Origin: Clostridia bacterium
Lineage (GTDB): Bacteria > Bacillota > Clostridia > Oscillospirales > SIG627
Assembly: GCA_017439965.1 (NCBI GenBank)
Contig: JAFSID010000056.1
Coordinates: forward strand, 1-39,802
Direction of reading: 5' to 3'
DNA: 39,802 nucleotides
Under the pieces are notes generated by a model. It searched no databases, was not told where the DNA came from, and saw nothing but the letters and a program-made list of their open reading frames with translations. Positions 1 through 39,802 of this stretch are shown here, piece after piece. A program made the translations under genes and the position numbers. Position 1 is the first letter of the stretch. Each line of letters begins with the position of its first letter.

Positions 1-2
1 CG

Positions 3-299
3 ATTGTCTTATCACTCCTTTTGATGGCTGTATTTATAGCGGTGTTTTTTGATGGAAATCAATGGCGTGGAGAATTTATTGGTGAATATGATGAGATTGT
101 GGAATATGTTAATGGCAGGGGTGGCGGTTATGCTGATTTCACCACTCCGCAAGGCAATGAAGGTAGTGTTGACCTCCACGACTATAGACCAATTATCGTA
201 GATGATGATTATGTGGGTGTTGGGGATACAATCAGGGTACGAGAATACAAAGGAATTTTCAACGTGTTGTATTACGTTTTTGTAGAGGAAATACATTAG
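3..299 (+). CDS. 3' end of a small membrane-anchored protein of unknown function (5' truncated by window)
   Basis: The reading frame is open to the left edge, so the true start lies outside the window; internal TTG (21) and ATG (24) codons are not convincing starts because no ribosome binding site precedes them. The visible 98 residues begin with a hydrophobic stretch (IVLSLLLMAVFIAVFF), probably a transmembrane helix or the end of a signal anchor, followed by an acidic soluble tail with a glycine-rich turn (GRGGG). I do not recognise the family. It is convergent with the glycosidase gene and ends before a long hairpin. The overlapping minus-strand frame is judged to be a shadow. Confidence 0.5.
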   Translation: MVLSLLLMAVFIAVFFDGNQWRGEFIGEYDEIVEYVNGRGGGYADFTTPQGNEGSVDLHDYRPIIVDDDYVGVGDTIRVREYKGIFNVLYYVFVEEIH

Positions 300-379
300 T
301 TTGCTATGATATCTAAATCGGTGCAACTTGCCAAAATGAAAACAGTCACGTGGCTGTTTATGGTTTAAATTTACATAAC

Positions 380-421
380 AACAATTAAAAGCAGTCACAT
401 CTGTGACTGCTTTTAATTGTT
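380..421. terminator. Bidirectional terminator hairpin between convergent genes
   Basis: Two perfectly complementary 20-base arms (380-399 and 402-421) with a 2-base loop; the arms carry A-rich and T-rich ends so either transcript gets a U-rich 3' side. It lies between the partial plus-strand gene and the stop of the minus-strand glycosidase. A weaker hairpin (341-347 with 352-358) just upstream shares the sequence CAGTCAC and could help end the plus-strand gene. Confidence 0.85.
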
Positions 422-425
422 AAGC

Positions 426-2291
426 TTAAACTGTGATTTTAAGCACCGTCATATCGCAGACGGGAATGAAATCCATTTTACCGTGAAGAAGCTCGCATTT
501 GCTATGCTCCTTTATATCGAGCCGTGGGTCAACGTCCTTACCGGAATAGTTAATAGCAACGACAACACATTCCTTATCATTAAGCCAATGTGTCGTTACA
601 CCGACATCGGCAATGGGACTCTTTGCAAATTTATTTGTAATTGTCTCCTCGGCGCATTTAGCGTAAATCTTGTAATAAGGATACTTTTCGGAGTCGCGCA
701 GATAATCCTCGGATTCAGCGAGCATTCTTTCCATCGGAAATGCGAGATAATAAATATATCCCTTGCCGTACTTATTGCGAGAGAAAACTACGTTACCGTC
801 GTCGTCCCTTGCAAGAACCTCGGCGGTGTCCGCACGCATAAGGTATTCTTTGCCATATCGAACGGGAAGAACGTCACCGTCAAAATCAACGCTTATAAGC
901 TTGCTGTTGTTTCTTAATCCGTCACTTATGAGTCCGAGTGTTGATTCGCTTTGAGAAAGCATTCCCGTACCAACGGTGAAGAGCACCGATGCACCGTTCT
1001 CTGCCTTTTCTTTTAATGCATCGTAGCAGGATATGTCGTAGCAATCCCATCCGTCAATGCAAGGCGCAATATAAAGAGCGGCATCGGGTAATTCCTGCTG
1101 GTGATAACGGTAGGTGAGCTCAAGGCCCGCTTGCTTGCAGAGTATATACGGTACTTGGACCGCTTCGCAAAGTGATGTGCCGTACTTTTCTCTTCGTGTA
1201 ATACATACCGCATCGTACTTCTTTTTCGGAAGCTCTTCAAACGGCATTGACGAAAGAACGTCCTGACACTCCTTCATTTGCAATGCGACGGGCTTGGGAG
1301 ATAAATCCTCATAAAGAAGTCCAAGCTCTCTTTCAATCATGCTCCAGGTGTAAGGCGGGTAGGTGAGGTGCAGCTGTTCGTGTGCGCACCACCAAAGATA
1401 ACCGAGTGAGCCGTTAGCCCATCCCGAGTAGATACACATTTTAACGAACCGAGCAACCATATCCTTGTTGCCGATCATATTGTTGAGCGCTCCCGCTTCC
1501 TGCACCATTGCAGGTCTTCCGCCGACACCGCTGTAATATTCAACCATTTGTGTCGTAACGTAGCTTGTTCTCGGACCCGTCATAACGTCTCTGTCCCCGT
1601 TTACGGTAGGCGACGGATAAGGGTGAGGTGTTAATACGTCGCAGATTTCTCCCTGCTGACGAATGTTCCATATACCCTCCGAGTAGATTCCGTGAAGTCC
1701 CGAATGTATCTGCCTCGTGTTGTCCTCGCTCCTTATTGCGTTTGCAATAGATACGGTCCAAAGGTATGCCTCTTCCTCGCTCTTTGCTTCGGAAAGGTTG
1801 TTGCACTCGTTTCCTAAATCCCAGTATTCAATAACGTCACTGTGCTTAAAACGTCTTACAAAGCCCTTTACGAATTTAATTTCAAGCTTAAGCGCTTCGG
1901 GGTCGCTTATTAGATTTTTACCGTAAAGTGCGGGAGGAGTAAACATTCTTCCGCTCATCCACCCCGTAAGAACTGCAACGATTACCTTCATTCCGTGCTT
2001 TTTAACGTAGCCGAGAAATTCCTCAAAATGATTAATACATTCTTCGTCGAGTCCGAACTCGTCTGTCATAAGCTCCTCTCCGTGAAGTCTGTATTCTCTT
2101 TTAATATTACAAACGCCGTAAATCGGAACTAAAGGCTGAAAGTCTCTCCAGTTAGGAAATACTCGCATATACCTGACTCCGTACCGTGCAAGCGTTTCAA
2201 GGTCCTTGTCAACGCTTTCTCCATCCCAGTACTTCCACATTTCCGTGCCGTACTTTGAGCCCCAGTAGTTGCAACCTATCATATAATTCAT
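426..2291 (-). CDS. Clan GH-A glycoside hydrolase (GH5/GH42-like), probably cytoplasmic
   Basis: A 621-residue protein with an N-terminal TIM barrel of the GH-A clan: the beta-4 acid/base candidate is E162 in a GNEC motif and the beta-7 nucleophile candidate is E265 in VQEAG. Strand-like motifs are placed as expected (YMRVFPNWRDF near 41-51, HPYPSP near 223-228). Residues about 360-540 resemble the glutamine-amidotransferase-like second domain seen in GH42 enzymes, followed by a small beta domain. There is no signal peptide, so it should act on imported oligosaccharides. The ATG is preceded by GGAGG with 8-base spacing. It lies downstream of the AraC gene but has its own promoter (2340-2368) and a putative operator. 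The exact substrate (beta-mannoside, beta-galactoside or other) cannot be read from the sequence. Confidence 0.82.
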   Translation of the reverse strand: MNYMIGCNYWGSKYGTEMWKYWDGESVDKDLETLARYGVRYMRVFPNWRDFQPLVPIYGVCNIKREYRLHGEELMTDEFGLDEECINHFEEFLGYVKKHGMKVIVAVLTGWMSGRMFTPPALYGKNLISDPEALKLEIKFVKGFVRRFKHSDVIEYWDLGNECNNLSEAKSEEEAYLWTVSIANAIRSEDNTRQIHSGLHGIYSEGIWNIRQQGEICDVLTPHPYPSPTVNGDRDVMTGPRTSYVTTQMVEYYSGVGGRPAMVQEAGALNNMIGNKDMVARFVKMCIYSGWANGSLGYLWWCAHEQLHLTYPPYTWSMIERELGLLYEDLSPKPVALQMKECQDVLSSMPFEELPKKKYDAVCITRREKYGTSLCEAVQVPYILCKQAGLELTYRYHQQELPDAALYIAPCIDGWDCYDISCYDALKEKAENGASVLFTVGTGMLSQSESTLGLISDGLRNNSKLISVDFDGDVLPVRYGKEYLMRADTAEVLARDDDGNVVFSRNKYGKGYIYYLAFPMERMLAESEDYLRDSEKYPYYKIYAKCAEETITNKFAKSPIADVGVTTHWLNDKECVVVAINYSGKDVDPRLDIKEHSKCELLHGKMDFIPVCDMTVLKITV

Positions 2292-2339
2292 ATCCGTTGC
2301 CTCCGTAATTCATGTTTATTTGATTAGTATTTCGATTAA

Positions 2340-2368
2340 AGTATAGATGTAAAATCAAAGATTATCAA
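2340..2368 (-). promoter_or_regulatory. Promoter of the GH-A glycosidase gene
   Basis: On the minus strand: -35 TTGATA (2363-2368), 17-base spacer, -10 TATACT (2340-2345). The architecture matches the other island promoter at 3311-3339, and both have the same upstream motif at the same distance. Confidence 0.7.
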
Positions 2369-2378
2369 TGTGTAATTT

Positions 2379-2393
2379 GATTGTCTTTTTGTA
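2379..2393 (-). promoter_or_regulatory. Putative AraC-family operator, copy 1
   Basis: Minus-strand sequence TACAAAAAGACAATC ends 10 bases upstream of the -35 box. It matches 14 of 15 bases at 3286-3300, which sits exactly 10 bases upstream of the divergent operon's -35. Similarity extends weakly a further 9 bases upstream (2394-2402), giving 20 of 24 identities. The position abutting the -35 fits an AraC-type activator; the assignment to the neighbouring regulator is inference. Confidence 0.6.
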
Positions 2394-2413
2394 CTTAATT
2401 ACTGAATTGTGTG

Positions 2414-3184
2414 TTAATCGTTATTTTGCTTTATATATCCAGGTGACATACCCGTTGCTTTTTTAAATGCTTTAGAAAAATGGTATTCATCGCAGTAACC
2501 AAGAACGCTTGCAATTTCTCTTAACGTAAAGTTCTTGCTTTTCAGCATTTCATACGCAGAGCTGATGCGAAGGTTATCTCTGTATCCGCAAATCGTCGTA
2601 CCTGTTTTTGATTTAAATTTGGCTCTCAAAAAAGAAGGGGACAGAGATAAAAGCTTTGTAATTTCGCTAAAATCAAAGTTTTTACCGTAATTTTGGTGAA
2701 TGTATTCCTTTACAACGCGTATATCCTCGTCAGGCTCGGATTCTTTTTCTATTTGATTTTTGTATAGCTCGAGATAAAGCTTTAAAAGGTTAATTTTGCA
2801 AAGCGTATATGCCTCCATTGTTTGTAACTGCCAAGTTGAACACATTTCCTTGATAAGTTTTTCTTGCTTCTCATTACATCTGATGTGGGTTGGAAGAAAA
2901 ATGTCGGTTTCAAAAAATACGCTCAAGTCAATGGCGCTTGTTATGTATGAGCAAGGACCGTCCGAATGCATTTCGTAGCTGTCATCTTTGTTTAAGAGAA
3001 GGAGCGTACCGCAGGAAAAGGCATGCTCATCTCCGAGTCTGTTTTTATAAACACCGCTTCCTTTTGTGAAAAGAACAAAGCCGTCCCATTGACGCTTTGG
3101 ACATACAAAATTAAAATCGTCGTTTTCGTTCTTTTGGACAATTATATGTATTTTATCAATGTTAACGTCGAATAAACGCGACAT
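2414..3184 (-). CDS. AraC family transcriptional regulator
   Basis: A protein of about 256 residues with an N-terminal cupin-like sensing domain and a C-terminal AraC DNA-binding domain over roughly the last 100 residues: two helix-turn-helix units (FDFSEITKLLSLSPSFLRAKFK, then TLREIASVLGY) and the hallmark ending YHFSKAFKKATGMSPGYIK. I place the start at the ATG at 3184, five bases after GGGGTG; an in-frame TTG 18 bases upstream is less likely because it precedes that ribosome site. It lies between a glycosidase gene and a divergent glycosidase operon and has its own promoter. It most likely senses a sugar and activates both flanking enzyme promoters. Confidence 0.9.
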   Translation of the reverse strand: MSRLFDVNIDKIHIIVQKNENDDFNFVCPKRQWDGFVLFTKGSGVYKNRLGDEHAFSCGTLLLLNKDDSYEMHSDGPCSYITSAIDLSVFFETDIFLPTHIRCNEKQEKLIKEMCSTWQLQTMEAYTLCKINLLKLYLELYKNQIEKESEPDEDIRVVKEYIHQNYGKNFDFSEITKLLSLSPSFLRAKFKSKTGTTICGYRDNLRISSAYEMLKSKNFTLREIASVLGYCDEYHFSKAFKKATGMSPGYIKQNND

Positions 3185-3206
3185 ATTATCACCCCGTTTC
3201 AATCAT

Positions 3207-3235
3207 ATTGTACATTATTATTTTGAGTTTTTCAA
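3207..3235 (-). promoter_or_regulatory. Promoter of the AraC gene
   Basis: On the minus strand: -35 TTGAAA (3230-3235), 17-base spacer, -10 TACAAT (3207-3212). The -10 overlaps a TTGTACATT sequence (3208-3216) that recurs at 3304-3312 beside the -35 of the divergent operon, a possible second regulatory element. Confidence 0.6.
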
Positions 3236-3285
3236 TATCAAATGACTATATTTCATTAAAAAAATTAAATTAAAAAGTCATAAAA

Positions 3286-3300
3286 TACAAAAGGACAATC
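3286..3300 (+). promoter_or_regulatory. Putative AraC-family operator, copy 2
   Basis: TACAAAAGGACAATC, 10 bases upstream of the -35 of the divergent operon. It matches the motif at 2379-2393 (minus strand) at 14 of 15 positions with the same spacing to the -35 box. Confidence 0.6.
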
Positions 3301-3310
3301 TGTTTGTACA

Positions 3311-3339
3311 TTGCGTAAGAGAGTTGACGGGGATATAAT
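3311..3339 (+). promoter_or_regulatory. Promoter of the DUF5107/TIM-barrel operon
   Basis: -35 TTGCGT (3311-3316), 17-base spacer, -10 TATAAT (3334-3339). The weak -35 next to a putative activator site is consistent with activator dependence. AAGGAG lies 8 bases before the start at 3371. A TTGACG at 3324 is too close to the -10 to act as its -35. Confidence 0.65.
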
Positions 3340-3370
3340 ATGCTTGAAGAAATAAAAAGGAGAACTTATA

Positions 3371-5329
3371 ATGCTTACATTTGCAGACGTTACGCTTAAA
3401 AGCGCAGACCTTGGAGGCGAAAGCCTTATTCCCGATATTCACGATGCATCTATCAATCCGTTTATGATTTGCGATGAATCAGTTACTGATGAGCTTCGTG
3501 AAAACGTAGGTAAGGGAATGCTTAAAACCCGTATTCCTTACAAGGATCAAAATATGTATAACCGTGTTTTTTCTCAAAAGATTTATAAGGCGGCAATTTT
3601 AGAGAACGAGCATTTGAAGGCGGTCTTTCTTCCAGAGCTCGGAGGACGCTTATGGTCACTTTATGATAAGGACGCACAAAGAGATTTGGTTTACGAAAAC
3701 GGTGCGGTTATATACGGAAACCTCGGCTTTTCAAACGTCTGGTTTGTTGGTGGTGTTGAATGGAACGTAGGCTTTCGAGGACACAGTGCCTTCGGCTGCA
3801 GAACTTTATTCACCAGAAAGCTTATTGGAAAGAACGGTAATGACATTCTTCAAATGTATGAGTATGAAGAAAAACGCGGGGCAGTATATTGCATAAATGC
3901 TACACTTGACGACAACGTACTTCTTGTCCGTCCCGAAATACATAACGTTTCTGACGGGGAAACCTATATGTACTGGTGGACTAATATTGCCGTTGACGAA
4001 ACTGTCAACACGCGTACCTTCGTTCCTACCGACCATAGCTTTATAACCTCGTACAGAGAGGGCGGTTATAATATTTCCCGTAAAAAAATACCGTTTATAA
4101 ACGGCGCTGATATATCGCCTTGCGGAATGGCACCCGAGGCTATCGACTATTTTTATGATATTCCCAAGGATTCAAAAAAATGGATTTGCAGTCTCAGAGA
4201 AGATGGCAAGGGGCTTTTGCATTGCTCATCCGACAGACTTATCGGACGTAAGAATTTTCTTTGGGGACAGAATGCAGGCGGACGTCATTGGAATGAGTGG
4301 CTGACCGACGGAAGAGATTATTATGAAATTCAAGCGGGTCTTATAAAAACTCAGTTTGAATGCTTCCTTATGAAAAAGGATGAGGTTATAAAGTGGACTG
4401 AGGCATACGTCGGCGTTGATTTCGGTACTAACGAAGGAGATTTCTTTGAAATATCTGAAAAAATTTCAAAGAAGTTCTACAATGCCGATGAAAAGGAATA
4501 TTTGTTTGACGTTTCTGAATGCTGTCCATTATGGCTTATCGGAAGCGGAAAGGGATATCTTGCAGGCTTGTATAAGGGCAGTGATATATGCCACGGTTTT
4601 GAATTTCCAAGAGAAAGCGTTAACGGTACAACTAAATTTTACCTTGATTTATTTGAAAATAACGTGAGTGAGGTTAACGTTGAAACTGATTTCACGGTAA
4701 ATACAGAGATACTTAAGGCGCTTGAAAAAAGAGAAAACAGGAATTGGTTTGAGGATTATATCCTTGCTATCGGTTTATATGAAAAGGAGGACTATGACAA
4801 GGCGTACGCACTCCTTTGTGAATCGGTAAAGAAAAATTCGCACTATTTACCACTTACCGCACTTGCACTGTTTGAGGATAGCATCAATCATGACAGAAAC
4901 AAAGCCTTTTCTTTGATAAGTCTTGCAATCGTACAGAGACCCGATTACTATCCGCTTGTATGCGCTTATGCCGAAATAAGCATAAGAGCTATGGAGTACA
5001 ATGCGTTTATAAGCTTTTATGAGAATAGCTGTGAGGAGATTAAAAACACGGGACGCGTCAAAATGTACGTCGGTCAGTGTTACACGATGGTTGGTAATAT
5101 AGAGAAGGCAGAAGAATTTATCAACGAAAAGCTTCTTGTACCCGACGTGCGCGAGGGCGAATATTCCATTTCTAACTGCTGGGTGCTTCTTAAAAAAGCA
5201 ATTATGGCAAGAGATAAAGGCGTTGACGTAAATAGTATAACGGATGCCGAGGTTTTGCTTGAGTATCCCGTGCCTTACAGTATTGATTTTCGTATGCATC
5301 CTACACCTATCGCAAAGAAGGAGAAATAA
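3371..5329 (+). CDS. DUF5107 (mutarotase-like) protein with C-terminal TPR-like repeats
   Basis: A 652-residue protein. Residues about 45-340 form the DUF5107 beta-sandwich related to galactose mutarotase: LPELGGRLWSLYDK at 88-100 and GGVEWNVGFRGHS around 127-139 are family-type motifs. Residues about 465-620 are helical with TPR-like repeats (DYDKAYALLCESVKK, MVGNIEKAEEFINE). Many DUF5107 proteins are longer, about 1000 residues, so this appears to be a short form. There is no signal peptide. The fold binds carbohydrate, but the reaction is unknown. The stop is two bases before the next ATG, so the two genes are probably translationally coupled. Confidence 0.8.
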   Translation: MLTFADVTLKSADLGGESLIPDIHDASINPFMICDESVTDELRENVGKGMLKTRIPYKDQNMYNRVFSQKIYKAAILENEHLKAVFLPELGGRLWSLYDKDAQRDLVYENGAVIYGNLGFSNVWFVGGVEWNVGFRGHSAFGCRTLFTRKLIGKNGNDILQMYEYEEKRGAVYCINATLDDNVLLVRPEIHNVSDGETYMYWWTNIAVDETVNTRTFVPTDHSFITSYREGGYNISRKKIPFINGADISPCGMAPEAIDYFYDIPKDSKKWICSLREDGKGLLHCSSDRLIGRKNFLWGQNAGGRHWNEWLTDGRDYYEIQAGLIKTQFECFLMKKDEVIKWTEAYVGVDFGTNEGDFFEISEKISKKFYNADEKEYLFDVSECCPLWLIGSGKGYLAGLYKGSDICHGFEFPRESVNGTTKFYLDLFENNVSEVNVETDFTVNTEILKALEKRENRNWFEDYILAIGLYEKEDYDKAYALLCESVKKNSHYLPLTALALFEDSINHDRNKAFSLISLAIVQRPDYYPLVCAYAEISIRAMEYNAFISFYENSCEEIKNTGRVKMYVGQCYTMVGNIEKAEEFINEKLLVPDVREGEYSISNCWVLLKKAIMARDKGVDVNSITDAEVLLEYPVPYSIDFRMHPTPIAKKEK

Positions 5330-5331
5330 TT

Positions 5332-7404
5332 ATGAGCATATTAAAGCCCTGGACACCTGTAGAAGTGAATAAAACCGATAACGGCTACGATATATCCGTA
5401 CTCGGCAGAAGATACTCTTTAAGTGAAAAAAGCCCTTTCTTTTCCTCTGTAATTTCAAAAGGAGAAGAGATACTTGCATCTCCAATGAGAATTGTTGCCG
5501 AGAATAAGAGTGTTGTTCAAGAGTTTTGTAAAGCCAAAACTCTTATGATGGAATCAAGTAACGGCGAGAGGGTAGATTTGATTTCTACTATGGAATCAAA
5601 GTACGTTATCGTAAACGTTTCTCACGGTATTGAATTCGACGGATGCGATGAAATAACCTTATCGGTTATGCCTACGGGACCTAACGTTGCGGCGGCATTT
5701 GGTCTTGAGCCTTTTGAGACCGACGGCTTTGATATGAATAAGCTTTATCTTGAAGTTCCGCTCAAAAAGAATTTATTTAAATATTATGCCTTCTATCCGG
5801 AAACGCAGGAGAATATTTTTAACGATGAGAATGAAGCTGACGATTTCTTTGGGAAAACTGCCGTGTTTAAATCAGCAGGTGCTATTGCTCAGAGTGGAAT
5901 GCATTTTCCTTACCGCCAGCAGATATATCTCAGCAGTGACGAAAGGGGTATCGGATTCTTTTTTGAGAGTGACGAGCATTTTAATAACTCGGATAAAACG
6001 AGGACCTTTGAAATTATCAATAACGGGGATGAAATCGTTTTAAGGATTAGCTTTTTTGATGAGGCTCCGTCCTTCTGGCGTGATAAGGGTGAAAATAATA
6101 ACAGCTCCCGTTCAATGTGCCCGATAACCTACCGCTTCGGTATGCAGGTAACACCCGTAAAGCCTATGGAAAACTATCCGCATACCGAGAAGAATTTCCA
6201 CGTTGATTGCTTTTGTAAGATTGACAGAGAAACTCCTTACGACGTTTATTTTTCCAACGCTGTTATCGATGGTGACGATGAAATAGGCTTTGACCGTATT
6301 AAGCGACTTGGCGTTGAAACCTTATATATTCACGAAAAGTGGAATGATATTCAAAGCTCAATTTATCTTACCGATGCAACTAGCAACAGACTTAAGTATA
6401 TCGTAAGCGAATGTCACAAAAGGGGAATAAGGGTAATTCCATACTTCGGCTATGAGATTTCCACGCTTTCACCGATATTTCACAAAACGGGCAGAAAGCA
6501 TACGAGAATATATCTTAATGACGGAAAGCTTAAAAATTATACAGCCGCATGGTACAGGTATCCTTATCAAAGAGACCTTCAAGCGTGCTACTACGGAGAG
6601 TACAGAGATATATTTGCAGACGGACTTATCGCATTGCAGAAGGAGTACGGCTTTGACGGCTTTTATTTTGACGGTACTATACTTCCTATCACCTGCGTAA
6701 ACCGTGAGCACGGTTGCGGATATGTTGATGAAGAAGGTAACGTACACGCCACCTCAAGACAGTTTGAGCTTCGTAAATTCTTCAAGAAAATCTATAAGTA
6801 TACCTCGGAAAACAATCTTACTATTGAAGTTCACACGCCTTACGATATGATGTATTGCTGTGGCTTCTACGACCATTCCTGGTCGGGCGAGGATATACAA
6901 GCGACTTTGCTAATGAATAAGCTTGACCGTGCACCTGAGTCACTACTTATGGCAAGAACCGCTGCACGTGATATAGGAGCGCCTTCGTATATGCTTTGTT
7001 ATTCAAACGAGAACTGGTCTTTTGAAAGTGCTTGCGGTCTCGCCCTTCTTTACGGCTCGAGACCTAAGCCCGTTGATATCAAGAAGCCTCTTGAGTATAT
7101 GAGCAAAATATGGAAAATATTTGATGACTTTCCGATGAAGGAGGCAAAATTCTTGCCATACTACAACGGAAACGACAGTGTACTTTCGGATAACGATGAT
7201 GTTAAAATTACGGTTTACGAGACCGATGACAAAATTCTTGCAATCTGTACTTCAATTGATATGAGTACAGATGCAGACGTTACTATAAGCGGTAAATTTG
7301 ATAATGTAAGTGACGCGTTTACAGGTTATAGGATTTCCGATAACGGAAAATGCGAGCTTCATTTTAGCGGCATAGATTGCAAAATTCTCATTTTAGATCG
7401 CTGA
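5332..7404 (+). CDS. Putative TIM-barrel glycoside hydrolase (DUF6067/GH-D-like), substrate unknown
   Basis: A 690-residue protein without a signal peptide. Residues 1 to about 290 look like a beta-sandwich domain, residues about 300-585 like a TIM barrel, and the last 100 residues like a small beta domain. In the barrel, FDGFYFDG (441-448, candidate catalytic D447) and SWSGED (516-521, candidate E520 or D521) lie where GH36/GH31-like enzymes keep their acidic residues. Exact family membership is uncertain; DUF6067 or a GH36-like clan are the nearest fits I can suggest. It is the second gene of an AraC-controlled operon. Its stop codon joins directly to a glutamine synthetase remnant in the same frame. 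Confidence 0.7.
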   Translation: MSILKPWTPVEVNKTDNGYDISVLGRRYSLSEKSPFFSSVISKGEEILASPMRIVAENKSVVQEFCKAKTLMMESSNGERVDLISTMESKYVIVNVSHGIEFDGCDEITLSVMPTGPNVAAAFGLEPFETDGFDMNKLYLEVPLKKNLFKYYAFYPETQENIFNDENEADDFFGKTAVFKSAGAIAQSGMHFPYRQQIYLSSDERGIGFFFESDEHFNNSDKTRTFEIINNGDEIVLRISFFDEAPSFWRDKGENNNSSRSMCPITYRFGMQVTPVKPMENYPHTEKNFHVDCFCKIDRETPYDVYFSNAVIDGDDEIGFDRIKRLGVETLYIHEKWNDIQSSIYLTDATSNRLKYIVSECHKRGIRVIPYFGYEISTLSPIFHKTGRKHTRIYLNDGKLKNYTAAWYRYPYQRDLQACYYGEYRDIFADGLIALQKEYGFDGFYFDGTILPITCVNREHGCGYVDEEGNVHATSRQFELRKFFKKIYKYTSENNLTIEVHTPYDMMYCCGFYDHSWSGEDIQATLLMNKLDRAPESLLMARTAARDIGAPSYMLCYSNENWSFESACGLALLYGSRPKPVDIKKPLEYMSKIWKIFDDFPMKEAKFLPYYNGNDSVLSDNDDVKITVYETDDKILAICTSIDMSTDADVTISGKFDNVSDAFTGYRISDNGKCELHFSGIDCKILILDR

Positions 7405-7632
7405 TTTGATTATACTATACCTAAACGCGAGGCAAAGCTTCAGGGACTTCCCGTGTCACTTGACGAGGCTTTTGACTGTCTCGAAAAAGACTGTGTATAT
7501 CTTACCGAGGACGGAGTATTCCCCGAGGAGCTTATCCGCAATTTTATCAAGAGCAAGTGTCTTGGATGTCGACAGCTTTCAGCCTTTCCTGACCAGCATA
7601 GCTTGACAGATATTATAGTCTTTAAAAATTAA
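7405..7632 (+). pseudogene. glnA: Glutamine synthetase C-terminal remnant
   Basis: Immediately after the upstream TGA the same frame continues for 75 codons to a TAA. The peptide contains IPKREAKLQGLP, SLDEAFDCLEKD, YLTEDGVFPEELI and FIKSK. It aligns by eye with the last ~75 residues of class I glutamine synthetase (for example E. coli GlnA: ...[34 protein letters not shown]...). It has no start codon or ribosome site of its own and lacks the whole catalytic body. The final ~20 residues have diverged from the usual PHP.EF..YY ending. It looks like a scar where the sugar island replaced or cut a glnA gene. Confidence 0.75.
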
Positions 7633-7665
7633 ATGTGCTCGGTGCTATGCCGAGCGCATTTTTTG
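7633..7665 (+). terminator. Rho-independent terminator (after glnA remnant)
   Basis: Stem 7633-7642 with 7650-7659 (10 pairs including one G-U), 7-base loop, then six T residues. It probably belonged to glnA and now ends the glycosidase operon. Confidence 0.85.
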
Positions 7666-7677
7666 TCAATTCGTTTG

Positions 7678-7706
7678 TTGCAAAAATCATTATAATGTGC
7701 TACAAT
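7678..7706 (+). promoter_or_regulatory. Promoter of nnrE and MFS transporter
   Basis: -35 TTGCAA (7678-7683), 17-base spacer, -10 TACAAT (7701-7706) with extended TGC (7698-7700). The roughly 85-base leader ends with a short TGATC/GATCA pairing (7771-7775 and 7789-7793) that would place the AAGGAGG site in a loop. Confidence 0.6.
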
Positions 7707-7795
7707 TACATATGCTTGATGAGTGACGGGTGAAAATTCAGAGCTGGAGGAGAAAATCAGTCATCTTGATTGATCTTTTATAAGGAGGGATCACA

Positions 7796-8440
7796 ATGCG
7801 CTTTGCGAGGTCAGAGGACATAAAAACGCTTGATAAGCTTGCTTCCGAAAAGTACGGAATACCCGTAAGTGAGCTTATGGAAAACGCCGGAAGGGCAATA
7901 TACGAAGAAATTAAGTCTGCCTTCAGCAATAATAAATTTGCGGTGTTTTGCGGAAAAGGAAATAACGGCGGTGACGGGTTTGTTGTTGCAAGGCTCTTGA
8001 GTGCTGACGGTTGTGATGTTAAGGTATATCTTGCTTGTGACGAAAGTGGGATAAGTGATACCGCAAAAATTGCTTTTGATAGGCTCAAGAGCGAAAACGT
8101 TGAGATACTGAGAGTGTCGGATGAGGTTGATTCTGACGTCGTTATTATTGATGCGTTGCTGGGAATTTCAGTCTCGGGCGCACCGAGGGGCAATATAAAG
8201 CTTGCAATCGACAGAATTGCTTCAATGAGCAATACCGTTATTTCGGTTGATATTCCGAGCGGACTTTCGGCTGATGACGGAAGCGTTGTGGGAAGCGTTG
8301 TTAAAGCCGATTATACTTACACACTTGCTCTTGATAAGGTCGGGTTAAATACTGAATCCGGAAAAGCACTTTGCGGTGTCAAGAAGGTGCTTGATATCGG
8401 TATTCCGACCGAAGCGTTTGTGGAGCTTGGATTTATATAA
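7796..8440 (+). CDS. nnrE: NAD(P)H-hydrate epimerase (YjeF N-terminal domain only)
   Basis: A 214-residue cytoplasmic repair enzyme that interconverts R- and S-forms of hydrated NAD(P)H. Diagnostic motifs are LMENAGRA (28-35), CGKGNNGGDGFVVAR (the nucleotide-binding loop) and SVDIPSGLSADDG. Many bacteria fuse this domain to the ADP/ATP-dependent dehydratase (NnrD); here the protein ends after the epimerase domain and no dehydratase gene is visible nearby. AAGGAGG precedes the ATG. The MFS gene follows after 18 bases. Confidence 0.93.
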   Translation: MRFARSEDIKTLDKLASEKYGIPVSELMENAGRAIYEEIKSAFSNNKFAVFCGKGNNGGDGFVVARLLSADGCDVKVYLACDESGISDTAKIAFDRLKSENVEILRVSDEVDSDVVIIDALLGISVSGAPRGNIKLAIDRIASMSNTVISVDIPSGLSADDGSVVGSVVKADYTYTLALDKVGLNTESGKALCGVKKVLDIGIPTEAFVELGFI

Positions 8441-8458
8441 ATTTTAAGGGATTTACGG

Positions 8459-9646
8459 ATGAATAAGCTTAGAAATATTTTTATCGAAAATACGCCGTTC
8501 AAGGTGTTTCTTATATCAATTCTCATAACGGGCATATCCTACGGCTTGTACAAGGGAATGCTTGATAACTTTATGGCGGAAATTGTAGGAATGAATGAGG
8601 CGGAGAGGGGAGTGTCTGAGTTTTTCAGAGAGCTTCCAGGTGTAATGCTTGTGCTTATACTTGCGATTTTTTATATGTTTTCCGCGGAAACTATGTACAA
8701 AGCGGGAGCGGTTATAATGCTTGCAGGTATGATAATGCACGCTTCGTTTCCTGCGACCAAGGCGCTTACAACTCTTGCAATATGTACGTATGCACTCGGT
8801 GAGCATATACAAATGGGTATGAAAAATACCTTGACTATCAAATACACAAAGGGCGACAACAGTGGTACGACTCTCGGTGTGCAGAATGCAATTTCACAGA
8901 TTGGTACGTTATTCGGATACATAGTTATAATAATTGCGTTTTCATTGATATCACAAAAGCAACCGTATACAGTGTTCTTTATCTGTGCGGCGGCTCTTGC
9001 GGGACTCAGCGCGCTGTTTACCTTAAAAATCAGTGGCAGAAGTGAAACCGATGCAACCAAGCGCCGTTTCTATTTCAGTAAAAAATACACGAAATACTAT
9101 ATGCTTGAGATGTTTTACGGAGCGAGAAAGCAGGTATTTTTGACATTTGGACCTTACGTACTTATTATGATGTATGAGGCAAGCACCGCGGTTATCAGCC
9201 TGCTGTTTGCCATTTCGGCAATTGCCTGCTTTTTCGCATCTCCTGTTGTTGGCAAAATCATTGACCGTCTCGGATATAAAACAGTTATGGTTGCCGATAC
9301 GCTTATACTCGTAATCGTATGCTTCTTTTACGGGTTTTCGCACCATATTTTCCCCGAACGAATTGCTTTCATAGTTTGTTGCGTTAACTATGTTCTTGAT
9401 GCTGTAATTTCACTTAGCTCAATGGCTTCCAACGTATACGTGAAGGATCTTGCTGAAAGCTCCGAGGAGGTCAAAGCAACGATTTCGACTGGCGTTTCAA
9501 TCAATCATATAATCACCGTGTTTATCGCGCTTTTCGGAGGTTGGGTATGGCAGGCGCTCGGTATTGAGCTTTTGTTTATTCTTTCGGCAATTCTCGGACT
9601 CTTGAACAGCGCTTATGCGGCGACGATAAAAGTAACAAAACGCTGA
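8459..9646 (+). CDS. Major facilitator superfamily transporter
   Basis: A 395-residue integral membrane protein with about 12 hydrophobic segments and a basic central loop (residues about 190-215, including SGRSETDATKRRFYFSKKYTKYY) dividing two six-helix halves. A loop motif VGKIIDRLGYKT matches the MFS signature G-x-x-x-D-R-x-G in the second half. The substrate cannot be inferred: the neighbour nnrE is a general repair gene. It probably shares the nnrE promoter. Confidence 0.82.
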   Translation: MNKLRNIFIENTPFKVFLISILITGISYGLYKGMLDNFMAEIVGMNEAERGVSEFFRELPGVMLVLILAIFYMFSAETMYKAGAVIMLAGMIMHASFPATKALTTLAICTYALGEHIQMGMKNTLTIKYTKGDNSGTTLGVQNAISQIGTLFGYIVIIIAFSLISQKQPYTVFFICAAALAGLSALFTLKISGRSETDATKRRFYFSKKYTKYYMLEMFYGARKQVFLTFGPYVLIMMYEASTAVISLLFAISAIACFFASPVVGKIIDRLGYKTVMVADTLILVIVCFFYGFSHHIFPERIAFIVCCVNYVLDAVISLSSMASNVYVKDLAESSEEVKATISTGVSINHIITVFIALFGGWVWQALGIELLFILSAILGLLNSAYAATIKVTKR

Positions 9647-9654
9647 TTCTTGTG

Positions 9655-9682
9655 TTGACTTTTTAAATATGTGTGATATAAT
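9655..9682 (+). promoter_or_regulatory. Promoter of the family 2 glycosyltransferase
   Basis: -35 TTGACT (9655-9660), 16-base spacer, -10 TATAAT (9677-9682). One of three promoters in the window that begin GTTGACTTTT. Confidence 0.75.
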
Positions 9683-9728
9683 ACTGTTTTAGTAAAATTA
9701 AGTTAATAATTAATTGAGTAGGTGCATT

Positions 9729-10646
9729 ATGAGTAAATTGGTTTCAGTAATTATTCCAACCTATAAGCGTCCCGAGGCCCTTACGCGATCCGTTGACAGC
9801 GTGCTTGCGCAGACCCATAAAAACATTGAGGTCGTAGTTGTTGACGATAACGGTATCGGAACGGAATACGGATTAAAGACTGCTGAGGTTATGAGCCGTT
9901 ATGCCAACGACGGCCGAGTAAAGTACGTTCAGCACGAAAAGAATATAAACGGCTCTGCGGCGAGGAATACGGGCATCAGGGCGAGCAAGGGCGAATATAT
10001 AATGTTCCTTGACGATGATGATGAATTTTTGCCCGTTAAAGCCGAATCCCAGCTCGAAAGACTTGAAGGTCTTGACGAAACCTGGGGTGCTTGTTATTCC
10101 GATTACGTCAGAGTTTCTCCCGATGGAAGCAAGCTTGTTTCTCGTTGCAAGGAAACGGCGGAGGGAGATATGCTCTTCCACGAATTAAGCCGAAATTTCT
10201 TTATAGCGGCAGGCTCTAATCTTATGGTCAGAAGAAGTGTAATTGACGACCTTGGAGGCTTCAACGAAAGCTTTGTCAGAAATCAGGATATCAGCTTTCT
10301 TGTAAAGATATTGAAAAAATATAAAATAGCACGCGCTGACAAGGTAGGCTTGCGTGTTCACGTTCATCCGAGAAACACACACAAGGAAACGTTTGAGCAG
10401 ATTACCGCAAGATTTATCGAAAGCTTTAAGGATGACATAAATGCATTACCTCCCGAAAAGCAAAAGGATTTTTACAGAATGATAAACCTTCAGCGCTTCA
10501 GGTCGTTTTTTGGTAAAAGCAGTACCCGCGGGGAAGCAATAAAGCTTATAAAGAACAAAGACGTCAAGATTTTTGACGCAATACGCTATTTCTTTCATCT
10601 CGCATACAGAAAAATTTTTAAGGTTAGCTGTGGCTTCAAGCTTTAA
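9729..10646 (+). CDS. Family 2 glycosyltransferase
   Basis: A 305-residue GT-A fold enzyme that transfers a sugar from an NDP-sugar donor. The N-terminus VSVIIPTYKRPEALTRSVDSVLAQ is classic GT2, VVVVDDNG follows, and the metal-binding DxD region is FLDDDDEFLP. The C-terminal ~80 residues are basic and helical and may contact the membrane or an acceptor lipid. I use the ATG at 9729; an upstream in-frame TTG at 9714 adds five residues without support. It has its own promoter and terminator, but lies next to the UDP-uronate operon. Probable role: surface polysaccharide synthesis. Confidence 0.9.
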   Translation: MSKLVSVIIPTYKRPEALTRSVDSVLAQTHKNIEVVVVDDNGIGTEYGLKTAEVMSRYANDGRVKYVQHEKNINGSAARNTGIRASKGEYIMFLDDDDEFLPVKAESQLERLEGLDETWGACYSDYVRVSPDGSKLVSRCKETAEGDMLFHELSRNFFIAAGSNLMVRRSVIDDLGGFNESFVRNQDISFLVKILKKYKIARADKVGLRVHVHPRNTHKETFEQITARFIESFKDDINALPPEKQKDFYRMINLQRFRSFFGKSSTRGEAIKLIKNKDVKIFDAIRYFFHLAYRKIFKVSCGFKL

Positions 10647-10650
10647 ACAA

Positions 10651-10684
10651 AAATCCGCTCACAAATTGCTGAGCGGATTTTTTG
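10651..10684 (+). terminator. Rho-independent terminator
   Basis: Stem AAATCCGCTCA with TGAGCGGATTT (10651-10661 and 10670-10680), 8-base loop, then a run of T residues. It follows the GT2 gene. Confidence 0.9.
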
Positions 10685-10728
10685 CGTTAATAATTTGTAT
10701 ACAATTTTATTTTATCAAGCTGTGTCGG

Positions 10729-10757
10729 TTGACTTTTGTATTAATGTATGTTAAAAT
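10729..10757 (+). promoter_or_regulatory. Promoter of the GT4/uronate-sugar operon
   Basis: -35 TTGACT (10729-10734), 17-base spacer, -10 TAAAAT (10752-10757) with TGT extended -10. Very similar to the promoter at 23841-23869. Confidence 0.75.
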
Positions 10758-10820
10758 ATAAACAATTGTGCATATGTATTTGTGCAAAAAATAAAGGTGA
10801 AAAGTTTTTTTGGAGGAATT

Positions 10821-11927
10821 ATGAGAATAATAGTAGTATCACCAAAAAATAAGTCCGTATTTAATTTTCGCGGTGACCTTATAAAAGATATGATTGCCCG
10901 TGGGCATGAGGTAATCGTAACAGGTCCCAATCAGGATTACGTACAGGATATTATGGATTTGGGGGTTAGCGAATTTGTGGAGGTATCCTTGGTAAAGGAT
11001 AACGTTAACGCCTTTGGAGATTTGACCTATTATAAGAAGCTAAAACAGGTTTTCAAGGAGAAGAAGCCCGACCTTGTTTTCACTTATACCATCAAGCCCA
11101 ACATTTACGGATGCTTGGCGGCAAAAAGTGCTAAGGTGCCGAACATTTATGCTATGCTTACGGGACTCGGTCGCGTATATGCATCCGACAGTCTCAAGGT
11201 AAAGGCTGTTCGTTTCGTTGTAAAAATGCTTTATAAGAGAGCGTTAAAGGCTTGTGAAAAGGTAATCTTCCAGAACAGAGACGATATAAAGGATTTTGTC
11301 AGCCAGAATTATCTGCCTTTGGAAAAGTGTGTTCAGGTCAACGGCTCAGGCGTCAACATGGACAGATTTTTCAGAACAGAGCTTCCCGAAGAGCCTATAT
11401 TCATTATGGTAAGCAGAATAATCAGAGAAAAGGGTATATTTGAGTTCTGTGAGGCTGCAAGAAAGGTTAAGAAGCAGCATCCTGAAGCAAGGTTTATTTT
11501 GCTTGGCGGATTTGATTCATCCATCGGTGCAATCACGCCCGAGGAAATTCAAGGCTATATTGACGATGGCTCGATCGAGCATCCGGGAGAGGTTAAGGAT
11601 CCCGTTTCCTTCTTCCAGAGTGCTTCAGTGTTCGTTTTGCCGTCGTATTACCGTGAGGGTATCCCGAGAACAGTTCTTGAGGCTATGTCCTGCGGAAGAG
11701 GTATAATTACAACCGATTGGCCCGGTTGCCGTGAACCCATTGAAAGCGGTGTTAACGGCTTCCTGATTCCGCCCAAGGATGCAGACGCTCTTGCAGAGAA
11801 AATGACGGTGCTCATTGAGGATAGCGAGCTGTTAAAGAGTATGGCTGATGCGGCTTATAACACCTGTAAGGAGCGTTATGAGGTTGGCAAGGTTAACGAC
11901 ACGATGAGAGAAGCACTTAAGTATTAA
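10821..11927 (+). CDS. Family 4 glycosyltransferase (PglA-like)
   Basis: A 368-residue GT-B fold retaining glycosyltransferase. N-terminal domain: MRIIVVSPKNKSVFNFRGDLIKDMIARGHEV; C-terminal donor domain: MVSRIIREKGIFEF and EGIPRTVLEAMSCGRGIITTDWPGCREPI, which contains the E-x7-E type donor motif. The overall pattern (FTYTIKPNIYG, LTGLG) resembles the PglA/CapM group that works on undecaprenyl-linked sugars. The ATG at 10821 follows GGAGG; an earlier GTG/TTG extension to 10782 is rejected. First gene of an operon whose later genes make a UDP-uronic acid, so its donor may be UDP-GalA or UDP-GlcA (inference). Confidence 0.88.
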   Translation: MRIIVVSPKNKSVFNFRGDLIKDMIARGHEVIVTGPNQDYVQDIMDLGVSEFVEVSLVKDNVNAFGDLTYYKKLKQVFKEKKPDLVFTYTIKPNIYGCLAAKSAKVPNIYAMLTGLGRVYASDSLKVKAVRFVVKMLYKRALKACEKVIFQNRDDIKDFVSQNYLPLEKCVQVNGSGVNMDRFFRTELPEEPIFIMVSRIIREKGIFEFCEAARKVKKQHPEARFILLGGFDSSIGAITPEEIQGYIDDGSIEHPGEVKDPVSFFQSASVFVLPSYYREGIPRTVLEAMSCGRGIITTDWPGCREPIESGVNGFLIPPKDADALAEKMTVLIEDSELLKSMADAAYNTCKERYEVGKVNDTMREALKY

Positions 11928-11958
11928 ATTATACTGTAAGTACCTTAAAGGAGTGCTA

Positions 11959-13137
11959 ATGGTTAGTTGTAACGAAGTTTTTTATAATACCTATAAAAGA
12001 GAGCCTGACGGCATAGCCTTTTGTCCGTACAGAATTTGCCCGATTGGTGCACATTCCGACCACCAGCTTGGTAAAATCACGGGAATGGCAATCAATGCAG
12101 GAGTAAGAATTGCGTTCGGCGCTAAGCAAAACGGTGTTGTAGAGCTGTCCTCCTTGCAGTTTGACAAAAGAGGACAGTGGCACGTTTCAAGCGTACCCGA
12201 TGCCAAGCAAAACGATTGGGCCGACTATTTGCGCGGAGCAACTCTTGCTTTGAATGAGAAGCATACTCTTCGAATAGGTATGGTAGGCGTTGTTGAGGGA
12301 AGCTTGCCGATAGGAGGCTTGTCCTCCTCGGCGGCTGTTATAATTGCTTTTCTTAAGGCTTTGTGTACCGTTAACGGTATATCGTTGTCCGAGCGTGAAA
12401 TTATTCAAATTGCTTTAAACGCCGAAAACAAATACGTTGGAGTATCCTGCGGAAAGCTTGATCAATCCTGCGAGGTCTATTCGCGTAAAAATCATCTTTT
12501 GTATATGGACATGAAGGATGATTCATACGAGCTTATAAAAACTCCGGATACTATGAAGCCTTATAAAATTGCAATTGTTTTTTCAGGAGTTGAAAGAACG
12601 CTGGTCGGCTCCGCCTTCAATATGAGAGTCGATGAGTGTAAATCAGCCGCTTATGCATTGAAGGCGTATGCAGGAATTGAGTACGGTAAATTTAATGAAT
12701 CCTATCTCAGAGACGTTCCGAGAGAGGTGTTTGAGCAGTATAAGGAACGCTTGCCTGAGACCTGGAGATTGAGAGCTGAGCACTGGTACAACGAATATGA
12801 CAGAGTGCTTTTAGGTGTAGAAGCGTGGAAAAACGGTGACATTGAAGAGTTTGGCAGACTTTCCTTTGAAAGCGGAAGCTCTTCTATACGCTATTGGCAA
12901 ACCGGCTCTCCTGAATTAATTTCGCTTTATGAAATTATGACTCAAACTGACGGAATTTACGGAGGACGTTTTTCGGGCGCGGGCTTCAAGGGCTGTTGTA
13001 TGGCGCTTGTAGACCCAAGCTTTGAGGAGAGCATCCGTAGCCGTATTGCCAATGAATATCTCAAGAAATTCCCGGAGCTTAAGAATTCTTTTTCTCTTCA
13101 TTTTTGCGAAAGCGCTGACGGTGTATCAATAAATTAA
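11959..13137 (+). CDS. GHMP kinase, galacturonokinase-like
   Basis: A 392-residue GHMP sugar kinase. The sugar-binding motif is YRICPIGAHSDHQ (near residues 24-36), not the GEHTDYN of galactokinase; GGLSSSAA is the ATP loop and GGRFSGAGFKGCC the C-terminal motif. By memory these, plus RAEHWYNE...GVEAWKNGDIEEFG, match plant galacturonic acid kinase (GalAK) closely, so the product is best described as D-galacturonate 1-kinase-like. ATG at 11959 follows AAGGAG by seven bases; the upstream GTG at 11953 overlaps that site. A nucleotidyltransferase and a UDP-uronate epimerase follow. Automatic annotation would probably say galactokinase. Confidence 0.82.
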   Translation: MVSCNEVFYNTYKREPDGIAFCPYRICPIGAHSDHQLGKITGMAINAGVRIAFGAKQNGVVELSSLQFDKRGQWHVSSVPDAKQNDWADYLRGATLALNEKHTLRIGMVGVVEGSLPIGGLSSSAAVIIAFLKALCTVNGISLSEREIIQIALNAENKYVGVSCGKLDQSCEVYSRKNHLLYMDMKDDSYELIKTPDTMKPYKIAIVFSGVERTLVGSAFNMRVDECKSAAYALKAYAGIEYGKFNESYLRDVPREVFEQYKERLPETWRLRAEHWYNEYDRVLLGVEAWKNGDIEEFGRLSFESGSSSIRYWQTGSPELISLYEIMTQTDGIYGGRFSGAGFKGCCMALVDPSFEESIRSRIANEYLKKFPELKNSFSLHFCESADGVSIN

Positions 13138-13158
13138 ACGATTATAAGGAATGAAAAT

Positions 13159-13893
13159 ATGAAATGCATTATTCTTGCCGCAGGATATGCGACTCGTTTA
13201 TATCCTCTCACCGAGAATTTTCCCAAGCCGTTGCTTGCGGTAGGAGATAAAACAATTCTCGATTGGCTTGTTGACGATATTGATTCGTCGAACGCAGTAG
13301 ATGAATACGTTGTGATTTCAAATCACAAATATGCAAACCATTTCATTAAATGGGCTGATACCAAAAAACAGAAAATCACCGTTGTTGACGACGGTACGGA
13401 TACCAATGAAACAAGACTTGGTGCGGTTAAGGATATTCAGTTTGCCATTGACAAGCTCGGCTTGGACGATGACGCACTTGTAATCGCAGGTGATAACGTT
13501 CTTGATTTCAGTCTGGTTAAATTTGTCGAATACTCTGTTCATAAGTCGTCTTCGTGTGTTATGAGGTACTATGAGGCTAATACTCAAAGGCTGTCAAAGA
13601 GCGGTGTTGTCGAAATCGACACAAACGATAAGATTATCGGTATGGAAGAAAAGCCGTCTGTACCCAAGTCAAGCTGGTGCTGTCCGCCTTTTTATTATTA
13701 CACAAGGTCGGATTTAAAGCTTGTAAAGAAAGGCATTGAGTCGGGCTGCGGAACCGATGCTCCCGGTAGCTTTGTTGCTTGGCTGTCTTCACAGACTGAC
13801 GTTTATGCTATGGAAATGCCCGGTAAGAGATACGATATCGGTGATATAAACAGCTACGAGGCTGTGAAGAAGGAGTATAAGGGCATATGCTGA
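13159..13893 (+). CDS. RmlA-type sugar-1-phosphate nucleotidyltransferase
   Basis: A 244-residue enzyme, the minimal length for this fold. LAAGYATRLYPLTENFPKPLL (6-26) is the nucleotide-binding and pyrophosphorylase signature; AGDNVLDFSL supplies the catalytic metal aspartate; GMEEKPSVPKS is the sugar-binding loop. It makes an NDP-sugar plus pyrophosphate. Family members use glucose-1-P or related sugars; from its place between a uronate kinase and a UDP-uronate epimerase I infer galacturonate-1-P plus UTP. Its last 7 bases overlap the next gene. Confidence 0.85.
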   Translation: MKCIILAAGYATRLYPLTENFPKPLLAVGDKTILDWLVDDIDSSNAVDEYVVISNHKYANHFIKWADTKKQKITVVDDGTDTNETRLGAVKDIQFAIDKLGLDDDALVIAGDNVLDFSLVKFVEYSVHKSSSCVMRYYEANTQRLSKSGVVEIDTNDKIIGMEEKPSVPKSSWCCPPFYYYTRSDLKLVKKGIESGCGTDAPGSFVAWLSSQTDVYAMEMPGKRYDIGDINSYEAVKKEYKGIC

Positions 13894-14957
13894 CGCCTAA
13901 TTTATCTCTGCAAAACGGTTGTATATTAGTTACAGGTGCGGCAGGCTTTATCGGTTCTGAGCTTGTTCGTGAGCTGTTTCGTTCATTTTATCCCATCCAT
14001 ATAGTCGGGCTTGATAATATGAACGATTATTACGACGTTTCAATTAAGGAATACAGACTTTCTGAGATAGAAAAAACAGTTAAGGACTATCCTGAGTCTT
14101 GCTGGGAGTTTATTAAGGGAAATATAGCTGACAAGTCACTCGTCGAAAGGGTGTTTTCCGAGCGTAGCTTTACGGCGGTCGTTAATCTTGCGGCTCAGGC
14201 AGGTGTCAGGTATTCTATAACCAATCCAGATGCCTATATTGAAAGTAATATAGTTGGTTTTTACAATATTTTGGAGGCTTGCAGACATCATACCGTTGGA
14301 CACCTTGTTTACGCGTCCTCTTCGTCTGTATATGGCTCTAACGAGAAGATACCGTATTCAACCGACGATAAGGTTGACAACCCCGTGTCTCTGTACGCCG
14401 CAACCAAAAAGAGTAATGAGCTTATGGCTCACGCATACTCAAAGCTATATAATATATCGACGACGGGGCTACGATTTTTTACCGTTTACGGTCCTGCAGG
14501 CCGTCCTGATATGGCTTATTTTTCTTTTACAAAAAGGCTTGTAAAAGGTGAAACGATAGAAATATTCAATTACGGTAACTGTCAGCGAGATTTTACCTAC
14601 GTGAAGGATATCGTTGAGGGCATTAAGAGGATAATTATTTGTGCTCCCGAAGTCAATAACGGTGCGGACGGTCTTCCAATTCCTCCGTACAGAATTTATA
14701 ATATCGGCAACAATCATCCTGAAAATCTTCTTGATTTTGTTACCATTCTCCAAGAGGAATTAATTCGCGCCAAGGTACTGCCTTCAAACTATGACTTTGA
14801 AAGTCACAAAAAATTAGTACCTATGCAGCCCGGTGACGTGCCGATTACTTATGCAGACACTTCAGCGCTTGAGCGTGATTTTGGTTTTAAGCCTCAAACG
14901 GACTTGAGAGACGGCTTGCGTAATTTTGCTGAATGGTATTATGAGTTTTATTGCTGA
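13887..14957 (+). CDS. NAD-dependent epimerase, UDP-glucuronate 4-epimerase type
   Basis: A 356-residue extended short-chain dehydrogenase. GxxGxxG is in VTGAAGFIGSELV (15-27); the catalytic YxxxK is in LYAATKKSNE; the serine motif is YASSSSVYG. DNMNDYYDVSIKEYRL and NLAAQAGVRYSITNPDAYIESN are typical of UDP-GlcA 4-epimerases (GAE/WbnF group), which interconvert UDP-GlcA and UDP-GalA. The start overlaps the nucleotidyltransferase stop (ATGCTGA), indicating translational coupling. Its product or substrate would be the UDP-GalA made by the two preceding enzymes. Confidence 0.87.
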   Translation: MLTPNLSLQNGCILVTGAAGFIGSELVRELFRSFYPIHIVGLDNMNDYYDVSIKEYRLSEIEKTVKDYPESCWEFIKGNIADKSLVERVFSERSFTAVVNLAAQAGVRYSITNPDAYIESNIVGFYNILEACRHHTVGHLVYASSSSVYGSNEKIPYSTDDKVDNPVSLYAATKKSNELMAHAYSKLYNISTTGLRFFTVYGPAGRPDMAYFSFTKRLVKGETIEIFNYGNCQRDFTYVKDIVEGIKRIIICAPEVNNGADGLPIPPYRIYNIGNNHPENLLDFVTILQEELIRAKVLPSNYDFESHKKLVPMQPGDVPITYADTSALERDFGFKPQTDLRDGLRNFAEWYYEFYC

Positions 14958-15013
14958 ATAAATACATATAAGGATACGATTATTATTCATCGTTTACACA
15001 TTTAAGGATTACT

Positions 15014-15787
15014 ATGAATTACAATTATCATACACATACTTGGCGTTGCTTACACGCATCCGGGACAATGGAGGAATACGTAATACGCGCCGTTGAAAAC
15101 GGAATACGGTATATGGGCTTTAGTGACCACGTGCCGTTTCGCTGTGCCGACGGATTTGAAGCAATCGGCACGCGCGTACCGATTGCTCAAGTTTACGATT
15201 ACGTAAACGATGCCAAGCTTTTAAGAGAAAAGTATAAGGATGAAATTGAGATAAGCGTTGGCTTTGAAATGGAGTTTTACAGCAACGAGTTTGATTCAAT
15301 GCTATCCGACGTTAAAAAATGGGGCGCTGAATATCTCATACTCGGTCAGCATTTTTATGAGCCTGAGCATCCAAGCGGTGTACATATGAGCAAGCCCTTT
15401 GACAGCGCACAGGTGCTTAATACTTATGCAGATTCACTTGTCTCAGGAGTAAAAACTGGTGTTTTTACATACGTTGCTCATCCTGATATGGTTAATTTCA
15501 TCGGTGATGAATCGACCTACTGCGAAATTATGCGTAAGGTATGCATTGCATCAAAGGAGACGGGTATACCGCTTGAAATGAATTTCTACGGCATACGCGA
15601 CAACAGAAATTATCCCAACAGAGCTTTTTGGAAAACGGTAGGAGAGGTTGGCTCACCCGTAACCTTCGGATTTGACGCTCACACCGTAGAAAGCGCTTTT
15701 GACGGTGAGTCATATCACAAGGCAATTAAGCTTGTAGACGAATATAAGCTCAATTACATTGGCAAGCCTCAACTTATATTTTTATAA
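15014..15787 (+). CDS. PHP-domain phosphatase, histidinol-phosphatase (HisK) family
   Basis: A 257-residue PHP metal hydrolase. Metal ligands are visible in order: HTHT near residues 6-9, GFSDH near 35-39, GFEMEF, GQH, VAHPDM and GFDAHT. The length and layout match HisK-type histidinol-phosphatases, but no other histidine gene is present, so in this operon it could act on another phosphoester such as a sugar phosphate. It follows the epimerase by 56 bases, with AAGGA before the ATG and a terminator just after. Confidence 0.85.
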   Translation: MNYNYHTHTWRCLHASGTMEEYVIRAVENGIRYMGFSDHVPFRCADGFEAIGTRVPIAQVYDYVNDAKLLREKYKDEIEISVGFEMEFYSNEFDSMLSDVKKWGAEYLILGQHFYEPEHPSGVHMSKPFDSAQVLNTYADSLVSGVKTGVFTYVAHPDMVNFIGDESTYCEIMRKVCIASKETGIPLEMNFYGIRDNRNYPNRAFWKTVGEVGSPVTFGFDAHTVESAFDGESYHKAIKLVDEYKLNYIGKPQLIFL

Positions 15788-15812
15788 TCTTATTTTATAA
15801 TAAATTATTTTA

Positions 15813-15863
15813 AAGGCAGTGGCAAAGCGTTTGACAAATCGTTTTGTTACCGCCTTGTTTTTT
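15813..15863 (+). terminator. Rho-independent terminator
   Basis: Long imperfect hairpin (arms 15813-15829 and 15840-15856, with three G-U pairs and one mismatch) followed by GTTTTTT. It closes the GT4-to-PHP operon. Confidence 0.75.
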
Positions 15864-15883
15864 GGGTAAACTAAAAACATTTC

Positions 15884-15912
15884 TTGACAAAAAATCTTAA
15901 ATGAATTATACT
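15884..15912 (+). promoter_or_regulatory. Promoter of the AKR-like/VanY/DUF853 operon
   Basis: Consensus -35 TTGACA (15884-15889), 17-base spacer, -10 TATACT (15907-15912). Because the -10 lies inside the longest possible reading frame (from 15901), the true start of the next gene must be downstream. Confidence 0.85.
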
Positions 15913-15939
15913 TTCATAAAAGAGTTATCGGAGGCTTGT

Positions 15940-16755
15940 ATGCTACCTACAATGAAAATAGGAGACCTTGAGGTTACAAGGCTTATAGTTGGAACGAATC
16001 CCTTTTCGGGTAAATCTCACCTTACTCCTTCGGTTGATGCTGATATGAAGGAGCATTTTACCGATGAAAAGGTATTTGCAATGCTCAAGCGTTGCGAGGA
16101 GGTAGGCATTAATGCGGTGCAATCGCGCGGAAGTATGCCTATAATGGACGTCTTATACCGTTACAGACAAAACGGAGGCAATCTTCTGTGGCTTGCACAA
16201 ACGGGTAAGAATCTGACAACCTTTGACGAGGAGCTTGACGAGATGATGAAATACTCACCCTCGGCGCTTTGCATTCACGGCGAGCTTGCCGACGACCTTC
16301 TTTTGACAGACCGTCTCGAGCTTCTCGGTGTATTGCTCGATAAGATGAGAAAAAAAGGTTTGCCTGTAGGAATATGCTCACATTTTCCGCAGGTGCTTGA
16401 ATATTCAGAGGAAAACGGACTCAACCCCGATTATTATATGGCATCTGTTTATAATCTTTTTCAGCCTGACCGTTCAAACGATATGGTAAAGACGGGGGAG
16501 CGCTTTGAGGATAGTGACCTCCCCAAGATGTATGGCGTTATACAAAAGCTATCCGCACCGACTGTTGCCTTGAAGATACTTGGCGCAGGACGTCGCTGTC
16601 AAACGCAGGAGCAGGTCCGCAACGCTTTCATTGAGGCGTTTTCCTCAATAAAAAAAGGCGACGGAGTTTTGGTCGGAATGTTTGATAAATACGACGATCA
16701 GCCTGCATTAAACGCTCAATATACGCTTGATGCTATCAGGCTGTCTTCAAAATGA
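15940..16755 (+). CDS. Aldo/keto-reductase-like TIM-barrel protein, function unknown
   Basis: About 271 residues. The opening MKIGDLEVTRLIVGTNPFSG resembles the first beta strand of aldo/keto reductases, and ALKILGAGRR resembles their late K-x-LGAGR strand, so a TIM barrel is likely. I cannot place the usual Asp-Tyr-Lys-His catalytic tetrad with confidence, so it may not be a reductase. Start chosen at ATG 15940, five bases after GGAGG and downstream of the promoter; a longer frame from 15901 overlaps the promoter. First gene of the operon. Confidence 0.65.
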   Translation: MLPTMKIGDLEVTRLIVGTNPFSGKSHLTPSVDADMKEHFTDEKVFAMLKRCEEVGINAVQSRGSMPIMDVLYRYRQNGGNLLWLAQTGKNLTTFDEELDEMMKYSPSALCIHGELADDLLLTDRLELLGVLLDKMRKKGLPVGICSHFPQVLEYSEENGLNPDYYMASVYNLFQPDRSNDMVKTGERFEDSDLPKMYGVIQKLSAPTVALKILGAGRRCQTQEQVRNAFIEAFSSIKKGDGVLVGMFDKYDDQPALNAQYTLDAIRLSSK

Positions 16756-16779
16756 TTTTTATACAAGGAGAATTGTGAA

Positions 16780-17802
16780 ATGAGATTGATTTCTGCTTTT
16801 ATATCGTGCTTGCTTATTTGCACGTTCCTTTTAATTGGATGTAGCGTTAAAGAGAACGAGCCTGAAAATCCTGTTGAAAACGAGGAAGCACCGATTGTTG
16901 AGGAAAAAGGGGCTGAGGCTGAAGCGCCCGAGGAAATGCCCGAAGAGACGGTAGTTACCGCTCCCGAGGAGAAGCCCGAAGAAAAGCCTGAAGAGATTCC
17001 CGAGGAAAAGCCCGTTGCGGAATACGTTGCCGTCGAAGGCTTCAGCTTATCCTTTAACAGCGTAACGCTTTCGGTCGGTGATAAGCGTATGCCTATCGTA
17101 AGTGTTACCCCATCAAACGCCACGAATAAAGGCGAGTCCTGGATAAGCTCCGATGAGTCGGTTGCAAGAGTTGACAGACTCGGAAACATCACTGCGATTG
17201 CAGAGGGTACTTGTACAGTAACGGTTACGTCAACTGATAACAAGGACGTTTATTCTACCGTAAACGTTACTGTTGTTCCACAGCCCGATTTGACTTACAT
17301 TGACGGAATCCTCATAGTAAATAAGACGTATCCCTTGCCTAACACCTATGCACCCGGATGGGAGACTGAGGCGTCAGGTCCTCTTTGGGAAATGATATCC
17401 GCCGCTAAGGCTGAGGGTATCAATCTTTGGATGACGTCGGGATACCGTAGCTATTACGACCAGGAATACATATATAACGGCTACGTCGCAAGAGACGGTC
17501 AGGCTGAGGCTGATACTTATTCGGCGCGTCCGGGTCATTCCGAGCATCAGACGGGACTTGCGTACGACCTCAACGACCTTGCAAGTAATTTCGGTGAAAC
17601 CGCTGAGGGCAAATGGGTAGCCGAAAACTGTCACAAGTATGGATTTATAGTGAGATATCCAAAAGAGAAGGAAGCAATTACGGGCTATATATACGAGCCC
17701 TGGCATATCAGATATCTCGGTGTTGAAAAGGCTACCGAGGTTTACGAAAGCGGTCTGTGTCTCGAGGAATTTCTCGGCATAACCTCTGTATACGCTGAAT
17801 AA
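16780..17802 (+). CDS. Lipoprotein D-Ala-D-Ala carboxypeptidase, VanY/M15B type, with BIG2 domain
   Basis: 340 residues. Signal peptide with lipobox LIGC (lipidated C21); a Glu/Pro-rich linker (about 27-80) with repeated EKPEE units that would span the cell wall; a bacterial Ig-like (BIG2) domain (about 84-165); then an M15B peptidase domain. Zinc-site motif SEHQTGLAYDL gives H256 and D263; EPWHIRY gives catalytic E306 and H309. It trims the terminal D-Ala of peptidoglycan stem peptides outside the membrane. There are no vancomycin-resistance genes nearby, so a cell-wall maturation role is likelier than VanY resistance. AAGGAG precedes the start. Confidence 0.92.
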   Translation: MRLISAFISCLLICTFLLIGCSVKENEPENPVENEEAPIVEEKGAEAEAPEEMPEETVVTAPEEKPEEKPEEIPEEKPVAEYVAVEGFSLSFNSVTLSVGDKRMPIVSVTPSNATNKGESWISSDESVARVDRLGNITAIAEGTCTVTVTSTDNKDVYSTVNVTVVPQPDLTYIDGILIVNKTYPLPNTYAPGWETEASGPLWEMISAAKAEGINLWMTSGYRSYYDQEYIYNGYVARDGQAEADTYSARPGHSEHQTGLAYDLNDLASNFGETAEGKWVAENCHKYGFIVRYPKEKEAITGYIYEPWHIRYLGVEKATEVYESGLCLEEFLGITSVYAE

Positions 17803-17820
17803 TTACAAGGAGAATTGATT

Positions 17821-19301
17821 ATGTATCAGAAGGATATTCATAAAATCTGGCTTGCAACCGGTGAAAAAAAGGTGTATCTTGAGCCTTCTATGGCAAACCG
17901 TCACGGACTTATCGCTGGCGCAACCGGAACGGGTAAAACAGTAACTCTTAAGGTTCTTGCTGAATCCTTCAGCGATATGGGAGTTCCCGTATTCGTTGCA
18001 GATATCAAGGGTGACCTTTCGGGTATGTGTGCCGTTGGTAGCGAGAATAAGCACATTCGCCGTAGCATTGATACTATGGGCATTACCGATTTCAATTACT
18101 GTACCTATCCCGTTCAATTCTGGGACGTTTACGGTAAGCAGGGTCTCCCCGTCAGAACTACCGTTTCGGAAATGGGTCCCGATTTGCTTGCAAGACTTCT
18201 CGGGCTTAATGATACCCAAAGCGGTGTGTTGCGTATAGTTTTTCGCGTTGCCGACGACAAAGGGCTTCTTTTGATAGACCTCAAGGACCTTCGCGCAATG
18301 CTCCAATACGTAGGTGACAACGCAAAGGATTTTAAGCTTCAGTACGGAAACGTTTCAGCACAAAGCATCGGTGCTATTCAGCGTTCTCTTCTTACTCTTG
18401 AGGATGAGGGAGGAGAGCTGTTCTTTGGAGAGCCATCTCTTGAACTTTCCGATTGGATCGAGTGGGACGAAAACGGAAGAGGATATATGAATATCCTCGA
18501 ATGCTCCGAGCTTTCCAAAGACCTCTCCTTTACGGAACCTTCCTGTTGTGGATGCTGTCTGAAATATACGATATGCTACCCGAGGCGGGAGACCTTGAAA
18601 AGCCTAAGCTTGCATTCTTCTTTGATGAAGCGCATCTTCTTTTCGACGACGCGCCCAAGGCTCTTATTGATAAGGTCGAGCAGGTCGTTCGTCTTATACG
18701 TTCAAAGGGTGTCAGCGTGTGGTTTATCACGCAGAATCCGACCGATATTCCCGACAGCGTTCTCGGTCAGATCGGTAACAGAGTTCAGCACGCACTTCGC
18801 GCTTATACACCAAACGACCAGAAGGCACTCAACGCAGCCGCAAAATCCTTCCGCATCAATCCCGCTTTCCGTACCGTTGACGCGATTCAAGCTCTCGGAA
18901 CTGGCGAGGCGCTCGTCTCCGTTCTCGACGAGAAGGGTGTACCGACAATGGTCGAAAGAGCAAATATCCTTCCTCCAAAAAGCAGTATGTCGGCAGTTGA
19001 TTCATCCGTTCTTCAAGGAATTGTCAAATCAAGCTCGTATTATAATAAGTATTCATCTGAGCTTGACCGTGAATCAGCGTATGAGATAATAACAGAGGAA
19101 AATGAGGTCCTTGAAAAGCAAGAGGCTGAAGAGGAAAAGAAGCAGGAAAAGGCGAAGGCTAAGAAAACCACCGCCAAAAAGAAAACTACAAGGAAGAAGT
19201 CAACTGTTTTAGAAAAGACCATCAACAGCACCGCAAACAGTATAGGCAGAGAGATAGGACGACAGATTGTTAGAGGAATATTTAACAATTTCTTGAAATA
19301 A
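17821..19301 (+). pseudogene. HerA-like ATPase (DUF853) with a one-base frameshift
   Basis: Joined across two frames the product would be about 493 residues, normal for DUF853 AAA-type ATPases related to the HerA DNA translocase. Frame one has Walker A GATGTGKT (33-40) and runs in family sequence to [10 protein letters not shown]. At 18517-18519 (AAA) the reading must move by -1: the frame that continues [39 protein letters not shown] (Walker B) is shifted. One missing A in the AAA run explains it. The C-terminus is Lys/Ala-rich (about 430-465). No classical -1 slippery heptamer is present, so it is a mutation or an assembly error. ATG 17821 follows AAGGAG. Confidence 0.85.
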
Positions 19302-19324
19302 ATCAGACGCTAAGGATGAATAAA

Positions 19325-20158
19325 ATGAAGAATTATAAGATTATTGTTACCGACCTTGACGGAACGTTGCTTAATGACAGCTCGGAAATAAGCCGGGAAA
19401 ATCTTTCGGCTATAAAAACGCTCCTTGACAGCGGAGTACATTTTGTCCCGTCGTCGGGAAGAACATATTCCGAAATACCGCAAAAACTGAAGAACTTTGA
19501 CAATATGAGATTTGTAATTCATTCAAACGGCGCGGTCGTTTACGACAGAGTGACGGGTAAGCGTATACGGACCTGCCTTGATAATTCGACAGTTGTTAAG
19601 ATTATGGATATACTGAAGAAATACGAATGTCATATTACCTTCAGATGCGAGGGAGAATGCTACGTTGATGCATCAATGCAAGCGGATGAGGATTTTGAGT
19701 ATTACAACGTCTTTATTCCTCACAGACTCGTTGTATGCGACTACGCCAACCACCTTAAAGACTTTTATGAATATGCATATAGGTGCGATAACGTAGAGGT
19801 ATTCTCGGTCTTTTTCCATAGACTTGAGGATAAAATTGAATGTAAAAGGTATTTTGAAGAGGAGCTTGGACTCCGTGCGGTTGAGGTCAGTGACCACAAC
19901 ATCGAGGTCGTCAACCGCAAGGCAGGTAAGGGGAATGCGCTTTGCGCTCTTGCAGATATGCTTGGAGTTGACTATTCCGAGACTATCGCCGTCGGAGACA
20001 GTGACAATGATATCAGCATGATAAAGTCTGCGGGGCTCGGTCTTGCTGTCGGAAATGCTTGCGATGAGCTCAAGGAGGCTGCTGATGCAGTGATATGCAC
20101 TAACGAGGAGCACGCGATTTCTTATATACTGAATAATTATTTTAACTTAAATGTATGA
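19325..20158 (+). CDS. Cof-type HAD superfamily phosphatase
   Basis: 277 residues. Motif I is VTDLDGTLLND near the N-terminus with the nucleophile Asp; motif II SSGRT; motif III K in NRKAGKGNAL; motif IV VGDSDNDISM. The cap is the C2B type of Cof/YidA enzymes, which hydrolyse small phosphosugars and similar metabolites in the cytoplasm. I use ATG 19325 (nine bases after AAGG); the ATG at 19316 abuts that site. The stop is 8 bases before the next chosen start. Confidence 0.88.
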   Translation: MKNYKIIVTDLDGTLLNDSSEISRENLSAIKTLLDSGVHFVPSSGRTYSEIPQKLKNFDNMRFVIHSNGAVVYDRVTGKRIRTCLDNSTVVKIMDILKKYECHITFRCEGECYVDASMQADEDFEYYNVFIPHRLVVCDYANHLKDFYEYAYRCDNVEVFSVFFHRLEDKIECKRYFEEELGLRAVEVSDHNIEVVNRKAGKGNALCALADMLGVDYSETIAVGDSDNDISMIKSAGLGLAVGNACDELKEAADAVICTNEEHAISYILNNYFNLNV

Positions 20159-20165
20159 GGTTGGC

Positions 20166-21176
20166 ATGAAAAGTCTTGAAGCACTCCTTGACCGTCTGAT
20201 GTCCGACGGTACTGTTAACAATATATTCGTAAGGGTTGGCATAAACGATGCTGTTCTTTACGACGCAAAAAGAACCATTGGAAAGAGAATTGATTCAGAG
20301 ACTGTATTTGATATGGCTTCGGTCACCAAAATACTCTCCACAACAACGCTTGCTTTTATAGCACTCGACAAAGGGCTGTTTACAACAGACACGCTTGTAT
20401 CAAGCATCTTTCCTTGCGCAAAGCAATACAACATCTTAACGGTAGGTCATCTTTTAACACACAGAATGGGTATCGGTCATAAGCCCTTGAATGACCCAAG
20501 CGTTAGCGTTGATAACGTCGCTGAATACATATTGAATATACCGAACGATACACCCGTTGGAGAGTGCTATGCGTACAGCTGCCCTGCATTTGTTCTTCTT
20601 GGGCGTATAATCGAAAAGGTTATGGGCGATTCCTTGGATAATCTATTCGACAGCTACGTAGCAAAGCCTCTTGGAATGATGAGAACCTCATATCATCCTC
20701 AAATTACTGAAAATATGATAAACCATAATCCTACCGATGACTTAAAGGGGATAGTTAACGACTATAATTGCCGTCATTTAGGAGGAGTGGCTGGAAATTC
20801 GGGCGTCTTTTCCTGTATTGACGATATGACGAAATACGCTCAAATGCTTTTGAATAAAGGTTATCCGATTATAAGCGCCGAAACCTTTACGGAGGCTACA
20901 CGGCTTCATTTTAAGAACGATGTTGAGTCCCGTACTCTCGGATTCGTATACGTTGATAAAAGCTTTTGGCAAACGGGAGACCTGTTTGAAGAAGGAAGTA
21001 TTGGCCATTGCGGATTTGCAGGTCAATCGGTATTCGTTGATTTGAACAGCGGTCTTTATGTTATAATTCTTTCCGATGCCACTTCTACCGTGACACGCAA
21101 GTTCGGTGAGGTTCGCTATGAAATCGTAAAGGAAATGAGACGCGACATACATAACGCAATTAAATCCGATATGTAA
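20166..21176 (+). CDS. Serine hydrolase, beta-lactamase class C/EstB family
   Basis: 336 residues. The SxxK motif is S52-V-T-K55 (MASVTKILSTT); the second motif is Y137-S-C in place of the usual Y-x-N; the third is H-C-G in GHCGFAGQS. There is no signal peptide, so this is more likely a cytoplasmic esterase, amidase or peptidase of the family than a drug-resistance enzyme. The ATG at 20166 is preceded by GAGG; an upstream ATG at 20151 overlaps the previous gene. Last gene of the operon, closed by the hairpin at 21175-21213. Confidence 0.85.
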   Translation: MKSLEALLDRLMSDGTVNNIFVRVGINDAVLYDAKRTIGKRIDSETVFDMASVTKILSTTTLAFIALDKGLFTTDTLVSSIFPCAKQYNILTVGHLLTHRMGIGHKPLNDPSVSVDNVAEYILNIPNDTPVGECYAYSCPAFVLLGRIIEKVMGDSLDNLFDSYVAKPLGMMRTSYHPQITENMINHNPTDDLKGIVNDYNCRHLGGVAGNSGVFSCIDDMTKYAQMLLNKGYPIISAETFTEATRLHFKNDVESRTLGFVYVDKSFWQTGDLFEEGSIGHCGFAGQSVFVDLNSGLYVIILSDATSTVTRKFGEVRYEIVKEMRRDIHNAIKSDM

Positions 21177-21213
21177 AAAGCTTGGCATAGCGTTTTGCTA
21201 TGCCAAGCTTTTT
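21175..21213. terminator. Bidirectional terminator overlapping two stop codons
   Basis: Perfect 17-base arms (21175-21191 and 21197-21213), 5-base loop, flanked by A and T runs. It contacts the stop codons of the convergent serine hydrolase and DUF4091 genes, so it ends both transcripts. Confidence 0.93.
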
Positions 21214-22924
21214 AATTGGTTTCTTTAATTCTTTGATTTATTGCTTGTCGGAGAGTGAACAGAGAATCCTTATCGGGATCGGTTTGTGAGTTAATTTCAC
21301 CGAGATGCTTTTCACAAATAGCTAAAACCTCATCCCTGCCAATACGCTCCTCAAGAAGCTGTAAGGCGCGTAAATCGTCAAAAGCCTCTGCCATAAGCTT
21401 TTCTCTTATCGAGGGTACGACGTATCCTCCGTTTTTGTCTGCAATTGGATACGCCAGATATGCAATTCCCGGGTACAGCTTATATCCGCCGGGATTAGAT
21501 TTTGGGTCGTATATTCCTGCGCTGAGTCTGTCATAGTAATAGTTATAAGCCCAATCGAGAAAGCCGAGAGCCTTATATCTGTAAAGCTGTATTCCGAGCA
21601 CTCTTGTTCTTGCGGCAGTATTCGGTATCATTCGGTTAGTACAGTAGGGAAGTGGATAGCCCGTGTAATAGAGCCACAGAGTCGGGCATTTGCCGTCAAA
21701 ATCGTCAGCGTGTCTCATAAACGCTATTGGATGGTCTACGAGTCCCGCGTCATAGAATTTCAAGCTGCACATTGCATCCGCAACAATTTGACCTTCAAGA
21801 ATATCTGCAACGTTTTCCTTTGCCTTCTTGTATGACTCGAAATGTGCTTCCGCAGGCTCATCGGATATATGGAACAAAAGTGATTTTTCAATACCTTCTT
21901 GCTTTGCAAATTGCATAAATGCGGTAAGATACGCCCGTATAAAGCCTACGTATTCGTTGCTTGATGCGTCGGTATCAAATCCAAATATATGCTCACCGCT
22001 CTTTAAATATATATTTGGGGCGGCAACAGCTCCCCATTGGCTGAAGAGGTGACAGTGCTCGAGTATTTTGATACCGCATTTAAGCGCGTGTCTTATGTAA
22101 CGACGCATTTTATCAAAGCCGAATTTCCACTCTCCGTTCACCTTTTCTATATCTACGAGCTGAACGTTTTTACGCTCTTGACCGATAGGCGTGTCAAGAG
22201 GTGGAGTAAATGCAGGTAAAAGGAGTACGTTTTGTCTGTGACGGGTCATATTTGTAACGTACTTATCAAAGAGCACGTAAAACTCGTCGGTATACGGCTC
22301 AACACCAAAATAGTCGCATACGCAGTCGACGTGAAACCAGTTGGTGTAATACGTTTTTTGTTCGGGAAGAATAGCGTCAATAATTTCAACTGTAATTGAT
22401 TCTTCGCAGATGACAGTGTTGTCTGCAAGGGAAATCATTTTAACAGTTATGGAGTACTCACCCGAAGACAGTGTTTCACTGTCCTGATTTAGTGTTATCC
22501 ATACTGCTTGATAATCAACGTCGGTTGCGTTAAGAAGGTTTTCGCAGCCTCTTTCAAAGTATCCGTAATCTCCGCCGATAGTCTTTTTAAAGTATATTTC
22601 GGGCTTTGAAGGGCGTGGCATAAGAATGTCGGAAAAAAGACCCGGTAATTCCGATTCGTAGCCCGTCTTGTCCCCATGAAGATTCATTGTATTCATTATC
22701 GGTACGTAATCAACCCTATATACCGAAGAGGGCAAGCTTGTTTCAACGAAAATGCTTACGGCAAGAGGAAGAAAGGATTTAGGAGCCTTGTAAAGAGCTT
22801 GAAACGAAAAGGACTCGTTTCTCATCATTGTGGCTTTTTTTATAACTCTTGCTTCAATTTGTTCAGGCGTTCGCGAGGGAAGATGCTTATACTGTGACGA
22901 TACTATTTTCAAAAGCTCTGACAT
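21212..22924 (-). CDS. GH123-like protein with DUF4091 domain
   Basis: 570 residues, no signal peptide. An N-terminal beta-sandwich (about 30-185) is followed by a TIM-barrel domain (about 195-480) with FHISDEPAEAHFESYKKAK; the D355-E356 pair matches the catalytic Asp-Glu pair of GH123 beta-N-acetylgalactosaminidases, which use substrate-assisted catalysis. FHVDCVCDYF and DWAYNYYYDRL fit the DUF4091 barrel. A cytoplasmic glycosidase of amino sugars is the best guess, but DUF4091 covers many untested proteins. AGGAGG lies before the ATG. An own promoter is seen at 22951-22979. Confidence 0.78.
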   Translation of the reverse strand: MSELLKIVSSQYKHLPSRTPEQIEARVIKKATMMRNESFSFQALYKAPKSFLPLAVSIFVETSLPSSVYRVDYVPIMNTMNLHGDKTGYESELPGLFSDILMPRPSKPEIYFKKTIGGDYGYFERGCENLLNATDVDYQAVWITLNQDSETLSSGEYSITVKMISLADNTVICEESITVEIIDAILPEQKTYYTNWFHVDCVCDYFGVEPYTDEFYVLFDKYVTNMTRHRQNVLLLPAFTPPLDTPIGQERKNVQLVDIEKVNGEWKFGFDKMRRYIRHALKCGIKILEHCHLFSQWGAVAAPNIYLKSGEHIFGFDTDASSNEYVGFIRAYLTAFMQFAKQEGIEKSLLFHISDEPAEAHFESYKKAKENVADILEGQIVADAMCSLKFYDAGLVDHPIAFMRHADDFDGKCPTLWLYYTGYPLPYCTNRMIPNTAARTRVLGIQLYRYKALGFLDWAYNYYYDRLSAGIYDPKSNPGGYKLYPGIAYLAYPIADKNGGYVVPSIREKLMAEAFDDLRALQLLEERIGRDEVLAICEKHLGEINSQTDPDKDSLFTLRQAINQRIKETN

Positions 22925-22950
22925 ATTGACCTCCTAAGTGCTTTTTGTTA

Positions 22951-22979
22951 ATTATATAATTTGAATTAATGTGTTGTAA
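22951..22979 (-). promoter_or_regulatory. Promoter of the GH123-like gene
   Basis: On the minus strand: -35 TTACAA (22974-22979), 17-base spacer, -10 TATAAT (22951-22956). Divergent from the SGNH hydrolase promoter 63 bases away. Confidence 0.55.
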
Positions 22980-23041
22980 ATACACTAAACGGCTTATTTT
23001 TTGCACAAATCTGCTATTAAAAAACACAGTATAAATACCTA

Positions 23042-23070
23042 TTGATTTGTTTATCCTTCTGTGGTATAAT
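23042..23070 (+). promoter_or_regulatory. Promoter of the SGNH hydrolase gene
   Basis: -35 TTGATT (23042-23047), 17-base spacer, -10 TATAAT (23065-23070) with TGG extended -10. Confidence 0.7.
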
Positions 23071-23099
23071 CTGTGTATATCAATTGAAAGGATATTGTT

Positions 23100-23831
23100 A
23101 TGAGAATTAAGGATAAAATCAATTTGGATCTTCAAGGGCTTATAAACGAAGGTGCGATTACTATCGTTGCATTTGGCGACAGTGTTACTCACGGAGCTTT
23201 CGGTCTCGGTGAGCTTGATTACGATGCAGTTTATTGGAACAGATTGCGTCAAAAAATTCTTGCTGTCAGAAATTACGTTCCCGTAAACGTCATTAATTCA
23301 GGCATCGGCGGAGTCACTGCAAACGGTTCAATTTGTCGAGTAGAAAAGCAGGTGCTTGCTCATAATCCCGACCTTATAATCATTTGCTTTGGCTTGAATG
23401 ACGTAAACGCTCCTCTTGACGTTTACCTTTCGTCACTCAAAGCAATCTTCGAAAAGTGTAATACAAGTGACGCCGAGGTTATATTTATGACTCCAAACAG
23501 CTTTAATACCCGCGTTGCTGACGATACTGCCGATGTACACAAGGAATATGCAGCCGTTACCGCCAAGTATCAGAATGAAGGTAAAATGGATTTGTATATG
23601 TCTTCAGCCAAAAAGCTTGCTGAGGAAATGGGAGTTACGGTATGTGATTGCTACGCCGAGTGGACGAAGCTTGCAGAAACAGAGGACGTTACAATGCTTC
23701 TTGAAAACCGTATTAATCATCCTACCCGTGAAATGCACGAGCTTTTTGCAAATATGCTTTTTAAAACTATATTCGGTGACGACTTTGAAAGCGTTAAAGG
23801 TACTGTCAGCACAATGTTTCAAGGCGTTTGA
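23100..23831 (+). CDS. SGNH/GDSL-family hydrolase
   Basis: 243 residues, no signal peptide. Block I AFGDSVTHG gives nucleophile S28; block II NSGIGG gives the oxyanion glycine; block III FGLND gives N100; block V NHPTREMHELFA gives H207. This is the set expected for SGNH esterases, including carbohydrate acetylesterases. The divergent GH123-like gene suggests, but does not prove, a role in removing acetyl groups from the same glycan. AAGGA precedes the ATG. Confidence 0.85.
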   Translation: MRIKDKINLDLQGLINEGAITIVAFGDSVTHGAFGLGELDYDAVYWNRLRQKILAVRNYVPVNVINSGIGGVTANGSICRVEKQVLAHNPDLIIICFGLNDVNAPLDVYLSSLKAIFEKCNTSDAEVIFMTPNSFNTRVADDTADVHKEYAAVTAKYQNEGKMDLYMSSAKKLAEEMGVTVCDCYAEWTKLAETEDVTMLLENRINHPTREMHELFANMLFKTIFGDDFESVKGTVSTMFQGV

Positions 23832-23840
23832 TTTATTTGG

Positions 23841-23869
23841 TTGACTTTTACAAATTAATATGTTAAAAT
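23841..23869 (+). promoter_or_regulatory. Promoter of the NSS transporter gene
   Basis: -35 TTGACT (23841-23846), 17-base spacer, -10 TAAAAT (23864-23869) with TGT extended -10. The leader then holds a 6-base-pair hairpin (CGTGCA/TGCACG, 23886-23891 with 23898-23903) followed by ACTCTTTT, a weak attenuator-like structure. Confidence 0.7.
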
Positions 23870-23948
23870 GCATTAACAAAATAGCCGTGCATATTTTTGC
23901 ACGACTCTTTTGTTGTATATGGACACGATAAATTCTTTGGAGGACGTT

Positions 23949-25277
23949 ATGAACGAAAAGAAACAATTGAAGTTTTCTAACCGATGGGGGTTTGTGCTTT
24001 CCGCGGTCGGCTCTGCTGTCGGTATGGCAAACGTATGGGGCTTCCCCGCAAAGCTTGGTGCAAACGGAGGAGGCGCTTTTCTCGTTGCTTATTTAATATT
24101 TATTGCGCTTTTCAGTGTTGTCGGTCTTTCTGCCGAGTATGCAATAGGCCGACGTGCAAGAACGGGTACGCTCGGTGCATATAAGAACGCATGGCAGTCC
24201 CGTAACGCAAAACTCGGAAAAGCAGGAGGGCTGTTAGGCTGGCTTCCTCTTGCAGGCTCTATGTGTATAGCTCTTGGCTACGCCGTTATTATTTCATACA
24301 TACTCAAAGCTCTTTGGAACTCTCTTACCGGAGATCTTATGACGGTTGATACGGGAGCTTGGTTTGAAAGCTTTGCAATGAACGACTATTCCGTTGTGCC
24401 TTTTCACGTTATAGTTGTTGTAGTAACGCTTTTAACGCTGCTTTTGGGAGCAAAAAGTATTGAGAAATCCAATAAGATAATGATGCCTGTATTTTTTATT
24501 ATCTTTTTGGTTCTTGCTGTAAGAGTCGCTTTTCTTCCTGGTGCGTTCGAGGGATATAAGTTTATGTTTACGTTTGAGTGGTCTGCGCTCAAGAATCCTA
24601 TGACGTGGGTTTGGGCTATGGGGCAGGCTTTCTTCTCGCTATCTGTAACGGGTAGCGGTATGATCGTTTACGGAGCATATCTCGATGACGGGGAGGATGC
24701 CGTTAAGCTTGCTGTACGAACTGCGTTCTTTGATACTATTGCCGCATTTGTTGCAGCCCTCGTTATTATTCCTGCGTGCTTTGCTTACGGTCTTGACATT
24801 GGTGCAGGTCCTTCACTTCTCTTTGTAACTCTTCCGAGAATCCTTCAGGATATCCCCTTTGGTCAGTTCTTTGCTATCATACTTTACGTTGCAATGGTAT
24901 TTGCAGGTATCAGCTCTCTCCAGAATATGTTTGAGGCAGTCGGTGAATCCTTGCAGAATAAGTTCAAGAAGCTTAGCCGTGTAGCAGTGCTGATAATTCT
25001 TTGTATAGTTTGTCTCGGCTTCGGCTTGAATATGGAGCAGATTTCCTCTTGGGGTCCCTGGATGGACATCGTTTCTATTTACATTATACCTATCGGAGCA
25101 ACGCTTGGCGCGATCTCTTGGTTCTGGGTAATGAAGAAGAACGATATTCTTGATGAAATCAATAAGGGAACTGAGAAGAAGCACGGTAACCTTTGGTATT
25201 ATTCGGGCAAATTCCTTTACGTTGGATGTGCACTTATCCTTTGTATTGTTGCACTGTTTATGAAAATAGCATTCTAA
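23949..25277 (+). CDS. Sodium:neurotransmitter symporter family (NSS) transporter
   Basis: 442 residues with about 11-12 membrane helices. The N-terminal GSAVGMANVWGFPAKLGANGGGAF matches the unwound first helix of LeuT-type transporters (GNAVGLGNFLRFP in LeuT), which binds sodium and the substrate. The family imports amino acids or related amines with sodium. Start at ATG 23949, five bases after GGAGG; a longer in-frame extension to 23910 lacks a site. Substrate unknown; there is no nearby amino-acid catabolic gene other than dapAB on the other strand. Confidence 0.92.
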   Translation: MNEKKQLKFSNRWGFVLSAVGSAVGMANVWGFPAKLGANGGGAFLVAYLIFIALFSVVGLSAEYAIGRRARTGTLGAYKNAWQSRNAKLGKAGGLLGWLPLAGSMCIALGYAVIISYILKALWNSLTGDLMTVDTGAWFESFAMNDYSVVPFHVIVVVVTLLTLLLGAKSIEKSNKIMMPVFFIIFLVLAVRVAFLPGAFEGYKFMFTFEWSALKNPMTWVWAMGQAFFSLSVTGSGMIVYGAYLDDGEDAVKLAVRTAFFDTIAAFVAALVIIPACFAYGLDIGAGPSLLFVTLPRILQDIPFGQFFAIILYVAMVFAGISSLQNMFEAVGESLQNKFKKLSRVAVLIILCIVCLGFGLNMEQISSWGPWMDIVSIYIIPIGATLGAISWFWVMKKNDILDEINKGTEKKHGNLWYYSGKFLYVGCALILCIVALFMKIAF

Positions 25278-25284
25278 AAAGCTT

Positions 25285-25315
25285 AAGGCGGTAGATACAC
25301 TACCGCCTTGGTTTA
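25285..25315 (+). terminator. Terminator hairpin after the NSS gene
   Basis: Arms AAGGCGGTAG and CTACCGCCTT (25285-25294 and 25300-25309), 5-base loop, then GGTTTATT; a strong stem with a weak T tract. Confidence 0.65.
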
Positions 25316-25317
25316 TT

Positions 25318-25348
25318 AAAAAATAAGGTTCACCAAACGGTGAACCTT
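25318..25348 (-). terminator. Terminator of dapA-dapB
   Basis: Arms AAGGTTCACC and GGTGAACCTT (25325-25334 and 25339-25348) with a 4-base loop. Read on the minus strand the stem is followed by ATTTTTT. It lies just past the dapB stop. Confidence 0.85.
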
Positions 25349-25353
25349 TACGT

Positions 25354-26118
25354 TTATTTGATTTTTTCGGAAAGAAGCATTGACATATTGTAAAGTCCTG
25401 CTTTTTTATCCTTGATATATTCTGCCGCGCTGAGAGCTCCACTTGCAAATACTCGTCTCGAATCAGCTCTGTGAGAGATAGTCACAAGCTCATCGGGGCC
25501 TGCAAAAATTACTTCGTGCTCTCCGACGATAGTGCCACCGCGAACCGAGTGAATACCAATCTCCTCGGGCTTTCTCTTTTCGCGTCTTGCGGTTCTGTCG
25601 TAGGTGTATTCGGTTTCTCTATCGAGATTATCACGAATCGCATCGGCAATAAGAAGCGCAGTGCCCGAAGGAGCATCAAGCTTTTGGTTGTGATGCTTTT
25701 CAATTATCTCAATGTCAAAGCTATCCTTGAGAATGTCGGAAGCTTTTTTTGCAAGCTCAACGAGAAGATTGATACCCAGTGACATATTGGCGGTTTTAAA
25801 TACTGGAATGCTTTTTGAAGCTTCCGCGATAAGAGACAATTCATCTTCTGTATGACCCGTAGTTGCAACGACAACGGGGAGCTTGTGCTTTATTGCATAG
25901 TCAAGTATATCTTTTGTTAAGGTATGATGAGAAAAATCAACAATAACTCCGTGTGGGTCCTCGATTCCGTTTATATCGGAATAAACGTGAAAATCGGGAG
26001 AGGGGAGTGTGTTGATATCAACACCCGCTTCAATTGTGAAACCCTCGGATGCTTTTACGGTATCGGCAATTGCCTTGCCCATTCTGCCGTTACAGCCGGT
26101 AAGAATTATCTCAGTCAT
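25354..26118 (-). CDS. dapB: 4-hydroxy-tetrahydrodipicolinate reductase
   Basis: 254 residues. It reduces 4-hydroxy-tetrahydrodipicolinate to tetrahydrodipicolinate with NAD(P)H in the lysine/diaminopimelate pathway. The dinucleotide loop GCNGRMG is at residues 8-14 and the substrate motif EKHHNQKLDAPSGTA is diagnostic of DapB. The length is normal for the family. It lies 31 bases downstream of dapA and before the minus-strand terminator, so both share one transcript. Confidence 0.96.
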   Translation of the reverse strand: MTEIILTGCNGRMGKAIADTVKASEGFTIEAGVDINTLPSPDFHVYSDINGIEDPHGVIVDFSHHTLTKDILDYAIKHKLPVVVATTGHTEDELSLIAEASKSIPVFKTANMSLGINLLVELAKKASDILKDSFDIEIIEKHHNQKLDAPSGTALLIADAIRDNLDRETEYTYDRTARREKRKPEEIGIHSVRGGTIVGEHEVIFAGPDELVTISHRADSRRVFASGALSAAEYIKDKKAGLYNMSMLLSEKIK

Positions 26119-26149
26119 TTTATAAATCCTATTCTTTACGTAATGTATA

Positions 26150-27031
26150 TTATCTTACTGCTTCGAGAGCCTTTATAAGACGTGCCTTGTTGTTATCCTC
26201 CATCTCAACCAAGGGGAGACGCATACGGTCAGAGCAAACGCCGAGATAACCGAGAGCGGTCTTTACGGGGATGGGGTTAACCTCGCAGAAGAGTGCGTTT
26301 ATAAGGTCAAGATACTTGAACTGAAGCTGACGGCTTTCTTCAAGATTACCTTCAAGGAAGGAAGTGCAAAGTCTGTGAACTTCAGACGGGAAGATGTTGG
26401 AAAGAACAGAGATAACACCCTTTCCGCCAACAGACATTAAGGGAACTATCTGGTCGTCGTCTCCCGAGTAGAGAGTAAGATTGTCTCCGACGAGGCTCAT
26501 CGTTTTTGTGATATCTGCGATATTACCGTTTGCTTCCTTGAAAGCGATTATGTTTTCGTGTTTTGAAAGCTCAAGGTATGTATTAGGCTGGATGTTGACA
26601 CCTGTTCTCGAAGGAACGTTGTAAAGAATACAAGGAATATCAACACTGTCAGCAATAGTATTGAAGTGGCGTACAAGACCCTTTTGGGTTGTCTTGTTGT
26701 AATAAGGAGTAATAACGAGAAGACCGTCAACACCTTCGCTCTGTGCAAATTTAGAAAGCTGAATACCGTAGTTTGTATCATTGCTTCCCGTACCTGCTAT
26801 AACGGGTACTCTTCCGTTTACCTTTTCTACGCAGTAGCGGATAAGACTCTTATGCTCAGCGTCGGAAAGGGTAGAGCCCTCACCAGTGGTTCCACATACA
26901 ACCAAAGCGTCAATACCGCCCTGAATCTGCATTTCAACAATTTTGCCAAAGGTGTCAAAATCTATTTCTCCGTCGTTATTAAACGGGGTAACGAGTGCGG
27001 TAGCAGCGCCTGTAAAAAGAATTTTCTTCAT
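26150..27031 (-). CDS. dapA: 4-hydroxy-tetrahydrodipicolinate synthase
   Basis: 293 residues. It condenses pyruvate and aspartate semialdehyde, the first committed step toward diaminopimelate and lysine. GTTGEGSTL (47-55) is the substrate loop, Y137 in LYNVPSRTG is the catalytic tyrosine and K165 in AFKEANGN forms the Schiff base. Divergent from queA. I found no lysine riboswitch or T-box in the 211-base gap. GAAAGGAAA precedes the ATG on the minus strand. Confidence 0.97.
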   Translation of the reverse strand: MKKILFTGAATALVTPFNNDGEIDFDTFGKIVEMQIQGGIDALVVCGTTGEGSTLSDAEHKSLIRYCVEKVNGRVPVIAGTGSNDTNYGIQLSKFAQSEGVDGLLVITPYYNKTTQKGLVRHFNTIADSVDIPCILYNVPSRTGVNIQPNTYLELSKHENIIAFKEANGNIADITKTMSLVGDNLTLYSGDDDQIVPLMSVGGKGVISVLSNIFPSEVHRLCTSFLEGNLEESRQLQFKYLDLINALFCEVNPIPVKTALGYLGVCSDRMRLPLVEMEDNNKARLIKALEAVR

Positions 27032-27114
27032 GGTAAATTTCCTTTCGTTTGGGTAAATAATCCACTGTTAGTATATGCATCAAAATATTTTAAGAAACAG
27101 TTTTCAAAAAAGTG

Positions 27115-27143
27115 TTGAAAAACATTTTGTTTTGATATATAAT
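27115..27143 (+). promoter_or_regulatory. Promoter of queA
   Basis: -35 TTGAAA (27115-27120), 17-base spacer, -10 TATAAT (27138-27143), leaving a leader of roughly 95 bases before the TTG start. The leader is AT-rich with no clear structure. Confidence 0.7.
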
Positions 27144-27242
27144 AGAAACAATGTAAACAATGATAAAATATTTTATCACTATATTTTGATATTGTCAATA
27201 GATTATATTTATATTTTAGAAAGATATTTCAGGTACGTACAA

Positions 27243-28325
27243 TTGGAAAACACCGATTTTTTTAAACTTAAAAGCAGTTATTCGTATTATTTGCCCGATG
27301 AGCTTATAGCACAGACCCCGGTTGAGCCACGTGACTCATCAAGACTACTCGTTTGCTCAAGGGACGGTAGCCTTACCGACAGAATTTTTCGTGATATCGT
27401 TGATTATTTCAACGAGGGCGACGTACTCGTCGTTAACTCCTCCAAGGTTTTACCGGCAAGACTTTTTGCCGAAAAAATTCGCTCTGATAATTCCTTCGAA
27501 AAAGGTGCTATGCTTGAGATACTGCTTCTTGAAAGATGCAATGACAGAGATGACGGAGAATATTGGCAAGCTATCGTTCGTCCGGGTAAAAAAGCAGTTG
27601 TCGGAAAACGCTTTTCTCTCGGCAATGGACTTATGGTGGCGGAGATAGTCGAAGTACTCGATAACGGAAACAGAATTATACGCTTTGATTTTGATAAATC
27701 CGTTTATAGTTTTTATCAGCTCCTTGATGAAATCGGTACAATGCCGCTTCCTCCTTACATAACCGAGCGACTTGAAAACAAAGACAGATATCAAACCGTA
27801 TATGCAGATACCTTAGGCTCAGCCGCAGCACCCACTGCTGGACTTCACTTTACTCCCGAGCTGCTTGATATATTAAAAAACAAGGGCGTAATTATTGTAA
27901 ACGTTATTCTTCACGTAGGTCTCGGTACGTTCAGACCCGTCAAGGCTGATACGATTGACGAACACAAAATGCACTCAGAGTATTATGAGCTTCCCAAGGC
28001 AACTGCCGACGCAATTAACGAAGCCAAGAAAAACGGAAAAAGAATCTTCGCGGCGGGTACTACCTCCTGCAGAACGCTCGAAGGATCGTTTGCAAAAAAC
28101 GGTGCCGTCGTCTGCGATTCGGGATATACAGACATTTTTATCTATCCCGGTAAGTCTTTTAACGTCGTTGATTCACTTATAACCAATTTTCACTTACCCG
28201 AAAGTACGCTTATAATGCTTGTTTGTGCAAAGCTCGGATATGATAACACTATGAATGCATATAAGCATGCTGTCGAGGAACGTTACAGATTCTTTTCATT
28301 CGGAGACGCGATGCTGATAGTATAA
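27243..28325 (+). CDS. queA: tRNA preQ1(34) S-adenosylmethionine ribosyltransferase-isomerase
   Basis: About 360 residues. It transfers and isomerises the ribosyl group of SAM onto preQ1 in the tRNA wobble position, making epoxyqueuosine. Motifs: YYLPDELIAQTPVEPRDSSRLLV near the N-terminus, VNSSKVLPARLF, AAPTAGLHFT, VGLGTFRPV, and the C-terminal NFHLPESTLIMLVCA and FFSFGDAMLIV. No ATG exists between the promoter and the conserved start, so TTG 27243 (eight bases after AGGT) is the likely start; the frame extends upstream only as untranslated-looking AT-rich sequence. The stop codon lies inside a 14-base-pair hairpin. Confidence 0.92.
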   Translation: MENTDFFKLKSSYSYYLPDELIAQTPVEPRDSSRLLVCSRDGSLTDRIFRDIVDYFNEGDVLVVNSSKVLPARLFAEKIRSDNSFEKGAMLEILLLERCNDRDDGEYWQAIVRPGKKAVVGKRFSLGNGLMVAEIVEVLDNGNRIIRFDFDKSVYSFYQLLDEIGTMPLPPYITERLENKDRYQTVYADTLGSAAAPTAGLHFTPELLDILKNKGVIIVNVILHVGLGTFRPVKADTIDEHKMHSEYYELPKATADAINEAKKNGKRIFAAGTTSCRTLEGSFAKNGAVVCDSGYTDIFIYPGKSFNVVDSLITNFHLPESTLIMLVCAKLGYDNTMNAYKHAVEERYRFFSFGDAMLIV

Positions 28326-28469
28326 AAGATTTATACTATCAGCAGATACGAGATAATAGAGAATAGATAAGAGAAAATGAAGCTTTTTGCTTTGGCAAAA
28401 AGCAACCATTTCTTTTCGCTCATCGAAGTTTTGTGTCTTATATGCCATAAACTTCGATGACGCGATGCT
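28305..28469 (+). repeat. Hairpin-rich segment between 11-base direct repeats at the 3' end of queA (possible small inserted element)
   Basis: GACGCGATGCT occurs at 28305-28315 (inside queA) and again at 28459-28469. Between them are three perfect hairpins: 28313-28326 with 28330-28343 (14 pairs), 28382-28390 with 28395-28403 (9 pairs), and 28420-28431 with 28449-28460 (12 pairs), separated by a purine-rich AGATA/AGAGAA stretch. The second repeat reads in frame as FDDAMLIQ-stop, close to the QueA ending FGDAMLIV-stop. The first hairpin could also act as a weak terminator. No open reading frame of note is present. Confidence 0.55.
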
Positions 28470-28500
28470 CATTCAATAACAACAGACAAAGGATAATGCT

Positions 28501-29424
28501 TTGAAAAAAATTCTTGTAATCGCAGGTCCTACCGCGATAGGAAAAACCTCTCTTTCAATCGCTCTTGCACAAATACTTGACGGTGAGATTGTATCAGCCG
28601 ATTCGATGCAGATATACAAAATGCTTGATATAGGTACTGCAAAGCCGACCGTTGACGAGAGATGCGGTATTCCCCATCATATGCTTGACGTGTGCGACCC
28701 ATCTGTAAGATACAGTGTAGCTGATTACGTTTACGAAGCGTCCGCCGTGATACGCGATATTATATCTCGCGGAAAGCTTCCGATAGTTGTCGGCGGTACG
28801 GGTCTTTATATTGACCATTTGCTATATGATACAAGCTTTGAAGAGGGAAACTCCGATGCGGAGCTTCGCTCAAAGCTTACCCAAAAGGCTCTTGATCTTG
28901 GAGGCTCAGCTCTGAAATCTGAGCTTGCCGAGGTTGACCCTGAAAGTGCCGAGAGATTACACGATAACGATATAAAAAGAATCGCCAGAGCACTTGAATT
29001 TTATTACGTAACAGGCAAAACCATAACTGAGCATAATAAAAATAACGCATTTAAAACAATGCGATTTTCTTCAAATTTCTTCGTTTTATACAGTGATGAC
29101 AGAGAGCTTCTGTATAACAGAATTAACGAACGCGTTGATATTATGATGCAAAACGGCTTACTTGAAGAGGCTGAACGAGTTTGTAAATCCGATTGGTTCA
29201 GCGATTCTACCGCCGCTCAAGCTATCGGCTACAAGGAGTTTTTACCGTATTTTAACAACGAGGCTTCTCTTGACAGTTGTATTGGCATTTTAAAACAACA
29301 TTCCCGCAATTATGCCAAGCGTCAGCTTACGTGGTTCAGAGCAAAACAGGAAGCGTGCTTTATAGATATCAATTCAAAAAAAACACCGCTTGAGCAAATC
29401 ATATCCATTATACGAAAGGCTTGA
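28501..29424 (+). CDS. miaA: tRNA dimethylallyltransferase
   Basis: 307 residues. It transfers dimethylallyl from DMAPP to adenosine-37 of tRNAs reading codons that begin with U. The P-loop is GPTAIGKTS near residues 9-17, then SADSMQIYKMLDIGTAKP and VGGTGLYIDHLLY, and the C-terminal QLTWFR motif; all are standard MiaA. The start is TTG, eight bases after AAGGA; an upstream ATG at 28497 is out of frame and hits a stop at once. The stop is one base before the next gene's ATG. Confidence 0.95.
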   Translation: MKKILVIAGPTAIGKTSLSIALAQILDGEIVSADSMQIYKMLDIGTAKPTVDERCGIPHHMLDVCDPSVRYSVADYVYEASAVIRDIISRGKLPIVVGGTGLYIDHLLYDTSFEEGNSDAELRSKLTQKALDLGGSALKSELAEVDPESAERLHDNDIKRIARALEFYYVTGKTITEHNKNNAFKTMRFSSNFFVLYSDDRELLYNRINERVDIMMQNGLLEEAERVCKSDWFSDSTAAQAIGYKEFLPYFNNEASLDSCIGILKQHSRNYAKRQLTWFRAKQEACFIDINSKKTPLEQIISIIRKA

Positions 29425-29425
29425 T

Positions 29426-30667
29426 ATGTTTAAAAAAATCAAAGGAGTACTTATATTCATTGTAGTTTTCTTTCTGGTAGTATATTGCTATATTCAAATG
29501 AAAACAATTTTTGATTCGGCAATTACAACAGAGGCAACAAATATTTATAATGCTCAAATAAAAAACGTTACTGAATGCTATATTTTTCGAAATGAGACTG
29601 TAATCAACGCAGACGTAGACGGAGTTTTTAACTATCTCGTGGGTGAAGGCGATAAGCTTTCGCACAACCAGGAAATTGCTGAGGTTTATTCATCTAAACA
29701 GGACCTGGAGATTAACGATAGGATTAACGAATTAAACGAACGAATAACCGTGCTTGATAACAGCTCAATCAAAAAGAGATATCTCAAGACGAGTATTTCA
29801 AAGCTTGATTCCGAGATTGGTGAGTACCTATCCTTGTTTCACTCGTGTGAAGCTAACGGTGACTATTCTCTTGCAGTACAGAATCGCAACGATTTCCTGA
29901 CCTTACTTAACAAAAGATCTCTCGTTGTGTCTTCTGAAGAGGGGTATGACGAATTAAAGAAGGCTCTTGAATCTGAAAAAAATTTACTGAACAGTTCACT
30001 GTCAAATCCAACGTCAAAGGTTAAGGCTCCTGCATCGGGGCACTTTTATTCAAACGTTGACGGATATGAAAATCTGTTTACGGTTGATGCAATTTCATCC
30101 TTAACAGTTGATTCATTTTACGATTTGATAGAAAACTCCGTGCCGGAGGATACAACTCACACCGTCGGTAAGCTTGTCACGGATTTCGAATGGTATACTT
30201 TGTGCACCGTCAACAAGGAGGATTCGGTTTTTTATAATTCGGGTGAATATTATAAGCTTTCTTATCCGTATTCGGGGGACGTTGCAATTAACAGCCTTCT
30301 TGAATCAAAGATTAGTCAATCTGATCGTGATGAGGTTATTCTTGTTTTCCGTACCAACGTAATTCCCAAAGACTTCAATTTCATAAGGCGTCAGTCGGTA
30401 CAGATTATAAGAGAAGAGCATACAGGCTTAAAGATATCCAAGGAATCACTTCGAATCGTAGACGGATACGAGGGGGTATACATTCTTCTTGAAAACGTTA
30501 TTCGTTTTAAGCGTTGTGACATTATTTGTGAAAACGAGGATTACTATATTGTGTCTACGTCCGACCCACTAAAGAATGATGAAACTGTTGAATACGGATA
30601 CCTGCAAATGTATGACGTTGTCATCGTTCGCGGTAAGGAGCTTTTCGACGGAAAAATGGTAGGTTAA
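29426..30667 (+). CDS. HlyD-like membrane-anchored adaptor protein
   Basis: 413 residues. An N-terminal transmembrane helix (about 6-26, GVLIFIVVFFLVVYCYIQM) anchors an extracellular part. A split barrel-sandwich/lipoyl-like domain is suggested by VINADVDGVFNYLVGEGDKLSHNQEIAEVYSS (about 58-90) and KVKAPASGHFYS (about 199-210), flanking a helical hairpin (about 95-190). This matches HlyD/MFP-like adaptors of monoderm bacteria. No transporter partner is adjacent; instead it lies between miaA and the division genes yggS-sepF. Start at ATG 29426, one base after the miaA stop. Confidence 0.75.
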   Translation: MFKKIKGVLIFIVVFFLVVYCYIQMKTIFDSAITTEATNIYNAQIKNVTECYIFRNETVINADVDGVFNYLVGEGDKLSHNQEIAEVYSSKQDLEINDRINELNERITVLDNSSIKKRYLKTSISKLDSEIGEYLSLFHSCEANGDYSLAVQNRNDFLTLLNKRSLVVSSEEGYDELKKALESEKNLLNSSLSNPTSKVKAPASGHFYSNVDGYENLFTVDAISSLTVDSFYDLIENSVPEDTTHTVGKLVTDFEWYTLCTVNKEDSVFYNSGEYYKLSYPYSGDVAINSLLESKISQSDRDEVILVFRTNVIPKDFNFIRRQSVQIIREEHTGLKISKESLRIVDGYEGVYILLENVIRFKRCDIICENEDYYIVSTSDPLKNDETVEYGYLQMYDVVIVRGKELFDGKMVG

Positions 30668-30671
30668 AAAA

Positions 30672-31379
30672 ATGCAAAAAGAATATTTGACAATTAGCGA
30701 AAATGTTGCTATAATAAAAAACAATGTGCAAAAAGCACTCGTTCGCTCAGGAAGAACGGATAAGGTTACCGTTCTTGCTGCAAGCAAAATGAATTCTGCA
30801 GACCGCATTAACGCGGCAATTGACTCGGGAATTGAGTATATCGGTGAAAACAAGGTACAGGAGTTGCTTGAAAAATACGATGGCATTAACAAGGATAAGG
30901 TAACTGTTCACTTTATCGGCCATTTACAAAGTAACAAGGTTAAGTACATTATCGATAAGGTTGATATGATTCAGTCACTTGACTCCGTTTCTCTTGCAAA
31001 AGAGATTGACAAGCAGGCAAAAAAACACGGAATTGTTATGAAGGTGCTTGTTGAAGTCAACATATGCGCCGAGGAATCAAAGAGCGGCGTATCACCCGAG
31101 CAGCTCGAAGAATTTCTCATTGAGGTATCTAAATTTGAGAATATTAGGGTGAAAGGACTTATGTCAATTCCGCCGATTATGACCGACGAAGACACTCAAA
31201 GAAAAATTTTTCAAAAAATTATGAAAATATATGTTGACATATCGAGCAAAAACATAGATAATATAGATATGGATATTTTGTCGATGGGTATGAGTGACGA
31301 TTATGAATTGGCAATCGAAGAGGGCTCTACTATGATACGTGTCGGTTCATCTCTTTTCGGCAAACGAAATTATCAATAA
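30672..31379 (+). CDS. yggS: YggS/PROSC family PLP homeostasis protein
   Basis: 235 residues. A fold-type III PLP-binding barrel with no known catalytic activity that buffers pyridoxal phosphate. The PLP lysine lies in VTVLAASKMNS (usual VAVSKT); YIGENKVQELLEKY, FIGHLQSNKVKYI and LSMGMSDDYELAIEEGSTMIRVGSSLFGKRNY are the family motifs. In Firmicutes this gene (ylmE) sits with sepF and ylmH, as here. Confidence 0.93.
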   Translation: MQKEYLTISENVAIIKNNVQKALVRSGRTDKVTVLAASKMNSADRINAAIDSGIEYIGENKVQELLEKYDGINKDKVTVHFIGHLQSNKVKYIIDKVDMIQSLDSVSLAKEIDKQAKKHGIVMKVLVEVNICAEESKSGVSPEQLEEFLIEVSKFENIRVKGLMSIPPIMTDEDTQRKIFQKIMKIYVDISSKNIDNIDMDILSMGMSDDYELAIEEGSTMIRVGSSLFGKRNYQ

Positions 31380-31411
31380 AAATGATTATTAAATATACGG
31401 AGGTTTAATTT

Positions 31412-31840
31412 ATGTCTATCAAGGAAAAACTCTCAAGAATGCTTTACGGAGGAGATGCGGATACAGATACCGATGACGTAGTTGATGAAATTGACGACGA
31501 TTACGGCGTAGCATCCGAGGAGACTCCTTCAACCCGTCACACTGCTACCAACACTTCTATTGGCAGCTCTATTGAAATGAAGGTTGTTAAGCCTGATAGT
31601 CTTGATTCTGTAACTCAGATCGCTGACCATCTTCTCGACAGAAGAACAATTCTTCTCAATCTTGAGGATACCAATCGTGAGACCGCTCGTCGCCTTGTTG
31701 ATTTTCTCCAGGGTGTTGCTTATGCGATCAACGGAACTCTTAAGAAGGTTGCTAATTGTACTTATGTTATTACTCCCAGCAACGTTGACGTTTCAGGTGA
31801 ACAGATCAAGGAATCTCAGGAATCCGGCGATATTGTTTAA
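31412..31840 (+). CDS. sepF: Cell division protein SepF
   Basis: 142 residues. SepF bundles FtsZ filaments and ties the Z-ring to the membrane. The N-terminus SIKEKLSRML is the membrane-binding amphipathic helix, followed by an acidic linker (about 15-50) and the C-terminal SepF domain (VVKPDSLDSVTQIADHLLDRRTILLNLEDTNRETARRLVDFLQG). GGAGG is upstream of the ATG. After the gene an 11-pair hairpin (31865-31875 with 31885-31895) without a T run may stabilise or partly end the transcript. Confidence 0.95.
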   Translation: MSIKEKLSRMLYGGDADTDTDDVVDEIDDDYGVASEETPSTRHTATNTSIGSSIEMKVVKPDSLDSVTQIADHLLDRRTILLNLEDTNRETARRLVDFLQGVAYAINGTLKKVANCTYVITPSNVDVSGEQIKESQESGDIV

Positions 31841-31864
31841 TCGCAATTAGTTTTGTATAGTGGT

Positions 31865-31895
31865 TTTGCCGACCGTTTATAAAGCGGTCGGCAAA
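31865..31895 (+). other. Intercistronic hairpin between sepF and ylmH
   Basis: Arms TTTGCCGACCG and CGGTCGGCAAA with a 9-base loop. No run of T follows (ATATCC), so it is more likely an mRNA stability or partial-termination structure than a full terminator. Confidence 0.6.
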
Positions 31896-31932
31896 TATCC
31901 TGTATATTTTTCTTTACAAAGGATGTTTACGT

Positions 31933-32724
31933 ATGCCTAACGTTTCTATTAATGTCGATAACGATGCATTGATTTCAAGACTAAAGGGTGCAATTAGGGC
32001 ATATGAAAACAAGTATATTTCAACAAACATCGGTTTTGTTGACGAATTAACGCAAAGGCTTTGTGAATCCTTTTTCAAAGAGAATTGCTTTTCGTGTTAT
32101 TCTTATTTTTCACCGCACGATGATTCATCAAGAAGGTTTTTAACAGTAGGGGACTTGGAGCTTGATGAATCTGAGCTTGTCTATATTCACGCAGTTCCCG
32201 ATAAGTTTCACCAACCAACGCACCGTGATTATATGGGTGCTCTTATGTCTCTCAAAATTGACAGAAAATTGTTTGGTGATATATTAACTACGAATTACGG
32301 TGACGCCTATCTTGTTTTTTGGAACAAGTCAGACGTTCTTGCTTATATTACCGATAGCTTTGTCTCTTGTGGCTCGGCAAGGCTGACTCTCAAAGAAATT
32401 ACACGCGAACGCTACAATTCACTTGAAATGCAATATGAGGAAATAGGACTTATAGTCAGCTCTCTCAGAGCTGATTGTATTGTTGCGGCTATTTCTAATT
32501 TATCGCGGGCTAAGGCTTGCGAAATAATTAAGGCAGGCGATTTCAAGGTGTTTTCAACGTCTGTTTACAGTGTTGATTTTAACATAAGCGACGGTGACGT
32601 GTTTTCCGTGAGAGGCTTCGGTAAATTCCGCTATAACGGTGTTCTCGGCTCAACGCGCAGAGAACGAATGAGAATCTCTCTTTTGAAATTCGGTAATTAT
32701 ATTGAAAGGAATACGGTGTCATGA
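31933..32724 (+). CDS. ylmH: YlmH-family S4-domain RNA-binding protein
   Basis: 263 residues. The first ~175 residues fit the YlmH N-terminal and middle domains (FLTVGDLELDESELVYIHAVPDKFHQPTHRDYMGALMSLKIDRKLFGDIL). The C-terminal S4 domain (about 185-255) reads LRADCIVAAISNLSRAKACEIIKAGDFKVF..SDGDVFSVRGFGKFRYNG. Family members bind structured RNA or ribosomes; known ones rescue stalled large subunits. The usual ylmG (yggT) membrane gene between sepF and ylmH is missing here. The stop overlaps the divIVA start by four bases (ATGA). Confidence 0.9.
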   Translation: MPNVSINVDNDALISRLKGAIRAYENKYISTNIGFVDELTQRLCESFFKENCFSCYSYFSPHDDSSRRFLTVGDLELDESELVYIHAVPDKFHQPTHRDYMGALMSLKIDRKLFGDILTTNYGDAYLVFWNKSDVLAYITDSFVSCGSARLTLKEITRERYNSLEMQYEEIGLIVSSLRADCIVAAISNLSRAKACEIIKAGDFKVFSTSVYSVDFNISDGDVFSVRGFGKFRYNGVLGSTRRERMRISLLKFGNYIERNTVS

Positions 32725-33290
32725 TAGCACCTCATGAATTAAAAAATAAAGCTTTTAACAGGGCGATGAGAGGCTATGTAATGTCAGAGGTTGACGATTA
32801 CATAAGCTTTCTTATTGATAAATATACAGAGGTTTACAGGAAGAACCTTGATCTTGAAAACGAACTTAATAAGCTCAAGCTTAAGTATAGCGAGCTTCAT
32901 AATGACGAGGATACGATTCGCGCGGTTATCGTTAAGGCTCAGAAGCTTGGTGAGAACATTGTCTCTCAGTCTCGCGTTGATGCAGACAAAATTGTTGAAG
33001 CATCAAGAGAGACCTGTCGCAAGAACGTTGAAGAGGCTGAAAAGAAGATTGCCGAAAGTATGGCTGAGGTTGAACGAATCAAACAGCTTTCCGAGGAATT
33101 CAGACAGCGTCTTTACGACGAGTATATTTCTCACCTTGAAATTCTTAAGGGTATGGATTTATCATACGATTTATCCTCAAAAAAGAGCTTATCCGAGGAA
33201 GTAGAGGCTCAGACCGAGGAGCGTATCACCAAAGCTAAAGACAAGCTTGATACTATACGCTCTGATGACGATGAAACGTTTCTCGTTTAA
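32721..33290 (+). CDS. divIVA: DivIVA-family cell division/polarity protein
   Basis: 189 residues. The N-terminal motif LKNKAFNRAMRGYVMSEVDDYISFL (about 6-30) is the DivIVA lipid-binding domain, followed by coiled coil from about 33 to 150 (LENELNKLKLKY, KNVEEAEKKIAESMAEVERIKQLSEEF). It marks curved membrane at septa and poles and recruits division or cell-wall proteins. It overlaps ylmH by four bases, so the two are translationally coupled. Confidence 0.93.
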   Translation: MIAPHELKNKAFNRAMRGYVMSEVDDYISFLIDKYTEVYRKNLDLENELNKLKLKYSELHNDEDTIRAVIVKAQKLGENIVSQSRVDADKIVEASRETCRKNVEEAEKKIAESMAEVERIKQLSEEFRQRLYDEYISHLEILKGMDLSYDLSSKKSLSEEVEAQTEERITKAKDKLDTIRSDDDETFLV

Positions 33291-33313
33291 CTTTTAAAAA
33301 GGGGATTACTATT

Positions 33314-33796
33314 TTGATTACGACCGTTGTTCTGCTTGTTGTCCTATGCGACGTTCTTTCAAAGTATTTAGTGGTACAGCTTTTGCTGCCGCTGGAACGT
33401 TCAGTTACCGTGATACCCGGCATTCTCGATTTCACGTACGTTGAAAACAGAGGTGCTGCTTTTGGTATGCTCAGTAATTCCAGATGGATTTTCATGACAG
33501 TATCGGTCGTATTTATTTTTGTACTGATATACGTTCTGAAGCAAAAATATTCATCCAACACCTTGTACACGGTTTCTCTTTGCTTGTTTCTCGGAGGAGG
33601 AATAGGTAATATGATTGACAGAGTTTTTTTGGGCTACGTTGTTGACTTCGTAGAGTTTACCTTCGTCGATTTTGCTGTATTTAACGTTGCCGACAGCGCT
33701 ATTTCCATCGGCGCTGTATTATTTGTAGTATACCTTATTTTCTTTGATACTGTTTTCTTTCCGAGAAAGCAAGGAAAGGACAAGGATAATGCTTGA
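33314..33796 (+). CDS. lspA: Lipoprotein signal peptidase (signal peptidase II)
   Basis: 160 residues with four membrane helices. It cleaves the signal peptide of prolipoproteins such as the VanY-type lipoprotein of this window. Catalytic and conserved motifs are CDVLSKY, YVENRGAAFGM, GGGIGNMIDR (with catalytic Asp) and FNVADSAISIG (with the second Asp). The start is TTG 33314, nine bases after GGGG. The stop overlaps the rluD start by eight bases. Confidence 0.95.
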   Translation: MITTVVLLVVLCDVLSKYLVVQLLLPLERSVTVIPGILDFTYVENRGAAFGMLSNSRWIFMTVSVVFIFVLIYVLKQKYSSNTLYTVSLCLFLGGGIGNMIDRVFLGYVVDFVEFTFVDFAVFNVADSAISIGAVLFVVYLIFFDTVFFPRKQGKDKDNA

Positions 33797-34748
33797 CCAA
33801 TTCGTCTTTGACTCAGAAGACAACGAGGCTCTTGAGCTGATAGCAACGGATAACGGTGCAAGACTTGATACGTTCATTTCCGAATCACTTGACATTACAC
33901 GTTCGAGAGCAAGCACTCTGATTGAAAAGGGACTTGTAACGGTTAACGGAAGGCTTGTAAAAAAAAGCTACGTTTTAAATCATGGAGACGTAATTCTTGC
34001 TACACCGCTTCAAGATGAAATATATGACGTTATTCCCGAAAACATTCCTCTTGACATAGTTTATGATGATTCCGATTTGCTTGTAGTAAATAAACCGCAG
34101 GGAATGGTTGTTCATCCTGCCCCGGGAAATTACAGCGGTACACTCGTCAACGCTCTTATGTTTCATATCAAGGATTTGTCGGGAATTAACGGTGTTATGC
34201 GACCGGGTATCGTTCACAGAATTGATAAGAATACAAGCGGTTTACTTATAGTTGCAAAGAATGATAAGTCTCACGTGTCACTTGCTGAGCAGATTAAAGC
34301 ACATTCGTTTGACCGATTTTACGAAGCAATCGTTTACGGTACACCCAAAGAGGAACAAGGAGACATACGTTTTTCTATCGGACGCTCACGAACGGATAGA
34401 AAAAAGATGGCTGCATTTGATGAAGACTGTAAGCTGGCAGGTGTCAGAAATGCCGTAACGCATTACTCGGTGCTTGAGGATTTCGGCAAATACAGTCACT
34501 TAAGACTCAAGCTTGAAACGGGAAGAACGCATCAGATAAGAGTGCATATGAAAGCCATCGGTCATCCCGTTGTCGGAGACGATCTATACGCATCGGATAA
34601 GCTTGAAAAATTCGGCTTAAAGGGTCAGTGTCTACACGCTAAAAGCATAGGATTTATTCATCCGAGCACTAAAGAATATTTGTATTTTGAATCGGAGCTA
34701 CCTGATTATTTCAAAAAAATACTTTCAAGGCTTTCGGCGGAGAACTGA
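33789..34748 (+). CDS. rluD: RluA-family 23S rRNA pseudouridine synthase
   Basis: 319 residues. An N-terminal S4 RNA-binding domain (ARLDTFISESLDITRSRASTLIEKGLVTVNGRLVKK, about 19-55) is followed by the catalytic domain with GIVHRIDKNTSGLLIVAKN (catalytic Asp in HRIDK) and GRTHQIRVHMKAIGHPVVGD. It converts uridines of rRNA to pseudouridine; RluD is the closest namesake but the RluA/C/D specificity cannot be fixed by eye. Start at ATG 33789, overlapping lspA; a longer frame from 33744 is rejected. Confidence 0.92.
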   Translation: MLDQFVFDSEDNEALELIATDNGARLDTFISESLDITRSRASTLIEKGLVTVNGRLVKKSYVLNHGDVILATPLQDEIYDVIPENIPLDIVYDDSDLLVVNKPQGMVVHPAPGNYSGTLVNALMFHIKDLSGINGVMRPGIVHRIDKNTSGLLIVAKNDKSHVSLAEQIKAHSFDRFYEAIVYGTPKEEQGDIRFSIGRSRTDRKKMAAFDEDCKLAGVRNAVTHYSVLEDFGKYSHLRLKLETGRTHQIRVHMKAIGHPVVGDDLYASDKLEKFGLKGQCLHAKSIGFIHPSTKEYLYFESELPDYFKKILSRLSAEN

Positions 34749-34750
34749 TA

Positions 34751-35578
34751 ATGAATTTCAATAATTACTTAATCGTATCCGATCTTGACGGAACGCTCTT
34801 TAACCGTCGGCAAACCGTTCCTGAGCGTAGCGTTAGAGCTATTGAGTATTTCAAATCTAACGGAGGAATCTTTACTGTTGCCACGGGCAGAGATATAAGA
34901 TTTATTGACAAGCGCTTCCCGTTTATAAAGACTCTTGTGAATGCACCTATCGTAACCTCAAACGGCTCTCAGCTTTCGGACGTTAACAGCGGAATGATTT
35001 ACGTAGATTTGTTTCACTCAAAGGAACTCTTGAATCGTGTTCTCGTCGACTTAGAGCCGATTTATGAGGATGCAACGATTGAGCTGTACGGCAAGGATAA
35101 AATATACGTTGTTCATCCCAATGAATATATTTACAGACGCTTCTCTCTGTTATCGGACTATGTCGTCTATTTAGATTCAGTTGTTATTCCCGACGATGAT
35201 ATACTTAGAGTTGCAATCATTGATCACAACGCAGAACGTATCGGGAGTATTTCAAGAGCAGTCGGAAAAGCTACGGCAAACGATGACGTTGAGCTTGTGT
35301 TCTCCGAATCGTTTATTTATGAGATTCTACCGCACGGTGCAACCAAGGGTAATGCTGTTAACGAGCTGCGAAGCATATTAGGTCGGGATAAGATCCTGAT
35401 TTGCGCAGGAGACTGGAACAACGATTTGTCACAGCTTGCGATAGCTGATATTCCCGTGTGTCCGTCTAACGCAAACGAGTCGGTACGTAGCTTCTGCAAA
35501 TATACCCTTTGTGATTGTGACGAAGGAATTATTGCCGATATAGTACAGAGCATCGAAAATGGTCTGTTTGATATATAA
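34751..35578 (+). CDS. Cof-type HAD superfamily phosphatase (second copy)
   Basis: 275 residues. Motifs: VSDLDGTLFNRRQTVPERS (motif I), ATGRD (motif II), HGATKGNAV (motif III Lys) and CAGDWNNDLSQL (motif IV, with W in place of the usual S or G). A cytoplasmic small-molecule phosphatase of the Cof/YidA group, distinct in sequence from the one at 19325. It follows rluD by two bases and precedes the transketolase genes with no terminator between, so it may be part of the same transcript. Confidence 0.9.
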   Translation: MNFNNYLIVSDLDGTLFNRRQTVPERSVRAIEYFKSNGGIFTVATGRDIRFIDKRFPFIKTLVNAPIVTSNGSQLSDVNSGMIYVDLFHSKELLNRVLVDLEPIYEDATIELYGKDKIYVVHPNEYIYRRFSLLSDYVVYLDSVVIPDDDILRVAIIDHNAERIGSISRAVGKATANDDVELVFSESFIYEILPHGATKGNAVNELRSILGRDKILICAGDWNNDLSQLAIADIPVCPSNANESVRSFCKYTLCDCDEGIIADIVQSIENGLFDI

Positions 35579-35594
35579 TTTTAGGAGGATAAAT

Positions 35595-36422
35595 ATGAAC
35601 GAAACGAAAAAGAAACTTCTCAAAGAAAAGGCGGCCAAAATCCGTCTTGGAGCACTCGAATGTGTTTACAGTGCAAATTCAGGTCATCCTGGTGGATCGC
35701 TTTCGGTTGCCGATCTTCTTGCATACCTTTATTTTGAGAAAATGAATATAAATCCCGAGGACCCCGACAACCCAATGCGCGACAGACTCGTTCTTTCAAA
35801 GGGACATACCTCTCCCGCGCTTTATTCAGCTCTTGCTCATAGAGGATACTTTTCTACCGAACTTCTCAAAACCTTCAGACACGAGGACAGCATTCTTCAG
35901 GGGCATCCCGATATGAAGAACGTACCGGGCGTTGATATGTCAACGGGCTCTCTCGGCCTTGGAATTTCCGCAGCTTGCGGAATTGCTCTGTCTGCAAAGG
36001 TTTCGGGCGACCCTTATAGAGTATATACCGTTCTCGGCGACGGTGAATCCGAGGAGGGTCAGGTTTGGGAGGCTGCAATGTTTGCCGCTCACTACAAGCT
36101 TGACAACCTCATTGCTTTTCTTGATTACAACGGATTACAGATTGACGGCCCTATTGCAGAGGTCATTAACCCTGCACCTTTTGATGAAAAATTCAAGGCG
36201 TTTGGATGGAACGTTTGTGTTATCGACGGTCATAATTTTGACGAAATAGACGAAGCAGTTAACACTTGTATGGAAGTCAAGGGCAAGCCTTCTGTCATTA
36301 TTATGAAGACCGTTAAGGGCAAGGGTGTTTCCTTTATGGAAAACGAGGTTGAATGGCACGGCTCTGCGCCCAACAAAGAGCAGTATGAGACCGCAGTAGC
36401 CGAAATTGAGAAAACGCTTTAA
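35595..36422 (+). CDS. Transketolase, N-terminal (TPP-binding) subunit
   Basis: 275 residues. The thiamine diphosphate motif is GDGESEEGQVWEAAMFAAHYKLDNLIAFLDYNGLQIDG; YSANSGHPGGSLSVADLLAYLYF and SKGHTSPALYSAL are active-site segments. Transketolase is often one ~660-residue chain; here it is split in two adjacent genes, as in many Clostridia and archaea. It transfers two-carbon units in the pentose phosphate pathway. Start at ATG 35595 after AGGAGG; an extension to 35559 is not supported. Confidence 0.95.
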   Translation: MNETKKKLLKEKAAKIRLGALECVYSANSGHPGGSLSVADLLAYLYFEKMNINPEDPDNPMRDRLVLSKGHTSPALYSALAHRGYFSTELLKTFRHEDSILQGHPDMKNVPGVDMSTGSLGLGISAACGIALSAKVSGDPYRVYTVLGDGESEEGQVWEAAMFAAHYKLDNLIAFLDYNGLQIDGPIAEVINPAPFDEKFKAFGWNVCVIDGHNFDEIDEAVNTCMEVKGKPSVIIMKTVKGKGVSFMENEVEWHGSAPNKEQYETAVAEIEKTL

Positions 36423-36432
36423 GGAGATAGAT

Positions 36433-37380
36433 ATGAAATACGAAATTGGACAAAAAATAGCCACCAGAGAGGCATACGGAAACGCACTCGCTGAATTTGG
36501 CGAAAATACCGATATAATCGTTTTTGATGCTGACCTTGCAAAATCTACAAAGACCATAACCTTCAAGAAGAAATTTCCTGACAGATTTTTTGATTGCGGA
36601 ATTGCTGAGGGCAATATGATGTCAGTGGCCGCAGGTGTAGCTACTACAGGTAAAATTCCTTTTGCAAGCTCTTTTGCAATGTTTGCGGCAGGCAGAGCCT
36701 ATGAGCAGATAAGAAACTCTATCGGCTATCCTCATCTTAACGTAAAAATCGGTGCAACTCATGCAGGCGTATCCGTTGGAGAAGACGGTGCTACTCATCA
36801 GTGCAACGAGGATCTTGCTCTTATGAGAACCATTCCGGGTATGGTAATACTCAACCCAGCCGATGCGGTTGAAGCGCGTGCCGCTGTTGAAGCCGCAATT
36901 AAGCACAACGGTCCCGTGTATATGAGATTCGGCAGACTTGCAGTACCCGTTATCAACGATCAGGATACCTACAAGTTTGAAATTGGCAAGGGTCAGCTCC
37001 TTAAGGAAGGAAAGGACGTAACCATTATCGCAACGGGTCTCATGGTTAACGAGGCTAATATAGCCGCTGAAAAGCTTGCTGATGAAGGAATAAGCGCCGA
37101 GGTTATCAACATCCATACGATCAAGCCTCTTGATGAAGAGCTCGTTGTACGCTCAGCTTCTAAGACGGGAAAGGTTATTACGGCCGAGGAGCACAGTATT
37201 ATCGGAGGTCTCGGAAGTGCTGTAAGCGAAGCGCTTTGCGAGGCTGGAGTAGGTGCAAAGCTTGTGAGAATCGGTGTTCAGGATGTATACGGAAAGTCGG
37301 GTAAGGCTACCGACCTTATCAAAGCTTTCGGACTTGACGCAGACAGCATCGCCGCAAAGGCACGCGAATTGGTTAAATAA
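36433..37380 (+). CDS. Transketolase, C-terminal (pyrimidine-binding) subunit
   Basis: 315 residues. It holds the pyrimidine domain with catalytic Glu in DCGIAEGNMMSVAAGVA, the GATHAGVSVGEDGATHQCNEDLALMRTIPGM segment, and the C-terminal regulatory-type domain (INIHTIKPLDEE..ITAEEHSIIGGLGSAV). It pairs with the N-terminal subunit encoded 10 bases upstream. AAGGAG precedes ATG 36433. A clean terminator follows. Confidence 0.95.
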   Translation: MKYEIGQKIATREAYGNALAEFGENTDIIVFDADLAKSTKTITFKKKFPDRFFDCGIAEGNMMSVAAGVATTGKIPFASSFAMFAAGRAYEQIRNSIGYPHLNVKIGATHAGVSVGEDGATHQCNEDLALMRTIPGMVILNPADAVEARAAVEAAIKHNGPVYMRFGRLAVPVINDQDTYKFEIGKGQLLKEGKDVTIIATGLMVNEANIAAEKLADEGISAEVINIHTIKPLDEELVVRSASKTGKVITAEEHSIIGGLGSAVSEALCEAGVGAKLVRIGVQDVYGKSGKATDLIKAFGLDADSIAAKARELVK

Positions 37381-37383
37381 TTC

Positions 37384-37412
37384 TATGCGGAGCATTTGCT
37401 CCGCATAATTTT
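37384..37412 (+). terminator. Rho-independent terminator after the transketolase genes
   Basis: Stem TATGCGGAGC with GCTCCGCATA (37384-37393 and 37398-37407), 4-base loop ATTT, then AATTTTT. It lies only about 12 bases before the start of the PAP2 gene. Confidence 0.9.
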
Positions 37413-37424
37413 TAGGTGAATAAA

Positions 37425-38333
37425 ATGAAATTTCTTGAATTTTTGGCTGAAAACAGAACTCCATTTTGGGACAAATTCTTTTCCGTTGTTACTTATCTCG
37501 GATGGGAAACTATTTTTCTCGTTGTTGCACTGGTACTTATATGGTGCATTAACAAAAAGTACGGATTTTTTATTCTGTACTGCGGTCTTATCGGACAGGC
37601 GTCAAGTCAGTGGCTAAAGCTTATATTCAAGGTTGAGCGTCCTTGGGTTGCTTTTCCTGATTTTAAGCCCATTCAATCTGCGATTGAAGAAGCGGGAGGT
37701 TATTCCTTCCCAAGCGGACACACGCAAATTGCAACCACGACCTACGGCGGACTTGCGCTTCTTTACCGTAAAAAGAAATGGCTTTCAGCACTGTTGATAA
37801 TAGCAGTGCTTCTCGTTGGATTCTCGAGAATGTATCTCGGTGTGCATTATCCTACCGACGTTATTTTCTCACTTGTTTTCAACACAGTGTTGATAATCTT
37901 CTTTTACATAATAGGGAAGAGGTATGCGGGTAACAGCACGTCGTCTATACTTCGTGTTATAGGATTGTTAGCAATGGGCTCCTTGCTCGTTTATTCAGTC
38001 GTTATGTTCAACAGATTTGGAGCTGTTGAGGTGTACGTTGATACGTTGAGCTTTTCTTCAAAGATGTTCGGAGCAACACTTGCTTTTGTAATTAGCTGGT
38101 ATATTGACGATAAATATATCAATTTCAAAACAGAGGCTTCCTTGCCCGTGCAAATATTCAAGGTGGTCGTCGGTACGGTTATTCTTCTTGCCATAAAGGA
38201 GGGGCTTAAGCCGTTGTTTTCGGCTATAGGGCTTAACGCAACGGCGGGTAATATAATAAGATACTTCTTCGTTGTATTCTTTGCAGGCACGATTTGGCCT
38301 TATTTCTTTATGAAGATTGTTAAAAAAAGGTGA
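37425..38333 (+). CDS. PAP2-family membrane phosphatase
   Basis: 302 residues with about seven or eight membrane helices. The three PAP2 motifs are KLIFKVERPW (K-x6-RP), YSFPSGHTQ, and SRMYLGVHYPTDV. Such enzymes dephosphorylate lipid phosphates, for example undecaprenyl pyrophosphate, at the membrane face. The C-terminal ~120 residues add further helices beyond the catalytic core. Start at ATG 37425 with AGGTG six bases upstream, chosen over the GTG at 37416. No separate promoter was seen; a terminator sits directly upstream. Confidence 0.92.
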   Translation: MKFLEFLAENRTPFWDKFFSVVTYLGWETIFLVVALVLIWCINKKYGFFILYCGLIGQASSQWLKLIFKVERPWVAFPDFKPIQSAIEEAGGYSFPSGHTQIATTTYGGLALLYRKKKWLSALLIIAVLLVGFSRMYLGVHYPTDVIFSLVFNTVLIIFFYIIGKRYAGNSTSSILRVIGLLAMGSLLVYSVVMFNRFGAVEVYVDTLSFSSKMFGATLAFVISWYIDDKYINFKTEASLPVQIFKVVVGTVILLAIKEGLKPLFSAIGLNATAGNIIRYFFVVFFAGTIWPYFFMKIVKKR

Positions 38334-38370
38334 ATTTTCACAAATAATTATCTTTTTTACAGAAAACACC

Positions 38371-38398
38371 TTGCAAAATACAAAAACAATGCTATAAT
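38371..38398 (+). promoter_or_regulatory. Promoter of pckG
   Basis: -35 TTGCAA (38371-38376), 16-base spacer, -10 TATAAT (38393-38398) with TGC extended -10. The leader holds a small hairpin (AGAGCG/CGCTCT with an 8-base loop, about 38408-38427). Confidence 0.75.
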
Positions 38399-38483
38399 AT
38401 ACAGTGGAGAGCGATTGAAAACGCTCTGTATACGTTTATAAAATACTTTATAATAAAATTTTTAGAGAAAGATGGTACACAAA

Positions 38484-39802
38484 ATGACACAGAACAAAAC
38501 TGTCCTTAAGTGGCTTGACGAGATGAAAGAGCTCCTTTGTCCTGACAACATTGTCTGGATCGACGGCAGCGAAAAGCAGATCGAAGAGCTTCGCCTTGAA
38601 GCTGTAAAGACCGGCGAGCTTATCAAGCTCAACGAAGAGAAGCTCCCAGGATGCTATCTCCACAGAACTAACCCCAACGACGTTGCACGTGTTGAAGACA
38701 GAACCTTTATCTGCTCCAAGACCCGTGAGAGTGCAGGTCCTACTAATAACTGGTGCGACCCCGATGAAATGTATAAGAAGCTTTACGGCATTGCTCGTGG
38801 CTCTTACAAGGGACGTACTATGTACATTATTCCTTTTTCTATGGGCCCCATCGGTTCTCCTCTTGCTAAGATTGGTGTAGAGATTACCGATTCCGTATAC
38901 GTTGTTCTTAACATGATTATCATGACCCGTGTAAGCCCCAAGGTATTTGACGTACTTGGCGACAGCAACGACTGGGTAAGAGGTCTCCATTCAAGATGTG
39001 ACGTTGACCCCGAGAACAGATATATCTGTCAGTTCCCCGAGGACAACACTATTATCTCCGTTAACTCAGGCTACGGCGGAAACGTACTTCTCGGTAAGAA
39101 GTGCTTCGCTCTCCGTATTGCTTCCTACCAGGGCTGGAAGGAAGGCTGGATGGCTGAGCATATGCTTATTCTTGGTATCCAGAATCCCAAGGGAGAGGTT
39201 AAGTACGTTGCAGCTGCATTCCCCTCTGCATGCGGTAAAACCAACCTTGCAATGCTCATTCCTCCCAAGTATCTTCAGGAGAAGGGCTACAAGGTATGGA
39301 CCGTTGGTGACGATATTGCCTGGATGAGAATAGGCGAGGACGGACGTCTTTACGCTATCAACCCCGAGAACGGCTTCTTCGGTGTTGCTCCCGGTACCAA
39401 CGAGAAGTCCAACTATAACGCTCTTGCTTCTACTAAGAAGAACACCATCTTCACCAACGTTTGTCTTGACCTTAATGACAACACTGTATGGTGGGAGGGA
39501 CTTAATAAGAATCTTCCCGAGAACGCTATTGAGTGGAAGGGTAATCCTTGGGATCCCGCTAAGTTCAACAAGGCTGACAAGACCACTTGTGCCGCTCATC
39601 CCAACAGCCGTTTCACTGCTCCCGCAGAGAACTGCCCCTGTATTTCCGATGAGTTCAACAAGGGTGCAGGCGTTCCGATTTCCGCTATTATCTTCGGCGG
39701 ACGCCGTGCAAAGACCGCTCCTCTCGTATACCAGTCCAAGAACTGGGAGAACGGTGTATTCGTTGGCTCTGCTATGGCTTCTGAGACTACCGCTGCGGCT
39801 GC
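38484..39802 (+). CDS. pckG: Phosphoenolpyruvate carboxykinase (GTP), 3' end outside window
   Basis: 439 residues are visible of about 600. It interconverts oxaloacetate and GTP with PEP, CO2 and GDP. The PEPCK P-loop FPSACGKTNLAM with the reactive Cys, the kinase-2 motif VGDDIAW, NSGYGGN, and RFTAPAENCPCISDEF and FGGRRAKTAPLV are diagnostic of the GTP class. The protein start MTQNKTVLKW matches relatives, so I use ATG 38484; ATG 38472 in frame (MVHK...) is the alternative, one base after AGAAAG. Codon use is strongly biased (abundant AAG, CTT, GAG and GCT), consistent with high expression. Confidence 0.96.
   Translation, partial: MTQNKTVLKWLDEMKELLCPDNIVWIDGSEKQIEELRLEAVKTGELIKLNEEKLPGCYLHRTNPNDVARVEDRTFICSKTRESAGPTNNWCDPDEMYKKLYGIARGSYKGRTMYIIPFSMGPIGSPLAKIGVEITDSVYVVLNMIIMTRVSPKVFDVLGDSNDWVRGLHSRCDVDPENRYICQFPEDNTIISVNSGYGGNVLLGKKCFALRIASYQGWKEGWMAEHMLILGIQNPKGEVKYVAAAFPSACGKTNLAMLIPPKYLQEKGYKVWTVGDDIAWMRIGEDGRLYAINPENGFFGVAPGTNEKSNYNALASTKKNTIFTNVCLDLNDNTVWWEGLNKNLPENAIEWKGNPWDPAKFNKADKTTCAAHPNSRFTAPAENCPCISDEFNKGAGVPISAIIFGGRRAKTAPLVYQSKNWENGVFVGSAMASETTAAA

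Follow-up and report, generated by a model that had tools for sequence, protein, structure and literature searches.

A short gene-free segment that separates queA from miaA in a Clostridia bacterium is best understood as a miniature, non-coding, recombinase-less integrative cassette, akin to CIMEs and SCC-like cassettes, lodged in a 3'-end attachment site of queA that is used by phages encoding large serine recombinases (LSRs); we put the probability of this reading at a little under 90%. The stretch of DNA analyzed, hereafter the window, is 39,802 nucleotides long, and genomes and loci compared with it are identified below, where they have to be told apart, by our own G and L numbers. Several observations carry the argument: the junctions of the segment match phage attP and attB sites, LSR-encoding regions occur in a free as well as a queA-joined state, an empty counterpart of the site exists in a related genome, the cassettes form arrays, and some cassettes encode toxin-antitoxin systems. 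In one genome (G385), queA is separated from a cassette array by an LSR-encoding element.

Organization of the queA end

The sequence GACGCGATGCT occurs twice in the window, at 28305-28315 and 28459-28469, and the direct repeat can be extended to 27 nt at 78% identity (28299-28325 versus 28453-28479; spacing, 154). A first-pass annotation had described an 11-base repeat flanking a gene-free, three-hairpin segment of 143 bases and had interpreted it as a possible insertion that rebuilt the stop codon of queA. The coordinates of the direct repeat and of three inverted repeats (28312-28326/28330-28344, 15 nt, 100%; 28369-28390/28395-28416, 22 nt, 77%; 28420-28431/28449-28460, 12 nt, 100%) bear out this layout, and the repeat spacing corrects the length of the unit to 154 bp (Table 1). 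Besides the queA end, only short open reading frames (58, 30, and 30 aa) overlap the segment. At the left junction, the host attB left arm, encoding Y-R-F-F-S-F-G-D, passes into the element, with C-G-C as the central bases (28307-28309). The present QueA terminus and its stop codon were indeed rebuilt by the element, with the last codons running from 28308 and hairpin 1 lying over the stop. The downstream copy of the queA end encodes F-D-D-A-M-L-I-Q-stop, its stop codon lying 21 nt upstream of the miaA start; that it is the original QueA terminus, as had been proposed, is supported by a pair of related genomes described below. We read the 11-base repeat as the core of a site-specific recombination site, one that recurs at the same queA codons of other genomes and in phage attP sites.

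Table 1. Features at the junction of queA and miaA in the window
Feature	Position	Strand	Basis or remark
queA	27249..28325	+	Last codons, from GC at 28308 to the stop at 28323-28325, come from the inserted element
attL (left attachment junction)	28284..28321	+	Second-best window match of the full-site matrix from 8 phage attP sites
Inserted mini-cassette, 154 bp, gene-free	28308..28461	+	Repeat spacing; copies elsewhere
Hairpin 1	28312..28344	+	New QueA end and its inverted copy; overlaps the stop codon
Hairpin 2, purine/pyrimidine arms	28369..28416	+	Inverted repeat and fold
Hairpin 3	28420..28460	+	3' arm contributes to the right attachment arm
attR (right attachment junction)	28438..28475	+	Phage-type attP left arm TTATATGCCATAAACTTC, core, and original queA end
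Displaced original queA terminus (A-M-L-I-Q-stop)	28462..28479	+	Repeat; precedent in G259 versus G241
miaA, next gene	28501..29424	+	

The junctions of the segment match phage attachment sites

Eight viral LSR loci that are without queA provided a set of free attP sites. A matrix of their eight left arms, restricted to positions -24 to -7 and so excluding the GGNGAY-GC core, ranks 28438 first among 79,570 window positions, and a matrix of the full site ranks 28438 first and 28284, the left junction, second among 79,530. With the seven distinct arms the rank is again 1, and in leave-one-out runs it is 1 in six of seven cases and 2 in the other. As controls, reversed arms rank 7287, and column-shuffled matrices attain rank 1 in 0 of 50 trials. 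The attL and attR sites expected of a CIME are thus found at both ends of the segment, its two junctions being the two best full-site matches in the window. The attachment arms are all that the element has in common with phages; exact patterns of the attachment site, of the cassettes, and of the element body match no viral contig.

A clade of phage LSRs is tied to queA

Scanning of viral contigs with four aligned LSRs recovered 80 loci, of which 69 were usable after omission of 11 with a partial or duplicate LSR. Among those with at least 100 nt of flanking sequence, the queA-end core lies 53 to 266 nt behind the LSR in 34 of the 39 relatives of at least 47% identity, the same core is found in one of two at 46% identity, and it is absent from all 21 with 45% or less. 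Five close relatives depart from the pattern: one (L251) has the core on the opposite strand, and four lack it (L223, whose contig ends inside the core; L229, in which queA is some 1.1 kb distant; L255; and L263). In a tree built from 58 LSRs (11 of the 69 rows dropped), 32 of 37 on one side of the drawn root, whose fork is weak (66/58), have the core, against 0 of 21 on the other side.

Twenty-four of the viral LSR loci contain queA itself, and in 16 of these 146 or more residues could be aligned. Both states of the site are captured by three pairs of viral loci whose LSR genes are identical (1707/1707, 1701/1701, and 1698/1698), one member of each pair having a free attP and the other being joined to queA; the paired flanks match up to the core (245/245, 240/241, and 115/115), where they switch from phage to queA sequence. 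The LSRs of L096 and L191 have Resolvase, Recombinase, and zinc-ribbon domains.

At an E value cutoff of 1e-120, LSRs of this group were detected in 4 of 394 bacterial genomes (G385, G198, G309, and G043). In G385 and G198 no more than 250 nt separate the core from the LSR, and queA is upstream. The LSR of G309 is partial and some 1.4 kb distant from a queA end; that of G043 shares a contig with queA but is 12 kb from it and has no core alongside. G198 and G309 (L298 and L300; family f23) possibly hold prophages or ICEs at the queA site. The distance from queA to miaA in G385 is about 89 kb, with a 585-aa LSR adjoining queA and, at the far end, the core, three cassettes, and miaA; two viral contigs have an LSR 100% identical to that of G385, also beside queA. 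We additionally observed that the last gene before the G385 array (L118, 1007-1390) reads in frame through the core and ends in the QueA-like FGDAMLIE.

The window's own genome has no LSR of the queA clade at the 1e-120 cutoff. Its three PF07508 genes are on contigs other than the one that constitutes the window; two of them were compared with the LSR and match part of it at about 27%. Among 22 genomes (21 with the element or part of it and one empty-site control, several with contigs that break soon after queA), a PF07508 gene is present on the queA contig in G385 only; hence, in 21 of the 22 the mobilizer is not seen beside the cassettes. Searches of plasmids with the LSR at 1e-60 recovered no match. 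Two other candidates were set aside: a Lachnospiraceae LSR (L155, 44%) has no queA nearby, and the record of Faecalibacterium phage Brigit, whose LSR is 47% identical to that of L191, starts at the LSR stop and has no core in the 120 bases at either end.

Distribution of cassettes at queA ends of related genomes

QueA is present in 44 of 58 relatives, and of 30 loci fetched, 27 had a readable queA end, five of which, from four families and including the window, have a second queA-end copy downstream. A search for further copies, which had been suggested as a check, found them at queA ends in other genomes and, within the window's own genome, behind polC. When this polC copy was used to search the DNA of the whole order, 56 of 394 genomes matched, many only in the purine-rich arm or an IS3-like part, and more queA ends followed by a single or a double tandem copy came to light (spacing of 175 in G337 and of 154 in G356); the first 100 nt of the element recur at lower identity behind queA of other genomes. 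The segment itself has no match in the other five genomes of the genus, nor did a DNA search of plasmid and phage records with it recover any.

A QueA profile search was positive in 360 of the 394 genomes, after which 40 chosen loci and 20 further stretches, 18 of them queA ends, were fetched. The resulting census comprises 83 genomes with a readable queA end, a non-random set that favors families and genomes known to carry the element. Within it, a core-like copy is found at most 1.5 kb behind queA in 19 of 83 genomes (3 of 83 on the reverse strand), and a core combined with the phage attP arm (tail of at most 0.005) within the same distance in 14 of 83 (reverse strand, 0 of 83). Three of the 19 (G039, G177, and G215) look like chance matches and G391 is doubtful; G368 narrowly misses the arm cutoff (tail, 0.0056), yet its element is of the type seen in G259. 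Two of the 14, G122 and G157, are identical over 880 of 880 bases and were counted as one. Despite this identity, G157 (L108/L134 pair with G122) is placed in a different family from G122, an observation pointing to binning contamination or very recent transfer.

A less biased count comes from a strict attachment pattern (at most three mismatches) searched over all 394 genomes, which gave 18 matches in 12 genomes and none with a reversed control. Fifteen of these matches are close behind queA, two are past the inserted element of G385, and one is on another contig of G031, adjoining a gene read as tgt. In both G031 and G042 (L136 and L152), the cassettes are followed by a gene that reads as tgt and not by miaA, implying that the site is used whatever gene comes next.

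Two genomes of one genus provide the empty and the occupied state of the site. In G241, queA ends in GGCGATGCCATGTTCATCCAATAAGCGGC; in G259, a different queA end is followed by the element and then by GGCGATGCCATGTTCATCCAATAAGCGGC, from which it follows that the displaced copy is the native queA terminus. Tandem arrays with the queA end included in the count reach three sites each in G041, G337, and G356, and four sites at a spacing of 183 bp occur in G157. Separately, the purine/pyrimidine arm (AGATAAGAGAGAAAAGAGAAGAG or its complement) is seen in other genomes of the order (L062, L068, L072, L073, and L075, at about position 1500); by our reading, arms of this type adjoin tRNA genes, without the queA core, and the element-type body may be in use at other attachment sites too.

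Toxin-antitoxin cassettes

Some cassettes at these sites encode proteins, namely, RelB/YafQ pairs in G168 and G302 (detected with Pfam) and DUF4160/DUF2442 genes in G385 (Pfam) and G042 (tblastn). A tblastn search of 116 kb detected toxin-antitoxin genes at most 1.5 kb behind queA in 8 of the 83 genomes, with G012 and G307 having the RelB part only; a further 307 kb downstream gave one match, which is one of the eight continuing across the boundary. YafQ-like genes in 68 viral loci are in no case accompanied by the queA core within the stretch fetched, so that toxin-antitoxin cassettes were not found on phages by this route. As a side observation, a 105-kb viral contig (IMGVR_UViG_3300029305_012082; L235 and L313) contains both a queA-clade LSR and a YafQ-like gene, about 20 kb apart.

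Strand exchange and the type of recombinase

The arrays could alternatively be the product of a tyrosine-recombinase or integron-like system, in which cassettes with hairpin sites are gathered by an IntI-like or Xer-like enzyme. Integron gene-cassette arrays occupy a fixed site and include toxin-antitoxin cassettes and hairpins, and the queA arrays resemble those of a chromosomal integron in all three respects. Tyrosine recombinases have an overlap of 6 to 8 bp. At 14 loci for which attL and attR could be compared, the base before the GC is identical in the two junctions in every case (C in some loci, T in others), the G is common to both in all 14, and the C is common in 12 (the exceptions being a single site in G041 and another in G044); the base after the GC differs in 6 of 14 loci and the base before the Y in 2 of 14. 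Serine recombinases exchange strands across a 2-bp overlap, the central dinucleotide (PMC3783163). Identity confined to Y-G or Y-G-C fits such an overlap and not the longer one of the tyrosine enzymes, and later mutations could mimic part of this pattern. Moreover, unlike in integrons, no tyrosine recombinase gene (PF00589) is on the queA contig in any of the 22 genomes; all 22 have tyrosine recombinases somewhere, so that an integrase elsewhere in the genome is possible. The core shared by the junctions is at most 3 bp long, the sites match phage LSR attP, and phage LSRs are tied to the site. On balance, we consider a tyrosine-recombinase or integron-like origin very unlikely, and the serine-recombinase cassette remains the reading that we favor.

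The hairpins and a possible RNA function

The first-pass annotation had also allowed that the gap between the two genes might hold a structured small RNA or an attenuator, which in the rival reading considered here simply diverges in place. The region 28290-28500 does fold much more strongly than its shuffled versions (z, -5.94; 0 of 200 shuffles as good), and in an alignment of 11 hand-chosen copies, 7 of 24 predicted hairpin pairs show changes on both sides (5 of 15 in hairpin 1 and 2 of 9 in hairpin 2). However, miaA directly follows queA, by our reading, in 7 of the 11 QueA-bearing genomes of the window's family, including G002 of the same genus; the segment is also found behind polC and in tandem copies; and its right end is a phage attP arm. 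Rfam 15 covariance models gave no match at the gathering score over 27900-28900, the sole subthreshold match being inside miaA and outside the segment. As an account of the origin of the segment, an RNA gene is therefore unneeded and, in our estimate, very unlikely. An RNA function of the hairpins can nonetheless coexist with the cassette reading, as the compensatory changes would allow: in hairpin 1 the new QueA codons are paired with their own inverted repeat beyond the stop, which suggests a role such as ending or insulating the queA transcript, and the hairpins as a group may act in this way.

A second copy behind polC

GACGCGATGCT occurs four times in the 2.44-Mb genome, twice at the queA end, once in a second copy of the element, and once inside a coding sequence that reads as a PfkB-type kinase. 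The second copy is right behind the polC stop codon, 96% identical over the first 100 nt from 28305. It is truncated, its right half having been replaced by an IS3-like remnant, so that the left junction alone is readable, and it may derive from a secondary-site event. Within the genus, polC ends without the element in G001 to G004, and the near-identical G005 stops before the polC end, leaving no clean empty polC site for comparison.

This copy bears on the initial interpretation of the segment as a MITE-like insertion with 11 bases of target duplication, which would imply a DDE transposase. A small hairpin-rich segment between direct repeats, with a second copy in the genome, is what such an element would look like, and the insertion itself stands. 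The MITE and its target duplication do not: the polC copy likewise begins with GACGCGATGCT, which makes the supposed duplication a part of the element, and the repeat is better taken as a recombination core. Furthermore, the same queA codons serve as the site in other genomes and families of the order, the right end is a phage attP arm, and the ends of the element are direct rather than terminal inverted repeats. We accordingly regard a MITE as highly improbable. Had the queA end been duplicated locally in tandem and the two copies later parted by other sequence, imperfect direct repeats 154 bp apart would be left as observed, but the G241/G259 comparison, the polC copy, and an attP arm that is not queA sequence make this the least credible explanation of all.

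IS3-family-like sequence is seen inside the same element hairpin at two unrelated places, the polC copy (L005, 2800-2960) and the queA copy of G031 (L026/L136). This family call is a reading of sequence alone. IS3 was considered as the mover and rejected; since the IS3-like sequence sits within the element, we take it as a later guest.

A model for cassette capture and stacking

In the cassette model, a queA-specific phage or related element would integrate by means of its LSR, recombining its attP with the queA end and replacing the last codons of the gene. The left end of a cassette would bring a replacement QueA C terminus and stop codon, and its right end would correspond to the phage-type attP left arm. 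Recombination of the cassette, or of cassette and phage together, with queA would then swap the gene end, and in the window the original end would have been moved 154 bp downstream. Cassettes with the same arms would probably be stacked by the same LSR, supplied in trans or acting in cis from an adjacent prophage.

Cutting out a circle of only 154 bp would be physically strained. Accretion would offer another route, in which a prophage and a neighboring cassette exit as one circle and a later parting at the inner site leaves the cassette behind; on this route no free 154-bp circle is needed. The G385 neighborhood has the arrangement that accretion would need, the movement itself being what we infer.

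Relationship to known systems

SCC elements have ccr-less relatives and form composite arrays. SCC-like cassettes such as the Enterococcus cassette chromosome use large serine recombinases and a fixed chromosomal site (PMC6222049). The queA cassettes differ from them in target, in the lack of ccr genes, in being miniature non-coding units, and in that the recombinase is on phage-like elements; a ccr-type serine recombinase is neither carried by them nor generally alongside, PF07508 being found on just one of the 22 queA contigs.

CIMEs are without integration and transfer genes but retain attL and attR, and their tandem accretion is known (PMC5704250). The element resembles them in its attL and attR flanks, its lack of integration and transfer genes, its tandem occurrence at one site, and the autonomous relative that adjoins the array in G385. 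CIMEs are described as decayed ICEs or IMEs (PMC5704250), in contrast to this gene-free unit of 154 bp, which has relatives across several families of the order and whose sites are matched by LSRs found mostly in viral contigs. The ssrA-specific islands of Dehalococcoides are similar in that many elements, with or without an integration module, use one conserved gene, and they differ in that the site is the tmRNA gene and the cargo consists of genes (PMC3146451).

Diverse LSRs are reported to target one conserved gene site (PMC10083194); queA has 0 occurrences in the main text of that paper, and the excerpts of it contain nothing on non-coding riders of such sites. One paper that mentions both queA and attB concerns, in its excerpt, a tRNA-Leu downstream of queA (PMC2647930). 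We found no report of queA as an LSR site in the open-licence literature, in part among the best 20 of 87 and 8 of 617 matches, an absence that is weak evidence. Three features seem to be new: the miniature, gene-free form of the element, its occurrence in stacks, and its link to a queA-specific clade of phage LSRs.

Implications

The cassette reading accounts for the puzzling hairpin segments behind queA and identifies the last codons of that gene as a conserved landing site. The set of LSRs with inferred attP/attB pairs constitutes a source of candidate tools. Our findings suggest that phage serine-integrase sites can be populated by tiny gene-free riders and toxin-antitoxin cassettes and that integron-like behavior can occur without an adjoining integron integrase. 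More tentatively, and with doubt outweighing confidence, we propose that the queA 3' end across the order could be an integron-like cassette platform at which phage LSRs capture, stack, and spread gene-free units of 85 to 185 bp and toxin-antitoxin units, both terminating in the phage attP arm, as riders of queA-specific phages; these riders may in turn block incoming phages or impose a cost on them. The cassettes also offer a clean test of any hindrance that such riders pose to superinfecting phages.
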